Positions 1 through 64,000 of a stretch of 64,000 nucleotides of DNA are shown piece by piece. The notes beneath the pieces are model-generated. The model had not been told where the DNA came from. It made no database searches and saw only the letters and a program-made list of their open reading frames with translations. Numbering within the stretch: position 1 is the first letter of the stretch; every line of letters starts with the position of its first letter. Origin of the DNA: Candidatus Bipolaricaulota bacterium (GTDB taxonomy: Bacteria > Bipolaricaulota > Bipolaricaulia > UBA7950 > UBA9294). The stretch covers positions 1-64,000 of the forward strand of contig JANQEA010000043.1 of NCBI GenBank assembly GCA_028278555.1, in the 5' to 3' direction. The translations under genes and the position numbers were made by a program.

Positions 1-912
1 GCTCTGGTTGGCCGCATCCACCGGGTTCCACGAACCGGGGTTGACGATGATGAACACCGGGACGTACTCGACCTCGTTGCAGTTGAGGTTCTCGTCCGGG
101 TCGACGACGGTGATCGTCGCCGCGCCGTTCGCGTCCTTGTAGATCTCCTGATCCCAAGAAATCGTCGCCTCGACATCGATGATCTTCATCATCGCGATGG
201 CGACGTCGGTCGCGTCGTTCGGGTCCTGGTACATCCCGATCAGCGTATCCATGTTCTCGAACCGACCGATCAGGTACTCGGCGCCGCCGATCGCGGCGTC
301 CGGCCCGACCGGGATCAGCCCGAACGTGTTCCAGCCGCCGAAGACGAAATTCGGATCCGGGCCGACTCCGCCGCCGAGGAACGCTCCGCGGTTGTCCGGG
401 TAGGTGTTGACCACACCGTCCCAAGCATCGCCGTTATCTGACTCCAAGTACTCGTAGTTGCCGTACTGGAAGTCGTCAGTGGCTCCGCCAACCGGAACGT
501 CGACTACGTGCGTGAATAGGTGCTCGTCCGCGGCCGCGTAGCTGTACCGGGTACCGATCTGGAAGGATCGGTTCGACACGAAGACGCCCGTGTCGGCACC
601 GGTCTCCTCCAGGTAGTCCTCATCGGCCCAACCTTCGTCAGCATTGGGATTCCAGACGATGTACGCGCCGGTCTTCGGATCCATGATCTTCAGATCCGGT
701 CCCATTTTGTCGCGTACGTCACAGTCGATGTTCTGGTCGTTGTCGATGACGACGATCCAGATTTCGTCACCTTCCTGTACGTTCGTCACCCGGTTCTGTC
801 CGTTCTTGTCAGACGAGAAGTACATCTGCGCGTCCGACGCAACGGCAGCCAGGGTGAACAGCGCTGCGACGAGCAGCGTCGCGACACTCCCTACCACCAA
901 ACTCCGTTTCAC
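1..912 (-). CDS. Secreted surface protein with two similar beta-rich domains (3' end outside window)
   Basis: An open frame of 304 codons runs from a GTG at 912 off the left edge, so the C-terminus is missing. AGGAGGTG lies just upstream of the GTG. Residues 1-25 form a signal peptide (KR then a hydrophobic stretch ending near VASDAQ). Two stretches resemble each other: one near residues 28-75 (YFSSDKN, WIVVIDNDQN) and one near 255-304 (ISWDQEIYKD, ITVVDPDENLNC). Each is a short beta-type segment with an acidic D-x-D-x-N turn that could bind Ca2+. I infer a repeated beta-sandwich surface or S-layer-like protein. The family was not recognised and the function is unknown. Confidence 0.7.
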   Translation of the reverse strand, partial: MKRSLVVGSVATLLVAALFTLAAVASDAQMYFSSDKNGQNRVTNVQEGDEIWIVVIDNDQNIDCDVRDKMGPDLKIMDPKTGAYIVWNPNADEGWADEDYLEETGADTGVFVSNRSFQIGTRYSYAAADEHLFTHVVDVPVGGATDDFQYGNYEYLESDNGDAWDGVVNTYPDNRGAFLGGGVGPDPNFVFGGWNTFGLIPVGPDAAIGGAEYLIGRFENMDTLIGMYQDPNDATDVAIAMMKIIDVEATISWDQEIYKDANGAATITVVDPDENLNCNEVEYVPVFIIVNPGSWNPVDAANQS

Positions 913-1027
913 CGTAGCACCTCCTACCGTGAGTCCTTCAATTCAGATTCGCCTACCCCTCACCATGCAATCGTCCGATCTGCGTCAGAAAACGTGCAAC
1001 GCCGGCCGAATGCCCAACCTATCCGAC

Positions 1028-1057
1028 AGACTACTCCCCAGATCTCGGAGCTGTCAA
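1028..1057 (-). promoter_or_regulatory. Possible promoter of the truncated surface protein
   Basis: Read on the minus strand, a perfect TTGACA (1057-1052) is followed after 18 nt by TAGTCT (1033-1028). The -35 is perfect but the -10 is weak. It would give a leader of about 110 nt before the GTG at 912. Confidence 0.3.
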
Positions 1058-1101
1058 GACAAGGCCCCTCTGTATGCGAAAGACGGTTGTCCGGTGGGAA
1101 G

Positions 1102-1124
1102 CGGGCATCAAGGCGTGATGCCCG
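1102..1124. terminator. Hairpin downstream of the glycosidase-like gene
   Basis: A perfect 9-bp stem (CGGGCATCA / TGATGCCCG) with a 5-nt loop lies 58 nt beyond the stop at 1182. There is no T-tract on either strand, so it may be a weak or Rho-assisted terminator, or may only protect the mRNA end. Confidence 0.35.
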
Positions 1125-1181
1125 TCACTCGAACGCGATGGCGTCTACTCCTTGTCGATCTGCGGGAACTCGACGGGATCT

Positions 1182-2504
1182 CTAGTCGGTCTCGGCAGCG
1201 AATGCGGAGAACCACTCGGCAAGGACTTCCTCGGCAAGCTTGTTCTGAACGCTCTGCCTCCACATCGGCCTCAGGACGGTGAACCAGGCCCAGATGTTCA
1301 CCCCACGCAGCCAGCTGCCCTCGCATCCGTCGGCCTCGTTCACGAGGACCCGCATCAGCGCCTCGAACAGGTCCGCTTGTTCTTGGAAGTCATATCTGGT
1401 CGTTTCGAGGAGCCAGAGGCCGTTGGCTCCGTCGACGCTCTTGTAGGCGACTTCGGAGATCATGACCGGCTTGTCGTAGAGCGCGTGGACGTCGCGTAGA
1501 GCGGCGACGACATCGACTCCGTAGGACGTGCCATACCAAGCGCGGGCTAGATCCTCGACGGATGGATCGAGCGTATCCGTGAGCGGGAGGTAGAGGCTGA
1601 CGCCGATGAAGTCGAGCACCTCGGCGAACGGGATGTTCATCACTTCGCTGGCGGTCGGCCCGTCCGCGTGGTAGCTGTTGGCGTTGATCGAGATGGCGCC
1701 GGAGAACACTTCCCGGACGCCCTCCACGATGTCGATCCAATACCCGACGTAGGCCGGTTCCGTGATCATCGACTCCATTTCATTCGTCAGGTAAAGCGCG
1801 GCACACCCCGTCTCCTCGGCGAGAGCCGCATACCCGAGCAGGATCTGTTTGTAGTTGGAGAACCAGACTACGGGATCCTTCGGCGCGAGCTTGGCGCTCC
1901 AGGTTGATCCGGGGAGGAGGTTCGGCTTGATCTCCACGCGGAGACCGGCACTTCTCAATTGCATGATTGCTCGGTCGATGTCGTCCAGCTGATGGCCGGA
2001 GCGATGGTTGAGCGGCTCGATGTCGTTGCTTGTCGCGTTCGCCATGAACACCTGGGGAGCAACGATCACGGTGTTCGCGCCTGTCGCAATCAACCGCTTG
2101 AGCGATTCGGCCATCTCGTAGCTCGTGAAGTCGGCGAATCCATCCATCCCTTGGAGCGTGAATCCCCAGGACGGGAAGGGGCATGGCGCGAGGAGACGGG
2201 GAGGCTCGGCAGCCCAAGTACTCCACAGAATCTTGGCATCGGCAGGTTCCCAGTGGAAGTAGAAGTTCCCCCAGGGCGCGATCTCGCCTCGGCCGAACAA
2301 AATGGAGATGCCGCCATCCTCCGAACCCCACTCCGCGAAGCCATCGCCCGTCTTCGTGACGGCGACGGGCCGATCGAAGACAACGCGTAGACTGCGGGCC
2401 GAATCCCCGGAGTCATTGAAGAGGATCGAACTGCCGGCGAGGCATACAGGCGACAGTAGCCAAGCGATACCGATGACCAGGAGCACCCACGTTCTTGTCT
2501 GCAT
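1182..2504 (-). CDS. Secreted TIM-barrel glycoside-hydrolase-like protein (GH113/clan A type)
   Basis: 440 aa. The ATG at 2504 is chosen because GGGAGGGA precedes it directly; the longer frame would begin inside this ribosome-binding site. Residues 1-24 are a signal peptide ending near VCLAG. The body alternates strand and helix as in a (beta/alpha)8 barrel. A strand-4-like LTNEMES (about residue 215) and a strand-7-like MISEVAYKS (about residue 330) supply the two glutamates expected of a retaining clan-A glycosidase, and aromatic residues surround both. GH113 mannanases have this layout, but the assignment comes from motif placement only. Substrate is unknown, and the product should act outside the cytoplasm. 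Confidence 0.6.
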   Translation of the reverse strand: MQTRTWVLLVIGIAWLLSPVCLAGSSILFNDSGDSARSLRVVFDRPVAVTKTGDGFAEWGSEDGGISILFGRGEIAPWGNFYFHWEPADAKILWSTWAAEPPRLLAPCPFPSWGFTLQGMDGFADFTSYEMAESLKRLIATGANTVIVAPQVFMANATSNDIEPLNHRSGHQLDDIDRAIMQLRSAGLRVEIKPNLLPGSTWSAKLAPKDPVVWFSNYKQILLGYAALAEETGCAALYLTNEMESMITEPAYVGYWIDIVEGVREVFSGAISINANSYHADGPTASEVMNIPFAEVLDFIGVSLYLPLTDTLDPSVEDLARAWYGTSYGVDVVAALRDVHALYDKPVMISEVAYKSVDGANGLWLLETTRYDFQEQADLFEALMRVLVNEADGCEGSWLRGVNIWAWFTVLRPMWRQSVQNKLAEEVLAEWFSAFAAETD

Positions 2505-2639
2505 TCTCCCTCCCAACGGAGAGGATACCGTGGAAGGGTTCGCGGAAGGAATCCGGCGAGTAGGGGTATGAACAGCAAAGCGCGCGGCATCGGGAAGAGC
2601 GGGGGGCTTCGGATACTCCAGCCTCGCGAGCGCAGCCGT

Positions 2640-3527
2640 TCAGAAGGCGATGAACAGTAGGCCAACCACGAGATAGGCAGCGATCGCCACGGGGGAAACC
2701 TCGAGTCCAGCATTTCCGGCGGGGCCGCCGGTCCACCACGATGAGTCATCCAGCCGTATCTCGAGGAGCCCGGCCGTCGTTGTTTTGCCATTCAAGGGAA
2801 GGCCGAGGATGCCGACGAGCGAGAAGTTCCAAGCAGCATGGAAGCCGATCGGTAGCCAGAGCGATCCGCTGTGGGTGTACATCGCGACGAACAGGAAGCT
2901 GACCGCGACGCTGGCGACCATGATGGTGAGCGCCGAGCGGACGGTCAGGGTCTTGATCCGGCTGATCAGATGAACCAGGCCGAAGTATGCGCCACCGACG
3001 AGGGTGGCGAGCGGCCATCCCCATGTGTGCGCGAACTCGCGCGTTGCCATCCCGCGAAAGACGACTTCTTCGGCGAATCCGGTGAACAGTGCCATACACC
3101 CGATGCCCAGAAGCATCGCGACTCGCTCCCTGCGGTTGGACATGCCGAGCGATTTCCAGATGGACGCCTTCCCGAGGAGCTTCAGCACGAGGGCAACCAG
3201 AACAGGCAAGACGAGACCGAGTCCGAGCCCGGCGAAGAGCAGTCCGCCGTCGAAGCGAAGCCCCATCCAGTCGATCGGACGTCGCCACAACAGCAACACC
3301 GCGATCCACGTCAGAGGAATCCCCACGACGAAGGTTGTCAAGCCCTTCGCCAGAACGGTCGTATGGTCTTGGTGCCTGCCGCTCATGATCGCATCCAGCG
3401 TCTGGCCGCTTCGGCGAGCGGCCAGGATGCCGCCGAGGTATTGATGCAGATGGATGAACAAGAACAGACCGAAGCTCCACAACAGCACCACCCAGGGCTG
3501 GCGAACCGCGATTTCGAGATCTGACAT
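2640..3527 (-). CDS. CPBP-family intramembrane metalloprotease
   Basis: 295 aa with about eight hydrophobic segments. The three CPBP (CAAX protease/Abi) motifs are in order: EEVVFRG (EExxxR), YFGLVH (FxxxH) and HAAWN (HxxxN). These residues form the metal and glutamate site of Rce1-like proteases. GAGGAGG precedes the ATG. The gene stands alone, with a glycosidase-like gene behind it and an unrelated gene divergent from it. Bacterial members are linked to protein maturation, bacteriocin self-immunity or regulated proteolysis, and nothing here tells which applies. Confidence 0.85.
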   Translation of the reverse strand: MSDLEIAVRQPWVVLLWSFGLFLFIHLHQYLGGILAARRSGQTLDAIMSGRHQDHTTVLAKGLTTFVVGIPLTWIAVLLLWRRPIDWMGLRFDGGLLFAGLGLGLVLPVLVALVLKLLGKASIWKSLGMSNRRERVAMLLGIGCMALFTGFAEEVVFRGMATREFAHTWGWPLATLVGGAYFGLVHLISRIKTLTVRSALTIMVASVAVSFLFVAMYTHSGSLWLPIGFHAAWNFSLVGILGLPLNGKTTTAGLLEIRLDDSSWWTGGPAGNAGLEVSPVAIAAYLVVGLLFIAF

Positions 3528-3682
3528 GACGCCTCCTCACGCTCTCCCTGTCAGTCGACGGGATCGGCCGAGAGGTTCAGCAGAGGCTCGGCGAAACATA
3601 GGAAGGGACATATGTGCTGACATGGTCATGAGTGATAGTTATTGAGATATACTTGGCTCACCACTGATAGGAAGGAGCAGCT

Positions 3683-4258
3683 ATGTCCCAAGAACGAACG
3701 CGTATTGTAGTCTGGGCTGTCGTCATTCTGGTAGCCGGTTTCTCTCTGGCCGTAGTAGCTACACCCAGGGACACAATCCTGGAGGCCGCTGTGTCGGCTG
3801 CCGCGCAATTACGGGAGGCAATAGGGGTTGAGATCGATCCCCATCAGTGTGCGCTGTTGTCTTTGCCAGAGCTTTCGTTTGCGGTTGTGCCGATGGTGGA
3901 GTCGCCGAACTTCGCGACGGCATCAGCAGATCATCCGACGTACATCAATGCATTGCTTGTGACCGACATTTCCGCGGGTGTCATTGCCGACGGGGTTGAC
4001 CTGCAAGTTGGCGTCTACGTTGTCAGGCTAGCAAGTCGTTCCAGTGCGGATGTAGTAGACATACACGGAGAGATTGTCGGAACCGTTGTCATCGAGGAGA
4101 TAGGAACGAACGACATAGATGAAGCTGCTGTCATGCTCATGATGACGGATCTGGAGCTCAACTCACCGAAGAGATACGTGGTGAAGTACCTGATTCAGCT
4201 CCCGGATGGCAGCTTCATCAAAGTCAAGATTGTGATCCGTGTTCCGCGAGGCGGCTAG
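3683..4258 (+). CDS. Hypothetical secreted protein
   Basis: 191 aa. AAGGAG lies 8 nt before the ATG. After a short charged N-terminus comes one hydrophobic segment (residues 8-26), which fits a signal peptide ending near VVAT or a membrane anchor. The rest is rich in V, I, D and E with short alternating strands. It contains one Cys (CALLS) and ends in a basic stretch. No family was recognised. Both the gene and its leader are visibly less GC-rich than the flanking genes, a mild hint of a different origin. Confidence 0.6.
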   Translation: MSQERTRIVVWAVVILVAGFSLAVVATPRDTILEAAVSAAAQLREAIGVEIDPHQCALLSLPELSFAVVPMVESPNFATASADHPTYINALLVTDISAGVIADGVDLQVGVYVVRLASRSSADVVDIHGEIVGTVVIEEIGTNDIDEAAVMLMMTDLELNSPKRYVVKYLIQLPDGSFIKVKIVIRVPRGG

Positions 4259-4486
4259 AAGCTAGGACGCAAACGACTGGGGAGTGGGGCTTGGGATCGA
4301 ACGCCTCGGGAAGCACGCGGCACGAGCATCCAGCCAGAGTCACCTGTCTGTTTGAGAAGAGTCCGGACTGACTGCGCGAAGCCAATTGTAGTTGGCCGAG
4401 CGCTTCCGGCCGCTTCATGAGCTGAAGCCATTCCGGATCTCGGATGCAGCCGCGCTTCCGAAGTATGGGATGGATCTTCGGTATCG
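4259..4486. other. Intergenic region without a recognisable gene
   Basis: The space between the small secreted protein and tyrosine phenol-lyase is 351 nt. Apart from a short 5-bp inverted repeat (GCCAA/TTGGC near 4382-4397) and the promoter listed next, I see no gene, RNA or repeat in it. Confidence 0.4.
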
Positions 4487-4515
4487 TTGCGCCCCACTGC
4501 GGCGCCTCCTACACT
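4487..4515 (+). promoter_or_regulatory. Candidate sigma-70-type promoter of tpl
   Basis: TTGCGC (4487-4492), a 17-nt spacer and TACACT (4510-4515). It would give a leader of about 90 nt before the ATG at 4610. Confidence 0.4.
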
Positions 4516-4570
4516 TCCACCTTGTCGGAGGAGTTCTCGGGTTCTCGTTGTGCCCGATCGCGAGAAGTGA

Positions 4571-5989
<1,419 letters not shown>

Positions 5990-6059
5990 TCGGCGTCTCA
6001 GCGGGCGAGTCTCCGCTGCAGAAGTAGAGCGTCCGCATACATCGAGGTACTCTGTCTGC

Positions 6060-7097
6060 ATGACTTGCATTCGAGCCTGGAGGCGTGCCGGAGTCTTTCT
6101 TCCGATTCTCTGTCGGCTGGCGCTGGGGGCGTCTGCGATGGAATCGATCACAACCGAGAACGCGAGAAACGTCGTTGAGAGAGCACGAATCGAGGGGCAC
6201 GTTCGTGCCATCTACTCGTTGGCGTGGTCGCCGGACGGGACGATGCTCGCGACGGCGGGCGCCGACCGCTCCGTCCGGGTGGTTGATACATCAACCTGGG
6301 AAACGATCCATCATCTCCGCGGGCATGCCGCGAGCGTGTGGAGCGTCGCGTGGTCGCCGGATGGCACCCGTCTAGCTTCGGCCGGCGAAGGCGGCGCCGT
6401 TCGTGTCTGGGATGTCCGAACGGGTGAGGCCATCGTCGTCATCACCGGCAGCTACAGCCCGGTCTACAGCGTTGCCTGGAGTCCGTCCGGAGATCTCCTC
6501 GCCAGCGGAGACCGCTACGGGCGGCTAAGGCTGCACGATCCGGAGACGGGCGAGCAACTTGCCGCCTGGCATGGGCATATCGAGGGCGGTCACTCGACGG
6601 AAGTGATTGCCGTTGCCTGGTCGCCGGACGGGCAGACGCTCGCATCCGGGGGGATCGACTATGCGGTGCGGCTCTGGGATCGAGAGGGGAATGCGCTCGC
6701 CGTCTTCCGGGCCGATACATCAGCTCGGAATGACATCAACGGCGTTGCGTGGTCGCCGGACGGGCGGTTCTTGGCGGCGGCCGGCCAGTCCGGCGGGATC
6801 CATGTCTGGGACGTCGCACAGGGCGAGGTTGTCCACGAGTTGCGGATCGGATACTCGTCTTTCTGGACGCGCGGCGTTGCGTACTCGCCCACGGGGGCTC
6901 TCCTGGCGACGACCGGAAGCGATCACGCCGTCCGTCTCTGGGATGCCCAGTCCGGAGAGTTGCTGGCGGTCCTCTCAGGACACGGGTCGCCTGTCTGGGC
7001 CGTCGCGTGGTCGCCGGACGGAACGCGGCTTGCCACCGGCAGCGGGGTGTACCAGGGGCCGGGCGGAGATACGGCAGCCCGCATCTGGGGCCTGTAG
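6060..7097 (+). CDS. Secreted seven-bladed WD40 beta-propeller protein
   Basis: 345 aa from the ATG at 6060 (GAGG about 12 nt upstream; a second ATG at 6138 would remove the signal peptide). Residues 1-25 look like a signal peptide. Seven WD40 repeats follow almost end to end, each with the SVAWSPDG core and a VRVWD- or VRLWD-type end, enough to close exactly one propeller. No catalytic domain is attached. It should be a protein-binding scaffold in the periplasm or on the surface. The partner is unknown, and the neighbours (tpl, an MFS carrier) give no clue. Confidence 0.88.
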   Translation: MTCIRAWRRAGVFLPILCRLALGASAMESITTENARNVVERARIEGHVRAIYSLAWSPDGTMLATAGADRSVRVVDTSTWETIHHLRGHAASVWSVAWSPDGTRLASAGEGGAVRVWDVRTGEAIVVITGSYSPVYSVAWSPSGDLLASGDRYGRLRLHDPETGEQLAAWHGHIEGGHSTEVIAVAWSPDGQTLASGGIDYAVRLWDREGNALAVFRADTSARNDINGVAWSPDGRFLAAAGQSGGIHVWDVAQGEVVHELRIGYSSFWTRGVAYSPTGALLATTGSDHAVRLWDAQSGELLAVLSGHGSPVWAVAWSPDGTRLATGSGVYQGPGGDTAARIWGL

Positions 7098-7125
7098 CGC
7101 CGCGCTGTCTCGATGGTGCGGCGCT
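7096..7125. terminator. Hairpin between the convergent WD40 and MFS genes
   Basis: An 8-bp stem AGCGCCGC (7096-7103) / GCGGCGCT (7118-7125) with a 14-nt loop overlaps the WD40 stop codon. It lies between converging genes and could end transcription from both sides, though no T-tract follows on either strand. Confidence 0.35.
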
Positions 7126-7151
7126 GGGGGACACGACTCCCGGCTCGCTGG

Positions 7152-8369
7152 TCACGCCTCCATCTTGCTTCGCCGTAGGAACCCAAGCGCGGCGAGACCT
7201 AGAAGCGCCATGCTGGCCCACAGGACGAACGGTGTGCGCGGCCCGTAGGTGGCGAGAGCGTTGCCGAGCGGGGGAGAGATCAGGCCGCCGACGCGCGCTA
7301 GCGTCATGGCTAGGCCAATCGCTGTTCCGGCGTACTCCGCCCCGACGCCGTCCACTTCGGTCGTCGTGGCCATGAACACGGCCATGAAACCGTCGCGCAC
7401 GGCGCCAGCCATGAGGACGGCGATCCAGATGACGACGCCGTCAACGATCGACAGAAGCCCGATCCCGGTAGCGATCATCAGTGTCGCCGCGACCAGGAGC
7501 CTCCGTCTTGAACCGATCCGATCGGAAAGGATCGCCAACGGGAAGACGGCCAGGAGGCTGATCGCGTGAAACCCGGCCAGCGATGCGTCGGCACGAGCCG
7601 CGGGCCACGCGATCCCTCGCAGATAGAGAGGCAGGTACCCGAGGAGCCCTTGAACAGCGCCGCCGACGCCGAGCAAGGCGATGCCCAGGATCCAGACGTC
7701 ACGGATACGAACCACGTGGGAGAGCGCCTGATGAATCGATGAGCTCTTGCTCCCTTCAGCCAGCCGCGCACGCTCGCGCGGAGCCACCCGGGTGAATGCC
7801 CAGGGGATGCTCATCAGAGAACCGATCCCGCCATAGAGAAACAGGACGTGCCTCCAGCTGCCGAGCCAAGGAGAGAGAACGGTTGCGCTGACCAGCGACC
7901 CGAGCATGAACCCGAACGCCATCCCTCCAGAGATGACTGCGTGAGCCGAGCCGAGTCTCCTCCCGGAGAACCACATCGCGCAGACCTTGTGCAGGTTGAT
8001 CGGGATCGCCGCGGCCACGAGTCCGCACAAGAAGACGGTAAACGCCATTATCGAGAGGTTGTCTGCCAGCCCTCTCGACGCGCCAGTGAGGCCAAGCAGA
8101 AGACATGCGACGACGAGGGTTCGTTTCGTTCCGAAGCGGTCACCGATCATCCCGCCGGCGAGACTCGCGAACAGCCCGGCGAACGAGGCGATTCCCCAGA
8201 CCGCTCCGACCTGGACAAGGCTCAACTGCAGGTCCTCGGCGATCTCCGCGAAGAGGACCGGAATGGCCATCGACGGCGCGGCGACTGCGAGCGTCGCCGT
8301 GAGCCCCGAAAGGGCCAGCATGTACCCGGGATATCTCGAATGGCCTGCCTCACGATCGCTCTTGCGCAC
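7152..8369 (-). CDS. Major facilitator superfamily transporter
   Basis: 405 aa from a GTG at 8369, chosen because AAGGAGATC precedes it by about 6 nt. The longer frame (to 8471) adds a charged, non-conserved extension. Twelve hydrophobic segments are visible. The loop after segment 2 has GGMIGDRFGTKRT, the MFS motif DRxGxRR-like, and the repeat in the second half is LSDRIGSRRR. It most resembles the organic-anion or nitrate/nitrite-type branch (DHA/ACS-like), but the substrate cannot be read from sequence. It converges on the WD40 gene. Confidence 0.88.
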   Translation of the reverse strand: MRKSDREAGHSRYPGYMLALSGLTATLAVAAPSMAIPVLFAEIAEDLQLSLVQVGAVWGIASFAGLFASLAGGMIGDRFGTKRTLVVACLLLGLTGASRGLADNLSIMAFTVFLCGLVAAAIPINLHKVCAMWFSGRRLGSAHAVISGGMAFGFMLGSLVSATVLSPWLGSWRHVLFLYGGIGSLMSIPWAFTRVAPRERARLAEGSKSSSIHQALSHVVRIRDVWILGIALLGVGGAVQGLLGYLPLYLRGIAWPAARADASLAGFHAISLLAVFPLAILSDRIGSRRRLLVAATLMIATGIGLLSIVDGVVIWIAVLMAGAVRDGFMAVFMATTTEVDGVGAEYAGTAIGLAMTLARVGGLISPPLGNALATYGPRTPFVLWASMALLGLAALGFLRRSKMEA

Positions 8370-8754
8370 CGGGTGATCTCCTTCGCCTGTCGGGTCTTCG
8401 TACGCGTGCTCTCCGAACGGCCAGCGTGCCCACAGGATAGCGCCGAAAGGGTGGCTCATCTTCGGAGGCAACGGAGCTCACGCGTTGCTCAGCTGCGCCA
8501 CCGACTCCTTCTCGATCCGGATGCCCCAGGCTGGCGGCCCATTGGACGGCGAGACCGCCCATCGGAGAGGGAAGGCAGTCCAATGCGCAGAGCTTGCGGG
8601 ATTGTCGGGGAAAGAGGCAGATGACCAGGAGCATCTGCGGACCGATGTCCTGAGAGGTATTAGTGGCCGGCGGGGGTGCACTGCCGCGATGCTCTCCGAT
8701 TCGACGCCTTGAAACGGTCCTTTGCGCTTCTATCCTCGGCGCCCGGAGGTGGCA
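8370..8754. other. Divergent intergenic region without a recognisable gene
   Basis: 385 nt separate the GTG of the MFS gene from the transglutaminase-like gene. A 67-codon minus-strand frame (8478-8681) is Ser/Pro/Arg-rich and has no ribosome-binding site or recognised family, so I do not call it. The region should hold the promoters for both flanking genes. Confidence 0.4.
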
Positions 8755-9687
8755 ATGACTGCACGAATCGGAACGTACGACGAACTCCTCGACTTCTATC
8801 GACGCCAGACAGAGGTGTCCGATCCCGGACCGCACGGGTCGGCGTATGACGGGCTCCCCGAGGAGATCCCGGCACTCTGCGAGACTCTGCAGGGCCTGAT
8901 GGTTCACATGTGGTGGATCGGCGAGGAGACGTATGGGTTTACACGGGATGACCTCGCCGATGCCGGGCGAGACATCCTCGCCGAGATTGGGCTTCGCACG
9001 ACGTCCGACATGCTCGGGTGGATCTTCACGTCCGACGAGCGTCCGTTGGCCGAGCCTCGCGATGCCGCAGATCGACTCGTCGGGAACTGCCGGGACTACA
9101 CGCTGCTGCTCGTCTCGATCCTCCGACACCGGGGGATCCCGGCGCGAGCGCGGACCGGGACGGCCAGCTACTTCTTCCCCGATGGCAGCAAGCTCGAGGA
9201 CCATTGGATCTGTGAGTTCTGGAACGAGGCGGACGGCCGCTGGCAGCAGACCGACCCGCAGATCGACGGCCTGATGCGGAAGGCGATGAAGATGACGGTT
9301 GATCCCTCCGACCTCCCTGCCGGGCAGTTCCTGACCGGGTGGGAGTGCTGGGACGAAGTCGTCAACGGGCGGATCGATCCGGAGCGGATCGGATACGACG
9401 AAGACTTCTGCGGTCGGGTCTACGCACGTCACAAGATGCTCGTCGACCTCATCAGTCTGACCGGAGAGGAGCTCCTCCCATGGGCCGGCTGGGGGCTCGG
9501 CAGCTTCCCGGAGAGGCGGCAACCCGGCGACGAGGAACTGACCTCACGAGTCGTCGAACTCCTCCAGGGGATCGACCGACCGAACATCCTCCAGGAAGCG
9601 CTCGAGCTGGTCGCCTCGCATCCGCGGCTGAAGCGCCCGGAGGGGTACGATCCGGGACCCTTCCGAGAGGAGTGGCTCGGCGACTGA
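8755..9687 (+). CDS. Transglutaminase-like cysteine protease-fold protein
   Basis: 310 aa. The ATG at 8755 follows GGAGGTGGCA. The core triad order of the transglutaminase-like superfamily is present: Cys in GNCRDYTLLL (about residue 112), His in DHWICEFW (about 150) and Asp in TDPQID (about 163). Upstream of the core is a helical region with LRTTSDMLGW. There is no signal peptide, so it should act in the cytoplasm. Family members cleave or modify peptides and amides. The specific substrate is unknown, and the gene appears to be a single transcription unit. Confidence 0.8.
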   Translation: MTARIGTYDELLDFYRRQTEVSDPGPHGSAYDGLPEEIPALCETLQGLMVHMWWIGEETYGFTRDDLADAGRDILAEIGLRTTSDMLGWIFTSDERPLAEPRDAADRLVGNCRDYTLLLVSILRHRGIPARARTGTASYFFPDGSKLEDHWICEFWNEADGRWQQTDPQIDGLMRKAMKMTVDPSDLPAGQFLTGWECWDEVVNGRIDPERIGYDEDFCGRVYARHKMLVDLISLTGEELLPWAGWGLGSFPERRQPGDEELTSRVVELLQGIDRPNILQEALELVASHPRLKRPEGYDPGPFREEWLGD

Positions 9688-9803
9688 CGAGAGCGGCTCG
9701 TCTGGAGCGAACCGGAGCTGCGGTGTGATCGGGCCGACAGGAGTTGCCTTGCTCACTTCCTGTCAGCTATACGTTGACTCCAGATGTGTGATGGAGGTCT
9801 TGA

Positions 9804-10304
9804 ATGAGCGTCCGTCGGTACGCGCCTACCGATCTCGACCGATGCCGGTTCCTATGGGCGGAGATGGTTCAGTATCACAGAGACCTCTACGATGATCCCA
9901 CGATTGGGGGAGAGGCTCCCGAGCTGGGTTTCGACGAGCATCTCCGCCGCGTCGGGGCAGAGCGGATCTGGGTTGCCACATGCGAAGGCAGGATTGCTGG
10001 GCTGACGTCATTGGTCCTGAATGAGCAGGAAGCCGAGGTGGAGCCGATCATCGTGTCGGAGGAATTCCGCAGTCGAGGGATTGGCCGGGATCTCATGCAA
10101 CGTGCGATCGAGGAAGCGGAAAGGCTGGGTGTGCTCTGCCTGAGTGTCAAGCCGGTGGCAAGGAACGAAGATGCGGTCTCGTTCTTCTACCGCGCCGGCT
10201 TCACCGTGTTGGGCCATGTTCAGTTGGTCAAGTGGTTGGGAACACCCTCGCCAGGGCAATGGAGATCCGGCCCGGAGCTATTCGGGAAGCGATTCAGCTT
10301 CTAG
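9804..10304 (+). CDS. GNAT-family N-acetyltransferase
   Basis: 166 aa. GGAGG precedes the ATG by 9 nt. The acetyl-CoA-binding motif A is RSRGIGRDLMQRA (RxxGxG/A) at residues 88-100, preceded by a strand with VEPIIVSEEF. The C-terminal motif B (AVSFFYRAGF) is typical. The acceptor substrate cannot be told from the sequence. Confidence 0.88.
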   Translation: MSVRRYAPTDLDRCRFLWAEMVQYHRDLYDDPTIGGEAPELGFDEHLRRVGAERIWVATCEGRIAGLTSLVLNEQEAEVEPIIVSEEFRSRGIGRDLMQRAIEEAERLGVLCLSVKPVARNEDAVSFFYRAGFTVLGHVQLVKWLGTPSPGQWRSGPELFGKRFSF

Positions 10305-10343
10305 AAAGACTGTGCCGAGGAGCTGTGGCCTGCCCGCGGCCGA

Positions 10344-11006
10344 TCAGATACTTGGGAGCTGATCGGCCGAGAACGACTTCCCATGTGCCGGGTGGATCGC
10401 ACGGATCGGCAGCGCTCGAAGCCGATCGACGCTCGCCTGTGCCGCCTGCAGGTCATCGATGAGTGGGTGGAGACGCGGCCGGCGGGTGTTCCAGAAGAGA
10501 TCGCCGGCGAAGAGGTTTCCATCGTCAGTCAGGACGGCGATCGAGCCCCACGAGTGGCCCGGCAGATGGAGCACGGTCGCGTCGATGCCGAGGTCCGACA
10601 GAGTCTGGCCGTCTGCGAGGAGGACGTCGGGCGTGAACGGCTCGGCCTTCCCGAGAATCGCGCCGAGCGGGCGGAGAAGCTGGAAGAACCACGGCATCCG
10701 ATCGGGCGGTTCCTTCCGATTGGTTCCCATGTCGCCCGGCTCGATCGCCCGCACTTCGAGTGGGTGGAGCGCGACCTCGGCGGCGAACGTCTCCTGCAGG
10801 TACGCACAGCTTCCAATGTGATCCGCATCACCGTGGGTGACGACGACACGCCGGAGGTCGTCGACGTCGAATCCGGCGACCTCGATCCCTCGAACAAGCC
10901 GCCGCCGTGCTATCGCCGGCCCGGTGTCGATCAGGGCGAAGCCGTCGTGCCCCGGAAGAAGGAAGCAGTTGATCCCCGCGGTGATCCGGTGGAACGACTG
11001 AGCCAT
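10344..11006 (-). CDS. Metallo-beta-lactamase-fold hydrolase
   Basis: 220 aa. The metal-binding loop is VVTHGDADHIG, an HxDxDH version of HxHxDH in which the second His is replaced by Asp; this variant is common in the family. Further ligands are in LPGHSWGS, GDLFW and the terminal HPAHG. The ATG is preceded by GAGGAGATCGA. The fold covers glyoxalase II-like thioester hydrolases, lactonases and nucleases, and the substrate here is unknown. Confidence 0.87.
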   Translation of the reverse strand: MAQSFHRITAGINCFLLPGHDGFALIDTGPAIARRRLVRGIEVAGFDVDDLRRVVVTHGDADHIGSCAYLQETFAAEVALHPLEVRAIEPGDMGTNRKEPPDRMPWFFQLLRPLGAILGKAEPFTPDVLLADGQTLSDLGIDATVLHLPGHSWGSIAVLTDDGNLFAGDLFWNTRRPRLHPLIDDLQAAQASVDRLRALPIRAIHPAHGKSFSADQLPSI

Positions 11007-11106
11007 TCGATCTCCTCCTCGGCGCCAGACTAGGGCGCGTAGGAGACAACGTCAAACGTTCAGCCGTCGCTCCAGCTCGGCTGTGACGACCGGCGGTCGG
11101 TCGTGC

Positions 11107-11112
11107 TATCCT
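11107..11112 (+). promoter_or_regulatory. Extended -10 element directly before the Ntn-hydrolase gene
   Basis: TGC-TATCCT is an extended -10 (TGnTATnnT) ending 10 nt before the ATG at 11123. A transcript would start only a few nt before the ATG, that is, nearly leaderless. There is no convincing -35. Confidence 0.3.
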
Positions 11113-11122
11113 CCGGGTTGGA

Positions 11123-11806
11123 ATGACGCTCATCCTGGCGGTCCGAGACGATCGGGACATCGTGCTGGCGAGTGATGGGCGGGTGCTCGACGAGCGCCTC
11201 GCCGTCATGTCGGACGACTCGCTGAAGACGCTTGCTCTCAACGAAGAACTCTGCCTCGGGCTGGCCGGTCCGACGACCGCGATCCGCCATGTGCTGAGCT
11301 CGTTCGGGATTCGGTGTCGTGGGAGCCATCCGGTCGATCTTCTGGGCGTCTGTCAAGAGGTGGCCTGCCCGGTGGACGTCGACTATCGCGATGCGCGGGA
11401 CGAGGTGACGAGCGTCCTCCGGTGGATGACGCGCCGATCCCCGGCCAGACTCCTTGCTACGCGGCTGCCGACGGTGATTCTCGCGGGACGTTCGGATGAG
11501 CGACCGGCCCTCTGCGAGTGGGGCGATCCGGTGCGGGCGTTCGAGACGGCTGGGACCGCCGGCTACTCCGAGGCGATCGCGGGAAGCCTCCCCGAAGAAG
11601 GGACCGGTGCGTGGACGTCGTTCCGGCGCTTGGTCGAAGGGGAGCGCTCCACCCGGCATGCGGAGGATAGACTGACACGGGCTGTCCGGTTCTGTGCCAG
11701 GCACTTCGGAGCGGGCGGTCCGGTGAACGAGACGATCTTCCTCCGCCGACTCTCGCGGCGGTTCGAGCTGTCGCGAGCGGAGTCGCCGCTTGCGTCAGGA
11801 GGTTGA
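11123..11806 (+). CDS. Proteasome-like Ntn-hydrolase (stand-alone beta-subunit-type protein)
   Basis: 227 aa. The second residue is Thr, so removal of Met would expose an N-terminal Thr as in proteasome beta, HslV and Anbu subunits. Counted from that Thr, Asp17 lies in VLASDGR, and a Lys follows at 34 (LKTLAL) where Lys32/33 is expected. The next strand (CLGLAG) also matches the fold. The C-terminal half, Arg-rich, is not like HslV. No alpha-subunit, HslU or ATPase gene is adjacent. I infer a self-standing Ntn peptidase or amidase. Confidence 0.65.
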   Translation: MTLILAVRDDRDIVLASDGRVLDERLAVMSDDSLKTLALNEELCLGLAGPTTAIRHVLSSFGIRCRGSHPVDLLGVCQEVACPVDVDYRDARDEVTSVLRWMTRRSPARLLATRLPTVILAGRSDERPALCEWGDPVRAFETAGTAGYSEAIAGSLPEEGTGAWTSFRRLVEGERSTRHAEDRLTRAVRFCARHFGAGGPVNETIFLRRLSRRFELSRAESPLASGG

Positions 11807-11892
11807 TCGATCGATGGACTCAGACTACCCTTCCGGTACTTCGAGGCCAATCCGTGGGCGGTCGAAGTCCTTGTTGTCCGTAGGAGGTAGGA

Positions 11893-12210
11893 ATGCCGCT
11901 TCATCGACATGAGTGCGAGTCGTGCGGGAACCGGTTCCGCGTGCTCGTCCTTCCGGGAACGGAGGGAGACATTCCAGCCTGTCCAGTCTGCGGGAGCACG
12001 TCCTCGCACCGGCTGATGCCGCTTGTCGCCGTCCAATTCAAGGGGAGTGGCTTCTACAAGACCGATCACGGACGGAAGGACCGCAGTCGCGGAAGGCAGA
12101 GCGCGAAGTCCGAGTCCTCGGACTCCGGAGAGGCGACGTCATCGACCGACTCGAAGACCTCGGATGCTTCCAAGCCTGCCGCCGATTCCAAGAAGTCGTC
12201 CGACGACTAG
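11893..12210 (+). CDS. FmdB-family zinc-ribbon regulatory protein
   Basis: 105 aa. The N-terminal 55 residues form the FmdB ribbon: CESCG and CPVCG pairs, then the family hallmark FKGSGFYKTD. The remaining 50 residues are a low-complexity Ser/Lys/Asp tail, typical of the family. Named after a formamidase regulator, the family is small, conserved and of unclear function. A ribosome-binding site (GGAGGTAGGA) precedes the ATG. Confidence 0.9.
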   Translation: MPLHRHECESCGNRFRVLVLPGTEGDIPACPVCGSTSSHRLMPLVAVQFKGSGFYKTDHGRKDRSRGRQSAKSESSDSGEATSSTDSKTSDASKPAADSKKSSDD

Positions 12211-12234
12211 CGCATCGTCTCGATCGGTCGTCGA

Positions 12235-13254
12235 CTACCCGCACGCTGCCAAGAAGCTCTGCAGTCTCTCCTCCGTCCTAGCAAGATACTCGGGAGCGAA
12301 TGCCCGGTCGGCGGCATCCTGCGAGGCGGCGACGAAATTGGCGAGCAGGATCCCGCGACCAGCGATCAGCGCCTCGATCTGTCCCTCATGATCCTCGGGC
12401 CAAGTGCGCGCGGACTCGTACCCAGAACGGAATGCACGGAAGAGCGTTTCGTGATCGGGGCGATACCGGTAGTAGTAGAGTGTTGTCGCAAGATCTTGCA
12501 CGGGATGCCCCCACAAGAGGTCCTCGAAATCGAGCGCGAACGTCTGGCTTCGATGCAGCTTGACGTTCCACACGTGAAGGTCGTTGTGGATCACGTGAGG
12601 TGTGCGCTCCGCGAACAGTTGATCGATCTCGACTTGGATCCGATCGCGTGCTTCTCGGAAGACGGAGACTTGCTCGGCCGGCATCAGCTCGGGTCCGCAA
12701 TGATCGAAGAGCATGATCGGCTCCGGATTGGGAAACGCCGGATCGGAATACGGAAAGAGATCTCGGTACGTTCGGATTCGGAACCCCTTCGGAGGTTCGA
12801 AGCGCTCTCCGTGGTCGTGGAGACGCGCGGCGAGCGCGCCGTGTCGCGCGATGTTATCGGGCGTCATCCGCTCGCTCAGCATCCGGCCTGGGACCCAGCC
12901 ATACAACGCGCCGAACCACTCCCCTGGCACGTCAGGGGCAGTGAGGGGGAGGACGAATTCGCCCTCCCGGGTCGCGAACGGCTCGGCGACGCCGATGTCC
13001 GTCTCGCGGCGGATCGCTCGGATCCACGCGATCTCGGAGCGAACGGCCTCAAGGGAATGGGCGCTCTTCGGCGAGGTCAGCCGGAGGACGAACCGCCGTC
13101 CGTCCGCGGCATCGACACGGAAGACGATGTTGGTAGCGGCGGTCAGCTGACGGAGGGATGCAGGCTTGACGCCGAACGCGGCGAGAATCTGTTCGGCATG
13201 CGGGCGGAGACGCCCGGCCTGTCCGCGGTGGGTCAAATCATGAAACGGCTTCAA
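12235..13254 (-). CDS. Phosphotransferase of the aminoglycoside/homoserine-kinase-like family
   Basis: 339 aa from a TTG at 13254, chosen because CAGGAGGATTCC precedes it; the longer frame to 13689 overlaps the divergent kinase gene. The N-lobe contains FVLRL, the ATP-binding lysine position occupied by Arg. The catalytic loop is HVIHNDLHVWNV (Asp and Asn), and the metal-binding Asp is in LDFEDLLWG. These are hallmarks of the APH (Pfam phosphotransferase enzyme) family, which acts on small hydroxyl metabolites, amines and some antibiotics. The substrate is unknown and resistance should not be assumed. Confidence 0.83.
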   Translation of the reverse strand: MKPFHDLTHRGQAGRLRPHAEQILAAFGVKPASLRQLTAATNIVFRVDAADGRRFVLRLTSPKSAHSLEAVRSEIAWIRAIRRETDIGVAEPFATREGEFVLPLTAPDVPGEWFGALYGWVPGRMLSERMTPDNIARHGALAARLHDHGERFEPPKGFRIRTYRDLFPYSDPAFPNPEPIMLFDHCGPELMPAEQVSVFREARDRIQVEIDQLFAERTPHVIHNDLHVWNVKLHRSQTFALDFEDLLWGHPVQDLATTLYYYRYRPDHETLFRAFRSGYESARTWPEDHEGQIEALIAGRGILLANFVAASQDAADRAFAPEYLARTEERLQSFLAACG

Positions 13255-13457
13255 GGAATCCTCCTGGGGAATGAGAACGGGACACAAGGTACTGAAGAAT
13301 CGACGGAACTCTCTGCGGGCGTCGATCGATTGTAGTCGACTGGAAGACATTTCGCAGGTCGCGCGTGATGAGGGAATTGCAGAGCCCATTGCGAGTCTGT
13401 TCCCTCTGTCGGCAAGCTTCAGATCGGCTACCATTGCGCGAGGAGGGGACACTGAAC

Positions 13458-14114
13458 ATGCCATCCGAGGTGCAGAAACCAGTCGTCGTTTGCATTGCGG
13501 GAGCTCTGGCCGGGGGAAAGACGACCTTGATCCGTAGGCTCGCCGAGAAGCTCGGCGGTGCGGCCATCCTCTTGTTCGACGACTACGATGCGTACGCCGA
13601 GTGGCCCGCAGACATAGCTGAGTGGCTTGCGGAGGGCGCCGATCCGGGCCGAGTTCGCGTGCCACGCCTCCGCCAGGATCTGGAATCACTCCTCAGCGGA
13701 CGCCCTGCCAGGCATCCGATCGATGAACATGAGATTGCTCCGTCCCCGATCGTCTTGCTCGAGGATCCGTTCGGGCGAACGCGAACGGACATGCGGGAGC
13801 TGATCGATCTCGTCCTGTTCGTCGATCTGCCGATCGATCTAAGCGTCCTCCGGATGACCCGTCGAGCGCTCGGGCTGGACCCGGCGATGAGTGCAGAGGA
13901 TCTGTCTCGCCTCACAGCGGAGGACCTCCGCGGCCGGATCGAGGCGGCGCTGCAATGGCTCGACGGCTACGAAGCCCGGCGGACGATGTACACAACGCTC
14001 GCCGAGCCGGTCCGTGCTTCGGCCGACGTCATCCTCGATGGCGTGCAGCCGGTCGAATCGGTCCTCGACGATGCGCTTCGTGCGATCGAACGGGCGTTCT
14101 CCGCATCGGGTTGA
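13458..14114 (+). CDS. P-loop nucleoside/metabolite kinase-like protein
   Basis: 218 aa from the ATG at 13458 (GAGGAGGGGAC upstream). Walker A is GALAGGKTT (residues 15-23); an acidic LFDDYD follows as in uridine-kinase-like proteins, and a lid-like Arg-rich stretch (RMTRRALG) comes near residue 135. I infer a small-molecule kinase of the uridine/phosphoribulokinase fold. It is divergent from the APH-like kinase and converges on the S41 peptidase gene, 6 nt away. Confidence 0.72.
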   Translation: MPSEVQKPVVVCIAGALAGGKTTLIRRLAEKLGGAAILLFDDYDAYAEWPADIAEWLAEGADPGRVRVPRLRQDLESLLSGRPARHPIDEHEIAPSPIVLLEDPFGRTRTDMRELIDLVLFVDLPIDLSVLRMTRRALGLDPAMSAEDLSRLTAEDLRGRIEAALQWLDGYEARRTMYTTLAEPVRASADVILDGVQPVESVLDDALRAIERAFSASG

Positions 14115-14120
14115 GTCTGC

Positions 14121-15362
14121 CTATTCCGAGCGCTTCACGGGGAACTCATGCCCCTCTTCGAGGAGGAAGATCGCCTTGGTGACCTGGTTGCCTTCGCGCA
14201 CGAATCGCACGCGAGCCGCACCGCCGTCGTACTCGAAGAGGTCTTCAGCGAGCGGGGTGCACGAGGCGTCCGGATAGCCGCGGTGAGAGACGACGAGCGC
14301 TCCGTCCTCGAGGCGGACGCTGTTCGCTTGCCCGTACTGGCCGACATACGCGGCAAGGACGTCCTCGGCAAGCGTCACCGGCTCGACGTCGGCGTTCGCC
14401 TTGGCCAAAGCCCAGTTCACGCGGTGAAGGGCCGCTTCGTTGTCAAGCGTCTCCGACAGCCTCTGCAGGGCGTGCCGATAGGCGACGGCAAGCGCCTGCT
14501 CGGGCGGAACCTCGATGTCCGGCGTGACTCCGGTGCCCTCCCAGCCTGCGCCGGAGATCGGGTTGATGGCCTCGCCTTCGGGAACTATGAGCTCGAGGTA
14601 GTGCTCTGGGTACTTGATGGACTCCACCGTGTGACCGCCGCCGCCCGTGCGCTCGCCGACAACGAGAGCGCGTCCGCGTTGCTGGAGGTTGTAGGTGAAG
14701 TCCTCGCCGCCGGAGAAGGTGCGGTAGTCGGTCAGGATGTAGACGGGAACGTCCGCCAGGCGCGGACCGGGAACGTAGTCGGCTGTCCAAGACTGCTGTA
14801 GGCCTCTGGCACCTCGATGGTGGATCGAGCAGAGCTCGACGGTCTCCTCGAAGAGGTAACCCGTGATCAGGCGGATCAGGTTGTCCTCTCCTCCAAGATG
14901 CCCGCGAAGATCGAAGATGAGGGCGTTCGCGTTGGCGAGGAAGTTCATCGCCGCGACGGCCGTGTCCCCAGCCAACGCCACGGGGCAGAAGATGCGGATG
15001 TGCGCGTACCCGATCGTGCCGGGCAGAATCTCGAGCTTGCGGAAGCCGTAGTTGTCGCTCGCATAGGCCTCGTAGAGGCCACACTCGTGCGTTGGAGCAG
15101 CCGCCTTGGACGCGGGTCGCGCGATCACGGCGATGTGCTTGTCCTTGCGAACGGTGCGAAGCTCAGACATCAGCAGGTTCGCGAGTCGTGGAACGGAGTC
15201 GATCTCAGCGAAGGCGCCCTCTTCCAGGCGCGCACGCAGCCGAGCTGCCATCTCCGCGGCGGCCTCGGGGTCGTAGTACTTCTCCTCGTAGGTCTCGGCA
15301 ACCTGCCCCACTGCGCCTGCGATGTACTCAGCCGTAACTTCCGGCCACTCGGATGTTGCCAT
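14121..15362 (-). CDS. S41-family (tail-specific/C-terminal processing) serine peptidase
   Basis: 413 aa. The ATG at 15362 is 2 nt after the stop of the regulator gene; a GTG at 15368 that overlaps that stop is better spaced to the AGGAGGGAG and may be the real start. An N-terminal helical S41 cap is followed by the peptidase core: NALIFDLRGHLGGEDNL, then TFSGGEDF with the nucleophile Ser, and GERTGGGGHT. This is the branch seen in retinoid-binding-protein-like S41 proteins. No PDZ domain and no signal peptide are visible, so it should be cytoplasmic. Coupling to an ArsR-type regulator suggests joint control. Confidence 0.87.
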   Translation of the reverse strand: MATSEWPEVTAEYIAGAVGQVAETYEEKYYDPEAAAEMAARLRARLEEGAFAEIDSVPRLANLLMSELRTVRKDKHIAVIARPASKAAAPTHECGLYEAYASDNYGFRKLEILPGTIGYAHIRIFCPVALAGDTAVAAMNFLANANALIFDLRGHLGGEDNLIRLITGYLFEETVELCSIHHRGARGLQQSWTADYVPGPRLADVPVYILTDYRTFSGGEDFTYNLQQRGRALVVGERTGGGGHTVESIKYPEHYLELIVPEGEAINPISGAGWEGTGVTPDIEVPPEQALAVAYRHALQRLSETLDNEAALHRVNWALAKANADVEPVTLAEDVLAAYVGQYGQANSVRLEDGALVVSHRGYPDASCTPLAEDLFEYDGGAARVRFVREGNQVTKAIFLLEEGHEFPVKRSE

Positions 15363-15364
15363 GC

Positions 15365-16468
15365 TCACAGCGACTCTCCCTCCTGCGACGACTCGTCGGC
15401 TCGGCCCGCCAATCGGCTGAGCTTGCCTTCCAGTTCTCGAAAATGCTCCAGGTTCAGCGAGTAGTACTTCTTTGCCTGGGCGTCTCGAACGGTCAGGATG
15501 CCGGCGCTGACCAGATGCCGCAGATGTCGAGAGATCGCCGGCTGTCCAAGATGAGGGAAGCGAAGACCGATCTCGTGGGCATACATCTCGCCCTCCGACA
15601 GAAGCTCGACAATCCGGAACCGGGTCTCCTCCCCCAGCGCCTTGAACCTGACGTGAATGGATGCGCTCGGCGCCTGTCCGAGATCTCTGCTGCCCACGCC
15701 GGAATCGATGCCGTAGATCAGGAGCTTGCGGCCTTCTCCGGTGAGCCGACTGAGCGTGATGTGGGGGCCGAGAAGGGTTGTAGGGACGACGAGAAGCTGC
15801 TCGGATTCCGCGATGAGCTCGTCCGGGAGCGTCGCCGGGCGACCGGTCAGCTGTTCGACGAGCGCCGGGATCGCTGTCGGATGGATGCGGCCTGTCTGCG
15901 CTGCAACCTCCCGTTCGAGAACTGGCTTGGCGCGCTCCCATTCGGAACGCAGCGACGTCTCGAAGAAGGCCTCGATCGTGTCGGCATACGTCTTGGGGAG
16001 CTTCGCTGGATCCTGCCCTAGCATCTCAGCAACGCGCTGCGCGATCGGCTTCGGATCGGCGAGGTTCACGCCGCTTCGCTTGAGCAGACTCACCATCGCC
16101 TTCTCGATCGCGCCGAGCGGCCGGTTGGCAAGCCTCAGGAGACCTTCGTCCGCGAGCGACAGGAAGACGCTAGGATCGAGATTCCGCAGGTAGTTCAGAA
16201 GCCAGTCGACGCTCCGCTCCAGCGCGCCCTCGTGAGCGAGCCTCAAGACCAGCCGCTCCCAGCGGACGACGACGTTGCAAGCAGCGAGCGCCTCGTACTC
16301 TTCCGGAGCGAGCGCCTCGCGCGCGTCGTGGACCCACGGCGCGAAGCGGCCCTCCCATCCGTCGACCATCACGGCGAGGTCAATGGCGTGGAGAAGCTCG
16401 ATGCTCGGGGACACGAGGAACGTCGGGCACTGGGTCTTGTCGAGCGGGATGGTACGGTTTGTGGTCAT
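15365..16468 (-). CDS. ArsR-type winged-helix regulator with a long N-terminal domain
   Basis: 367 aa. AGGAGATC precedes the ATG. The C-terminal 90 residues form an ArsR/SmtB-like HTH (FKALGEETRFRIVELL, then the recognition segment QPAISRHLRHL and the wing AKKYYSLN). The first 270 residues are a helical domain that also occurs ahead of ArsR HTHs in DUF5937-type proteins; its ligand is unknown. No Cys-rich metal site is visible. Its stop nearly touches the S41 peptidase start, so both form one operon. Confidence 0.82.
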   Translation of the reverse strand: MTTNRTIPLDKTQCPTFLVSPSIELLHAIDLAVMVDGWEGRFAPWVHDAREALAPEEYEALAACNVVVRWERLVLRLAHEGALERSVDWLLNYLRNLDPSVFLSLADEGLLRLANRPLGAIEKAMVSLLKRSGVNLADPKPIAQRVAEMLGQDPAKLPKTYADTIEAFFETSLRSEWERAKPVLEREVAAQTGRIHPTAIPALVEQLTGRPATLPDELIAESEQLLVVPTTLLGPHITLSRLTGEGRKLLIYGIDSGVGSRDLGQAPSASIHVRFKALGEETRFRIVELLSEGEMYAHEIGLRFPHLGQPAISRHLRHLVSAGILTVRDAQAKKYYSLNLEHFRELEGKLSRLAGRADESSQEGESL

Positions 16469-16481
16469 GGGCGATCTCCTA

Positions 16482-16508
16482 ATGATATGCGAATAATAGC
16501 ATCATATA
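16482..16508. promoter_or_regulatory. AT-rich imperfect inverted repeat upstream of the ArsR-type gene
   Basis: ATGATATGC (from 16482) and GCATCATAT flank an 8-nt AT-rich centre, matching as an inverted repeat over ATGC/GCAT and partly beyond. It is the most AT-rich stretch nearby and lies between divergent genes, so it may be an autoregulatory operator and promoter. Confidence 0.35.
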
Positions 16509-16599
16509 ACGAAAACATCAATAGCGGGCGAGCACGGGACGTGCTTCGATCCGTCTCCTCGCTGTACGATGGACCCAAGGGAGAGCCAAGGAGGGAAAC

Positions 16600-16887
16600 A
16601 TGGTCACACACATGCACGTCGGATTCAGGGTCGCGGACTTCGAGCGCTGGAAGGCTGGCTACGACGCGAGCATCGAACATCGGAAGGCGGCCGGCGAGGT
16701 CTCGTATCAGGTCTTCCGAAGCGTCGACGATCCGAACGTGGTGACGGTCGTTTCGGTCCAGGCGAGCGCCGATCGGGTGCACGCATTCCTCGATTCCCCG
16801 GAGTTGAAGGAAGGGATGAAGAAGGCCGGAATCGTCGAGATGGGGACGATGCTCCTGCTCGAGGAGGTCGACCGGGGCACCCTCTGA
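16600..16887 (+). CDS. Dimeric alpha/beta-barrel (ABM-like) small protein
   Basis: 95 aa. AAGGAGGGAAAC precedes the ATG. The pattern HMHVGFRVADFERWKAGYD followed by strands ending VVTVVSVQAS and a helix with FLDSPELKEGM is the ferredoxin-like dimeric barrel seen in antibiotic-biosynthesis-monooxygenase and related stress proteins. No cofactor or catalytic residue can be assigned. It is divergent from the ArsR-type gene and may be controlled by it. Confidence 0.7.
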   Translation: MVTHMHVGFRVADFERWKAGYDASIEHRKAAGEVSYQVFRSVDDPNVVTVVSVQASADRVHAFLDSPELKEGMKKAGIVEMGTMLLLEEVDRGTL

Positions 16888-16911
16888 GACGAGCGGCGTC
16901 CCGTCTTCCGC

Positions 16912-18750
16912 CTACTCCACCGACGCGGATCGAATCAGCAGCACGTCGAAGCTCCCCACTCCCTCGGAGTTCGTGTGCCCGACCGCGGCGAAGCCGCTCC
17001 CGGGGAGCGCGCAAATGCTGGCGAGCCACTCCGAGCCGTCTTTGCCGTAGACGTGGGAGCTTCGCATGGCACCCGCATCATCGAGGATCTGGATCCACGC
17101 ATCATTCTGTCCGGTCCTGTGTGAGTTCGTGACCCCGGCGACGAGGAGCCGTCCGTCATCCAGCGCGCAGACGTCGTTCCCATAGTCGTAGTGATTCCGT
17201 CTGCCGTACTCCTGTCGCCATTCGACGTATCCCGTTGCGTCGACCCCGATGATGGTGACCTGTAGGAGCTCGCGTTTCAGCTGATCGCAATAACCGGTGA
17301 CGATGAAGCCGCTCAAGGTCTCGATCGCGGCACTCGCGGAATCGAACACGTCGTGTCCGGTTGATTCGAGCCAGCGGATGTTCCCCGAGGCGTCGACGTT
17401 CAGAAGGAGCGCCTGCAGGTCGGGCGGCCCATGTCCGATGACGCCGGAGACGAAGTAGCCGCGGTCCCGTGTGGCGATGACGTCGTGCCCCTTCTGGGGC
17501 GCGGCCCCATCGCCGAACGTCCTCTCCCAGACCGGATCGCCTACGTGATCGAGTTTCAACAGCAGGGTCTCCGATGCAGCCGCACGTGGATCCTGAGCGT
17601 AGCCGGTGATGACGAACCCGGCATCGTGGGCAAGGCAGGCGGACGTACCGACCTCGGTCCCGCTGTCTCCATAGCTGCGGGCCCAGACAAGATTCCCAGC
17701 GGGGTCGAAGCGTGCGACAAGAACGTCGAGACCGCCGCCGCCGACCGATGCCGTAAGGCCGGCGAGCAGGCATCCCCCGTCGGGCGTCCCGACGACGGCG
17801 TTCGCCTCGTCTCGTGACACGCCTCCGAGGGTCCTCGTCCATTCGACGCTCCAGTTGGCATCCGTCTTGATCACCAGCGCATCGGACGCCCCGGCGCCGT
17901 ACGAGTAGGTGTAACCGACAATGAACGTGCCGCCGTCGGCGGAACGACAGACCCCGCGAGCCCCGTCGGCGGAGGATCCGCCGAACGCCGACACGATCAA
18001 GCCATCCTCTGTAACTCCGATCTCCGAGGCCGCAAGGACGGCGGGCAGCGCGCGGAGTTCGTCGCCGTCGATCGGAGGATGCTTGAGTCGCTGCACGACC
18101 GACGCGATGGCGTCGACGTACTCGACGTTGTAGTAGAGCCCCTTCACGGCGGTGATCAGATTCCCGTCGACGACCGGGGGATGGTTGGCCCCGACGAACT
18201 TCCCTCCTGCGTTCTCGATGAACGCCTTGTGCCGCTCCTTCGCTACGACGCGACGATCCGTCAGCACGCCGGCCTCTCCGAGAACGCGGGGCCCGGAACA
18301 CTGGGCGGAGATGGCGAGCCCGAGGTCGTTCGCCGTGGCGATCGCGCTGAGGACGTTCGGATCACCGAGTAGGTCTCGGTACGGGCGCGGCACGAGGCTC
18401 GTGGACGGCATGATCGTGAGCACGTCGTACGAAGAGACATCGATCGGTTTCGTGATCACCAGATCCGGGACGATGTCCGAGCATCCGAGCGCGTCGGCAT
18501 AGATCGAGCATGGCGGGATCGGATCGGTCAACCCTGCGACGGTCACGTCCCACCCGAGCCGCTCGAAGCTGTTCAGATAGAGATATGTGTTGGCCCCGTA
18601 CTGATCGGAAACGATTGCCAGAACGCGGACGTCGTTTCCGGGTACGTCGGCTCCGTCATCCCCGATGTCCCCGGTCGCGAGGACGGCAAGAAGAGCACAG
18701 AGAACGGCGCCGATGCTGCCTGTGAGAAGTGGCCTTCGTCGTTGAACCAT
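16912..18750 (-). CDS. Exported DJ-1/PfpI-like domain fused to a beta-propeller
   Basis: 612 aa. The first 30 residues are a signal peptide. Residues about 38-225 form a DJ-1/PfpI (class I glutamine amidotransferase-like) domain: VRVLAIVSDQYGANT, then the nucleophile elbow AISAQCSGPRVLGEAGVLTDRR with Cys after Gln, as in ThiJ/PfpI proteins. From about 250 on, six or more repeats of about 50 residues alternate (GGxxxDxAxAVxxxxDGGxxxAGxT, then LVWARSYGD-like ends), forming a propeller. Such a fusion in an exported protein is not familiar to me. A DinB/GNAT/methyltransferase run follows on the same strand. Confidence 0.75.
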   Translation of the reverse strand: MVQRRRPLLTGSIGAVLCALLAVLATGDIGDDGADVPGNDVRVLAIVSDQYGANTYLYLNSFERLGWDVTVAGLTDPIPPCSIYADALGCSDIVPDLVITKPIDVSSYDVLTIMPSTSLVPRPYRDLLGDPNVLSAIATANDLGLAISAQCSGPRVLGEAGVLTDRRVVAKERHKAFIENAGGKFVGANHPPVVDGNLITAVKGLYYNVEYVDAIASVVQRLKHPPIDGDELRALPAVLAASEIGVTEDGLIVSAFGGSSADGARGVCRSADGGTFIVGYTYSYGAGASDALVIKTDANWSVEWTRTLGGVSRDEANAVVGTPDGGCLLAGLTASVGGGGLDVLVARFDPAGNLVWARSYGDSGTEVGTSACLAHDAGFVITGYAQDPRAAASETLLLKLDHVGDPVWERTFGDGAAPQKGHDVIATRDRGYFVSGVIGHGPPDLQALLLNVDASGNIRWLESTGHDVFDSASAAIETLSGFIVTGYCDQLKRELLQVTIIGVDATGYVEWRQEYGRRNHYDYGNDVCALDDGRLLVAGVTNSHRTGQNDAWIQILDDAGAMRSSHVYGKDGSEWLASICALPGSGFAAVGHTNSEGVGSFDVLLIRSASVE

Positions 18751-18840
18751 CCGCGATCATCTCCAGAAGTGAAGTCGTTGGGGCGATTCTGACGGTTGGC
18801 CGTTTCGGCACCGTCTCGCGATGCCGGACCGCGGATCCTT

Positions 18841-19437
18841 CTACTCGGGATCTTGGGGGTGAGCGTTCTCGCCGATCGACGCGTCGAACTCCTCGCGCGT
18901 CAGGCCGAAGAGGAGGTCATCGTAGAACCGACCGTCGAGGAAGTACTGTCGTCTTCGTCGGCCCTCCTCGACGAAGCCGAGCTTCCTGTGGAGCGCGATG
19001 GAGGCTTCGTTCCCCTCGGTGCACGCCGAATTGCACTTCTGGAACCGCCGCTCGTGGAAGCAGTAGCGGAGGAGGATTCGGACGGCATCCGCGGCGTAAC
19101 CCTTCTTCCGATGCGGCGGATGGATGTTGACCCCGAACCCGAAGGTCCCGTTCTTCAGGCTCGGGGAGTGGAGCGAAACGCCGCCGACGCACGTGCCGGC
19201 ATGGTCCTCGATCGCGAAGATGATGACGCCGTCGACGTCCTTGCAGTTCGCCCGTTTGCCGAGTTCGGCGCGAAGCGCCTCGACCGATGTCGGCAGCTCG
19301 ATTCCGAGCTGAAGAACACGGCGCCCTGGACTGTCGAGCAAGTTGGCGAATGCCGTCTTGGCGTCCGCTTCGGTTAGTCCGCGGAGTCGGACGCGCTCCC
19401 CAGCCCAGAAGTAGTTCGTGTAGTCCAAATCCGACAT
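18841..19437 (-). CDS. GNAT acetyltransferase (RimJ/RimL-like)
   Basis: 198 aa from the ATG at 19437. The start (MSDLDYTNYFWAGERVRLR) is typical for the Acetyltransf_3/RimJ-RimL branch. Motif A is HPPHRKKGYAADAVRILLRYCF, and CTEGNEASIALHRKLGFVEEG is motif B. Such proteins often acetylate protein N-termini or small amines. It lies 22 nt after the DinB gene, probably in one transcript. Confidence 0.85.
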   Translation of the reverse strand: MSDLDYTNYFWAGERVRLRGLTEADAKTAFANLLDSPGRRVLQLGIELPTSVEALRAELGKRANCKDVDGVIIFAIEDHAGTCVGGVSLHSPSLKNGTFGFGVNIHPPHRKKGYAADAVRILLRYCFHERRFQKCNSACTEGNEASIALHRKLGFVEEGRRRRQYFLDGRFYDDLLFGLTREEFDASIGENAHPQDPE

Positions 19438-19459
19438 GGTGTCTTCCTCTCGTGCGATC

Positions 19460-19951
19460 TTACCCGGTGAATGCCCAGCCGCTTCCCACGCCGGATGTCT
19501 GGCGGAGCCGCTCGGCGAGCTGGCCGGCGTGATGCTGGATGTGTCGAAGGTTGTACAGGTGTGCTTCGCCGCGGGAGAAGGGGAGCCAATGGAAGCCCGA
19601 TGGTCCATCGAACGGCGCTGCACGGACGAGCTCCGACACGTGGCCATCGATGTGATCGCAGTAGGCGAGAACATTCGCCTTCGTGTAGACGTCTTTGGCG
19701 GTCAGCTTGGTCCAGTCGCCGAGATCGGTCTTCCCGAAGCCCGGTCGGCCCGCGACGTCCCGCTCGAACGGTTCGAACGCCTCTTCGGACGGAGAGAGAT
19801 ACAGATGAGCGAAGTAGAGCGTGTGATATGCGAGGACCCAGGTCGGGTTGTGATCCGTCTCTCGCGTCCACAACGCGTCTGGACATGCCTCGATCGCCAA
19901 GCGAAGCATCTTCAGCGCGGCGCGGATCTGCGAAGCGACTTCGTCTCTCAT
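19460..19951 (-). CDS. DinB-superfamily protein
   Basis: 163 aa, a four-helix-bundle protein. The three metal-binding His of the DinB/YfiT fold appear as AYHTLYF (helix 2) and RHIQHHAGQ (last helix). Family members include Zn- or Ni-dependent thiol transferases and damage-inducible proteins. The substrate cannot be predicted. It sits 15 nt from the methyltransferase gene upstream and reads in the same direction. Confidence 0.8.
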   Translation of the reverse strand: MRDEVASQIRAALKMLRLAIEACPDALWTRETDHNPTWVLAYHTLYFAHLYLSPSEEAFEPFERDVAGRPGFGKTDLGDWTKLTAKDVYTKANVLAYCDHIDGHVSELVRAAPFDGPSGFHWLPFSRGEAHLYNLRHIQHHAGQLAERLRQTSGVGSGWAFTG

Positions 19952-19966
19952 GCGGACCTCCTTCGG

Positions 19967-20668
19967 TCAGTCTACCCGATCCGAAGCTGCCTCCGGCTTT
20001 CTGGCGACGAACGTCGAGCAGAGGGAACGCTCGAACGCGATCCGGACCGACGGGAAACCCGCCTCGCAGAGGAGCGCCAGCTCGGCCTCCCGCGAGAGTG
20101 GCAGGTCGATGTGGAGGGTATGACGGCCCGCGTATCCTTCTGCAACATGCTCCGCCAAGCGCCTGGCTGAATCCTCTTCGTTGTCGATGTAGTCGGCGTT
20201 GACGAAGATGCCGCTCGGGACGAGGGCGCGGCGGATCCGGCGGTAGAGGGCGCGCTTTACGTCTGGGGTCCAATGGTGGAGCGCCATGACCGAGACGGCC
20301 CCGTCGTAGATCGCCTCGCCGAAATCGACGTCGAAGAACGAGCCGCAGATCGTGCGGACCTGACGAACCCATGGTTGAGGCTTGCCGGCCAGCCGATCGA
20401 GCATTCGGTGCGAGACATCGATTCCTGTGACGCGCGCTTCGGGGAAGCGTGCGAAGAGCCGATCGAGTTCGAGGCCGGTGCCGATTCCGAGATCGAGGAT
20501 CCGCGGCACGCTCCACGCCGCGGGGAATGAATCGGCGACGCTTCGGTAGAATGCGTCGAAGTCCTCGACAGTCTCCGCCATGTGCTGTTCGTACTCGTCG
20601 GCACGCAGGTCGAAGAAGACGGCCATCTCCTCTGAGTCCCCGGGCAGTCCGATCCGCTTCGTTGCCAT
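19967..20668 (-). CDS. Class I SAM-dependent methyltransferase
   Basis: 233 aa from the ATG at 20668 (GAGGAGAACG upstream). Motif I is ILDLGIGTGLELDRL, motif II has VTGIDVSHRML, and the motif IV-like SVMALHHWT marks the catalytic-site strand. The order fits the small-molecule branch of type 11/25 methyltransferases. It leads the methyltransferase-DinB-GNAT run on the minus strand. The substrate is unknown. Confidence 0.85.
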   Translation of the reverse strand: MATKRIGLPGDSEEMAVFFDLRADEYEQHMAETVEDFDAFYRSVADSFPAAWSVPRILDLGIGTGLELDRLFARFPEARVTGIDVSHRMLDRLAGKPQPWVRQVRTICGSFFDVDFGEAIYDGAVSVMALHHWTPDVKRALYRRIRRALVPSGIFVNADYIDNEEDSARRLAEHVAEGYAGRHTLHIDLPLSREAELALLCEAGFPSVRIAFERSLCSTFVARKPEAASDRVD

Positions 20669-20799
20669 CGTTCTCCTCGCTAGTGCATGAGGATACCGGA
20701 TCATGATGATCTCGGGAGACACACCCGCTTCAACGCCCCTTCACGTTCTGTTCACCTGAGGGGCGTATCTTTCAACCATACGAGAGCTAGCCTTCTTGC

Positions 20800-20835
20800 C
20801 AGGGCCCGACGCGGGACAAGACGCATCGGGCCCTG
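20800..20835. other. GC-rich hairpin in a divergent intergenic region
   Basis: CAGGGCCCGA (20800-20809) pairs with TCGGGCCCTG (20826-20835), a perfect 10-bp stem with a 16-nt loop. On the plus strand it is followed by AGTCTTTGTT. No gene ends here, since the flanking genes diverge. It could be a leader attenuator for the downstream gene or an orphan terminator. Confidence 0.4.
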
Positions 20836-20859
20836 AGTCTTTGTTCGACTCGCCGATGG

Positions 20860-20874
20860 TGACAATCGTTGTCA
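20860..20874. promoter_or_regulatory. Perfect 15-bp palindrome, possible operator
   Basis: TGACAA-TCG-TTGTCA is a perfect inverted repeat 41 nt before the GTG at 20916, between divergent genes. Its size and place suit a dimeric repressor site. Confidence 0.4.
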
Positions 20875-20915
20875 TAAATCCCTTGTACGCTCTGTTTCGA
20901 AGGGAGGCGATCTGA

Positions 20916-21602
20916 GTGTCCCCACGAAGCCGACGACATGCGACGATCGAGATGGAGCGGATCCTGATTCCGGCTGGGGCCTATCTTGCTGGCCCGGACG
21001 ACGAGGCCCTGAAGATCCCGCGCTTCCTCGAAGCGCAATCTCTTAGCAGGCGCGAGCTTCCTTCGTTCTACATCGGGAAGACGCCGGTGACAAACGCGGA
21101 GTACGCGGACTTCGTCACGGCGACCGGACATGAACCGCCGGAGCACTGGAGCGGCCCGACGCCGCCCCAGGAACTGACTGATCACCCGGTCGTGCACGTG
21201 ACCTGGTTCGATGCGACAGCCTTCGCGGCTTGGGCTGGCGGACGGCTCCTCACCCTGGAGGAGTGGGAGAAGGCGGCACGTGGATCTGACGGCCGCCGTT
21301 TCCCGTGGGGCGAATGGGCCGAAGGGCGCTGCAATTCGGGGGTTGCCGGATTCGGCGGAACGTCAGCGGTCGCGCGGTTCTCGCCGGCCGGAAACAGTCC
21401 GTACGGATGCATCGACATGGCCGGGAACGTCCAAGAGTGGACGGGCAGCGAAAGCGGGAAATACAGGGTCCTCCGCGGAGGGGCTTTCAACCATCGCGCG
21501 GAGATCCTACAGACCTTCTACGCGGCGCGGCACGTCCCGACCTACCACTACGCGAACATCGGCTTCCGCGTGGGGTGGGATGCCAACCCACGCGCCGGCT
21601 GA
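20916..21602 (+). CDS. FGE/SUMF1-like (sulfatase-modifying factor) domain protein
   Basis: 228 aa from a GTG preceded by GGGAGGCGATCTGA; an ATG at 20952 is a second choice. The SUMF1 pattern is clear: IPAGAYLAG, FYIGKTPVTNAEYADFV, PVVHVTWFDATAFAAWAGGRLLTLEEWEKAARG, GNVQEWTGS and RGGAFN. True formylglycine-generating enzymes have two Cys in the RGGS segment. Here it reads RGGAFNHRAEILQ and carries none, so it is unlikely to be an oxidase of sulfatase Cys. It is probably a structural or binding member of the family. Confidence 0.82.
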   Translation: MSPRSRRHATIEMERILIPAGAYLAGPDDEALKIPRFLEAQSLSRRELPSFYIGKTPVTNAEYADFVTATGHEPPEHWSGPTPPQELTDHPVVHVTWFDATAFAAWAGGRLLTLEEWEKAARGSDGRRFPWGEWAEGRCNSGVAGFGGTSAVARFSPAGNSPYGCIDMAGNVQEWTGSESGKYRVLRGGAFNHRAEILQTFYAARHVPTYHYANIGFRVGWDANPRAG

Positions 21603-21609
21603 ATCCGGC

Positions 21610-22347
21610 TCAAGCGGGTCGCTGACGCCCGACGGCCAGGAGGAAGGGTTGCTGCCCGATCCCCTCGGACCGGATCCGCTCGATCAGCCGTTCGGCCTCG
21701 TCCGACAAGACGCCCGCGTTAGGCGTTCCCTTTGCCTGCGCGAGGATCCGGTCGATCGTCTCCGCCATCCGGTCGGCTGCTTCGGCATTCAGGTCGAAGG
21801 AATCGGACGCCCATTCTGCGGTACGGAAATCCGCGAGGCCGAGCGCGTCGAGCTGCGAAAGGAGTACGGAACGCCCCCACACCGGCTCATGGTATCGGCC
21901 GAGAGCTCGATCGACGGCGGCGGCCCACCGATGGAGATCGAGCGCGTTTCGTGCGCCGGGCGTGGTTGCATCGTCGTGCATCTCCATGACGATCCAGTCC
22001 GCGTGCGGCGCGAGCACGCGGCGCATCTCGGCGAGGACGGAAGGAAGATCTTCCATGTGGTGGAGCGAGTTGGAGATCGCGACCGCGTCGAAGCTGTCGT
22101 CCGGGTAGGGCATCCGCTCGGCGTCGGCGCATTCGAAGTGGATCCGCGGATCGTTGAACTGCGCGCGCGCCTGTTCAATCGCCTTCTCGCTCGTGTCGAT
22201 CCCGATGATTTCGTCGAACCCACCGAGGTGCTCCGCGAGGAGTCCGACGAACTGCCCGACGCCGGTGGCGACATCGAGGAGTCGGGCGGGCCGAATCGGG
22301 CGAAGCAATGCCTCAAACGCCTCGGGGATCTGCGGGGTCTCGGGCAT
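21610..22347 (-). CDS. Class I SAM-dependent methyltransferase (type 11)
   Basis: 245 aa. AAAGGAGTTGGC precedes the ATG. Motif I is LLDVATGVGQFVGLL, with an acidic IIGIDTSEKA next, the motif IV strand AVAISNSLHHM, and RRVLAPHADWIVMEM. It resembles methyltransferases for quinones, lipids or small metabolites. It converges on the FGE-like gene, only 7 nt away. Confidence 0.88.
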   Translation of the reverse strand: MPETPQIPEAFEALLRPIRPARLLDVATGVGQFVGLLAEHLGGFDEIIGIDTSEKAIEQARAQFNDPRIHFECADAERMPYPDDSFDAVAISNSLHHMEDLPSVLAEMRRVLAPHADWIVMEMHDDATTPGARNALDLHRWAAAVDRALGRYHEPVWGRSVLLSQLDALGLADFRTAEWASDSFDLNAEAADRMAETIDRILAQAKGTPNAGVLSDEAERLIERIRSEGIGQQPFLLAVGRQRPA

Positions 22348-22421
22348 GCCAACTCCTTTGGCGGATCGTACCCTGCGCAGGAGGCGGCGTCATCCAGCCG
22401 AGCGCCCAGCCCGATCCGTTC

Positions 22422-23753
22422 TCAACCGACCGTGACGTTGACGGAATCGAGCAGGATGTACGGTGCCGAGCCTCCGAAGCTGAGAAATCCTTCGGCCGTT
22501 GGCTCGACCTCACGGCTCAGCGCGCGGATTGTCTGGAAGTCCTCGTAGATGTTCCCCGCGATCATTGTCCGAGTGAGGTATCCGGCGACCTTCCCGTCGA
22601 GGATGTGAAACCCGTCTGTCTGAACCGAGAAACTCCCCTGTGCGAGGTTGCTCGAATGAAGCCCGCGGATGAACGTGACAAGCAGTCCGTCGTCGATGCC
22701 CGCGATCAGATCGGAGACCGCTTCATCGCCCGGCTCGATGACGGCGGCCATCAGGTTCGGCGCCGGCGGGTCGTCGATCTTCGCGCTCAGACGCGACCGG
22801 CGGATGCCGTTCCCGGTCGAACCGCTTTGCAGCCTCTCGGCGCTCCGCAGGTCGGTGAGGCAACCGGTAAGGACGCCGGCGTCTAAGATGGTTCGAGGTC
22901 GACACGCGATCCCCTCATCGTCGAACGAACGCGGCTGGAAGAGGCTCGCGTGGCCGGGATCCTCCAGGATCGTCAGTCGCTTGCTGAAGATGGGGGTCTC
23001 CATCTTCCCACACAGCGGGGACGTTTCGTCGGCGAATCCATGTCCGTTCAGCCCGGCGTTGAGAGGCGCGATCAGGAGGTTCGAGACCTGCGGAAATAGA
23101 AGGACGGGGAGCCTCCCGGCTCGCGGCCGAGACGGTTGTCCGCCGAGATTCCTCTGCTCTACAAGTTCGGCAATCCACCGATCCGAAGGCGACATTCTCG
23201 AACGACCGAGCAACAGCCCGTACGCACCGATGTCGGTTCCGCGATCGGCAAACGGGATGACCACACGGATCACCCAGCGTGTCGAGCGCTCCTCGACATC
23301 GACCCCTTCCGTTGTTGCGACGCGTACCGAGTGAACGCTGGATGCGCAGTAGAGGCTCGGATCGGCATCGGGGGCCAACCGGTGGATGCACCTGTGGATG
23401 TCGAGACAGGCCTCGACGAGTTCGCCGATATCCAGATCGGCGATCGCTGGGTCGAAGGCATCGACGCAGAGCGTCGGCTGCTCGGATGCGAAACGATAGC
23501 CGGCGGATCCTCCGAAGGCAGCGGACGACTTCGCATCCTCGAGCAGGCCGACCTGCTCGGGAGACTCCCCGAATGAGGCACCGATCCGGCTGCCGCTGAC
23601 AACACGGAGTGCCGTTGCCGACCGGTTTGACAGGCCGACGGACTCAAGTTGCCCGCCACTGAAGGTACAGGACATCGAGTCCTCACACCTCCAGAAGACC
23701 TCCGCTTGGGCGACGTCTTCTTGGCTCTGTGCACACTGGATGACGTTCAGCAT
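22422..23753 (-). CDS. TldD/PmbA-family partner protein (PmbA-like)
   Basis: 443 aa from the ATG at 23753, which overlaps the last codons of the tldD-like gene by 7 nt (ATGCTGA), so translation is coupled. It lacks HExxxH but keeps the family layout, as in PmbA/TldE. In known systems the TldD-PmbA heterodimer is a Zn protease that trims peptides such as microcin B17 or degrades antitoxins, with the active site in TldD. Here it probably forms the same pair. Confidence 0.85.
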   Translation of the reverse strand: MLNVIQCAQSQEDVAQAEVFWRCEDSMSCTFSGGQLESVGLSNRSATALRVVSGSRIGASFGESPEQVGLLEDAKSSAAFGGSAGYRFASEQPTLCVDAFDPAIADLDIGELVEACLDIHRCIHRLAPDADPSLYCASSVHSVRVATTEGVDVEERSTRWVIRVVIPFADRGTDIGAYGLLLGRSRMSPSDRWIAELVEQRNLGGQPSRPRAGRLPVLLFPQVSNLLIAPLNAGLNGHGFADETSPLCGKMETPIFSKRLTILEDPGHASLFQPRSFDDEGIACRPRTILDAGVLTGCLTDLRSAERLQSGSTGNGIRRSRLSAKIDDPPAPNLMAAVIEPGDEAVSDLIAGIDDGLLVTFIRGLHSSNLAQGSFSVQTDGFHILDGKVAGYLTRTMIAGNIYEDFQTIRALSREVEPTAEGFLSFGGSAPYILLDSVNVTVG

Positions 23754-25129
23754 TCGATCCCTCCGATGGTGGCTGTGTCGAGCTTGATGTGCGGTGCGCC
23801 TGCGCAGATGCGTGAGAACATCTGGATGCCGTCGGAGCTTCCTTTTCCGCAGTCGAAGTACTCGAGCATCTGCAGATCGTCTCCGACCATCGAGATCCCC
23901 TTGAGCGTCGTGAACAGATTCCCGCTCAGATTGGCGTCGGAGACCATCTCCTCCAGCCTTCCTTTGCGGATCCGACGCGCCCAACGCGCCCCGAACGTGA
24001 AGTCGATTCCTCCCTGTCCTCCAGCCCCGCCGGCGACGTAGTAGCCATCGTCGATCGATGCAATCATGTCGTCCAACGAACTCGATCCTTGCGCGATAAC
24101 AGTGTTGGACATACGGATCACAGGGGTATAGCCGGCGTCCGACGCGCGGCAGTTGCCGGTCACCGGCTTGTCGAAGACCGCCGCAGTCTCGCGTGAATGG
24201 AGCCGGCCGGCGATGTGGCCGTCGACGATCAGGGGCGTCTTCCGCGCCTCGATCCCTTCGTCATCGACCGGATACGTCCCTCCGCAGTTGGGAATCGTCG
24301 GGTCGTCGAACACGTTGAGGAGGGGGGAGGCGATCTCGGTGCCGAGGGCCAATCGATCCCGGAGTACCTCGTTGTCCAGCATCGAGTCGGCTTCCGATCG
24401 ATGGCCGAACGCCTCATGGATGAAGACGGCCGCTCCGATCGGGTCGAGCACGATGGGATACGTGCCGGCACGGGCTGGTTGCGAATCGAGGAGCTCATCC
24501 AAGTCGGCGAGTGACTCCTTGAGCCGCTCGTCGCGGTCGAGCATCCGGCCGAAGTCGCTCGAACCACCGACGGCGAAGAAGCCCCGCTGCATGGTGTCGC
24601 CACGGCGCCCGACGATCACACCGAGGATATGAGCGATCAGGTGGTCGTACTCGACCGCCGTTCCTTCGGAGTTGACGAACGACCGATGAGAGAAGGAGTC
24701 TTCGTAGATGAACTGGGTCGTCAGAACATCGCGAGCTGCGAGCGCGATCCGGTTGTAGTGTGAGAGCAACTCGTGCTTCTCGGAGAGACTGACACGTCGC
24801 GGGTCGTGCTCGGCCGACGCGATGAACGACCTTCGGAGAATCGGGGCCTCCGCGAGGCGGATCGGCTTCGATCGGTGCTCTGCCAGGATCCGCGCAGCTC
24901 GCGCCGCTTTCTCCGCCGTTGCCCGGGCGTCCTCGATCCGACTGAACGTGGCGGTCGCCTTCCCCCCGCCGACGTAGGCACGGACGTGGCCTCCGCGTGG
25001 ACGATACGTCGCGACCTGCGCGATGTCGTCCCCCTCGAACGCGATCTTCGTCTTCTCTTCCTCATCGAAGCGGATGTCGGTGTAGTCGACGTCGATCCCG
25101 CTTAAGGCGGCGAGTAGTTCCTGGTTCAT
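23747..25129 (-). CDS. tldD: TldD-like metallopeptidase subunit
   Basis: 460 aa from the ATG at 25129 (GGAGAGGTGAC upstream). The Zn motif HEAFGHRSEAD has two His plus Glu, as in TldD. The conserved stretches GNCRASDAGYTPVIRMSNT and CGKG...GAPHIKLD near the C-terminus are also present. TldD pairs with PmbA to cleave unfolded peptides; the next gene is that partner. A GntR/FadR-type regulator lies 31 nt upstream on the same strand and may be co-transcribed. Confidence 0.9.
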   Translation of the reverse strand: MNQELLAALSGIDVDYTDIRFDEEEKTKIAFEGDDIAQVATYRPRGGHVRAYVGGGKATATFSRIEDARATAEKAARAARILAEHRSKPIRLAEAPILRRSFIASAEHDPRRVSLSEKHELLSHYNRIALAARDVLTTQFIYEDSFSHRSFVNSEGTAVEYDHLIAHILGVIVGRRGDTMQRGFFAVGGSSDFGRMLDRDERLKESLADLDELLDSQPARAGTYPIVLDPIGAAVFIHEAFGHRSEADSMLDNEVLRDRLALGTEIASPLLNVFDDPTIPNCGGTYPVDDEGIEARKTPLIVDGHIAGRLHSRETAAVFDKPVTGNCRASDAGYTPVIRMSNTVIAQGSSSLDDMIASIDDGYYVAGGAGGQGGIDFTFGARWARRIRKGRLEEMVSDANLSGNLFTTLKGISMVGDDLQMLEYFDCGKGSSDGIQMFSRICAGAPHIKLDTATIGGIEC

Positions 25130-25160
25130 GTCACCTCTCCTGGCATTGGCCGGGCTCGAT

Positions 25161-25952
25161 TCAAGGGCGAAGCCCGATCCGTGGGACATCACCGATCGGT
25201 GTCTTCTTCATGGCCTCGGCGACCTCCGGCTGTGTAATGACCGATTGGTACTTCGCCGCCCACTCGGCGACCTTCTGGGGGTCTCTCGCTTCGAGGGCGC
25301 AAAGCATCGTTTCCAGGAAGCGAATGTCGAGCTCGAGGTCCTCCTCGGGCGTGAGCGACGTCCATTCTCGCCAACTGCGAAGCGCCACGATCAGCTCGGA
25401 GAAATGGGCGATGACCGGGTTGTGTGTCGCTTCGTAGATCGCCCGAAGCGGATCCACGAATGCGGCGGCCGTTGTGCTGTCTTCTGGCTTTCCGGTCTCG
25501 GCCGATACGGCGATCGCCTGCCGGCGCTCCTTAATGAAATGCTCGACCAGTCCTCGGATCTCGGTGAGCTCCTCTGCAGAGGCTCGCTTTGCGGCGAGCG
25601 CGATGGCAGCAGGGAGAAGGATCTGTTCGAGTTCCTCCACGTCCCATACGGACGCGCCTTCGCGGCGAAGGGCGAGAAAGAGCGCGTCGGCGAACGCCTC
25701 CCGTTGCGAATCTGTGACGAAGACCCCTTTCCCATGGCGGATCTCGACGAGGCCGCGAGCGGCGAGGAGGCGTGTCGCGTCGCGGACGACGCTCCGGCTG
25801 ACGCCGTACTGTGCCGCAAGGGCCGGCTCGGCCGGAAGCGCCTCGCCTGAAGCCGGAGAACCGGCGAGAATCCGCTCCATGATGTCGCGCGCCATCCGCT
25901 CCGCCAGCGTCTCACGCGCGATCGGCCTGATCGTCTCCTGTTGCGCTGTCAT
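25161..25952 (-). CDS. GntR-family (FadR type) transcriptional regulator
   Basis: 263 aa. AAAGGAGAAATCG precedes the ATG. The N-terminal winged helix (LPAEPALAAQYGVSRSVVRDATRLL, then a GKGVFV wing) is GntR-like. From about residue 100 an all-helical FCD ligand domain follows with the metal/ligand residues spread as in FadR-C (ATHNPVIAHF). Acidic ligands are typical for the branch. The palindrome at 25989-26011 in front of the gene is its likely operator. Confidence 0.9.
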   Translation of the reverse strand: MTAQQETIRPIARETLAERMARDIMERILAGSPASGEALPAEPALAAQYGVSRSVVRDATRLLAARGLVEIRHGKGVFVTDSQREAFADALFLALRREGASVWDVEELEQILLPAAIALAAKRASAEELTEIRGLVEHFIKERRQAIAVSAETGKPEDSTTAAAFVDPLRAIYEATHNPVIAHFSELIVALRSWREWTSLTPEEDLELDIRFLETMLCALEARDPQKVAEWAAKYQSVITQPEVAEAMKKTPIGDVPRIGLRP

Positions 25953-25988
25953 CGATTTCTCCTTTCGCGCATGTCCAACTGTCGCGAC

Positions 25989-26011
25989 ATCATGTCATAT
26001 GATGACCTGAT
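25989..26011. promoter_or_regulatory. Imperfect 23-bp palindrome, probable FadR-type operator
   Basis: ATCA-n-GTCAT-(centre)-ATGAC-n-TGAT: 18 of 23 positions match their mirror image. It lies 37 nt before the ATG of the GntR-family gene and 139 nt before the divergent metallo-hydrolase gene. I infer control of one or both genes. Confidence 0.5.
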
Positions 26012-26149
26012 GTTATCGCGATGTGCTGCATAGTCAAGCCGCCGCAGTTGAACTGCACTCCTGGTCGAGACGGAAAGCGACCGGTAGAATGCCAAGCACG
26101 ACTCACTCTGCGATCATCGAGTCGTCAACCGGGAATCAGAGGTGATCCA

Positions 26150-27136
26150 ATGTCCGCCACTGCGAAGTTCGGGACTGTACCGAGCGCGGAGATCACGATT
26201 CTGGTCGACAGCATCGCCGGGATGCTTGCGCGCTCGACCGAGACCGTGAAGCGGTTCAACGCCGGGCCATTGATTGCCGAACCCGGCTTCGCGGTGCTGA
26301 TCGATCTGCCCGGCGGACCGAAGCTCCTCTGGGACGCCGGAGCGAGCGGGTCGGCGGTCCTCGAGAACCTCCGTCGGATGGAGATCGATCCGACGTCGAT
26401 CGACGCGATCGCTCTCAGCCACGGGCACTGGGATCACGTTGCCGGTCTATCCGACATCCTCCGCACTGTCCGCCGACCGCAAGAGCTGAAGATGTTCCCG
26501 GCCGGCACGCCTGACGAGGAGCTGATCGACTACGCCCGACCGAAGACGATCCCTCTGATCGTTCACCCAGCAATCTTTCGCGAACGATGGAGCTGCCTGA
26601 AGGACGGGCGGCGGTACGGTCCGATGAGCCCGACGAACCGCACCGAGTGGGAGGCGCTCGGCGCCGAACTCATCGAGTCGGAGGCGCCGTATCGGATCGC
26701 CGCCGGATGCTGGTCGACCGGCTACGTCCCACGAGAGTCGTTCGAGACGGAAGGTCGGGTGCCTGACCGGATGCGCTACCGCGACGGCGATCGGTTCCTG
26801 CCGGACGACACCGACGACGATCAGTCGATCGTCCTCCACGTAGACGGGAAGGGCCTGGTTGTCGTCTCGGGCTGTGCGCACGCGGGGATCGTCAACACCG
26901 TGGAGTACGCACGGAAGATGTCCGGTGTCGATCGGGTCCACGCAATCCTCGGCGGCTTTCATCTCGGACGTTCGAGCGAAGGCGAGGTGGCGAAGACGGT
27001 CGACGCAATTGCGGCGATGGACCCGTCGATGATCGTCCCGACGCACTGCACCGGGTTCGATGCGATGCGCCGGTTCGCCGATCGACTCCCCGATGCGTTC
27101 GTCCTCGCGACCGTCGGGACGAAGTACATCCTCTAG
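26150..27136 (+). CDS. Metallo-beta-lactamase-fold protein (DHPS-like/MptA-type subfamily)
   Basis: 328 aa from the ATG at 26150 (AGAGGTGATCCA upstream). The signature loop is ALSHGHWDHVAG (HxHxDH), with later metal ligands in VVSGCAHAGIVN, GGFHLG and VPTHCTG. This order, with an SGCAHAG ligand, belongs to the subfamily annotated as 7,8-dihydropterin-6-yl-methyl aminobenzene phosphate synthase-like. That name comes from methanogens, so the function here is open. It is divergent from the GntR-type regulator. Confidence 0.85.
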   Translation: MSATAKFGTVPSAEITILVDSIAGMLARSTETVKRFNAGPLIAEPGFAVLIDLPGGPKLLWDAGASGSAVLENLRRMEIDPTSIDAIALSHGHWDHVAGLSDILRTVRRPQELKMFPAGTPDEELIDYARPKTIPLIVHPAIFRERWSCLKDGRRYGPMSPTNRTEWEALGAELIESEAPYRIAAGCWSTGYVPRESFETEGRVPDRMRYRDGDRFLPDDTDDDQSIVLHVDGKGLVVVSGCAHAGIVNTVEYARKMSGVDRVHAILGGFHLGRSSEGEVAKTVDAIAAMDPSMIVPTHCTGFDAMRRFADRLPDAFVLATVGTKYIL

Positions 27137-27178
27137 TCGGCGCTCGCTTCGGATAGACTGTCCCCGGAGGTGGGTGTG

Positions 27179-28120
27179 GTGAGTTCTGAGCGGCGAAGGC
27201 TGATTCGGTCCGGGACCCGGGCGCTCTGGCGAGAGGGGCGGAGGATCCGAGGTTACTCGTTCACCGATTTCCTTCACGGGTATGTCTATGCGCGGTGGCC
27301 GTACCACTACATCGGGTGGGCGAAGGGGGATCGAAGGCTGCCAACGCTCCTGAAGCCACTTGTCGGGCTGGCGGCGAAGCTCTTCCTCCGCGAGGCAGCA
27401 GCCGGCGGCCAGGACGCGAAGCGCGCGTACGCCGATCGGTATCATGGAAAGGTCGTCCCGACCGACGCGGCAGAGCAACTCGTCAGTCTCGAGGAACCGA
27501 TCGAGCTTCGCGATCTGGAGCGGATCATCCCCTACGCGACGGCGCGCGACATCGTGATGAACGATCCGGATCATATCGTCGCCCTCGAGTGCCCCTGCCG
27601 ATCGGGTGCCGAGAACCCATGTCTGCCGCTTGATGTCTGTCTGATTATCGGCGAGCCGTTCGCCAGCTTCGTCGCCGAGCATCATCCGGAGAAGGCCCGA
27701 CGGATCGCGCGGGAGGAGGCCGTCGACATCCTCCGCGCCGAGCGCGACCGCGGCCACGTCCACCACGCGTTCTTCAAGGACGCGATGCTCGGCCGCTTCT
27801 ACGCGATCTGCAACTGCTGTTCGTGCTGCTGCGGCGCGATGCGCGCCTTCCGAAACGGGACGCCGATGCTCGCTTCGTCCGGCTACGTAGCCGCTCTGGA
27901 TGAGGCTGCCTGCGTCGGCTGCGGCGCCTGCGTCGAGACGTGTCCGTTCGACGCGCTCAGCCTAAGAGATGACGTCGACGGAGTTGTCGTCATCGATCGG
28001 GAAGCGTGCATGGGGTGCGGCGTCTGTGTCGCCGCGTGCCCACAAGACGCGCTGTCGTTGTCGAGGGATCCGGCGAAGGGGGAGCCGCTCTGGATCGACG
28101 ATCTCGTCCAGGCTTCCTGA
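27179..28120 (+). CDS. Cys-rich 8Fe-ferredoxin-type protein
   Basis: 313 aa. The start is taken as the GTG at 27179, 8 nt after GGAGG; the GTG at 27176 is also possible. Residues 1-130 are helical. Two Cys clusters follow (CPCRSGAENPC and CNCCSCCCG, the latter very unusual), then two tandem 4Fe-4S motifs, CVGCGACVETCP and CMGCGVCVAACP, at the C-terminus. Likely an electron carrier or a redox scaffold of an anaerobe. A decayed copy of this C-terminus lies at 29066-29167. Confidence 0.83.
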   Translation: MSSERRRLIRSGTRALWREGRRIRGYSFTDFLHGYVYARWPYHYIGWAKGDRRLPTLLKPLVGLAAKLFLREAAAGGQDAKRAYADRYHGKVVPTDAAEQLVSLEEPIELRDLERIIPYATARDIVMNDPDHIVALECPCRSGAENPCLPLDVCLIIGEPFASFVAEHHPEKARRIAREEAVDILRAERDRGHVHHAFFKDAMLGRFYAICNCCSCCCGAMRAFRNGTPMLASSGYVAALDEAACVGCGACVETCPFDALSLRDDVDGVVVIDREACMGCGVCVAACPQDALSLSRDPAKGEPLWIDDLVQAS

Positions 28121-28140
28121 GCCTGAGACGCTTCCGACAA

Positions 28141-29046
28141 CTACGGGCAAACACTGGATAACCCGAGCGAGACTCTCCAAGGCCCCTGATACTTTGCTTT
28201 CATGCCGTAGGCGTCAACGGCCCACGAACGGAACGAGTCGAGGAATTCCTCGTGCCCGAGTTCATCGATGAGGAAGCCAACGAAGCTTTCGCCAACAGCC
28301 TCCGTCAGAGATCGAGAGGCAACGCACATCGATAGGCAGTTGCGCGATGCCCAATCGACAATGTCGACTTCGGCGCCCTCGGAATCATCAGGGAATGCCA
28401 TCGCGGTGACCTCGGAGACCCCTTCGTAGATGTATGGCGGGGTGTGAAACAACGATGCGTTCCGCTCGTACGCGAACCAGTGAGCAAACTCCTTGACGAG
28501 TGTCCCCTGCTGAGCATCGATCGGGCACAACATCGATCGAGGCTTCTTCATCAAGGGACGGATCCACAGCTCAACATCCATTACGCGGCCATGGCTGCAG
28601 AAGAAGTACGCAGGTAGCGCGCGCCCAATGGCGTCATGCAATGACTGCTGGTCTGGAAACACGATCACAACCATCGGATAGATCTGCTCCTCTCGCCAGG
28701 TGAGCGGATCTAGTCGCCAATCGGCGCTGGTCGCCGGATCGGAGAGGACGACCTGGGGTAAGCCTCCTTCAGTGGGGTAATTGCGCGGAGTCTGGTCCGG
28801 TGAGCGCCAGGTGTCCGATGGAGTAGGCGACTCGTATCCCCAGAACACGAAGGCATGCGCAACGGCCTGCTCGAGGCGTTCGACAAACGCAGCAGCTTGT
28901 TCAGGAATCCCACCGACCCATGCGATGGCTCCGTACGGCCACACCGTGAGCGTGTAGGATGGCATAGACGCCTCACCCAGCATTGGCATAACGACGAACA
29001 TCCCTGCAAGAATGAGAATCAAACGAAATCGGTAGGATGCATTCAT
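28141..29046 (-). CDS. Secreted protein with a degenerate peptidase-MA-like motif
   Basis: 301 aa from the ATG at 29046, without a strong ribosome-binding site. A signal peptide is seen (LILAGMFVVMPMLGEASM). Around residue 185 the segment LVKEFAHWFAYER followed by PPYIYEGVSEV resembles the HExxH...EG pattern of gluzincin peptidases, but the first His is replaced by Lys, so it is probably inactive or misaligned. Three Cys (CSHG, CPID, CLSMC) may form disulfides. Base composition is lower in GC than the flanks. It is inserted between the Fe-S gene and the ferredoxin remnant. Confidence 0.62.
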   Translation of the reverse strand: MNASYRFRLILILAGMFVVMPMLGEASMPSYTLTVWPYGAIAWVGGIPEQAAAFVERLEQAVAHAFVFWGYESPTPSDTWRSPDQTPRNYPTEGGLPQVVLSDPATSADWRLDPLTWREEQIYPMVVIVFPDQQSLHDAIGRALPAYFFCSHGRVMDVELWIRPLMKKPRSMLCPIDAQQGTLVKEFAHWFAYERNASLFHTPPYIYEGVSEVTAMAFPDDSEGAEVDIVDWASRNCLSMCVASRSLTEAVGESFVGFLIDELGHEEFLDSFRSWAVDAYGMKAKYQGPWRVSLGLSSVCP

Positions 29047-29065
29047 AGTGGACCATTCTAGGCCG

Positions 29066-29167
29066 TGCAGCGCTGCCTGTCTATTGCCGCTTTCAGGAGA
29101 TAGGCGCACCATCAAGGGAAAGCTGCTCCGGATCGACGATCTCGTTCCGACCGCCTCGTCCGGCTAG
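29066..29167 (+). pseudogene. Decayed 3' end of a ferredoxin-type gene
   Basis: A plus-strand frame reads CSAAC, then LS, KGKLLRIDDLV, and stops at 29167. It matches the end of the Fe-S protein at 28120 (CVAACP, LS, KGEPLWIDDLV); the stretch encoding GGATCGACGATCTCGT is identical in both places. The spacing from CxAAC to IDDLV is 17 residues here against 18 there. No start or upstream domain remains. I read it as the remnant of the original 3' end or of a second copy, separated by the secreted-protein gene. Confidence 0.55.
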
Positions 29168-29174
29168 GAGGAGT

Positions 29175-29426
29175 TCAGGCGTCCCGACCGAGGATCGGCG
29201 CTGCGGCGAAGTGCATCGTGTAGCTGCAGTTCTTGCAGATCAGCGCGAAGCATCCGAATGACGAAGGCTTCACCTTCTTATGCTTCAGGTCGAGATCGAG
29301 TCCCCCGAGGAGGCCCTCGTAGAGGTTCCAGCCGTCCTCCAGCCCACAGGCCGGGCAGGCCTTCCGGACGTTGTGATCCTTCATCCACTTCGAGAACGTC
29401 TTCTTCTGTTTGTTCGTGATCGTCAC
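29175..29426 (-). CDS. Small zinc-ribbon-like protein
   Basis: 83 aa from a GTG at 29426 that overlaps the stop of the PIN gene (GTGA), so translation is coupled. CPACG and CKNC lie about 38 residues apart, a treble-clef/zinc-ribbon-like arrangement; the middle is GLLGGLDLDLKHKK and the end is hydrophobic (YTMHFAAAPILG). Family and function are unknown. As it is joined to a PIN gene it might act with it, for instance as an RNA-binding helper. Confidence 0.65.
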   Translation of the reverse strand: MTITNKQKKTFSKWMKDHNVRKACPACGLEDGWNLYEGLLGGLDLDLKHKKVKPSSFGCFALICKNCSYTMHFAAAPILGRDA

Positions 29427-29908
29427 GTTGTGCCTCCTGGTGCGGAGGGTACATGACCGCTCGTGCCACCTCCACCGGAAGCTTCCGATAGCCGGAGTCG
29501 AGCACGGCGGGCGTACTCGGACGGGGTGAGGATCGAAACGCCGACGTTCGACCGGACCTCGAGCAGATCGTCGTCCTGGGTGATCAGCGCCGCCCCGGCG
29601 GCGTAGGCGAGCGCACCGAAGGCCCGATCGTCCGGGTCACGAACCTGTCCGAACCAGCCCGGATTCACGCTGCCGGTGTACCGATTCTCCTCGCGGAAGA
29701 GATCAGCGAACGGCTCCCACGCGATCGGCGGAATCCGTTTGAGGATCCGCCGCGCCTCACTCCGCGTTGTCTCGTTCCAGACGAGGCGGAGTCGCCCCTC
29801 CCGAAGCACCTCGACGATCCGCCCCGCGGAGCTCTCCGGGTTGAAGGCCGCGGCGACGAAAACATTCGTGTCGAGGACGACGGGTGTGGCGATTCCGGGC
29901 TCGGGCAT
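29423..29908 (-). CDS. PIN-domain ribonuclease-like protein
   Basis: 161 aa from the ATG at 29908 (a GTG or TTG about 30 nt further up is possible; none has a strong ribosome-binding site). The acidic PIN residues are present in order: VVLDTNVFVAA (first Asp), a middle Glu near TRSEARRI, VRDPDDRAFGAL, and ITQDDDLL. The family includes VapC-type toxins and RNA-maturation nucleases. The upstream gene is not a typical VapB antitoxin, so a toxin role is not supported. Confidence 0.8.
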   Translation of the reverse strand: MPEPGIATPVVLDTNVFVAAAFNPESSAGRIVEVLREGRLRLVWNETTRSEARRILKRIPPIAWEPFADLFREENRYTGSVNPGWFGQVRDPDDRAFGALAYAAGAALITQDDDLLEVRSNVGVSILTPSEYARRARLRLSEASGGGGTSGHVPSAPGGTT

Positions 29909-29971
29909 GCGCTGAGCGTAGACGTGAGGAAGGCGATCCACAAGCCGCGAGACGACCTCGTCGGGCTGCGG

Positions 29972-30256
29972 CTACTTGAGGTTTCCGATGAAGTCGTCGA
30001 TCGGCACGGCAGAGAGGGTCTGGATCTTCACGCTTCCGCGCGCGCTCAGCTCGACCGACACGCGTGTGATTGCCGTGAGATCCGGCGCCTCGACGACGCT
30101 GACGAAGTCGTAGGCACCGAGGGTCGCGTATTGGTGGACGACGTGAGCCCCGAACTCCTCGATCTCCTGATTGACTTCCTTGATCCGTTCCGGGTGCGCC
30201 TTGATCGTCGTGGCACCGGTGTCGGTCAACCGGCTGAGGAGGATGTAGGTCGGCAT
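29972..30256 (-). CDS. GYD-domain protein
   Basis: 94 aa from the ATG at 30256 (AGGAGGTGACTCGC upstream). It has the domain hallmark GAYDFVSVVEAP together with MPTYILLSRLTDTGATTIK. The GYD domain is a small ferredoxin-like fold of unknown function. Its start region lies close to the PIN gene downstream, on the same strand. Confidence 0.87.
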   Translation of the reverse strand: MPTYILLSRLTDTGATTIKAHPERIKEVNQEIEEFGAHVVHQYATLGAYDFVSVVEAPDLTAITRVSVELSARGSVKIQTLSAVPIDDFIGNLK

Positions 30257-30340
30257 GCGAGTCACCTCCTTCGCTTGAGGGGTGCCCCACCGTATCGATT
30301 CGAAGCCAGTGCGACAAGCCGCGGCGCAAGGGGGAGCCTG

Positions 30341-31015
30341 CTACGGGCTGCGAGGACCGAAGAGAACCGTCCCGAGCCGAACGATCGTCGCCCCCTCTTC
30401 GATTGCGACAGGATACGAGTCGGACATCCCCATCGACAGGATGCGCATCTCGATCCTTGGGATCCGAAGAACGGCCAGCTCGTCGAACAGGCGCTTCGTC
30501 TCGGCGAAGTGCGGGCGGATCTCCTCTGGGTCCTTGACGAGCGGGCCCATCGTCATCAGCCCCTCGATCCGGACCGATCGCAGCGGGGCAATCGCTCGGG
30601 CGAGATCGATCGTCTCCTCGGGAAGAACTCCGGCTTTCTGCGGTTCGCGCGCGGAGTTGACCTCAATCAAGATCGGCATCACACGATCGAGTTTCGCTGC
30701 CTCACGATCGATCGCCTCCGCGAGCCGGAGCGAATCGACCGTCTCGATGGCGTCGAACAGGCGAACGGCGGCCTTCACCTTGTTCCGCTGGAGGTGGCCG
30801 ATCAGACGCCACTCGGCCGCGTCCCGACCAAGGAGATCGACCGTGCGTTGCGCCTCCTGAACGTAGTTCTGACCGACGAGTCGGATCCCTCCCTCGATCG
30901 CGGCGGCAATCTCGCTGGCAGTCCGCGTCTTGGCGGCGGCGAGGACGGCGACATCCGCTGGGATCCCAGCGAGGAGCTCGCGGACTCGCTCGGCGATCGC
31001 TGGACGCCCGCTCAT
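30341..31015 (-). CDS. YggS/PROSC-family PLP-binding protein
   Basis: 224 aa. AGGTCAGCA precedes the ATG, which overlaps the ABC-F stop by 4 nt (ATGA). The PLP lysine is in LAAAKTRTA (about residue 29). Further marks are GQNYVQEA, WRLIGHLQRNKV, LIEVNSA, GLMTMGP, SMGMSDSYPVAI and GTVLFG. The family maintains pyridoxal phosphate homeostasis and has no known enzyme activity. Confidence 0.94.
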   Translation of the reverse strand: MSGRPAIAERVRELLAGIPADVAVLAAAKTRTASEIAAAIEGGIRLVGQNYVQEAQRTVDLLGRDAAEWRLIGHLQRNKVKAAVRLFDAIETVDSLRLAEAIDREAAKLDRVMPILIEVNSAREPQKAGVLPEETIDLARAIAPLRSVRIEGLMTMGPLVKDPEEIRPHFAETKRLFDELAVLRIPRIEMRILSMGMSDSYPVAIEEGATIVRLGTVLFGPRSP

Positions 31016-32913
31016 TGCTGACCTCCTTCGGAGCCCTCCGTCGCGATTGCCGCATGCCAGAACTCGTACTTCTCTGCCAGGGCCCGCTTCAGCTCCCTGT
31101 GTTCGGATCCGAGGGCGGCGATCCGATCGCGATCGCTCGTGGCGCTCGCCTCGACGAGGTTGCTCTCGACCCGTTCGATTTCTGCTTCCAGCTCCTCGAT
31201 CGCCGCCTCGAGTTCGCCGACGACGTTGTTGGCCGACGGATGCTTGCGCTCCTCGGCGCGATGCGCCTTCCTCCGGATCCTTGTCGGGCTCGGCTTTCCG
31301 GCCTCACGTTCCGCGTTTGCCAACGCTTCGCGGGCGCGGCGGCGATACTCGGCATACCCGTAGGTGTGGACGATCATCCGATCGCCCTCGATCCACCAGA
31401 CTTGGGTGGTGACCGCCTCGAGGAGGGCGCGGTCGTGCGAGACGAGGAGGATCGTCCCCTCGTACTCGAGGAGGGCGTGCTCGAGAATCTCCTGGCTGGC
31501 GAGGTCGAGGTGGTTCGTCGGCTCGTCGAGGAGGAGGAGATTTCCCTCGATCAGCGCGAGGAGGGCGAGGGCGACGCGGCTCCGTTCGCCACCGGAGAGG
31601 GCCTGCGTCTTCTTCGTCACTTCGTCGCCGGAGAAGAGGAACCGTCCGAGGAGTCCTCGAGCTTCGCTGATCGTCAGCGATGCTCGCGCGAGGATTGCGT
31701 CGAGAACGGTGTTCGTCCCGTGGAGCCCTTCCTGCGTCTGGCTGTAGACGGCGGGGTGGAGGTTGTGTCCCCGTTCGATCTCGCCGCCGACCGGCGGATG
31801 CTCCTCGGTGATCGTCCTTAGGAGCGTCGTCTTCCCACAGCCGTTCGGCCCGACGACCGCGACCTTCTCGCCTCGGAACAGATCGAGATCGGGGCAAGCG
31901 AAGAGCGGGCGGTCGAACCCGACCTCGAGTCCCCGAAGGGAGAGGACGCGCTTCCCGCTCGGCTGCCCGACGGGGATGTGGAGTCCGATCCGCTTCGCCT
32001 CTTTCGGCTCCTCGATCCGCTCCTTCTCGATCCGTTCGAGCTTCCGCTCCCGATCCTTCGCCTGACGGTGCTTCTGCCCCGCCTTGTGCCGGCGGACGAA
32101 GTCCCGGTAGCGATCGATCGTCTCTTCCTGCTTCTCGTAGAGCTCGAGCTGCCGCTGGCGCTCCGCATCGCGAAGGGTTCGTGAGTGGCCGTAGCCGATG
32201 CGATAGACCGCGATCCGGCCGAACGCGATCTCCCACGTCCGGTTCGAGACGCGGGCGAGGAGATGGCGGTCGTGCGAGACAAGGAGGATAGCACCGGGGA
32301 ACCGGAGGAGTTGCTCCTCGAGCCAGTCGAGCGCCGCGAAGTCAAGGTGGTTCGTCGGCTCATCGAGGAGGAGGATGTCCGGCGACTCCAGCAGAACACG
32401 TGCCAGCGCCGCGCGGGCCTCCTCGCCGCCGGAGAGGAGATCGACCGGCTTGTCGTAGTCGGCCTCGGTGCACCCGACGCCGGCGAGGGCGGCGCGGACG
32501 TTCGCCTCGATCGTGTAGCCGCCCATCTCGGCGTATCGGTGGAGGAGCTCGTCGTAGCGATGGAGCGTCGCGTCGTCAGCACCATCGGCGATTGCCGTCT
32601 CGAGATCCCGGAGTTCCCGCTCGGCCGCTTGGCTCTCGGCGAACGCCTGCTCAACCGCGGCCCAGACTGTGGTCCCTCCTTCGAGGCGGGCCGTCTGTGG
32701 GAGATGGCCGATCCGAACCTCGCCGATTCCTCGGGTTGCTCCTTCGGTCGGTTCCTCGGCTCCGGCGATCATCCGGAGGAGGGTCGATTTCCCGACGCCG
32801 TTGTCGCCGATCAACGCGATCCGCTCTCCGCGGGAGATCTGGGCGGAGAACGGCTCGAACAGGGATTGCGTCCCGAACGATTTGGTCAGCCGATCGATCT
32901 GCAAGAGCGACAT
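31012..32913 (-). CDS. ABC-F family ATPase
   Basis: 633 aa from the ATG at 32913; the longer frame overlaps the divergent AmrS gene. Two ABC domains: Walker A GDNGVGKST and GPNGCGKTT, signatures LSGGEEAR and LSGGERSR, Walker B LLLDEPTNHLD in both. Between them lies the charged interdomain linker (ERKLERIEKERIEEPKEAKR), and at the end a coiled coil (EAAIEELEAEIERVE). There are no membrane segments. ABC-F proteins act on the ribosome, as translation factors or antibiotic protectors. The Uup/EttA-like layout with C-terminal coiled coil fits here. Confidence 0.93.
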   Translation of the reverse strand: MSLLQIDRLTKSFGTQSLFEPFSAQISRGERIALIGDNGVGKSTLLRMIAGAEEPTEGATRGIGEVRIGHLPQTARLEGGTTVWAAVEQAFAESQAAERELRDLETAIADGADDATLHRYDELLHRYAEMGGYTIEANVRAALAGVGCTEADYDKPVDLLSGGEEARAALARVLLESPDILLLDEPTNHLDFAALDWLEEQLLRFPGAILLVSHDRHLLARVSNRTWEIAFGRIAVYRIGYGHSRTLRDAERQRQLELYEKQEETIDRYRDFVRRHKAGQKHRQAKDRERKLERIEKERIEEPKEAKRIGLHIPVGQPSGKRVLSLRGLEVGFDRPLFACPDLDLFRGEKVAVVGPNGCGKTTLLRTITEEHPPVGGEIERGHNLHPAVYSQTQEGLHGTNTVLDAILARASLTISEARGLLGRFLFSGDEVTKKTQALSGGERSRVALALLALIEGNLLLLDEPTNHLDLASQEILEHALLEYEGTILLVSHDRALLEAVTTQVWWIEGDRMIVHTYGYAEYRRRAREALANAEREAGKPSPTRIRRKAHRAEERKHPSANNVVGELEAAIEELEAEIERVESNLVEASATSDRDRIAALGSEHRELKRALAEKYEFWHAAIATEGSEGGQQ

Positions 32914-32985
32914 GGCGCCTGATGGTACGAGAACCCACGCAACCGGGAAAGACGCGGCTTCGCTCTTCACAGGCGGTGTGCTAGC

Positions 32986-34023
32986 ATGCGCCCGGTGAGA
33001 CGGATGCACGAGGCGATGCTCTACGACAAGTTGGGCAACGGCCGGATCCGCTGCCGCGTTTGCTCGCACGGCTGCGTTGTCGAATCGGGAGCGCGGGGCG
33101 TCTGCGCGGTCCGCGAGAACATCGATGGAACGTTCGTCAGTCTCGCCTACAGCCGGCTGATCGCGCGTGACGTCGATCCGATCGAGAAGAAGCCCCTCTA
33201 CCACTTCTATCCCGGAACGCGGACCTACTCGATCGCCTCCGTCGGATGCAACTTCACCTGTCTTCACTGCCAGAATCACTACATCTCGCAATACTCCCGC
33301 GACCACGGTGGTCGGGTCGTCGGGGATCGGATTCCGGCCGATGAGGTCGTCGCCGACGCCGTCGCCAACGGCTGCCACTCGATTGCCTACACCTACACTG
33401 AACCGACGGTGACGATCGAGTACGCCCTCGACGTGATGCGCCTCGCCAAGGACCAGGGGCTGAGCAACGCGTGGGTGTCGAACGGCTACTTCTCCCAGGA
33501 GGCGTTCGCGGCAATCGTGCCGTTCCTCGACGCGATCAACGTCGACCTGAAGGGAATCTCCGATCGCGTCTACCGGGAGGTGATCGGCGGGAACGTTCGA
33601 CCGGTCCTCGCCACGATCGAGCGGCTGGCGGAGGCTGGCATCTGGGTTGAGGTGACGACGCTCGTCATCCCCGGCCTGAACGACTCCCCGGAGGAGCTTC
33701 GCTGGACGGCGGAGGCGATCGTCGGCATCTCACCGCGGATTCCGTGGCACGTCAGCCGGTTCTTCCCGGCCTACCGGTTGGTCGATCGCCCACCGACGCC
33801 GATCGAAACGCTCGAGGAAGCCTACCGGATCGGCCGCGAGGCGGGTCTCCGCTACGTCTACTTGGGGAATCTTCCCGGCGAGGGGGAGGAGACGCGGTGC
33901 CCCGAGTGCCGTGATCGTCTGATCGAGCGGAGCGGCTATCGGATCCGCTCGAATCGGATCGTCGAGGGAGCCTGCCCGTCCTGCGGTTCACCGATCGACG
34001 GGGTCTGGTTCGTCGCCGCCTGA
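32986..34023 (+). CDS. amrS: AmmeMemoRadiSam-system radical SAM protein
   Basis: 345 aa from the first ATG (a GTG at 32995 and an ATG at 33004 are possible). The radical SAM cluster is CNFTCLHCQN, with the family marks CSHGC near the N-terminus, SVAYSRLIA-like and HWHVSRFFPAYRL-like stretches, and a C-terminal Cys pair (CPEC, CPSCG) for a small metal site. The AmrS family occurs with AmrA/AmrB (Memo-like) genes, which are not seen in this window. It diverges from the ABC-F gene. Confidence 0.92.
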   Translation: MRPVRRMHEAMLYDKLGNGRIRCRVCSHGCVVESGARGVCAVRENIDGTFVSLAYSRLIARDVDPIEKKPLYHFYPGTRTYSIASVGCNFTCLHCQNHYISQYSRDHGGRVVGDRIPADEVVADAVANGCHSIAYTYTEPTVTIEYALDVMRLAKDQGLSNAWVSNGYFSQEAFAAIVPFLDAINVDLKGISDRVYREVIGGNVRPVLATIERLAEAGIWVEVTTLVIPGLNDSPEELRWTAEAIVGISPRIPWHVSRFFPAYRLVDRPPTPIETLEEAYRIGREAGLRYVYLGNLPGEGEETRCPECRDRLIERSGYRIRSNRIVEGACPSCGSPIDGVWFVAA

Positions 34024-34033
34024 AGAGCGGCAG

Positions 34034-34456
34034 TTACCTGCGTGTCACGTGGACGCGCCGCGCGCCCTCTTCGAGAAGTTCAATCCGGACGTGCACATCG
34101 CTTCGCTCGACGAGCCCGTCGATCCGCTCCGGCCACTCGATGACGCTGACGCCGGCTTCCGGAGGGAGATAGTCATCGAGGCCGACCTCGGCGAACTCGG
34201 CGAGCGACCCGATCCGATACGCGTCGATGTGATGCAGGACGAGACGTCCGGCGTACGTCCGGGCGAGAAGATAGCTCGGGGACGTGACGACCTCGGTGAT
34301 CAAGAGCCCCTTGGCGATCCCCTTCGTCAGCGTTGTCTTCCCCGAGCCGAGCGGGCCGACAAGGGAGACGAGCGTTCCGTCGGTGAGGGTCTCGCCGATC
34401 TCGATCCCGATCTCTTCCATCTCGATTGGGTCGCGGGCGATGATCGTCTTGTCCAT
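34034..34456 (-). CDS. tsaE: tRNA threonylcarbamoyladenosine biosynthesis ATPase TsaE
   Basis: 140 aa. Walker A is GPLGSGKTT; other family marks are TSPSYLL, HHIDAYRI (switch), and VIEWPERI. TsaE powers the TsaB-TsaD complex that installs t6A at position 37 of ANN-reading tRNAs. The ATG directly follows the pheT stop (0-nt gap), so the two genes form an operon. The length is standard. Confidence 0.93.
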   Translation of the reverse strand: MDKTIIARDPIEMEEIGIEIGETLTDGTLVSLVGPLGSGKTTLTKGIAKGLLITEVVTSPSYLLARTYAGRLVLHHIDAYRIGSLAEFAEVGLDDYLPPEAGVSVIEWPERIDGLVERSDVHVRIELLEEGARRVHVTRR

Positions 34457-36835
34457 CTAGGTGCGGAGGCGGACGTCGAGCTTGCCGAGGCGGGTCTCGA
34501 TTCGTCCGACGATCGCGTCGACCTCGGGGTCGGTCAGGGTCCGATCGGCGGCGCGAAAAGCGAGCTCGTAGGTGAGGCTCTTCCGACCCGCGGCGATCTG
34601 CTCGCCCTCGTAGGAATCATAGAGGAGGGCCATCTCGATCTCCGGCTCGGCGAGGATCGCCCCGCGGACTTCGGCCTCCGCCAGCCCCGCCGGCGCGGAG
34701 ACGGAGAGATCTCGCTTCGACGCCGGATACTGAGGGACCTCGGTGTAGGCGATCGGCGCGTCGGCGTTGGCGGTCAGCATGGCCGCGTCGAACTCGAAGA
34801 CGAGGACCGTCGTCGGGATGGCGAATCGCTCGATCACGGCCGGCGTCAACTCACCGAGGAACCCGAGTAGACGTTTATTGTGGACAAAATCAGTGCTTCG
34901 ACCGATATGGAGGAAGCTGCAGCCTCGAAGGCTGGCTGGGAGCGTCGAGACCCCGTCGAGCTGGAGGCGCCGGAAGAGGTCGTCGAGGATCCCCTTCGCG
35001 AGCGAGAGGGAGACACGCTCCTTGCCTCGGAGCGGGGTCCCGGTCCGGCCGAAGAGTGCGCCTCCGAAGGCCTCCCGTTCGCCGCCGGTCGCGGAGAAGA
35101 TCCGTCCGATCTCGTAGATCATTCCGCCGTCGACCCCGCGGCTCAGGTTCGTGTCGACGATCGAGAGGATCCCGGGCACGAGGCTCGATCGGAGTGCCGC
35201 CTGGCCGATCGTCATCGGGTTGACGAGCCGGATGAGATCGTCGTCCGGCATTCCGAGTGCCTGTCGCCATTCTCGCTGGTCGAAGCCGTCGCCGACGACC
35301 TCGATCATCCCGAGGCCGGTGACGATCTCGCGGATCCGATCCTTGGCGAGCTCGGTCGCGTCCTTCCTTCCGACCGACAACACAGGCTTCGGAGGCGCCG
35401 ACTCGAGCTTGTCGTAGCCGTAGATCCGACCGACGTCCTCGATCAGGTCGGCCTCGCGCTCGAGGTCGGGCCGGTGGTACGGGATCGTCGCGACGATCTC
35501 CGATCCGTCCGGCTCGGCGTCGATCTGGAGACGCCGGAGGATGTCGAGACATGTCGTCTGATCGAGATCGAGACCGAGGACGAGCGATGCGCGCTCCGGG
35601 CGGAGTCGGACCATCGGCCGCGTGCTCGGCGCCGGATAGCCGTCGGCGAGCCCGCGATGGATTTGGCATCCGGTCAGACGCTGGATCAGGTGGGCGGCCC
35701 GCTCGGCGGCGAGTGATACGCTCTCCGGATCGATCCGTCGCTCGAACCGCTGCGACGCCTCGCTCCGGAGACCGACCGCGCGGGACGCCTTCCGAATCGT
35801 GTAGCCGTCGAACGCGGCGATCTCGAGGAGGAGACGGTTCGTCTCGGGGCGGATCTCGCTCCGCTCCCCGCCCATCACCCCGGCGAGGGCGAGGCCGCCC
35901 CGACCGTCGGCGATCATCAGGACCTCCTCGGTCAGCCGGCGGTCGATCCCGTCGAGCGTCCGGAACGTCTCCCCCGCGGTTGCGCGGCGGATGACGATTG
36001 GCTCGTCGACCAGATCGGCATCGAACGGATGGAGCGGATGGCCGAGCTCGAGCATGACGTAGTTCGTTGCGTCGACGACGTTGGAGAGCGGTCGCATCCC
36101 TGCTTTGATCAGTCGATGCTGCATCCGGAGCGGCGCCGGCCGGATGGTGATCCCCTCCATCAGCCGGGCTGCGTAGCGGGGCGTGTCGGACGGGTCCTCG
36201 ATCTCGATCCGGATCCGCTCGGCGGCCGGCGGGAGCGTCTCCTCGATGTCGGTTGGCAGATCGGCGAGCGGTCGCTCGAGGAGGGCGGCGACGTCGCGAG
36301 CGACCCCGTAAACGCTGGCGCAGTCCGGACGGTTCGATGGGACCTTGATGTCGAAGATCGTGTCGTCGTACTCGAGCAGCTCGGTCAGATCGGCCCCGAC
36401 CTCCAAGTTAAGGCCCAGCTCGAAGTTCCAGATCCCCTCGGAGCTGTCCTCGAGTCCGAGTTCCTCCTTCGAGCAGATCATCCCGTTCGAGACGACGCCG
36501 CGGAGCTTCCGCCGCTCGATCTTCAGGCCGTTCGGGAGCTCCCCATCGGGGAGGACGACCGGGACGAGTCCCCCATCGACGACGTTCGACGCGCCGCAGA
36601 CGATCTCGACCGTCTCCGAGCCGATGTCGACGGTACAGAGCGTCAGGTGATCCGACTTCGGAAGGGGCTCGCTCGAGATGACGCGCCCGACGACGGCGTT
36701 GCGGAGCGTACCGGTCGTTTCGATTCCCTCGACCTCCAAGCCGGCGAGGGTCAGGCGCTCGGCGAGGCGAGCGATCGCCTCATCCGTGATCTCGATCTCT
36801 ACGTAGTCAGCGAGCCAACGACACGGGACCTTCAT
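34457..36835 (-). CDS. pheT: Phenylalanine--tRNA ligase beta subunit
   Basis: 792 aa, standard length. The N-terminal MKVPCRWLADYVEI is followed by the tRNA-binding OB domain (GRVISSEPLPKSDHLTLCTVDIG), the B3/B4 editing module, B5 (DNA-binding-like), the core-like domain and the C-terminal FDX-ACB domain (YPASKRDLSVSAP). It joins PheS to charge tRNA-Phe. No pheS gene is next to it (upstream is an M1 peptidase), so the two subunit genes are split in this genome. It precedes tsaE on the minus strand. Confidence 0.95.
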   Translation of the reverse strand: MKVPCRWLADYVEIEITDEAIARLAERLTLAGLEVEGIETTGTLRNAVVGRVISSEPLPKSDHLTLCTVDIGSETVEIVCGASNVVDGGLVPVVLPDGELPNGLKIERRKLRGVVSNGMICSKEELGLEDSSEGIWNFELGLNLEVGADLTELLEYDDTIFDIKVPSNRPDCASVYGVARDVAALLERPLADLPTDIEETLPPAAERIRIEIEDPSDTPRYAARLMEGITIRPAPLRMQHRLIKAGMRPLSNVVDATNYVMLELGHPLHPFDADLVDEPIVIRRATAGETFRTLDGIDRRLTEEVLMIADGRGGLALAGVMGGERSEIRPETNRLLLEIAAFDGYTIRKASRAVGLRSEASQRFERRIDPESVSLAAERAAHLIQRLTGCQIHRGLADGYPAPSTRPMVRLRPERASLVLGLDLDQTTCLDILRRLQIDAEPDGSEIVATIPYHRPDLEREADLIEDVGRIYGYDKLESAPPKPVLSVGRKDATELAKDRIREIVTGLGMIEVVGDGFDQREWRQALGMPDDDLIRLVNPMTIGQAALRSSLVPGILSIVDTNLSRGVDGGMIYEIGRIFSATGGEREAFGGALFGRTGTPLRGKERVSLSLAKGILDDLFRRLQLDGVSTLPASLRGCSFLHIGRSTDFVHNKRLLGFLGELTPAVIERFAIPTTVLVFEFDAAMLTANADAPIAYTEVPQYPASKRDLSVSAPAGLAEAEVRGAILAEPEIEMALLYDSYEGEQIAAGRKSLTYELAFRAADRTLTDPEVDAIVGRIETRLGKLDVRLRT

Positions 36836-36850
36836 CGAATCGACCTCCCG

Positions 36851-39571
36851 CTACAGGGAGACCCGGGCGTAGATGACGGGTACACCCAGTCGGAGCAACG
36901 GCGTGGTCACACCGACGTGCACCCGCAAGGACAGCAGCCCGCCGAGGGTCGACAGATCGAGGATCTGCTCGATCCCGGCCTCCACATAGGGCGACGTTGT
37001 ACCGAATTCATCGAGGGTTGTCCAACCGAAGCCGCCGGCGAAAAAGACGCGCGAACGCATCGCGTCGATCATCGCGAGATTGAGTAGGTTATAGGGCATC
37101 TCCCCATCGATCGGAATCTCGAGTCCGACTGTCCCGACCATCTCATGGAGCGTCGGCGGAGGGGAGAACGAGCGCAGGCCGGTCAATCGGAAACGGAGCG
37201 GTTCAGGCGGGTCGGCGAAGCCGAGCCCGATCCGAACGCTTCCTTGGAGATACGCGCCGGGGAGGATGCGCAGCTCATCGCTTGCCTGCAACACCAGGCG
37301 TCCGGCCCCGCCGGCCGTCACGTCGATGGCAAGTCCACTCGATCGCGAAGAGGCGAACGATGGAAGATCGACGACGTCGAGTCCGAACACGGCGATCGGC
37401 GTCTCATCAACGAAGAGCCGCTCGATCCCGATCGTCCATGCGATGTCCGGCTCCCAGAACGTCGCCGGGGAGCCGGTCTCCGGTTGGGCGTAGATCGTTC
37501 GCGTGAACGCCAAGGCTCCGGTAATCCGATCGCCGGCGGCGGAGACGAACGCCATGACGTGATGACGGCGGTCGAGCTTCACCCGGGCCGACGCGGCGGT
37601 CTGTGCGATGGCGACGCGGAACCGATCGAGATACGAGAAGACGATGCCGCCGGTGCTGGTGTCGGCGGTCAGGACGTAGGCATCGAGCGGATAGGCTGCC
37701 TCGTTTGCTCCTCCGACGATCTTGACCGGCGCATGGTTGTTCAACCGATCGAGATCGGGGAGCCGGTGCTCCGGATCGATCGTCACTCGGGCGACCGGCG
37801 AAGGGGTCCGGAAGGTCAGCCGGGCCGACTCGGCATCTCCCGACCACACCTGCCGGAACGTCGCACCGGATCGGAGGGTCGCTTCGACATCGACCGGCTG
37901 CGGCGTCCCGCCGGAGCGGATCACCTCGACGAGGGTGACATGCTCCACTCCGGTCTGCTCGCGGGAGACGATCCGGATCGCGTAGTCGACCCGGCCGTCT
38001 CCGTAGACCCACGTGTCGAAGATCGCGTCGAGCGACCGTCCGGCCTCCTCCTCGAGGAGGATCTGAAACGTCCGGACGTCGAGGAGGTCGGCTTGCCGCC
38101 GGTCGACCGCGTTGCGGAACGCCCGATCGAACGCATCCTCACCGACAACGGCGGCGATCGCTCGGGCGACGAGGTACCCCTTGTCGTAGAGGCGGACGTC
38201 CGAGACGTTGCCGAACTGCACGTGTTCGATCGGCTTGACCAGCGCTTCGTCGAAGCCGAGGTACTGCGTCGTCAGGTAGGGAAGCTCGATCAAGTGCTCG
38301 CGAAGGTTGAAGAATCCGAACTGGCGCTTCACCAACTCTTCGGCCAGGCCCGGCGACCCGAAGCCGAACAGGTTCGGCTCGAACGCGCCAAACCGGTCCT
38401 CATAGTACAGGACGGCGAGGTACTGGGCGAGGCCCTCCGACAGCCACGCCTCGGTGTTCAGGTCGATCCCGGTACCGAGGCCGGCCCATTGGTGCGCGAT
38501 CTCATGGGCGAGGACATACTCCGCGACGCGGTTGAGCGCCCCGGTGAAGAGGGCGTTTCGGTGCGTGAAGAACCGCCGTGAAAGCCAGACGATCCCGTCG
38601 GCAGCAAGGGAGAGGCCGTTGTCGTTTGGGTTCTCGACGATCGTCAGCCGTGTGCGTGGGTATGCCCCGTACCGTTCCTCGTACACCTCGAGGATGTCGC
38701 GGGCGAGGGTCGCGAAGAATCGCGCGTCCTCTTCGTGGCCCGGGAGGTAGACGACGTCGACTGGGATCGGTCCGTCGAGCGTGTACCGCCGGTAGTCGGG
38801 ACCGATCGTCAGGCCGAGCGAGCGGGCCGGCGACGCGTACGCGACGCGGTATCGGATCGAGCTGTCTTCCTCGTCCGGGCGTTCCTCCTGCTCGATCGTA
38901 TCGGTTCCGCTGAACAGCTCGAACCCCTCCGGAACGGTGACCGTCGCTTCGAGTCGGACCCAGGGGAAGACGAGCGGGAACGCCTCCCGTCCGGCGTAGC
39001 CGATCCGTCCGTCGGTCTCGACGATCTCCGCCTGGGCCGGGAGGAGGGACGGGAACCATCCGAACCGCCACGTCAGAACTCCGTCGGTGATCCCTTGATC
39101 GCCGATCGCGTTCCGCGGGATCCGCGTCGTGAAACCGATCCGGAGCGTCACCGGCGCGGATGTGTCGAAGTCGAATCCGGGCAGATCGATCGCCAGGACG
39201 GTCTCGTCGAGGGAATACGTCTGCCAGGACGGCGGAAGGGCGAGGAGCCTGTACGGCACCGGGGACGGCTCGCCGTCGATCAGCCGCTCGACGGCGACGA
39301 CGATCGTCTCCGCCGCCTCGAAACCAAACGGGTACTCCGCGTCGATCGTGCGCGGTGAGAGGTGCGGGTTCGGGTCGCGATCGAGGTTGGCGAGGAGCGA
39401 CAGGTAGACGGTCGGACCGCTCGGCACGAGACGGATCTCGGCCGTCCCGTCGAGGCTTCGGTTCTCGGCGTCGTATCGGACGTCGAGGGCGCAGCTCGGC
39501 TCGGACAAAGCGGCTGCCGTTGTGAGTGCGGTGGCCAACAGCGCGAGAAGAAAGACGACGAACAGCTTCAT
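36851..39571 (-). CDS. Exported M1-family metallopeptidase with a beta-rich C-terminus
   Basis: 906 aa from the ATG at 39571 (GGGAGGCCCG upstream). A signal peptide covers residues 1-24. The Zn motif is HEIAHQW and the downstream WLSEGLAQYL supplies the third ligand (gluzincin, M1 aminopeptidase type). The N-terminal part is a beta-sandwich as in M1 enzymes. The last 250 residues consist of alternating beta strands (GRLVLQASDELRILPGAYLQGSV and similar), ending RLGVPVIYARVSL, suggestive of an outer-membrane barrel or a strand-rich anchor. The usual GAMEN sequence is not evident. Confidence 0.8.
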   Translation of the reverse strand: MKLFVVFLLALLATALTTAAALSEPSCALDVRYDAENRSLDGTAEIRLVPSGPTVYLSLLANLDRDPNPHLSPRTIDAEYPFGFEAAETIVVAVERLIDGEPSPVPYRLLALPPSWQTYSLDETVLAIDLPGFDFDTSAPVTLRIGFTTRIPRNAIGDQGITDGVLTWRFGWFPSLLPAQAEIVETDGRIGYAGREAFPLVFPWVRLEATVTVPEGFELFSGTDTIEQEERPDEEDSSIRYRVAYASPARSLGLTIGPDYRRYTLDGPIPVDVVYLPGHEEDARFFATLARDILEVYEERYGAYPRTRLTIVENPNDNGLSLAADGIVWLSRRFFTHRNALFTGALNRVAEYVLAHEIAHQWAGLGTGIDLNTEAWLSEGLAQYLAVLYYEDRFGAFEPNLFGFGSPGLAEELVKRQFGFFNLREHLIELPYLTTQYLGFDEALVKPIEHVQFGNVSDVRLYDKGYLVARAIAAVVGEDAFDRAFRNAVDRRQADLLDVRTFQILLEEEAGRSLDAIFDTWVYGDGRVDYAIRIVSREQTGVEHVTLVEVIRSGGTPQPVDVEATLRSGATFRQVWSGDAESARLTFRTPSPVARVTIDPEHRLPDLDRLNNHAPVKIVGGANEAAYPLDAYVLTADTSTGGIVFSYLDRFRVAIAQTAASARVKLDRRHHVMAFVSAAGDRITGALAFTRTIYAQPETGSPATFWEPDIAWTIGIERLFVDETPIAVFGLDVVDLPSFASSRSSGLAIDVTAGGAGRLVLQASDELRILPGAYLQGSVRIGLGFADPPEPLRFRLTGLRSFSPPPTLHEMVGTVGLEIPIDGEMPYNLLNLAMIDAMRSRVFFAGGFGWTTLDEFGTTSPYVEAGIEQILDLSTLGGLLSLRVHVGVTTPLLRLGVPVIYARVSL

Positions 39572-39597
39572 CGGGCCTCCCGTTCGCACGCCCCGCC

Positions 39598-40884
39598 TCA
39601 GTCTTCCGTCTCTTCGACCTCGGCCGACCGATCGACGCGTACGCGGGCCGACGTGATCTCCCGGGCGGTGGCCCGCTCGACGAGAAACGTGACCTGGCCG
39701 ATCTCCACCTTGTCGCCCAGCTTGGCCATCGTGCCGAGGCGGTGTTGGATCAGACCGTTGATCGTGACCCCCTCGTCCTCGGGGAGCTCGATCTCCATCG
39801 CGCGATTCAGGTCGTGGACGGCCGTATCCCCGGGGACGAGTGCTTCGTCGGCGGAGATCCGATTCATCAGAGCTGCAGGCTGATCGTACTCGTCCTCGAT
39901 CTCGCCGACGATCTCCTCGAGGATGTCCTCGAGGGTGACGATCCCGGCGAGGCCGCCGAACTCATCGATGACGACGGCCATGTGGACCTTCTGGCGTTGG
40001 AAGTCACGGAGGAGAACGTTGATCGGCTGCGTCGTCGGCGCGTAATGAGCCGGACGGAGGAGGCGGGCGAGGGTCATTTCGGGGTCGGACGGATCGACGG
40101 AGAGGAGATCCTTCGCATAGAGGGTGCCGACGATCGCGTCGGGGACCTCCTCGTAGACGGGGAACCGCGAGTGCCCGTCCTTCGCGACGATCTCGCGGAC
40201 CTCCTCGAGCGACGTCGCGAGCTCGATCGCCTGGATGTCGGGGCGCGGAACCATCACCTGTTCGGCTGTCATCTCGTCGAAGTCGAGGATCCGGCGAATC
40301 ATCTCGCCGTCGGCCTGATCGAGGAGTCCGCTCTCCTCGCTGGCGTCGATCAACGTCTCGATCTGCTCATCGCTCACCTCGATCGGTTCGACCTCCGAGA
40401 GGTCGACGCCGAAGATCCGACCGACCCCGTGGGCGACGGCGCGGAACAGATAGATCAGCGGACGGAGGACACGCGTCATCGCATGGATCTGGTTGATCGT
40501 CAGGAGGGTCAGACGCTCGGCGTTGTGTTTGGCGAAGTTCTTCGGGGTGATCTCTCCGAAAATGAGGAGCGAGACGGTCATGACGATCGTCGCGGTCAGC
40601 CCCTGAACGCTCTGCGATTGGGTCGGCAGGACCTGGATGACGAGAAGGGTCATCAGCGAGCTGGCCATGACGTTGACGAGGTTGTTCAGAACGAGCAGCG
40701 CCGTGATCAGGTCGTTCGGCTCCTCGAGAAGGTGCGTCAGCCCGCGCTTCTTCTTGGCGTGCGTGTTGATCAGATAGCGGAGCCGTCCTCCGGCGAGCGA
40801 TGTGATCGCGGTCTCAGCGCTTGAGAAGTAGGCGGAAGCGACGATCAAGAAAAGAAGCAGCGCAATTTGTGCGCCTATAGACAC
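39598..40884 (-). CDS. CNNM/CorC-family (DUF21-CBS-CorC) transporter-like protein
   Basis: 428 aa from a GTG at 40884 (AGGTGA upstream); the long upstream frame is not supported. Three to four membrane segments form the DUF21 domain (SAYFSSAETAITSL). Then come a CBS pair (MVPRPDIQAIEL, MAVVIDEFGGLAGIVTLEDILEEIVGEI) and a CorC_HlyC domain to the end. The family is linked to Mg2+/Co2+ efflux and often called hemolysin-like; no toxin activity is implied. It shares a divergent promoter region with accB. Confidence 0.9.
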   Translation of the reverse strand: MSIGAQIALLLFLIVASAYFSSAETAITSLAGGRLRYLINTHAKKKRGLTHLLEEPNDLITALLVLNNLVNVMASSLMTLLVIQVLPTQSQSVQGLTATIVMTVSLLIFGEITPKNFAKHNAERLTLLTINQIHAMTRVLRPLIYLFRAVAHGVGRIFGVDLSEVEPIEVSDEQIETLIDASEESGLLDQADGEMIRRILDFDEMTAEQVMVPRPDIQAIELATSLEEVREIVAKDGHSRFPVYEEVPDAIVGTLYAKDLLSVDPSDPEMTLARLLRPAHYAPTTQPINVLLRDFQRQKVHMAVVIDEFGGLAGIVTLEDILEEIVGEIEDEYDQPAALMNRISADEALVPGDTAVHDLNRAMEIELPEDEGVTINGLIQHRLGTMAKLGDKVEIGQVTFLVERATAREITSARVRVDRSAEVEETED

Positions 40885-40909
40885 AGTCCAATTCACCTCA
40901 CGGATCCGT

Positions 40910-40937
40910 ATTATAGGTCGGGGGTCACCCGGTGCAA
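40910..40937 (-). promoter_or_regulatory. Promoter of the CorC-type gene
   Basis: On the minus strand TTGCAC (40937-40932) and TATAAT (40915-40910) are separated by 16 nt. The transcript would start about 18 nt before the GTG at 40884. Confidence 0.6.
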
Positions 40938-40951
40938 CAGCGGTCGGTTCG

Positions 40952-40981
40952 TTGTTCCGGCGACGTGCGTCCCGGTACAAT
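40952..40981 (+). promoter_or_regulatory. Promoter of accB-accC
   Basis: TTGTTC (40952-40957), an 18-nt spacer and TACAAT (40976-40981) lie 23 nt upstream of the GTG of accB, leaving room for the GGGAGGGAGGAAC ribosome-binding site. It is back to back with the CorC-type promoter. Confidence 0.5.
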
Positions 40982-41004
40982 GGCCGGCCTCGGGAGGGAG
41001 GAAC

Positions 41005-41430
41005 GTGGAACTCGAGCAGCTGCAAGAGATCATCCGCCTGCTGAAGGCGGAGGGCCTGAGCGAGATCACCGTCTCCGAAGGGGACCAGCGGATCACCGTC
41101 AAGCAGGAGTTCGTCGGCGCGGCGCCCCGCCCGCCGAGCGTGCTCGTCGAGCCGGAGACGCCGTCCGAATCCCCGGAGGACGAGGAAGGGACGTTCACGC
41201 TCCCCGCGCCGCTGGTCGGAACCTTCTACCGGAGGCCGTCGCCGGATGCCGAACCGTTCGTCTCGCCCGGAGACATCGTCAATCCGGGGGACACCCTCTG
41301 CCTGATCGAGGCGATGAAGGTGATGAACGAAATCAACGCCGAAGAGGCGGGCCGGGTCCGACGGGTGCTCGCCGACGACGGCGAGGCCGTCGAGTACGGC
41401 CGCCCCTTGTTTGTCTTCGACCGTCTATGA
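41005..41430 (+). CDS. accB: Biotin carboxyl carrier protein of acetyl-CoA carboxylase
   Basis: 141 aa from a GTG after GGGAGGGAGGAAC. The biotin attachment site is EAMKVMNE with a Lys, and the fold starts with PAPLVGTFYRRP, as in AccB. The N-terminal 75 residues are a variable linker. The stop overlaps the accC start (ATGA). Together they form the biotin carboxylase half of acetyl-CoA carboxylase for fatty acid synthesis; accA/accD are not in the window. Confidence 0.95.
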   Translation: MELEQLQEIIRLLKAEGLSEITVSEGDQRITVKQEFVGAAPRPPSVLVEPETPSESPEDEEGTFTLPAPLVGTFYRRPSPDAEPFVSPGDIVNPGDTLCLIEAMKVMNEINAEEAGRVRRVLADDGEAVEYGRPLFVFDRL

Positions 41431-42770
41431 GTCTTCATACCGTCCTGGTTGCGAACCGCGGGGAGATTGCTCTTCGCGTCATCGAGGCCTGTCGTGAGCT
41501 CGGCCTGCGAAGCGTCTGCGTCTACTCCGAGGCGGACGCGCAGATGCCCTACCTCCGGATGGCCGATGACGCCGTCTGTGTCGGGCCGCCGGAGCCGGCG
41601 CGAAGCTATCTGAACATCGCGTCGATCGTCAGTGCGGCGGAGCTCGCCGAGGCCGACGGGATCCATCCCGGGTACGGTTTCCTCGCCGAGAACCCTCACT
41701 TCGTCGAGGTCTGCGAGGAGCACGATCTGACGTTCATCGGGCCGCCGCAGTCGGTGATGGAGCTGCTCGGGGACAAGCAGGCGGCACGTGAGGCGGTCGC
41801 TGCGGCCGGCGTCCCGGTCCTCCCCGGCGAGGCGGCGCCGACCGACCCGGAGGGGCTTCTCGACGCCGGAGAGCGGATCGGCTACCCCCTCCTGATCAAG
41901 GCGGTTTTCGGCGGCGGCGGACGCGGGATGCGACTCGTAGCCGACCCGGACGAGCTCGTCGACAAGGCATCCGCGGCCTCGGAGGAGGCGAAGGCGGCCT
42001 GCGGCGACGGATCGCTCTACCTCGAGAAAGCGCTCGCCGATCCACGTCACATCGAGGTCCAGATCGTCGCCGATGGAGAGGACGGTCTCGTCCACATCGG
42101 TGAGCGGGAGTGCTCGATCCAGCGTCGCCATCAGAAGCTGATCGAGGAGACGCCGGCCCCGTGCCTGAGCGACGATGCACGAGAACACCTCCGGGAGGCG
42201 GCCCTCTGGGCGGCGCGGGGCGTCGGCTACCGGAATGCGGGGACGGTCGAGTTCCTCCTCGCGCCGGACGGCTCGTTCTACTTCATTGAGATGAACGCGC
42301 GGATCCAAGTCGAACACTCGGTCAGCGAGGTCGTTTCAGGCGTCAACCTGATCAAGGAGCAGATCCTCCTCGCGTCGGGTGAGCGGCTGTCGTTCACGCA
42401 GGAGGAGGTCGAGCCGCGCGGGCACGCGATCGAGTGTCGCCTGAACGCTGAGGATCCGAGACGGGACTTCCTCCCGTCCTGCGGGACGCTGTCGATCGAT
42501 CAGCTCCCCGGCGGGCATGGCGTCCGTCTCGACACCGCGATTTACAATGGGATGGAAGTCCTGCCCTACTACGACTCATTGGTCGCGAAGCTGATGACCT
42601 GGGGGGAGAATCGAGACGACGCCCGGCTCCGGATGCTCACTGCGCTTGAGCGGTTTGAACTCTCAGGGATCGCGACGACGCGTGACTTGGTGATGGAGAT
42701 CCTCGGGCGCCCGGAGTTCAAGACCGGGGAGTACACGACCGCGTTTCTCGAACGCCTTCTCGGCGGTTGA
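41427..42770 (+). CDS. accC: Biotin carboxylase
   Basis: 447 aa, standard length. The N-terminus LVANRGEIALRVIEACRELG and the substrate loop GIHPGYGFLAEN are typical; GGGGRGM is the ATP-grasp glycine loop, and EFLLAPDGSFYFIEMNARIQVEH carries the Mg/catalytic Glu residues. It carboxylates biotin on AccB using ATP and bicarbonate. Its start overlaps the accB stop by 4 nt, so translation is coupled. Confidence 0.96.
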   Translation: MSLHTVLVANRGEIALRVIEACRELGLRSVCVYSEADAQMPYLRMADDAVCVGPPEPARSYLNIASIVSAAELAEADGIHPGYGFLAENPHFVEVCEEHDLTFIGPPQSVMELLGDKQAAREAVAAAGVPVLPGEAAPTDPEGLLDAGERIGYPLLIKAVFGGGGRGMRLVADPDELVDKASAASEEAKAACGDGSLYLEKALADPRHIEVQIVADGEDGLVHIGERECSIQRRHQKLIEETPAPCLSDDAREHLREAALWAARGVGYRNAGTVEFLLAPDGSFYFIEMNARIQVEHSVSEVVSGVNLIKEQILLASGERLSFTQEEVEPRGHAIECRLNAEDPRRDFLPSCGTLSIDQLPGGHGVRLDTAIYNGMEVLPYYDSLVAKLMTWGENRDDARLRMLTALERFELSGIATTRDLVMEILGRPEFKTGEYTTAFLERLLGG

Positions 42771-42836
42771 CCCGGTTGATCCCCCTCTCGTCGACTCGTA
42801 CCCTTGTTCGGTGCAGCGCGCGTTGAAAGGATCGCG

Positions 42837-44165
42837 ATGTTCGAATCCCTCACGACCAAGCTGACCGACGTCTTCGACCGCCTCCGCGGGCGCGGTCGAC
42901 TGACGGAGGACGACGTGAACGCAGGGCTGCGCGAGGTCCGCCTCGCCCTCCTGGAGGCCGACGTCAACTACAAGGTCGTCAAGGGTCTGATCGAGCGAAT
43001 CCGCGCCGAGGCGGTCGGCGAGGCCGTCCTCGAGTCCCTGACGCCCGGACAGCAACTGATCAAGATCATTCGGAGCGAGCTCGCCGAGACGATGGGCGGT
43101 GAACGGGCGACGCTGTCGCTCGATCGACGCCCGGCGGTCGTCGTCCTTGCCGGGCTACAGGGCTCGGGGAAGACGACGGCGGCGGCGAAGCTGGCCGCCC
43201 TGTTGAAGAAGGAGGGACGAAAGCCGGTCCTCGCGGCGGCCGACCTCGTCCGTCCGGCGGCGATCGATCAGTTGATGACGCTCGGCGAGCAAGTCGGTGT
43301 TCCGGTCGTCGCCCGCCCGGAGCTCGCGCCGCCTGCGGTCGCGACCGAAGCGGTCGAGTGGGCCGTGGAGAACCTCTCCGATGTGGTCCTGATCGACACG
43401 GCCGGCCGCCTCCAGATCGACGACGACATGATGAGCGAGTTGGAGGAGATCGTCGCGGCGACCGAACCGTCGGAGATCCTCCTCGTCGCCGACGCGATGA
43501 CCGGCCAGGAGGCGGTGAACGTCGCCACGGCGTTCGACGAACGGCTCGGCCTGACCGGAATCATCCTGACGAAGCTCGACGGAGACGCGCGTGGCGGCGC
43601 GGCGCTGTCGATCCGGCAGGCGACAGGACGGCCGATCGTCTACGTCGGGACCGGCGAGAAGGTCGATGGCCTCGAGCCGTTCCATCCGCAGCGGATGGCA
43701 GACCGGATCCTCGGGATGGGCGACGTCGTTACGCTGATCGAACAGGCCGAGGAACGGATCGATCAGGAGAAGGCCGAGGAGCTGGTCAAGCGTGTCCGGA
43801 AGAACCGACTGACGTTGCAGGACTTCCTCGAACAGCTGGAGGAGATGCAGAAGCTCGGCCCGGTGTCGCAGATCCTCGAGCGCCTCCCCGGCGCGGCGAA
43901 GCTGAAGGCGAGCGCCGACTCCGACGAGGAGGCCGAGATGAAGCGAGCACTCGCCATCCTCCGATCGATGACGGTGGAAGAACGGCTCAACCCGTCTATA
44001 ATCGGGGGAAGCAGGAAGAAACGAATCGCTCGCGGCAGCGGGACGAAGGTGCGAGATGTCAATCGTGTCCTGTCGCGGTTCGAGGAGGCCAAGCGGGCGC
44101 TGAAGATGGTCGGAGGACGTCGGGGGAAGGGACGTTCCCCGCTCGACATGCTCGAGGCCTCGTAG
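42837..44165 (+). CDS. ffh: Signal recognition particle protein (SRP54 homologue)
   Basis: 442 aa from the ATG at 42837 (GAAAGGATCGCG upstream). The N domain is followed by the GTPase with Walker A GLQGSGKTT, LVRPAAIDQL, VLIDTAGRLQ and ILTKLDGDARGGAAL. The C-terminal methionine-rich M domain (MKRALAILRSMTVEERLNP) carries the 4.5S-RNA-binding helix with GSGTKVRDVN. It targets membrane and secretory proteins, which fits the many exported proteins here. It leads the ffh-rpsP-khpA-trmD run. Confidence 0.96.
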   Translation: MFESLTTKLTDVFDRLRGRGRLTEDDVNAGLREVRLALLEADVNYKVVKGLIERIRAEAVGEAVLESLTPGQQLIKIIRSELAETMGGERATLSLDRRPAVVVLAGLQGSGKTTAAAKLAALLKKEGRKPVLAAADLVRPAAIDQLMTLGEQVGVPVVARPELAPPAVATEAVEWAVENLSDVVLIDTAGRLQIDDDMMSELEEIVAATEPSEILLVADAMTGQEAVNVATAFDERLGLTGIILTKLDGDARGGAALSIRQATGRPIVYVGTGEKVDGLEPFHPQRMADRILGMGDVVTLIEQAEERIDQEKAEELVKRVRKNRLTLQDFLEQLEEMQKLGPVSQILERLPGAAKLKASADSDEEAEMKRALAILRSMTVEERLNPSIIGGSRKKRIARGSGTKVRDVNRVLSRFEEAKRALKMVGGRRGKGRSPLDMLEAS

Positions 44166-44215
44166 CGTAAACAGGGTCTTTCGTTTCACGACAACAATCT
44201 GACTGAGGTGAAGTT

Positions 44216-44848
44216 ATGGCAGCGAAGATTCGGTTGAAGCGAGTCGGGCGGAAGGGACAGCCGTCGTACCGCATCGTGGTACTCGACGGGCAGAAGCCGC
44301 GGGACGCGAAGGTCGTCGCGGATCTCGGATCGTACGATCCGAAGACGAACCCGCCGACGTTCGAGGTTGACAGCGACGCCGCCCTCAAGTGGCTCCTCGA
44401 CGGAGCGAAGGCGACGAGCGCGGCCCGGAGCATCCTCTCCAAGGCCGGCGTGATGGCAGCGTGGGACGCGGCGAAGCGCGGCGAGACGGTCGCGATGCAG
44501 CCGAAGGAACTGAAGCCGACGACCAAGCGGAAGAAGAAGGAAGAGCCCGTCGCCGAGGAGGAGCCAGAGGCGGTCGAAGAGGCGGCCGAGGACGCAGCGG
44601 AGCAGCCCGAGGAGCAAGCCGAAGAAGCAGTCAAGGACGAGGTCGAGGAGACCGCCGAAGCTGCTGATGAGGACGAACCCGAGGCCGAAGCTCCTGAAGA
44701 ACCGTCGGAGGAATCTGCGGACGAACCGGTCGAAGACGTAGAAGAAGAGGCCGAGACCGAAGAGACGCCGGAGGACGAACCGGAGGCGGAAGCCCCTGAA
44801 GAGCCGGCGGAAGACGCGGACGAAGAGGAGGCCAAGGAAGAGGCCTAG
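44216..44848 (+). CDS. rpsP: 30S ribosomal protein S16 with a long acidic C-terminal tail
   Basis: 210 aa, against about 80-90 for typical S16. Residues 1-85 are a normal S16 (RLKRVGRKGQPSYRIVVLDG, DLGSYDPKTNPP, AARSILSKAGVMAAW). After a basic TKRKKKE segment come about 100 residues of almost pure Glu/Ala/Pro/Asp, including two copies of EDEPEAEAPEEP. The tail stays in frame to one stop and follows the codon style of the neighbours. Gly/Glu-rich tails on S16 occur elsewhere, but this length is uncommon. Confidence 0.94.
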   Translation: MAAKIRLKRVGRKGQPSYRIVVLDGQKPRDAKVVADLGSYDPKTNPPTFEVDSDAALKWLLDGAKATSAARSILSKAGVMAAWDAAKRGETVAMQPKELKPTTKRKKKEEPVAEEEPEAVEEAAEDAAEQPEEQAEEAVKDEVEETAEAADEDEPEAEAPEEPSEESADEPVEDVEEEAETEETPEDEPEAEAPEEPAEDADEEEAKEEA

Positions 44849-44862
44849 CCTCGGGAGGCGAA

Positions 44863-45096
44863 GTGCTGTTTCGGCTTTGTGAGTACCTCGTCCATTCGCT
44901 CGTCGAGCATCCGGATCGAGTGAAGATCGACCGGATCGAGACCGAGCGGGTGGACATCCTCTTTTTGCACATCGGCAAGGAGGATCGCGGGCGGATCCTC
45001 GGGAAGAGCGGTCGGACGATCGGCGCGCTCCGGACCTTCCTTGAGGGGGTCGCTGCGCGAGTCGATCGAGAGGTCGTCGTCGAGATCCTCGACTGA
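44863..45096 (+). CDS. khpA: KH-domain RNA-binding protein KhpA
   Basis: 77 aa from a GTG preceded by GGGAGGCGAA. It has the KH signature ILGKSGRTIGALRTFL with the GxxG loop reading GKSG. YlqC/KhpA forms a heterodimer with KhpB and binds many RNAs; the position between rpsP and trmD is conserved. Size and place are standard. Confidence 0.93.
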   Translation: MLFRLCEYLVHSLVEHPDRVKIDRIETERVDILFLHIGKEDRGRILGKSGRTIGALRTFLEGVAARVDREVVVEILD

Positions 45097-45116
45097 CGCG
45101 CGCGACCGAGGCAGCC

Positions 45117-45854
45117 ATGCGTTTCGACATCCTGACGATCTTCCCGGAAGCACTCCATGGGTTGCTCTCTGTCGGCGTTCTCGGCCAGGCGGTCGACGCC
45201 GGCCAGATCGAGATCCACACTCACGATCTCCGCGACTTCACCGACGATCCGCATCACGTCGTCGACGATCGGCCGTACGGCGGTGGTGCCGGGATGCTCC
45301 TCAAGGTCGAGCCGTTCGTTCGGGGGATCGAGACGATCCGTCCCGAATCCGGACCGAAGACGAAGACGATCCTCCTCTCCTCGCAGGGGAGGCTCTTCCG
45401 GCAGGCCGACGCGCAGCGGTGGGCGCAGCTCGACGGGCTGATCCTTCTCTGCGGCCGCTACGAAGGGATCGACGAGCGGATCGTCCAGTTCGTCGATGAG
45501 GAGATCTCGATCGGCGACTACGTCTTGACCGGGGGAGAAGCGGCCGCGGGGGTGATCGTCGAGGCGGTGTCGCGGATGACACCGGGCGTCGTCGGCCGGT
45601 TCGACTCGATCGAGAGCGATTCGTTCTACGACGGAAGCGAACGGCTCGGAGCCCCTCAATACACGCGGCCGTCGGTCTTTCGCGGCCTCGAAGTCCCGAC
45701 GATCCTCCAATCGGGGGATCACGCGAAGATCGAGGCCTACCGCGAGGCCGAGGCGTGGAAGAAGACGGCCCGCAACCGCCCCGACCTTCTCGGATTGCAC
45801 CCAGAGCAGTCAGGTGCTCAGTCAGACATTGAGGAGACGACCCCGGATGGGTAA
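45117..45854 (+). CDS. trmD: tRNA (guanine37-N1)-methyltransferase
   Basis: 245 aa, standard. It is a SPOUT knot methyltransferase: RFDILTIFPE at the start, DDRPYGGGAGML, LCGRYEGIDERI, IGDYVLTGGE, and the tRNA-binding C-terminal helices. It makes m1G37 in tRNAs. It begins 20 nt after khpA with no rimM between them, and its last 8 nt overlap the next methyltransferase gene. Confidence 0.95.
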   Translation: MRFDILTIFPEALHGLLSVGVLGQAVDAGQIEIHTHDLRDFTDDPHHVVDDRPYGGGAGMLLKVEPFVRGIETIRPESGPKTKTILLSSQGRLFRQADAQRWAQLDGLILLCGRYEGIDERIVQFVDEEISIGDYVLTGGEAAAGVIVEAVSRMTPGVVGRFDSIESDSFYDGSERLGAPQYTRPSVFRGLEVPTILQSGDHAKIEAYREAEAWKKTARNRPDLLGLHPEQSGAQSDIEETTPDG

Positions 45855-46422
45855 CCTGTACGTCGGTCTGCTGCACTTCCCCATGCGCAATCGTCGTGGG
45901 GAGATCGTTGCGACGTCGACCACGTCGATGGACGTGCACGACATCGCGCGGTCGGCGCGAACCTACGGCGTGGCGCGCTACTTCGTCGTCACCCCGCTGC
46001 CATCCCAGAAGGAGATCGCATGGCGGATTCGCGGGTTCTGGACGGAGGGAGAGCGGGCTGCCGAGGCGAGCCGGCGTGGCGAGGCGATGGAATACGTCGT
46101 CGTCGCCGAGGACTTGGAGGAGACCCTCGAGTGGATCGAGGAGGCGGAAGGAGCCCGTCCGCTCCTCGTTGCGACCTCGGCGAGGTCGACGACGAAGGCG
46201 GAGATCCCGTTCGATGAACTCCGCCGACGATTGAGAACCGACCCGGGTCCGGTTTATATTCTGCTCGGGACCGGTTGGGGGATGGCCGACGAGCTGATCG
46301 AGGCGAGCGACGTGATTCTCCCGCCGGTGATGAGAGAGAGCGATTTCAATCATTTGTCCGTCCGCGCGGCGGCGGCGATCATCCTCGATCGCGTCGCCGG
46401 GGATTGGGACGAGCGAACGTGA
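45847..46422 (+). CDS. TrmD-associated SPOUT-type RNA methyltransferase domain protein
   Basis: 191 aa from the ATG at 45847 (GAGGAG about 11 nt upstream), overlapping the trmD end. It has LYVGLLHFPMRNRRGEIVATSTTSMDVHDIARSARTYG near the start, typical of the SAM-dependent RNA methyltransferase domain that is often fused to or beside TrmD. GPVYILLGTGWGM forms the knot. I infer a small RNA target, which is not known. Confidence 0.85.
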   Translation: MGNLYVGLLHFPMRNRRGEIVATSTTSMDVHDIARSARTYGVARYFVVTPLPSQKEIAWRIRGFWTEGERAAEASRRGEAMEYVVVAEDLEETLEWIEEAEGARPLLVATSARSTTKAEIPFDELRRRLRTDPGPVYILLGTGWGMADELIEASDVILPPVMRESDFNHLSVRAAAAIILDRVAGDWDERT

Positions 46423-46435
46423 CGAGGAGGAGCAG

Positions 46436-46756
46436 ATGGACGACATTCTGCGCGCGATCGAGAAAGAGTCATTGAAGGAACGCGGGGAATTCACACCGGG
46501 GGACGTCGTACGCATCCACGAGCGGATCACCGAGGGGACGAAGGAGCGAGTCCAGATCTTCGAGGGGATCGTTCTCAAGCGAAGCGGCGGCGGAACGCGC
46601 CAGATGGTGACTGTCCGCAAGATCTCGTCGGGAATCGGCGTGGAGAAGACCTATCCGGTCCACTCGCCGAAGATCGAGAAGATCGAAGTGGTCAAGGCGG
46701 GACGCTCCCGTCAGGCCCGCCCGTACTTCCTCCGCCGACTCCGCCGCATCCGCTGA
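46436..46756 (+). CDS. rplS: 50S ribosomal protein L19
   Basis: 106 aa. Typical marks: FTPGDVVRIHERITEGTKERVQIFEGIV, SGGGTRQMVTVRKISSGIGVEKTYPVHSPKIEKI and the basic FLRRLRRIR end. It lies in the large-subunit bridge region. AGGAGGAGCAG precedes the ATG. lepB starts directly after its stop. Confidence 0.97.
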   Translation: MDDILRAIEKESLKERGEFTPGDVVRIHERITEGTKERVQIFEGIVLKRSGGGTRQMVTVRKISSGIGVEKTYPVHSPKIEKIEVVKAGRSRQARPYFLRRLRRIR

Positions 46757-47608
46757 ATGCGACGGGCGCGCGTCAGGAAGCCGGCGCTGATCATCCGGCT
46801 TGCCCGCCGATGCGGGTGGCATCCCGGCCGCGGCGCGGCCGAACTCCTCGAGTGGATCGAGGTCCTCGTCGTGGCGGCGGCGCTCGCCGTCCTCGTCATG
46901 AGCTTTGTCACCGTCCGGATGCACGTCCCGACTGGATCGATGATCCCGACGATCGATCCGTCCGATTCGTTCTTCGTCGATCGGATCTCCTATCTCTTCC
47001 GCGACCCGAACCCGGGTGACATCATCGTCTTCTGGCACACCGATCGGGTGACCGTCGGTTCGGTTGCGTCGGACTCGGTCGCCGCGCTCATCGGGATCGA
47101 GCCGGGGGTCCGTGTGGAGACAGTCAATCACGAGACGATCTTCGACGCGGAAGACGCTGACCGCCTGATTACCGCGATGCCGGACGGGACGGTCATCTTC
47201 CTCGGTGTCGAGGGATCGCTCCCAGTCGAGATCGGGATCAAGACCGACGCGTTCGCGTCCCTCGAGGATCTCGGAATCAGGCTTCGCGACCACCGGATTC
47301 GCTATGTCAAGCGGCTGATTGCGACCGGGGGACAGACAGTTCAGATCCTCGACGGGGGGGTCTTTGTTGACGGGTTCCGGCTCCTCGGCGAGCGGTTCGA
47401 TCGAACCTACACTGCCGCTGATTCGCGGATGAAGTACGGCGTTACACCGATCCTCGTCCCCGAGGGACAGATGTACGTGCTCGGGGATAACTCGGCGAAC
47501 TCGTGGGACTCTCGCTACTGGGGGTTTGTCGACGAGCGCGACTTCATCGGCGAGCCGTATCTCCGCGTCTGGCCGCTATCTCGGTTCGGCGCGATGACTG
47601 GGTCCTGA
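46757..47608 (+). CDS. lepB: Signal peptidase I
   Basis: 283 aa, starting directly after the L19 stop. One N-terminal membrane segment (VLVVAAALAVLVMSFVTV) is followed by the nucleophile Ser in PTGSMIPTI, and the catalytic Lys lies in YVKRLIATGG. GDNSANSWDSRYWG (box E) is typical. Between Ser and Lys is an insertion of about 70 residues, longer than usual. It removes signal peptides from the many exported proteins here. The last codons form the start of a hairpin. Confidence 0.93.
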   Translation: MRRARVRKPALIIRLARRCGWHPGRGAAELLEWIEVLVVAAALAVLVMSFVTVRMHVPTGSMIPTIDPSDSFFVDRISYLFRDPNPGDIIVFWHTDRVTVGSVASDSVAALIGIEPGVRVETVNHETIFDAEDADRLITAMPDGTVIFLGVEGSLPVEIGIKTDAFASLEDLGIRLRDHRIRYVKRLIATGGQTVQILDGGVFVDGFRLLGERFDRTYTAADSRMKYGVTPILVPEGQMYVLGDNSANSWDSRYWGFVDERDFIGEPYLRVWPLSRFGAMTGS

Positions 47609-47635
47609 TGATCCCTCGACGGGATCATCAGGACC
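47601..47635 (+). repeat. Perfect 15-bp inverted repeat at the lepB end
   Basis: GGTCCTGATGATCCC (47601-47615), 5-nt loop TCGAC, then its exact complement (47621-47635). It overlaps the last codons and stop of lepB. No T-tract follows. Confidence 0.9.
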
Positions 47636-47636
47636 T

Positions 47637-47662
47637 GAGAGTTTCGGCAGGCCGAAACTCTC
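47637..47662 (+). repeat. Second perfect 11-bp inverted repeat next to the first
   Basis: GAGAGTTTCGG / CCGAAACTCTC with a 4-nt loop (CAGG) begins 1 nt after the first repeat. Two such stems side by side without T-tracts resemble repetitive extragenic palindromes or a compound 3'-end structure. Confidence 0.88.
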
Positions 47663-47752
47663 GGTTGGATGGGCGGCGGATTTCGCTTCCTGAGCGCCTG
47701 CGGCGAGGTTCCACGGCGGCCGTAGAGGCGGCTCGAGACTCCAACGACTGAC

Positions 47753-48493
47753 ATGAGCGATCGCGTGGATGAGCTGCTCGATTTCGATCTGAAGCTTCTC
47801 GCGACGATTGCCGAGGGGCGTTTCCCGGAGCCTCTCGAACGGGCCGACGTTCGCCTGGCCGGGTCTCGCGGGAGGAGGCAACCGCTTCGAATCGTCGGGT
47901 TCGACGAGGCGGGGCGTGGGGCGCTCGCCGGCCCGGTCGCCGTCGCCTGCGTCCGGGTCGACCTGGCCGACTTCGACCGAGATGCACTGACCGTTCGGCT
48001 CGCCGGACTCGACGATTCGAAGCGGCTGTCTCCGCGGCGGCGCGAGTCCCTCGCCGCATCGATCCGCGCGGTCGACGACTGGGGGTTCGGCTGCGCTTCG
48101 GCGTCGGAGATCGACCGCTTCGGGATCGTCGCTGCCTGCCGGCGGGCGGCACGACGGGCGGCCGCAAAGTTGAGTCTGTCGCCGGACGTCTGCCTGCTCG
48201 ATCGGGGCCTCACGCTCGCGGATGAGACCACTGGGACCGAAGTCGGAGAGATCGAGCTGACCGGCGGAGACGGACGATCGCTTCACATCGCCGCCGCCTC
48301 GGTCCTGGCGAAGGTCGGGCGAGACGCGATCATGGACCGGCTCGATGGACGATTCCCCGGCTATGGACTCTCCCGCCACAAGGGCTACGGGACCGCGGCC
48401 CATCGCGACGCGATCGGCCGCCTCGGTCCGTCGTCCGTCCATCGGCGGAGCTTCTGCACACGGATCGAAAGCGCGGAGAGTCAGTCCTGTTGA
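47753..48493 (+). CDS. rnhB: Ribonuclease HII
   Basis: 246 aa. Catalytic marks: GFDEAGRG (Asp and Glu), LDDSKRLS, the third Asp in CLLDRGL (the usual DG reads DR here) and SVLAKVGRD, then SRHKGYGT at the end. It removes ribonucleotides from DNA-RNA hybrids. About 45 extra residues precede the core, including DLKLLATIAEG. It closes the ffh-to-rnhB housekeeping run. Confidence 0.92.
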   Translation: MSDRVDELLDFDLKLLATIAEGRFPEPLERADVRLAGSRGRRQPLRIVGFDEAGRGALAGPVAVACVRVDLADFDRDALTVRLAGLDDSKRLSPRRRESLAASIRAVDDWGFGCASASEIDRFGIVAACRRAARRAAAKLSLSPDVCLLDRGLTLADETTGTEVGEIELTGGDGRSLHIAAASVLAKVGRDAIMDRLDGRFPGYGLSRHKGYGTAAHRDAIGRLGPSSVHRRSFCTRIESAESQSC

Positions 48494-48518
48494 CACTTTT
48501 TGACACGATCCCTATACT
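48490..48518 (+). promoter_or_regulatory. Strong sigma-70 promoter for the SLH protein gene
   Basis: TTGACA (48490-48495), exactly 17 nt, then TATACT (48513-48518). It overlaps the rnhB stop and gives a leader of about 28 nt to the ATG at 48552. Confidence 0.75.
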
Positions 48519-48551
48519 CGGTCCAATCCGCAGTTCAGAGGGGGTTCACCG

Positions 48552-49124
48552 ATGCGAAGGATGAGAGGGATTCTGATATTCGGGCTGGTGATCGCGGGGC
48601 TTCTCGTCGTCGGCGCGGGCGGCCAGACCGGGAACGGACACGCCGAGCCGCCGGACACGGGAGGCCTCTTCACCGACGTGCCGCGGGACCACTGGGCGTA
48701 CGAGGATCTGGAGTACCTCGCAGCGCGGGGGATCATCACCGGGCTGCCGGGAGGGCGCTACAACGGCGACGACCCGCTCGACCGGTATTCGGCCGCAGCG
48801 ATGATCGCGCGGGCGATCAAGTACATGCAGAACAACCCAGAGTCGGTTACGCCGGAGGATCTCGACGTGCTGAAGGACTTGATCTTCCAGATCTCCGACG
48901 ACGTCGCGGTCCTCCAGGGGGGGGCATCCGGAGACACGACGGCGCTCGACTCGCGGATCACTAGGAATGAACAGTCTATCGCCGAATTGAACTCTCAAGT
49001 GGAGTCTCTAGGTTCTTCTGATGCCTCTGCGTTGACGAAACGAGTGCAGGCGAATTTCATCATTTCCTTGACCGCTCTACTGATCGGAATCATCGGTGTA
49101 GCCTTGGCTACGCTGGGGTTGTAA
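48552..49124 (+). CDS. SLH-domain coiled-coil protein with C-terminal membrane anchor
   Basis: 190 aa (a start at 48561 is possible). After a signal peptide, residues 40-90 form one SLH domain (FTDVPRDHWAYEDLEYLAARGIITG, then DPLDRYSAAAMIARAI). A coiled-coil stretch (ALDSRITRNEQSIAELNSQVESL) and a single membrane segment (LTALLIGIIGVALATLGL) follow. SLH plus coiled coil resembles the envelope-tethering proteins of Thermus, Deinococcus and relatives that link outer membrane and peptidoglycan. It is followed by the porin-like gene with its own promoter. Confidence 0.85.
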   Translation: MRRMRGILIFGLVIAGLLVVGAGGQTGNGHAEPPDTGGLFTDVPRDHWAYEDLEYLAARGIITGLPGGRYNGDDPLDRYSAAAMIARAIKYMQNNPESVTPEDLDVLKDLIFQISDDVAVLQGGASGDTTALDSRITRNEQSIAELNSQVESLGSSDASALTKRVQANFIISLTALLIGIIGVALATLGL

Positions 49125-49140
49125 ATGTGACGTACATCAC

Positions 49141-49169
49141 TTGACATTGGCGTTTTCGACCACTATGAT
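49141..49169 (+). promoter_or_regulatory. Strong sigma-70 promoter of the porin-like gene
   Basis: TTGACA (49141-49146), 17 nt, then TATGAT (49164-49169). The start site near 49176 gives a leader of about 130 nt, which holds two AAGGAGG sequences (49208-49214 and 49289-49295) and a TTACG/CGTAA hairpin (49273-49290) partly overlapping the second. Confidence 0.75.
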
Positions 49170-49305
49170 GAATGCCAAGATCTAGTGGAGAGGCGAATCC
49201 TGAGCGTAAGGAGGTGGTCGCCCGACGCGCACATACTCTCTTCTGGAGAGCACGCTTCTTGTCACAAAGCGTTTACGGAAGACTGCGTAAGGAGGTTAGT
49301 CAACA

Positions 49306-50625
49306 ATGAAAAAGGCTCTCGTACTTAGCCTTCTGGTCCTCAGCCTGGGAGTCGTCGCCTACGGTGGCGCCTTTACCGGCGACTGGGAGACCAACTTCTG
49401 TTTTAGCTGGACCGATGCCGGCGTCGTCACGTTTGGACCGTTCGAGTCGATGCTGAACATTGACTACACGGTCTGCGACTGGGTCTTCGGATCGAACGTC
49501 TACTTCGATCTCGAGGGAATCCAGGAGCTGTGGTTCGACGCGTCCGGATCGCTCGGTGCGTTCAGCTTCGCCAGCATCATCCAGTTCGATCCGGTCGGTG
49601 CGGCGTTCGAAGTCTGGGAGACGGTCGGGCAGGTCTCGATCGCCGGCGTGGACTTCTACGGTCTGTTCTCCGTGGCCCCCGGCGCGATTGGCTCGGCGCT
49701 CGGATTGATCGCTGACGTCGGCGACTGCACGTTCGGTGCCGAGGTCCGCTTCGGTGCGGGTCACCACGTCTACTGGGCGTACTTCTACAGCGTCCTCGGC
49801 TGGTACGGCAACTACGACGGGTACCAGTTCTGCGACTTCGCCATGGTGTTCCAGAATGCTGGACTCGGGCAGGGCGCGGACTGCACCCTGGCGTTCACGG
49901 GCCTCAGCCTGATGGTCGAGTTCCCGCTTGCCTGCCTCGATGTCGTTGCGCTGGTTGACTTCAACTGCGATGACGGCTTCCAGAAGGCCTGCTTCCTGAT
50001 CCGCGGGCTCGACATCGGTGCCGGCTGGTTCGACATCGACTCGCTCGCGATCTGCTACCAGACCGCTGGCAAGACGCTCTGCATCGACTTCGACCTGACG
50101 CTCGGCGACGCGGTCTGCATTACGCCGTACTTCGACATCGTCATGGATGGCACCTACATCGTCGACGGTATCGAGCTGACGGCTCTGATGCTGACCTACA
50201 ACTACAACGGCGTCACGTTCAAGGCCGGGGAGATCTTCAACCACGGTTGGGAGCGCGAGTCCGAGTACCTGAACGCCTGGAACCAGTGCGTGCAGGGCGA
50301 CGAGATGTGGTACTTCACCCCGACGGGTGGCCTCACGCGGCGCGAGGGCTTCGGCTGCGCGTTCTACGTGATGGACACCTATCCGAACGAGATGTTCGGT
50401 GTGTCGATCGACGGTGACAGCTGCTGCGGCGGCTCGTTCGACGTCGACTTCTACAACTTCTTCGTCGCCGGTGCGGCCGACGGTGCCTATGGCATCTTCG
50501 GTTGGCTCGGTTCGTACGCCGCGATCACGCTCGACATCGGTACGCAGACCTACATCGGTGCGAGCCTGACGATCTCGTACGACAAGATCGAGAAGTTCTG
50601 CTTCAAGCTCGGCTTCGGCTGGTAG
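49306..50625 (+). CDS. Cys-rich porin-like outer-membrane protein
   Basis: 439 aa. A clean signal peptide (MKKALVLSLLVLSLGVVAYG) is followed by alternating hydrophobic/polar segments throughout, and the chain ends in GFGW, an aromatic end like that recognised by BAM. Sixteen Cys are scattered through the body (for example NFCF, TVCDW, DSCCGG), which is rare for a porin and suggests disulfides between strands. There are no charged-loop enzyme motifs. The strong promoter and terminator suggest high expression, as for a major outer-membrane protein. Confidence 0.75.
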   Translation: MKKALVLSLLVLSLGVVAYGGAFTGDWETNFCFSWTDAGVVTFGPFESMLNIDYTVCDWVFGSNVYFDLEGIQELWFDASGSLGAFSFASIIQFDPVGAAFEVWETVGQVSIAGVDFYGLFSVAPGAIGSALGLIADVGDCTFGAEVRFGAGHHVYWAYFYSVLGWYGNYDGYQFCDFAMVFQNAGLGQGADCTLAFTGLSLMVEFPLACLDVVALVDFNCDDGFQKACFLIRGLDIGAGWFDIDSLAICYQTAGKTLCIDFDLTLGDAVCITPYFDIVMDGTYIVDGIELTALMLTYNYNGVTFKAGEIFNHGWERESEYLNAWNQCVQGDEMWYFTPTGGLTRREGFGCAFYVMDTYPNEMFGVSIDGDSCCGGSFDVDFYNFFVAGAADGAYGIFGWLGSYAAITLDIGTQTYIGASLTISYDKIEKFCFKLGFGW

Positions 50626-50667
50626 TAGTTAGCTAAGCTATCGGTCCAACCGACTGAAGAAAGTGAT

Positions 50668-50700
50668 GGCCCCGCGGTGAGAACCGCGGGGCCTTTCTTT
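50668..50700 (+). terminator. Rho-independent terminator of the porin-like gene
   Basis: GGCCCCGCGGT (50668-50678), a GAGA loop and ACCGCGGGGCC (50683-50693), then TTTCTTT: an 11-bp perfect stem with a T-rich tail. An A-rich GAAGAAAG upstream could make it work in both directions, for the opposing gene at 51048 as well. Confidence 0.9.
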
Positions 50701-51047
50701 GCTTGCTCGTCGGGGAGGATCCGCTTTGGCGATGCGCGCTTCTCTCTTCTCTCGAATGCTCATCCGGACGGAAGCCAATTTGCTCGTGGATCCTGGACCG
50801 GACCCCTGCTCCGCTCGCGACGTCGCGTTTGGGAAGCGGGGCGCCATATCGAGCGAGGGTGAGGGTTGATTGAGGGTGACTTGCTGCCGTGAGAGGCTGA
50901 GACCGGGGATCGGTCTATCCCGAGGGTGGGCACGGATGGCGGGGTCGGGTCGACACTTCGAGGGGAGCGAGGCGAGCGCGATTCGGCGTGCCTGGTCCCG
51001 CGGCGAGAACCGTGGGACTGTCAGGTTCCGAGCGGCAGACAGCCCGG
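50701..51047. other. Intergenic region without a recognisable gene
   Basis: 347 nt between the porin terminator and the PKD-type gene end. One imperfect hairpin GTCCCGCGG (50995-51003) / CCGTGGGAC (51010-51018), with one mismatch, may end minus-strand transcripts; no T-tract follows. Otherwise I see nothing in it. Confidence 0.4.
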
Positions 51048-51842
51048 CTAGCAGCCGCAGCCGTGCTCGACGACCAAAAGGATCGATGCCGAGGCTGTCG
51101 CACCCCGGTCGTCGACGACGGTGACGGTGATCGTGTACTCGCCGGCGGACGTGAAGCGGTGCCAAGTGGATCGCGCCGTCGAACGGACGACGGTTCCATC
51201 CCCGAACTCCCAGACGTAGAGAACGATTTCCCCATCCGGGTCGGTCGCGGTGGCCGGGTTGAACCGTTCTTTTCTCGTCGCTCTCGCTGGGAACGGTCGC
51301 CCGAGGAGCCTGACGCTCGGCGGACGGTTCGGAGGGAGTTCGACGGTCCGATCGAAGGTCATGTACAGCAGATCGAACGCGGGATCGTCGAGCGTGCGGC
51401 CGGTCGCGAGCGCGATCCGGCCGAGTCGGTCTTGGCGTTCGCCGGGCGGCGGGGTCGGATCGACCGGGGCCCAGGCAAAGCCGGTCGGTAGTTCGATCTT
51501 CACCAGAAGCCAGGCGGAAGGCTCTCCGCCCGTGCGATCCGATTCGACAATCAGCACCTCGTAGCCCCTCGACACCAGCAATCCCTGGACGTAGGGACAG
51601 AACCTCTCCGCCCTCCAAGCGTTCGATCCGCTTGCGGCGTGGATCCGTTGCGAGGCATACGTGCCGTCTGCGAGGATGGCTTCGAGCCGGCGGAGCTCAC
51701 CGACATAGACTGCAAGGTCGGCTCCGGTCTCGGCGCTCCACTCGAGTGGCTGAAACACGACAGGGAGGTCCGTTGCGAGGCCGCCAATGGCGACGAAGGC
51801 AAGACCGACCGCGATGAGCGAGGCCGCCCTACGTACGATCAT
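51048..51842 (-). CDS. Secreted transglutaminase-like protein with a PKD domain
   Basis: 264 aa. A signal peptide (residues 1-20) is followed by a domain with a Cys in ERFCPYVQGLL, RGYEVLIVES, an AWLLVKIEL strand and WAPVDPTP, which together echo the Cys-(His)-Asp order of transglutaminases, but with no His where it is expected. Residues about 185-260 form a PKD domain (VLYVWEFGDGT, then YTITVTVVDDRGATASA). The chain ends HGCGC. The next gene is a diverged paralogue. The start lies 57 nt from the other gene's stop. Confidence 0.72.
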   Translation of the reverse strand: MIVRRAASLIAVGLAFVAIGGLATDLPVVFQPLEWSAETGADLAVYVGELRRLEAILADGTYASQRIHAASGSNAWRAERFCPYVQGLLVSRGYEVLIVESDRTGGEPSAWLLVKIELPTGFAWAPVDPTPPPGERQDRLGRIALATGRTLDDPAFDLLYMTFDRTVELPPNRPPSVRLLGRPFPARATRKERFNPATATDPDGEIVLYVWEFGDGTVVRSTARSTWHRFTSAGEYTITVTVVDDRGATASASILLVVEHGCGC

Positions 51843-51899
51843 CGTGGAAACTTCTTCCCGGGCAGGGGTGGGCGCTCAGCGGAGGTGCCGGGCCTCCGG

Positions 51900-52700
51900 C
51901 TAGCCGCCACCGCAGCCGCAGTCGTTGTCCTTGTCCTCGCCGACCCCCGGTGGGTTGGAGCCGCTGGTCAGCGCGATCTGCGCTCTGCTCGGCCGCCCGA
52001 GGTTGTCGATGACGATCAGATGAGCGGTTTGCCGGCCGCTGGCCGTGACCCGGAAGACGAAGCTCCACGACGGCGACGCGGAGCAGGGGAGCCCGTCGAC
52101 ACACCAGACGTAGAGGGCGATCTGCCCATCCGAATCACGGGATTCCCTGGCGATCAGCGTAACGAGGTCTCCGACCTTGACGGATGCCGCGTCGGTCTCG
52201 ATCTGGGCGATCGGTGCCGCGTTCGTTGGAAGCCCGGCGACGGACGTGTATGCGGCGTACCGATCGATGTAGCGTATCGATGACGTCGAACGGCTGGCGT
52301 AGGGGATCCGCCCGAGCGTCGTCTGTACTTGCCCGGTCTGCGGCGTCGCCTCGATCGGGATCCACACGATCTGCCCCGGAAGGGCGAGGCCGACGAGGAC
52401 CCATGTCTGTGCTCCGCTTGATACGAGGTAGACCGGATATCCCCGATCGGCGAGCGACCACGCGGTGAAGCGCGAGAACTGCTGGCTCGTCCAGCCGAAG
52501 GCGCCCGGACCGAGCTGCGAGCCGAGCACAGGATCGGCGAGCGTTGCTTCGAGCACGGCGATCCCACTCAGCAGCTGGGTCCAGTCTGAAGAACCGAACG
52601 CCGTGGCATCCGGGGCGACGACGACGGGGTCGGCCGCGGCGCAGACGACCGCGAGCCCGACCGCGAAGGTACAGAGCAGAATAATGATCCGGGTCTTCAT
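51900..52700 (-). CDS. Secreted paralogue of the transglutaminase/PKD-like protein
   Basis: 266 aa from the ATG at 52700 (GGAGGCATCATCA upstream). It follows the layout of the neighbour: signal peptide, a domain with RGYPVYLVSS, TWVLVGLALPG and VWIPIEATPQTGQ, then a C-terminal PKD-like segment (IALYVWCVDG, TASGRQTAHLIVIDN). The Cys of the transglutaminase core is replaced (QQFSRF), so a catalytic role is unlikely. It ends DCGCGGG, again with a CGC. Both genes share one strand and probably one transcript. Confidence 0.7.
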   Translation of the reverse strand: MKTRIIILLCTFAVGLAVVCAAADPVVVAPDATAFGSSDWTQLLSGIAVLEATLADPVLGSQLGPGAFGWTSQQFSRFTAWSLADRGYPVYLVSSGAQTWVLVGLALPGQIVWIPIEATPQTGQVQTTLGRIPYASRSTSSIRYIDRYAAYTSVAGLPTNAAPIAQIETDAASVKVGDLVTLIARESRDSDGQIALYVWCVDGLPCSASPSWSFVFRVTASGRQTAHLIVIDNLGRPSRAQIALTSGSNPPGVGEDKDNDCGCGGG

Positions 52701-52803
52701 TGATGATGCCTCCATCCACAATTCGGGTTGCACGAGTATACCGGATTCCGCTGCACCGCAGCGGTCCCGGGAACGGGGATTTCATGGCGGTGCCTCGTGC
52801 GGA

Positions 52804-52832
52804 TTGCCGGTTCCCAACCGCCGTTGTACACT
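52804..52832 (+). promoter_or_regulatory. Promoter directly before the beta-helix gene
   Basis: TTGCCG (52804-52809), 17 nt, then TACACT (52827-52832), 10 nt before the ATG at 52843. The start site would lie within about 4 nt of the ATG, giving a nearly leaderless transcript. Confidence 0.45.
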
Positions 52833-52842
52833 CCGTTTCGAG

Positions 52843-53616
52843 ATGTCCCGGAAGACGGCTGCGCTTGGGATCGGAATTCTGGTGTGTTTCTCGCTCACAC
52901 TCGCCGGTGTGGGACGAGAGATCCGGATCCCCGATGACATTCCCGTTGTCGGGACCGTCTTGATCGCGGAGGAATTCGTCGGAATCACTGCGGAAGAGGA
53001 AGAGGTTCCGTTGGAGTTCCCGGTCTGGCCGGGCGATCGGGGGCTCCGTCCCGCGACGTGGTTCACGACGCGGGTCGAGGCGCACCCCGGGGATGTTCTG
53101 ACGCTGGCGCCGGGATCGTACGATATCGAAATCTGGATCTTCACCGACGGGGTCACGCTCCGGACCGACCCAAAGGCGGGCGACCTCGCTTGGATTCGAG
53201 GGACGGTCGAGATCGATGCCGACGGCGTTCTGATCGAGCGGATCGGCGTCACCGATTCAAACGATTCGAGCGGAAGCGGCCACGGGTTCGAGGTCGATCG
53301 TGGGCGTGTCAACAGCCTGACCCTCCGGGCATGCAGAGCCGAAGGGAACAGATGGACGGGGATTCACATCATGGGGGCGACCGGCGTAATCGACGAACTT
53401 CGCGTCGAGAACTGCTGGCTGATCGACAACGGGATGGACGGGATGGATGCCTCGACGATGAAGCGCCTCGTTGTGTACGGGTGCACGATCACCGGAAACG
53501 GGTGGGACCAGGCGAACGGCGTCGGTGTCAGGATCGGGCACGGCGTCGAGCAGGTCGAGATGTGGGACAACGTGATCGAGGGGAACCGGAGTGCCGACGT
53601 CTATCGGCGTGAATAG
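52843..53616 (+). CDS. Secreted right-handed beta-helix protein
   Basis: 257 aa. The signal peptide covers about residues 1-24. From residue 75 on (AHPGDVLTLAPGSYD) the chain repeats short strands with the ladder pattern of pectate-lyase-like beta-helices (VEIDADGVLIERIGVTDSN, LRVENCWLIDNGMDGMDAS, LVVYGCTITGNGWDQ, VEMWDNVIEGNRSAD). No catalytic lyase residues stand out, so a binding or structural surface role is as likely as polysaccharide cleavage. There is no strong ribosome-binding site. Confidence 0.75.
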   Translation: MSRKTAALGIGILVCFSLTLAGVGREIRIPDDIPVVGTVLIAEEFVGITAEEEEVPLEFPVWPGDRGLRPATWFTTRVEAHPGDVLTLAPGSYDIEIWIFTDGVTLRTDPKAGDLAWIRGTVEIDADGVLIERIGVTDSNDSSGSGHGFEVDRGRVNSLTLRACRAEGNRWTGIHIMGATGVIDELRVENCWLIDNGMDGMDASTMKRLVVYGCTITGNGWDQANGVGVRIGHGVEQVEMWDNVIEGNRSADVYRRE

Positions 53617-53668
53617 CGTCGACCCGTTCGGACTCGGCGACGCTGCCCCGGCTCGCGGCCGAACTTGA

Positions 53669-54574
53669 ATGGGGAAAAGAATGCTGACGGTGCCGGGCGA
53701 TCTGCCGATCGAGCAGGGTGTTCCGCTCTGGAAGCACACATCGATCCGCGTCGGCGGACCGGCCCGCTACTACGCTCGACCGACGAACAGGGACGACCTT
53801 CGCGAAGTGCTCGACTGGGCGTTCCGAGCCGGCTGTCCGCATATCGTCCTGGGAGGCGGGACGAACGTCGTCTTCCCGGATGTAGGCTTCGACGGGCTGA
53901 TCGTCAGTACGGAAGGACTGCGCGGACGAAGCCTGATCGACGGCGACCTGTTGCGCGTGGCGGCCGGCGAGCGATTGTCGACGGTCGCTCGATGGGCATC
54001 GGAGCAGGGCCTCTCCGGACTCGAATGGGCGTGCGGAATCCCCGGTTCGATCGGCGGAGCGGTTGCGATGAACGCCGGTGCCCATGGGGGGGGCATTGCC
54101 GGGATTCTCGAATCCGCGGACGTGGTCTCGAATGGCTCCGTCCTCACCTACGAGGCGGAGTCGCTTCGTTTCGGGTACCGATCGAGCGCCCTTCGCGCAG
54201 GAGATGTCGAGGGAATCGTCGTCGAAGCGACGTTCTCACTCCGCCGAGAGGATCCGACGGCGTGCCTCGAACGGGCGAGCGCGGTGCTTTGCGAGCGCCA
54301 GCGGAAGCTCCCCGTTGGTGCATCGGCCGGGTCGATCTTCCGCAATCCAGGGAGTGGTCCGACGGCCGGCGCGCTTCTCGAACGCGCCGACTGCAAGGGC
54401 CTCCGGCGAGGCCGCGCCGTTGTGGCGATGCGGCATGCCAACGTGATCGTCAACGAGGGGTCGGACAACGCAGGGGACGTTCTCGGGCTGATCGATGAGA
54501 TGAAGCGCCAGGTCCGCGATCGCTTTGGGGTCGAACTTCGCGAGGAGATCGTCCGGTTCGATGGCTTGCACTGA
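53669..54574 (+). CDS. murB: UDP-N-acetylmuramate dehydrogenase
   Basis: 301 aa; an ATG at 53681, with GGGGAAAAG before it, may be the true start. The FAD domain shows HTSIRVGGPARYYARP and LGGGTNVVFPD; GLEWACGIPGSIGGAVAMNAGAHGG follows. The catalytic Ser is in AGSIFRNP, and HANVIVN is near the end. It reduces UDP-GlcNAc-enolpyruvate to UDP-MurNAc for peptidoglycan. It stands apart from a mur cluster in this window. Confidence 0.94.
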   Translation: MGKRMLTVPGDLPIEQGVPLWKHTSIRVGGPARYYARPTNRDDLREVLDWAFRAGCPHIVLGGGTNVVFPDVGFDGLIVSTEGLRGRSLIDGDLLRVAAGERLSTVARWASEQGLSGLEWACGIPGSIGGAVAMNAGAHGGGIAGILESADVVSNGSVLTYEAESLRFGYRSSALRAGDVEGIVVEATFSLRREDPTACLERASAVLCERQRKLPVGASAGSIFRNPGSGPTAGALLERADCKGLRRGRAVVAMRHANVIVNEGSDNAGDVLGLIDEMKRQVRDRFGVELREEIVRFDGLH

Positions 54575-54678
54575 GCGGGAACGCGGACACGTGTCCGCAG
54601 TGCATGCGACGAGAGTCTGTTGTGAGTATCACATGCGACATCGCCATGGGGGCTCCGATCGAGGATCGTGGCCCTACA

Positions 54679-54777
54679 ATGACACGCAGACTGTTGCATC
54701 GAATCTACCCGTTGCTGATGGCGAGCGCCCTCGGATATGTCATCGGTCTCTTCGCGATCCGAGGCATCCCGATCTAG
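54679..54777 (+). CDS. Tiny single-span membrane peptide
   Basis: 32 aa. The N-terminus is basic (MTRRLLHR), followed by one hydrophobic span (residues 9-27, PLLMASALGYVIGLFAI) with a GxxxG-like motif, and RGIPI at the end. It resembles the peptide encoded at 54848 (basic RR, Pro, hydrophobic span with G-x3-G, Arg). No family was recognised; no ribosome-binding site is visible. Confidence 0.35.
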   Translation: MTRRLLHRIYPLLMASALGYVIGLFAIRGIPI

Positions 54778-54831
54778 TCGCTGCTACGGCGAGAGTCGCG
54801 TATCTCGTTTGCGCAGGGACTCGGTCTTGCC

Positions 54832-54840
54832 TGGTATAAT
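54832..54840 (+). promoter_or_regulatory. Extended -10 element before the second tiny peptide
   Basis: TGG-TATAAT is a perfect extended -10, ending 7 nt before the ATG at 54848. Transcription would begin at about the A of ATG, that is, a leaderless mRNA. There is no clear -35. Confidence 0.5.
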
Positions 54841-54847
54841 CGCTATC

Positions 54848-54937
54848 ATGCACTGGTTATGGCGGCGCGTCCTTCCCACGGTCATCGCGGTTGGCCTCGG
54901 TCTTGCCGCCGGACTGGTGGTCGCGCGGTTCCTCTGA
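54848..54937 (+). CDS. Second tiny single-span membrane peptide
   Basis: 29 aa: basic MHWLWRR, then LPTVIAVGLGLAAGLVVARFL, a single span with GLGLAAG packing residues. It is similar in plan to the peptide at 54679. It lies antisense to the last 27 codons of the Wzz-type gene, which lowers confidence, though the extended -10 just upstream supports transcription. Confidence 0.4.
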   Translation: MHWLWRRVLPTVIAVGLGLAAGLVVARFL

Positions 54938-56233
54938 GACATCTCGTTTCACGGGAGATATGGAGATGGATTCTCTCTCTCTCGCCTTCCCGAGGTAATC
55001 GACGAAGAAGGCGAGAAGCATTCCGACCAGCAATCCAAGAAAACCGGCGGTGGCGATCTTCGCTGTCATCTTCGGCGAAATCGGAGAGCTTGGGGCGAGA
55101 GGCTCATCGAGAATCCGGATTGGGGCCAACGTCTCTGCGAGAGCGATCTTCGCTTCCAGGAGATTCGTGGCCATTTTGGCGCGAGCATCTTGCAACGTGC
55201 GGACCTGGGAGTCGAGTTCTTCCAACACCGCCTCGGTTTCGAGGACGCGTTGCTGCTTCAGCGTCAGCTCGCTTTGAAAGGCCGCGATGCTCGATTCGAT
55301 GAAGCTGATCTCCGACTCCAGTGCCGCAATCAGCGCTCTGTCACGCGCGACGGATTCGTCCAACAGGAAGTACGCCTCATTGAGAGCCTCTTCCTCCGAA
55401 CGCACCTCAAGCAAGTCCTGATATTCACGTGGCGACAGCCCTGCGGCGAGTGCCGCGAGCAATGTGTCAGGGTCGAGCGAGCGTTGAAGCGCTTGCGAAG
55501 GCTTCCTGATGGAGAGTTCGACCTCCAGGGCAGCGAGGCGAGCTCGAGAGATCTCCAACTCCATGCGAGCTTCATGGAGACGTATGACGTCGTTCGAGTA
55601 GCTCTCCAGCAGGGCAGTGACTTCTCTTCGCAGGAGGTCGAGAGGGGAATCAGACAACAGCTGTGTTCTCTCCTCGACGACCTCTTTGAGCTCTATTTCA
55701 GCTTGGTCGAGGTTCTGTTGGAAGTACCCAGCGCTGCGAGCTGCGCGTTCCAGGAAGACGGCGCCAAATCCTTCTTCGAATGCCGAGATCCACGCCGAGA
55801 CGATATCGGCAGCTCTCTGAGGAGTCGACCATGTGGCTGAGAATGTGAGCACCACCTGGTCTTCAACCTTGGCGAACCTATCCTCGGCGATGATGAGCGG
55901 ATCGAGCGAGACGTGGAGCTGTCGCTTCAGAGCATCGAGCGATGTCTCTTCCGGGATTCCCACGGCTCGAGCGATGGATCGTACGACCTCGGTGGATGTA
56001 GCAAAGGCCTTGTATGCGTTGGGTAGGAGTACGCTTCCCGCAGATTCAGCGCCGAGTTCGGAGGCAAGCGATGGAAGAAGGAGCAGACTTGCCTCAGCCC
56101 GGTAGGTGGGCCTGATGGCTTGGGCGGCGAGCCACGCTGCGATGACCGCTGTCACAAACGTCACGACGATGATCCACTTCTGGCGCCAGAGGACTCGTAG
56201 GTAGTCGACCAACTCGATTTCTCGTTCGTTCAT
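54857..56233 (-). CDS. Wzz/GumC-type polysaccharide chain-length determinant protein
   Basis: 458 aa from the ATG at 56233. It is organised as TM1 near residues 17-38 (LWRQKWIIVVTFVTAVIAAWL), a long periplasmic coiled-coil (about residues 150-380, ERTQLL...LRREVTALLE and similar), a Pro-rich LAPSSPISPKM, then TM2 (IATAGFLGLLVGMLLAFFVD) and a short basic tail. This is the Wzz/PCP fold. No Walker A tyrosine kinase domain follows. It would regulate the length of a surface polysaccharide. Confidence 0.85.
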   Translation of the reverse strand: MNEREIELVDYLRVLWRQKWIIVVTFVTAVIAAWLAAQAIRPTYRAEASLLLLPSLASELGAESAGSVLLPNAYKAFATSTEVVRSIARAVGIPEETSLDALKRQLHVSLDPLIIAEDRFAKVEDQVVLTFSATWSTPQRAADIVSAWISAFEEGFGAVFLERAARSAGYFQQNLDQAEIELKEVVEERTQLLSDSPLDLLRREVTALLESYSNDVIRLHEARMELEISRARLAALEVELSIRKPSQALQRSLDPDTLLAALAAGLSPREYQDLLEVRSEEEALNEAYFLLDESVARDRALIAALESEISFIESSIAAFQSELTLKQQRVLETEAVLEELDSQVRTLQDARAKMATNLLEAKIALAETLAPIRILDEPLAPSSPISPKMTAKIATAGFLGLLVGMLLAFFVDYLGKARERESISISPVKRDVSEEPRDHQSGGKTEANRDDRGKDAPP

Positions 56234-56297
56234 GAGAGACTTTCGCCCCCTCGGTGGTCCCTCTTGCTCTAGGGTGTGTTCCCGTTGCAATCTGCAC

Positions 56298-56303
56298 ATT
56301 ATA
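56298..56303 (-). promoter_or_regulatory. -10 element of the Wzz-type gene
   Basis: TATAAT on the minus strand at 56303-56298, with a leader of about 58 nt to the ATG at 56233. There is no clear -35 upstream. Confidence 0.35.
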
Positions 56304-56456
56304 GGCAACACGAAGGACTTGGCGAATCGGGAAGTCACGTGGGCACCTGCGCGACCGATGTGGTCGGCTGCACGGGCGCGATCACTTGGGGAAGGAATCA
56401 TCGGCCGCCCGATGGCTGGGAGAACCCAGTTCGGCGACTTTCTGGCCGAATCTGGG

Positions 56457-56462
56457 TACAAT
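56457..56462 (+). promoter_or_regulatory. -10 element directly before the PorV-like gene
   Basis: TACAAT ends 9 nt before the ATG at 56472, so a transcript would have a leader of only a few nt. There is no good -35. Confidence 0.35.
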
Positions 56463-56471
56463 CCCCCGACG

Positions 56472-57398
56472 ATGAGCACGACCGACCGACCGATCCGAAT
56501 CCTGTGCACGGTACTTCTACTGGTTGCCGCATCCTACCTCCTGGCGCTGGCTGAGGGCGCGGGGGATGCGGCTCACTTCCTTCGGGATGGTCTCGGCGCG
56601 CGGGGCCGCGCGATGGGGAGCGCCGACATCTGCGACGCAACGGGATTCACGGCGCCATTCTGGAACCCGGCGCCGAGCCTTCAAACACCGAGCACCGTCG
56701 TCGGCGGAGGATTGGAACAGCGCAACGAAGGCCTGTTCACGTTCAGCATGCTCGGGGCGTGGCATGCGGCGGCCTCATGGGGGGCGGGCGCGGTCGTGAT
56801 GACGTCCGATCTCTACGACGTCTATCTGGTCTCCAGCGGGATTCGGGTCGGATCGGCTTCCGCTGGCGTCGGACTCAAGAGCTACCGTTTCGGCGTGCCA
56901 GGGGACAGTGGCTCGGGCCTGGGGCTCGATCTCGGTGGTCGCTATGCGATCGGGCTGGGTGGGAGCACTCTGACGCTGGCCGCCGTCTCGCGCGACATCG
57001 GCTGGACGGCGATCCGATGGGGATCGTTGGAGACGATCGCCGTCGACCGCGTCGCATGGGTGAACCGTATCGCCGCTGCTCTGACGGTACCGCTGGAGTT
57101 GGGCGAATGGACGGTCGAGGTCGATGGCGAAGTCGCGACACGTCGTCCGCCGGCAGATCTGGAGACGGACTACTGGGAGCAGGTCGGCGAGATGAATCTC
57201 TCGTTGGGGATGCACTTCCGCTGGGCCGGGATTCACGTCCGCGCCGGCGTGCAGCGATTCGATCTGCTGACTCCCGCTGCGCGGTTCCGACCGACGGTCG
57301 GTCTCGGCATCGTGATCGGAAGCATGGCGGTCGATCTGGCGCTCATCCCTTCTCCGTTGGGGATCACGTACCTCGGAGGGTTTCAAGTTCGCCTCTAG
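56472..57398 (+). CDS. PorV/UPF0164-type outer-membrane protein
   Basis: 308 aa from the ATG at 56472. The signal peptide ends near LALAEG. The start of the mature part AAHFLRDGLGARGRAMGSAD and the later FWNPA match the opening of PorV/PorQ/UPF0164 barrels, and the chain then alternates amphipathic strands to the end (YLGGFQVRL). PorV-type barrels act in export or as surface-protein anchors in other phyla. The large secreted proteins further on could depend on it, but this is inference. Confidence 0.75.
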   Translation: MSTTDRPIRILCTVLLLVAASYLLALAEGAGDAAHFLRDGLGARGRAMGSADICDATGFTAPFWNPAPSLQTPSTVVGGGLEQRNEGLFTFSMLGAWHAAASWGAGAVVMTSDLYDVYLVSSGIRVGSASAGVGLKSYRFGVPGDSGSGLGLDLGGRYAIGLGGSTLTLAAVSRDIGWTAIRWGSLETIAVDRVAWVNRIAAALTVPLELGEWTVEVDGEVATRRPPADLETDYWEQVGEMNLSLGMHFRWAGIHVRAGVQRFDLLTPAARFRPTVGLGIVIGSMAVDLALIPSPLGITYLGGFQVRL

Positions 57399-57499
57399 CG
57401 CGACCTGCTTGGCTCTTCGGCTTCCCTCTGTGAACCGGCTTCCGGGAACGCGTGCGGTGTGGTAGAGTGATCCGGAAACCCAATGGAGGGGGAAAGCAC

Positions 57500-57931
57500 A
57501 TGCGCTCGATCGCTCGGGTTGCGCTGGTCGCGTTCTGCGTCACGCTCTGCTGTGCGATCGTGCAGAGCGGTCCGATCGTTCCGAACCAGAGCCGGATCAT
57601 CGGTTCGATCGTCTCGTATTCGATCCTCGATTCACGCCTTCTCGACATCGCTCCGATCCAGCCGCTCTTTCGCCTCGGTGTGCTAATCGAGTCGGTGGAA
57701 GACGTCGAGGCGTATCCGAATCTGTTGAGGGACACCGTCGGTTCGGTCGTCGATGTGCTGAGCAAGGTCGAACTTCACCCGTGTCTGTTCGGCAACCGGG
57801 TGCAGATGGAGGTGCGAATTGCGGGCGATGAGGCGGGTCAGAGCGTGTGGCTTCAAGCGGATACACTCGTTGTGCTCGGTTCAGACCCTATGACGCAGAC
57901 GCCGAGCTTCTGTGTCGAAGCCGAACCCTGA
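57500..57931 (+). CDS. Hypothetical secreted protein
   Basis: 143 aa from the ATG at 57500 (GGAGGGGG upstream). A signal peptide (RVALVAFCVTLCCAIVQSG) is followed by a compact acidic domain (GSIVSYSILDSRLLDI, FRLGVLIESVEDVEAYPN). Two Cys in the mature part (HPCLFG and SFCVEA) might form a disulfide. No family was recognised. It lies between the PorV-like gene and the M6 peptidase gene, on the same strand. Confidence 0.65.
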   Translation: MRSIARVALVAFCVTLCCAIVQSGPIVPNQSRIIGSIVSYSILDSRLLDIAPIQPLFRLGVLIESVEDVEAYPNLLRDTVGSVVDVLSKVELHPCLFGNRVQMEVRIAGDEAGQSVWLQADTLVVLGSDPMTQTPSFCVEAEP

Positions 57932-57980
57932 GAGTGCTCTGTGGATACCGATGACGATGTGGACCAAGAGGAGGATGACG

Positions 57981-60191
57981 ATGGGATCGGAGTCGATTCG
58001 AGAGCGGAGCCGCCGAACACGTGTGGGTGTCCTGTCTTGCTTGGTGCTGGTTCTGTCGCTGGCGGGAGCGGAGAATCTGGCTGGTCCGGCGACACCGACG
58101 GTCTTCACGCTTGTTCAGCCGGATGGGACCGCGTTCCAAGCTCGGGTCGTTGGCGATGAGTGGGGAGATTGGACCGAGACGATCGGCGGCTACACGATCC
58201 TCAAGGTCGAGGCTACCGGGGCTTGGGTCTATGCGGTTCGTGACCCGTCGGGCTCGCTGGTCGCCAGCGATCTCGTGGCGGGGAGTGGGGCGACTCCGCC
58301 GGCGGGAAGGCACCTCCGACCCGACACGGCTGTGCGGGGAGCTGCGATCACCGGACCGGAGCTCCCGGGGAGAGGGATCGCCTACGCACCGCCCGTGTCG
58401 GGGACGCACCCGGCTCTGGTTCTCGTCGTCGATTTCACCCCGTCATCGCTCGTTGGAACGAATGCCGCGCTGTGGAACAGCCGGTTCTTCGGGGCGAGCA
58501 ACTCCGTCGACGACTACCTCGATGAGGTTTCCTACGGGCAGCTGGGCGTATCCCCGGCCGCTGAGAGCCATGGGACGGCGAACGACGGGGTTGTCTTCGT
58601 CACCCTCGGCTATGCGCACCCGAACACCGGGGGGACGATCAACGATACCAACCGGCAGCTCGTTCTGGATGCGCTCATCGCATCCGATCCGTCGGTCGTC
58701 TACTCGAGTTTCGACACGAACTTCGATGGATACCTGTCGACCGACGAGTTGCACGTGGTCACCGTTATTGCGGGCTACGAGACGAGCTACGGGGGCACAG
58801 GCTCTGCATGCACGCCGAACGTCTGGGCGCACAGATGGTCGCTCGACGGTGGAGGGGGAACGGTCGTTGCTCCGACTCTCGACGGGGTCGTCGTCGGACA
58901 CTGGTGGGGTGGGGCGTCGGGAACGAAGGGCGGCTACACCCAGGTCGGCGAGTGGCACTGCGCCACGTGGGATACGCCGGGCCATGCCGGGACAATCGGT
59001 CAGATCTGCCACGAGCTCGGGCACGATCTTGGCTCCGGCCTTCCGGACCTGTACGACACGGACAACAGCTCCGAAGGGGTCGGGGAGTGGTGCCTCCAGG
59101 GGACGGGTGCATGGAACGTCACCACGTTGCTGGGAGATACGCCGGCCCATTGGAGCGCCTGGGCGAAATCGTACCTCGGTCTGCTGACACCGACGCAGGT
59201 CACGACGAACACGGATGACCTTTCACTCCCTCGGGTTGAAGATGCGACCGGCGCCAACCACGGTGTCTACCAGCTGTTGGACAATCCGTCCGGCGTCGAT
59301 TGGGACTGGGGCAGCCCGGGGACCGGGGAGTACTTCCTGCTGGAGAACCGACAGCAGATCGGCTACGACGCCGCCTTGCCCGGGAATGGCCTCCTGATCT
59401 GGCACATCTACGAGCCGGCGCCCGGGGACAACAGTGCCAACGCCGATGAGGGGAGCACGGCACCCGGCGATGACGCGACCGACTATCGAGTGGTCACACT
59501 GGAGCAGAGAGACGGGAACTTCGATCTCGAAGGGTACGGCATAACCGGAGGGGTGAACCGTGGTGATGCGACCGATCCGTGGGTCTCCCCGCACGAATTC
59601 GATGACGGATCGACGCCGAACAGCAGGCTCTACGGCGGGACCGTGACGTCGGTGAGCGTGACCGACATCAGCGCTTCGGCGGCGACGATGTCGGCCGACA
59701 TCCAGTTCGGTCCGGCTGCGACGGCCGCGGCCTTCCGCGTGGAATCCAGCGGGGACGTGCTGATGGATCAGACGCTTCACTCCGCGGCGCTTGCTACCGG
59801 GGCGGCCGATGTCGCGGAGTGGGTGGTCGTCAGTGAGTCGGTCGAGCCGGGAGACGTCCTCGAGCTCGATCCGACCCGGCCCGGTACGTATCGGAAGACC
59901 CGCGGCGGGTGTTCGGCGCTCGTTGCAGGGATCGTGTCGACCGAGCCGGGCGTCATCCTCGGTGCGTTGACGCCGGGCGATCGGGCGCTGCTGGCCCTAA
60001 TCGGCATCGTTCCAGTGAAGGCGTGCGATGAGGGTGGCCCGATCATGCCTGGAGATCTTCTCGTGCCGGCGTCGACTCCCGGCTACGTGCGGCGGTGGAA
60101 TCCCACCGATGTGGGCTGTCCGCTGGTCGGCAAGGCGCTGGCGCCGCTTGTTGATTCCGAAGGATTGGTCCTCGCTCTGCTGACCCGCTGA
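57981..60191 (+). CDS. Secreted M6-family metallopeptidase with a shared C-terminal module
   Basis: 736 aa from the ATG at 57981 (AGGAGGATGACG upstream). After the signal peptide comes an M6 (immune inhibitor A-like) peptidase: the Zn motif HELGHDLGSGLPDLYD lies near residue 344, preceded by DTNFDGYLSTDEL (EF-hand-like calcium site). Toward the end is an ESSGDVLMD stretch, then the C-terminal module (about residues 580-736): ADVAEW, EPGDVLELDPTRPG, VSTEPGVILGALTPG, VPVKACDEGGPI, GDLLV, VGKALAPL. The same module ends the next two proteins. Confidence 0.9.
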   Translation: MGSESIRERSRRTRVGVLSCLVLVLSLAGAENLAGPATPTVFTLVQPDGTAFQARVVGDEWGDWTETIGGYTILKVEATGAWVYAVRDPSGSLVASDLVAGSGATPPAGRHLRPDTAVRGAAITGPELPGRGIAYAPPVSGTHPALVLVVDFTPSSLVGTNAALWNSRFFGASNSVDDYLDEVSYGQLGVSPAAESHGTANDGVVFVTLGYAHPNTGGTINDTNRQLVLDALIASDPSVVYSSFDTNFDGYLSTDELHVVTVIAGYETSYGGTGSACTPNVWAHRWSLDGGGGTVVAPTLDGVVVGHWWGGASGTKGGYTQVGEWHCATWDTPGHAGTIGQICHELGHDLGSGLPDLYDTDNSSEGVGEWCLQGTGAWNVTTLLGDTPAHWSAWAKSYLGLLTPTQVTTNTDDLSLPRVEDATGANHGVYQLLDNPSGVDWDWGSPGTGEYFLLENRQQIGYDAALPGNGLLIWHIYEPAPGDNSANADEGSTAPGDDATDYRVVTLEQRDGNFDLEGYGITGGVNRGDATDPWVSPHEFDDGSTPNSRLYGGTVTSVSVTDISASAATMSADIQFGPAATAAAFRVESSGDVLMDQTLHSAALATGAADVAEWVVVSESVEPGDVLELDPTRPGTYRKTRGGCSALVAGIVSTEPGVILGALTPGDRALLALIGIVPVKACDEGGPIMPGDLLVPASTPGYVRRWNPTDVGCPLVGKALAPLVDSEGLVLALLTR

Positions 60192-60341
60192 GTCAAGACG
60201 CTTCCGCCTCTTGTTGGTAGGTCCGCAGCACTCATGGCGCTCTGTGTTCAAGAGTGCCTGATTGCCGCAAGTAGCAACAAGGGGATCACGCGTAAAATCA
60301 ACCTTGGACACCAATATAGATCCGAGACTCCCTCAAACTAG

Positions 60342-60370
60342 TTGACAGCGACGCAGAGCAGCGGTACGAT
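60342..60370 (+). promoter_or_regulatory. Strong sigma-70 promoter of the papain-like peptidase gene
   Basis: TTGACA (60342-60347), 17 nt, then TACGAT (60365-60370). It gives a leader of about 95 nt to the ATG at 60472. Confidence 0.65.
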
Positions 60371-60471
60371 CGAAACCTATGGGATTCGAAGCAGATAGGG
60401 AACGAGAAAGGATGATCCTGTAGAAATCCTGCGGCTGACCATTTCGCTAGGCGAGTTGGGAGGAGGCTTGG

Positions 60472-62466
60472 ATGGGGCGTAGATGGAGGGCGAAGCGGTG
60501 GCTTGTCACCTTGCTTGCGGGGAGTCTGTGCATCGCCTGTCTTGGCTTGAGTAGCGGCGACGGGCAGCCCGAACGGTCGCCACCGAACCACGGGTTCCTT
60601 GCGTATCTGGAGCAGATTCTCGGTGGCAAGCGCCCGCTGCAGCAGGCGGAGGCGGACGTGTGGTTGGGGCGTGTGCCATCGCCTATTGACCTCAGTCACA
60701 CGGTGGGGCGAAGCCCGGAAGGCTTCCCACAACGTGGCGTTCCAGCGTCGTACGATCTCAGGGGGACCGGGCGACTCTCCCCAGTACGATCTCAGGGATC
60801 CTGTGGCTCCTGTTGGGCATTTGCCACCTACGGTGCCCACGAATCGTGGAAGCGGACCGAAGTCCCCGCGGATGCACAGGACCTCTCCGAAAACCACCTG
60901 AAGGAGTGTCACGGGTTCGACTGGGGGCCGTGTGCGGGAGGGAACCGCGCCATCAGCACAGCATACTTGGCTCGAGGCGACGGAACGGTGCTTGAGGCCG
61001 AGGATCCCTACATTGATGGAGACGATCCGTCGGGTTGCAGTGCATCGATTCTTGCTTGTCCGCCGCCGGAGGGTCCTCCGGCGCATGGGTCCGTGGCTCA
61101 GCCGGTCGTCTACGAGTACATCCACAATGCTCACTGGATCTCTGACGTCGACAAGGCGACCGATCCCGATCCGGACTACCTGAAGCAGGCGATCATCGAC
61201 TACGGGGCGGTCATGACGACGATGGAGTGGGACTCCGACTACTACGACGACAACACCGACGCCTACTACTACGACGGGGCCGAAGATGGGAACCACTGTG
61301 TCAATCTTGTCGGTTGGGATGACTCGTTCGATCGGAACCTGTTCAAGACGACGCCTCCGGGCGACGGCGCATGGATCGTCCGCAACAGTTGGGGTACCGG
61401 GTTTGGGGATAGCGGCTACTTCTACATCTCGTATCACGACACGGTGATCGCGACCGAAAACACCGTGTTCATCGACCAGCAGGACCCCGAAGGCCTGTGG
61501 ATCTACGAGCACGATCCGTTCGGATGGACGGGCAGCAGCTGGCGGTGGGTTGACGACAACGTCGATTGGGCGGCCAACGTGTTCACCGCCGAGACGAGCG
61601 GCCGGCTCCTCGCCGTCGGGTTCTACACCAATGACGTAGGCACGGCCTATGAGATTGATGTCCGGGAGGGATCCCCGTGGGGTGCTTCGCTGCTGGCGAG
61701 CAACCCGAGCGGGACGTGCTCGTGGCCCGGCTATCACGTCGTCGATCTGCCTTCGCCGCCGAGCGTCTCGATGGGAGACGTCTTCGCGATCGTCGTCAAG
61801 TACACCAATCCGTCGAACGAATGGGTCATTCCTGAGGAGGACAACTACGCTGGCTACACCTCCGCGGCGACGTCGAGCGCAGGGCAGAGCTACTTCAGTT
61901 ATAACGGAAGCCACGACGCGGGTGATTGGGTCGATCTGGCCGCATACGACTCGGATGCGAACTTCTGCATCAAGGGGATCTTCACCGACGAGCCGAGTTC
62001 CGCGGTCTTCCGGGTGACGCGTGAGGGGAGGGTCCGCGCAGACGGAACCGTCTACGCGCAGGCCTTTCAGAGCGATTCATCGGCCGACGTGGCGGAATGG
62101 GTTGAGATCAGTGAAGCGGTCGAACCGGGCGACGTCCTCGAACTCGATCCGACCCGCCCTGGCCAGTATCGAAAGGCACGTGGTCCGTGCTCGCCGTACA
62201 TTGCGGGGGTCGTGTCGACCGAACCGGGTGTCATCCTCGGTGCGCTGACTCCCGGCCATCGGGCGTTGCTCGCGCTGGTCGGCATCGTCCCGGTGAAGGC
62301 GTGCGACGAGGGCGGCCCGATCGAGCCGGGCGATCTACTTGTCACGGCGTCGCGGGCGGGGTACGTTAGGCGGTACCAATCTGGTGAATGCACGTACATT
62401 GTCGGCAAGGCGATGGAGCCTCTGTACGGGGCGGAAGGGTTGATTCTCGTCTTGCTGACGAGATAG
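60472..62466 (+). CDS. Secreted papain-like (C1A) peptidase with lectin-like domain and shared C-terminal module
   Basis: 664 aa. AGGAGGCTTGG precedes the ATG. A basic start and a signal peptide (WLVTLLAGSLCIACLG) are followed by a propeptide-like region. The catalytic centre has Gln108 and Cys114 (SQGSCGSCWAF), His near 275 (GNHCVNLVGWDD), and Asn near 304 (VRNSWGTGFGDSGYFYISY). A lectin-like domain (YEHDPFGWTGSSW, WAANVFTAE) follows as in bacterial C1A enzymes. From about residue 512 comes the C-terminal module shared with the flanking proteins. It is probably cell-surface or secreted. Confidence 0.92.
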   Translation: MGRRWRAKRWLVTLLAGSLCIACLGLSSGDGQPERSPPNHGFLAYLEQILGGKRPLQQAEADVWLGRVPSPIDLSHTVGRSPEGFPQRGVPASYDLRGTGRLSPVRSQGSCGSCWAFATYGAHESWKRTEVPADAQDLSENHLKECHGFDWGPCAGGNRAISTAYLARGDGTVLEAEDPYIDGDDPSGCSASILACPPPEGPPAHGSVAQPVVYEYIHNAHWISDVDKATDPDPDYLKQAIIDYGAVMTTMEWDSDYYDDNTDAYYYDGAEDGNHCVNLVGWDDSFDRNLFKTTPPGDGAWIVRNSWGTGFGDSGYFYISYHDTVIATENTVFIDQQDPEGLWIYEHDPFGWTGSSWRWVDDNVDWAANVFTAETSGRLLAVGFYTNDVGTAYEIDVREGSPWGASLLASNPSGTCSWPGYHVVDLPSPPSVSMGDVFAIVVKYTNPSNEWVIPEEDNYAGYTSAATSSAGQSYFSYNGSHDAGDWVDLAAYDSDANFCIKGIFTDEPSSAVFRVTREGRVRADGTVYAQAFQSDSSADVAEWVEISEAVEPGDVLELDPTRPGQYRKARGPCSPYIAGVVSTEPGVILGALTPGHRALLALVGIVPVKACDEGGPIEPGDLLVTASRAGYVRRYQSGECTYIVGKAMEPLYGAEGLILVLLTR

Positions 62467-62503
62467 AGATTGCGAGGAAAGTGAACAGCTTAGGAGGTGC
62501 AGT

Positions 62504-64000
62504 ATGCAACGACGGCAGCGAGTGCGAGTGATGTGGATCGCGCTCATCAGCGCGGTCGTTCTGTCGGGGATCGTGATCCCGCTGTGGGTGACGGCCGACA
62601 CGGAGGAGATCGGGTTCACGGCGACGCTCTACGCGGACGTGATCCGGTTCGAAGCGAGCGGCGCAGCGAGCCTGAGGGTGACGATCTACGACCTGTCGGA
62701 GAACGAGCTGTGGAGTTCTGGCGTCGTCCTTGGCGGGTTCGCCGATTGGGATCGGACGAACGAACAGGGAGAGCGCCTGGCGAACGGATACTACCTCTAC
62801 GTCGCCCAGGCGTGGGATGCGAGTGATCGCCTGATCCTGAGCAAGACGGGGAAGGTCGTGCTGCTGCCCGGAGATCGGGTCGAGCTGAAGACGGCGCCGG
62901 TGGTGTCGAGCCCGCCTGGATCTGACCCGTGGAGGAATGACGATCCGCTCTACGGCCCCAAGGCCTACGACACGACCGATTGGCATGTCAGCAACCGTCT
63001 GGGTGTGGGGACGGATACGCCGGCGTACCCGTTCCACGTGAAGCGGACGACGCTGGGGACGGCGTTCGCCGTGGAGGACAGCGGCGGGTACACGCTGAGC
63101 TTCTACTCGGACAACAGCGGCACCGGGACGATGTGGATCAAGGGTGGCGGGGCGAACAAGATCAAGCTGACCGGTAGCGGCGACAGCTACATGAACGGCG
63201 GCAACGTCTACATGACGGGCGGGAACTTCGGGATTGGCACCGCTGCGCCGTCGTATCAGCTCCACATCTACCGTGCAACGTTGGGGACAGCGTTCGCGGT
63301 GCAGGACTCGGTCGGGTACGCGTTGAGCTTCTACACGGATGGTGCGGCGTCGGGAACGCTGTGGATCAAGGGAAGTGGCGCGAACACGTTGAAGCTGACC
63401 GGGTCGGGAGTCAGCTACATCACTGGCGGCAATCTTGGCATTGGGACGACGGACGCGACCGACCTGGTGACCATTGAAGGCTCTTCGGGCAACCTGATCG
63501 CCTGCTATCCGGATGGATCTCGTGCTGCCGGCGCGGCGGTCTTCCGCGTCGAGGCCGACGGGGACGTCTACGCCGATGGGACCGTCTACTCAGCGGCGAC
63601 GGCGGTCGGTTCGGCCGATGTTGCGGAGCGGATCAACGTCAGTGAATGGGTCGAAGCCGGCGACGTCGTCGAGATCGATCCGGAGCACGTAGGCTTCTTC
63701 CGAAAGGCGATCGGCCAGTACAGTCGCAGGGTCGCGGGAATCATCTCGACGTCGCCGGGGGTCATTCTCGGAAACGACGTGGATGAAGTGACCGGCAAAT
63801 GGGACGACAACCGGCCGGTCCTGGCCATCGCTGGCAGGGTGCCTGTGAAGGTCTCCACCGAGAACGGCCCGATCGCTGTCGGCGATCTCCTGGTGAGTTC
63901 ATCCGTGCCCGGCGTTGCCATGAGGGGGGAACCCGCGGTCTCGATCGGAGCGGTCGTCGGAAAGGCGATGGAGCCTTTGGACGACGGCGTGGGCGTCATC
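62504..64000 (+). CDS. Secreted tail-fibre-like protein with shared C-terminal module (3' end outside window)
   Basis: 499 codons to the edge, starting from an ATG with AGGAGGTGCAGT upstream. The parts in order are: a signal peptide; residues about 38-120, a FlgD-like Ig domain (TIYDLSENELW, DRTNEQGERLANGYYLYV); about 165-310, two similar copies of a repeat (LGVGTDTPAYPFHVKRTTLGTAF, then FGIGTAAPSYQLHIYRATLGTAF) with the GIGTxxPxxxLHI signature of phage tail fibres and adhesins; then the module (FRVEADGDVYADGTVY, SADVAERI, STSPGVILG, GRVPVKVSTENGPIAVGDLLV). The gene continues beyond the window. Confidence 0.85.
   Translation, partial: MQRRQRVRVMWIALISAVVLSGIVIPLWVTADTEEIGFTATLYADVIRFEASGAASLRVTIYDLSENELWSSGVVLGGFADWDRTNEQGERLANGYYLYVAQAWDASDRLILSKTGKVVLLPGDRVELKTAPVVSSPPGSDPWRNDDPLYGPKAYDTTDWHVSNRLGVGTDTPAYPFHVKRTTLGTAFAVEDSGGYTLSFYSDNSGTGTMWIKGGGANKIKLTGSGDSYMNGGNVYMTGGNFGIGTAAPSYQLHIYRATLGTAFAVQDSVGYALSFYTDGAASGTLWIKGSGANTLKLTGSGVSYITGGNLGIGTTDATDLVTIEGSSGNLIACYPDGSRAAGAAVFRVEADGDVYADGTVYSAATAVGSADVAERINVSEWVEAGDVVEIDPEHVGFFRKAIGQYSRRVAGIISTSPGVILGNDVDEVTGKWDDNRPVLAIAGRVPVKVSTENGPIAVGDLLVSSSVPGVAMRGEPAVSIGAVVGKAMEPLDDGVGVI

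Follow-up and report, generated by a model that had tools for sequence, protein, structure and literature searches.

Acidic C-Terminal Tail of Ribosomal Protein bS16 in a Candidatus Bipolaricaulota Bacterium and Its Co-variation with the uS2 Tail

Ribosomal protein bS16 of a bacterium from the uncultured phylum Candidatus Bipolaricaulota (assembly GCA_028278555.1, here G000) carries a genuine, in-frame, disordered acidic extension on an otherwise normal S16, and in one family of the phylum the charge of this tail evolves together with the uS2 tail and, more loosely, with how acidic other proteins are. The rpsP gene was analyzed within a window of 64,000 nucleotides (contig JANQEA010000043.1, positions 1 to 64,000 of the forward strand). 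The acidic S16 tail belongs to an already known kind, and its joint change with the uS2 tail is what we add here. Our favored reading, to which we assign a probability of about 0.5, is that the tail is a polyanion that is disordered, exposed to solvent and adjusted to ionic conditions.

Results and Discussion

The 210-residue protein is assigned to bS16 on its S16 domain score and on the position of rpsP beside ffh, khpA, trmD and rplS. It scores 59.9 bits with PF00886 (curated cut-off 27) and 85.9 bits with TIGR00002 (cut-off 45.3), and the gene order reads ffh, rpsP, khpA, trmD, an RNA methyltransferase (PF09936) and rplS (Table 1). The window is part of a contig of 209,927 bases, and the host genome (2.9 Mb, approximately 88% complete) contains a single S16 match. 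The first-pass annotation had described a normal S16 core followed by a short basic hinge and an acidic tail of over 100 residues with an internal duplicate, and each of these elements was recovered, as can be seen in Table 1. Its placement of the tail at 44480-44848 holds in that an acidic tail is present there, but position 44480 falls within the hinge and the acidic part proper occupies 44540-44845. Opposite rpsP, at 44059-44835 on the minus strand, lies a Ser/Ala-rich open reading frame of 258 aa that looks like an antisense shadow of the Glu/Ala codons.

Table 1. Coordinates and supporting data for rpsP, its parts, the neighboring genes and the uS2 gene of G000
Feature	Coordinates	Strand	Evidence or remark
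rpsP, bS16 of 210 aa plus stop codon	44216..44848	+	Pfam PF00886 (Ribosomal_S16) E 2.3e-16, residues 9-67
S16 core, residues 1-85	44216..44470	+	identity with six rows from genus g3 at 71-74 of 85 positions; AF2
Hinge, residues 86-108, KRKKK at its end	44471..44539	+	g3 identity; AF2
Acidic low-complexity tail, residues 109-210	44540..44845	+	55 D/E and 2 K/R; composition, shuffles, AF2
EDEPEAEAPEEP copy 1, residues 152-163	44669..44704	+	12-mer, 36 nt
EDEPEAEAPEEP copy 2, residues 186-197	44771..44806	+	4 synonymous and 0 nonsynonymous differences from copy 1
ffh (SRP54), upstream of rpsP	42837..44165	+	Pfam SRP54 E 4.3e-73
khpA (KH domain), 14 nt downstream of rpsP	44863..45096	+	Pfam KH_KhpA-B E 2.4e-16
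trmD	45117..45854	+	Pfam tRNA_m1G_MT E 2.8e-53; khpA-trmD gap too small for rimM
rplS (bL19), 106 aa, no acidic tail	46436..46756	+	Pfam Ribosomal_L19 E 1.7e-35
uS2 of G000, with 114-residue acidic tail	L174:1159-2382 (contig C38, outside the window)		

Residues 106-210 comprise 46 Glu, 21 Ala, 11 Pro, 9 Asp and 5 Lys, with a net charge of -50, so that Ala and Glu together account for 64% (67/105) and Asp, Glu and Ala for 72% (76/105) of this C-terminal stretch. The counts in Table 1 start at residue 109 and thus exclude the three lysines at 106-108. None of 5000 dinucleotide-shuffled versions of the tail DNA reached a net charge of -50 (mean +12.7, lowest -12); 3707 contained a stop codon, and the mean content was 33 Lys/Arg per 105 residues. 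It is thus the reading frame, and not the base composition, that accounts for the acidity of the tail. AF2 gives a mean pLDDT per block of 77-96 over residues 1-90 and places the last helix at residues 79-92, after which pLDDT stays around 50 up to the C-terminus; per 10-residue block of the tail the mean lies at 49-61, and no secondary structure is predicted. The tail is no folded domain.

A search of the phylum for S16 matched 86 of 100 genomes, G000 included. As two genomes gave two pieces each, 88 loci were read, six of which were dropped (cut by a contig end or incomplete in the core) to leave 82 proteins. Fewer than 20 residues follow position 85 in 60 of these, at least 20 in 22, at least 30 in 14, and at least 100 in three (G000, G010 and G028); many relatives have an S16 of about 91-100 aa, and the longest S16 in the sample, that of G028, reaches 289 aa. 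Counted from residue 86, the net charge of the tail is -20 or lower in four genomes: G000 (-46), G010 (-43), G014 (-23) and G028 (-68). S16 tail length is dependent on lineage, and inside one family the extension beyond residue 85 ranges from 6 to 204 residues. Genus g9, for instance, has tails of 41-55 residues made of Ala, Lys and Glu that are not acidic. The core and the hinge are kept while tail length and charge vary freely: a hinge motif, AKRGETVAxxxKELK, is common to G000 and genus g3, with 10-13 of the 16 residues at 86-101 identical in six rows, but beyond the hinge G000 and g3 cannot be aligned, and comparison among relatives yielded no conserved motif in the acidic part. Four changes are required for the strongly acidic state on a tree built from Ffh, KhpA and TrmD; the tree was made with a quick method and puts G010 on a long branch, and G032, in which a contig end truncates S16, was scored as not acidic.

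Several irregularities accompany these loci. Contigs end inside the S16 tails of G002a and G032 (loci L078 and L074) and inside one uS2 tail (L186), a sign that assembly may be broken at these points by repeats or strain variation. Two distinct S16 genes occur in the G002 bin, on separate contigs (L078 and L081), and probably come from two strains. In family f6, S16 was not matched in five of the six genomes (G042, G045, G048, G051 and G054). Gene loss was considered and set aside: TrmD is absent from the same five genomes while uS2 is present, making missing contigs the simpler explanation, and the absence of both genes probably reflects a contig missing from the bins.

The second tail of this kind in G000 is that of uS2, with 61 Asp/Glu and 2 Lys/Arg over 114 residues and six Asp at its end. 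We ran a composition scan over 459,884 bases of G000 (the window and the S10-spc-alpha region included; approximately 430 open reading frames of at least 100 aa), in which an acidic 50-mer was defined as having at least 20 Asp/Glu and at most 5 Lys/Arg. Eleven reading frames contained such a 50-mer, with charges of -29 for bS16, -30 for uS2 and -15 to -18 for the other nine, and tails of such acidity are thus limited to bS16 and uS2 within the 0.46 Mb scanned. The approximately 26 ribosomal-protein reading frames of the S10-spc-alpha region, named by eye, are without one. Used as a query against G000, the acidic tail returned, besides itself, one weak match (E 0.014) in a frame overlapping other reading frames; this search missed the uS2 tail and is therefore too insensitive for counting tails. 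Tails on uS2 are general in the phylum, with at least 33 residues past the core in 56 of 58 loci, the other two being interrupted by N runs. The 196-residue uS2 tail of G028 (L183) consists, read by eye, of about four similar repeats of approximately 40 residues.

Co-variation was assessed in the 25 family members in which both genes are complete, three of 28 rows having been dropped because a gene was cut by a contig end. The four strongly acidic S16 tails belong to the same genomes as the four most acidic uS2 tails, a coincidence with a chance of 8e-5 under random draw when relatedness is ignored. For tail charge, contrasts on the tree correlate at r 0.90, and for tail length at r 0.87 (sign-flip p about 0.001); a few contrasts dominate, and these tests were picked after the pattern had been seen. 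Leaving G010 out yields r 0.90 with p 0.002, and ranks of contrasts give r 0.69. Plain rank correlation of the two tails gives a modest rho of 0.41 (p 0.04, n = 25) because below the top four genomes the tails are only loosely related. Earlier rho values, which included the incomplete S16 of G026 and a G010 uS2 tail read past an N run, were 0.29 for length and 0.26 for acidity in 46 genomes, and 0.26 and 0.44, respectively, in 25 of the family.

The same four genomes also have the most acidic TrmD, KhpA and Ffh C-terminal part, taken together, among the 25. Contrasts in this combined acidity correlate with S16 tail charge (r 0.41, p 0.0003) and with uS2 tail charge (r 0.40, p 0.047); by TrmD alone the four genomes rank 1, 2, 6 and 8 and are not singled out. 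Across the phylum (81 genomes) neighbor acidity relates weakly to S16 tail charge (rho 0.19, p 0.095). The most acidic neighbors among these 81 (-6.86 per 100 aa) are those of G039, whose S16 of 89 aa is nevertheless without a tail; acidity is therefore not sufficient for an S16 tail. The sampled proteome of G000 is mildly acidic, at -2.30 per 100 aa versus -0.68, -1.41 and -1.72 in three relatives for which different genes were sampled.

Precedents for such tails appear in a proteome survey by Ntountoumi and co-workers. It covers more than 1500 proteomes and names S2, S16 and L25 as those ribosomal proteins of bacteria for which over 100 orthologs carry low-complexity regions; the low-complexity regions of ribosomal proteins are mostly C-terminal and expected on the ribosome surface, those of S16 consist mostly of Ala and Glu (above 70% in 157 of 187), and halobacteria have more acidic low-complexity regions (PMC6821194). 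This 2019 survey listed the low-complexity tails of S16 and S2 and left open what they do (PMC6821194). The present tails resemble those of the survey in residing on the same two proteins, at the same end, in being rich in Ala and Glu and in their probable surface exposure. Counted over the whole of residues 106-210, Ala plus Glu lies slightly below the 70% mark, the kind of tail being the same. The present tails differ in that acidic residues outnumber Ala in the G000 tail (55 Glu/Asp, 21 Ala) and in that tail charge here goes with the S2 tail within one family, co-variation being no part of the ribosomal section of that survey (PMC6821194). Literature searches on acidic tails and the bacterial ribosome, and on C-terminal extensions in Bacteroidetes, returned nothing.

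Long bS16 proteins are also found among ribosome structures. PDB entries 7jil, 9zcd and 9i5v, which we take to be Bacteroidota ribosomes, contain bS16 of 188-192 aa, likewise a core with approximately 100 extra residues; phmmer aligns them over nearly the full length, the C-terminus being of low complexity, but the tails of 9zcd and 7jil are rich in Lys. With PRK14521 (186 positions), presumably the Bacteroidota-type S16 model of NCBIfam, G000 S16 scores 87.7 bits, below the cut-off of 209. Entries 8crx (147 aa), 32nj (156 aa) and 5v93 (162 aa) are, we assume, extended bS16 proteins of Actinobacteria. In C. acnes and M. smegmatis, as in G000, extra residues continue past the core, and in both structures the proximal part alone is modeled. 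In contrast to Bipolaricaulota, where 16S rRNA helix 17 has full length, this helix is short in C. acnes (PMC10085706) and, by our own measurement, in two Demequina. With NCBIfam PRK14520 the G000 protein scores 82.8 bits, short of the cut-off of 165.

We propose that the S16 extension acts as follows. Residues 86-108, the conserved basic hinge, are probably located at the surface of the 30S subunit, and residues 109-210 would project into solvent as an intrinsically disordered polyanion, growing and shrinking probably via internal duplication. Whether S16 is free or part of the small subunit, the tail would form an electrostatic, hydrating bristle fitted to the ionic strength inside the cell; such a bristle may keep the basic S16 and the subunit soluble and limit nonspecific contacts with RNA.

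The main alternative to this polyanion is near-neutral slippage, in which longer C-termini are tolerated on uS2 and bS16, repeats multiply at these ends, and the amino-acid bias of the genome renders the product acidic without any function. Internal repeats within the S16 tail fit this account, as do the 6- to 204-residue span within one family, the differing compositions (the Ala/Lys/Glu tails of g9 among them) and the contig ends and N runs in S16 and uS2 tails, such as repeats might cause. It is harder to reconcile with the near absence of Lys and Arg over 102 residues where shuffled DNA yields a mean of 33 in 105, with a duplicated 12-mer whose copies differ synonymously only, with S16 tails changing in parallel with uS2, and with the lack of any further protein carrying such a tail in the 0.46 Mb sampled; we hold neutral slippage to be possible but doubtful. 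A plain error (frameshift, misassembly or a wrong stop) was also considered. The first-pass annotation had stated that relatives with a normal-length S16 would imply a local frameshift. Such relatives do exist, but the frameshift does not follow: the frame is continuous, a second genus has kept the hinge, three further genomes (G010, G014 and G028) of two genera also have acidic tails, and khpA starts 14 nt past the rpsP stop. The data refute this explanation, and its probability is practically nil.

Two further explanations assign the tail a defined contact, in line with the suggestion of the first-pass annotation that it could affect assembly or the binding of partners. By analogy with Actinobacteria, the extension could reach uS4 and stabilize the 30S body where helix 17 is short. 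A 65-residue extension of C. acnes bS16 binds uS4 and is discussed in connection with the short helix 17, its flexible C-terminus being without density (PMC10085706), and of the 74 extra residues of M. smegmatis bS16, 30 form a short helix reaching uS4 (PMC6133939). The hinge shared with genus g3 is consistent with such a bridge, and a contact of the hinge with uS4 might exist. However, the helix 17 region, taken as an anchor-to-anchor distance (40 Bipolaricaulota 16S loci tried, 37 measured, three without a value), is in 34 of the 37 exactly as long as in E. coli, namely 116 nt, versus 96 nt in two Demequina with S16 proteins of 183 and 184 aa; the exceptions measure 111, 117 and 119 nt. Its length is the same in G000 (S16 of 210 aa), G014 (165 aa) and G009 (91 aa), G010 and G028 standing outside the comparison as they gave no 16S match. 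With helix 17 at full length in short- and long-S16 genomes alike, compensation by the acidic tail is not supported, and as the acidic part itself is not conserved we judge the uS4 bridge unlikely. The tail might instead serve as the docking site of one particular basic partner (an assembly factor, for example, or another ribosomal protein), or substitute for a missing assembly factor such as RimM. In E. coli the RimM gene is in the trmD operon, S16 is an assembly protein according to a review, and a 2025 survey finds few ribosome biogenesis factors in Bipolaricaulota and calls for more genomes (PMC12641178). RimM (PF01782) was matched in none of 60 group genomes searched, G000 included, versus 10 of 14 control genomes. 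Since relatives with a short S16 are also without RimM, the tail does not track RimM loss, and its role as a RimM replacement was discarded; the acidic part is moreover devoid of a conserved motif, and docking appears very improbable.

Conclusions

The comparisons above establish the anatomy and the variability of the S16 extension and, inside one family, its co-variation with the uS2 tail and with how acidic the neighboring folded proteins are. A more far-reaching version of the salt-tuned polyanion, which we offer as a speculation that is rather unlikely as a whole, is that bS16 and uS2 would form matched polyanionic bristles on the 30S subunit, their charge jointly tuned to the ionic strength of the cell, and that this would constitute a ribosome-specific salt adaptation with several origins in one bacterial family, in which two tails have lengthened and remodeling has not been proteome-wide only. 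Papers on hypersaline settings mention Bipolaricaulota. Salt tuning of the bristles predicts that their charge tracks intracellular ionic strength across bacteria, whereas neutral slippage predicts no such relation. Together with the partial link to the acidity of other proteins, the parallel change of the S16 and uS2 tails thus turns a set of catalogued tails into a testable statement.
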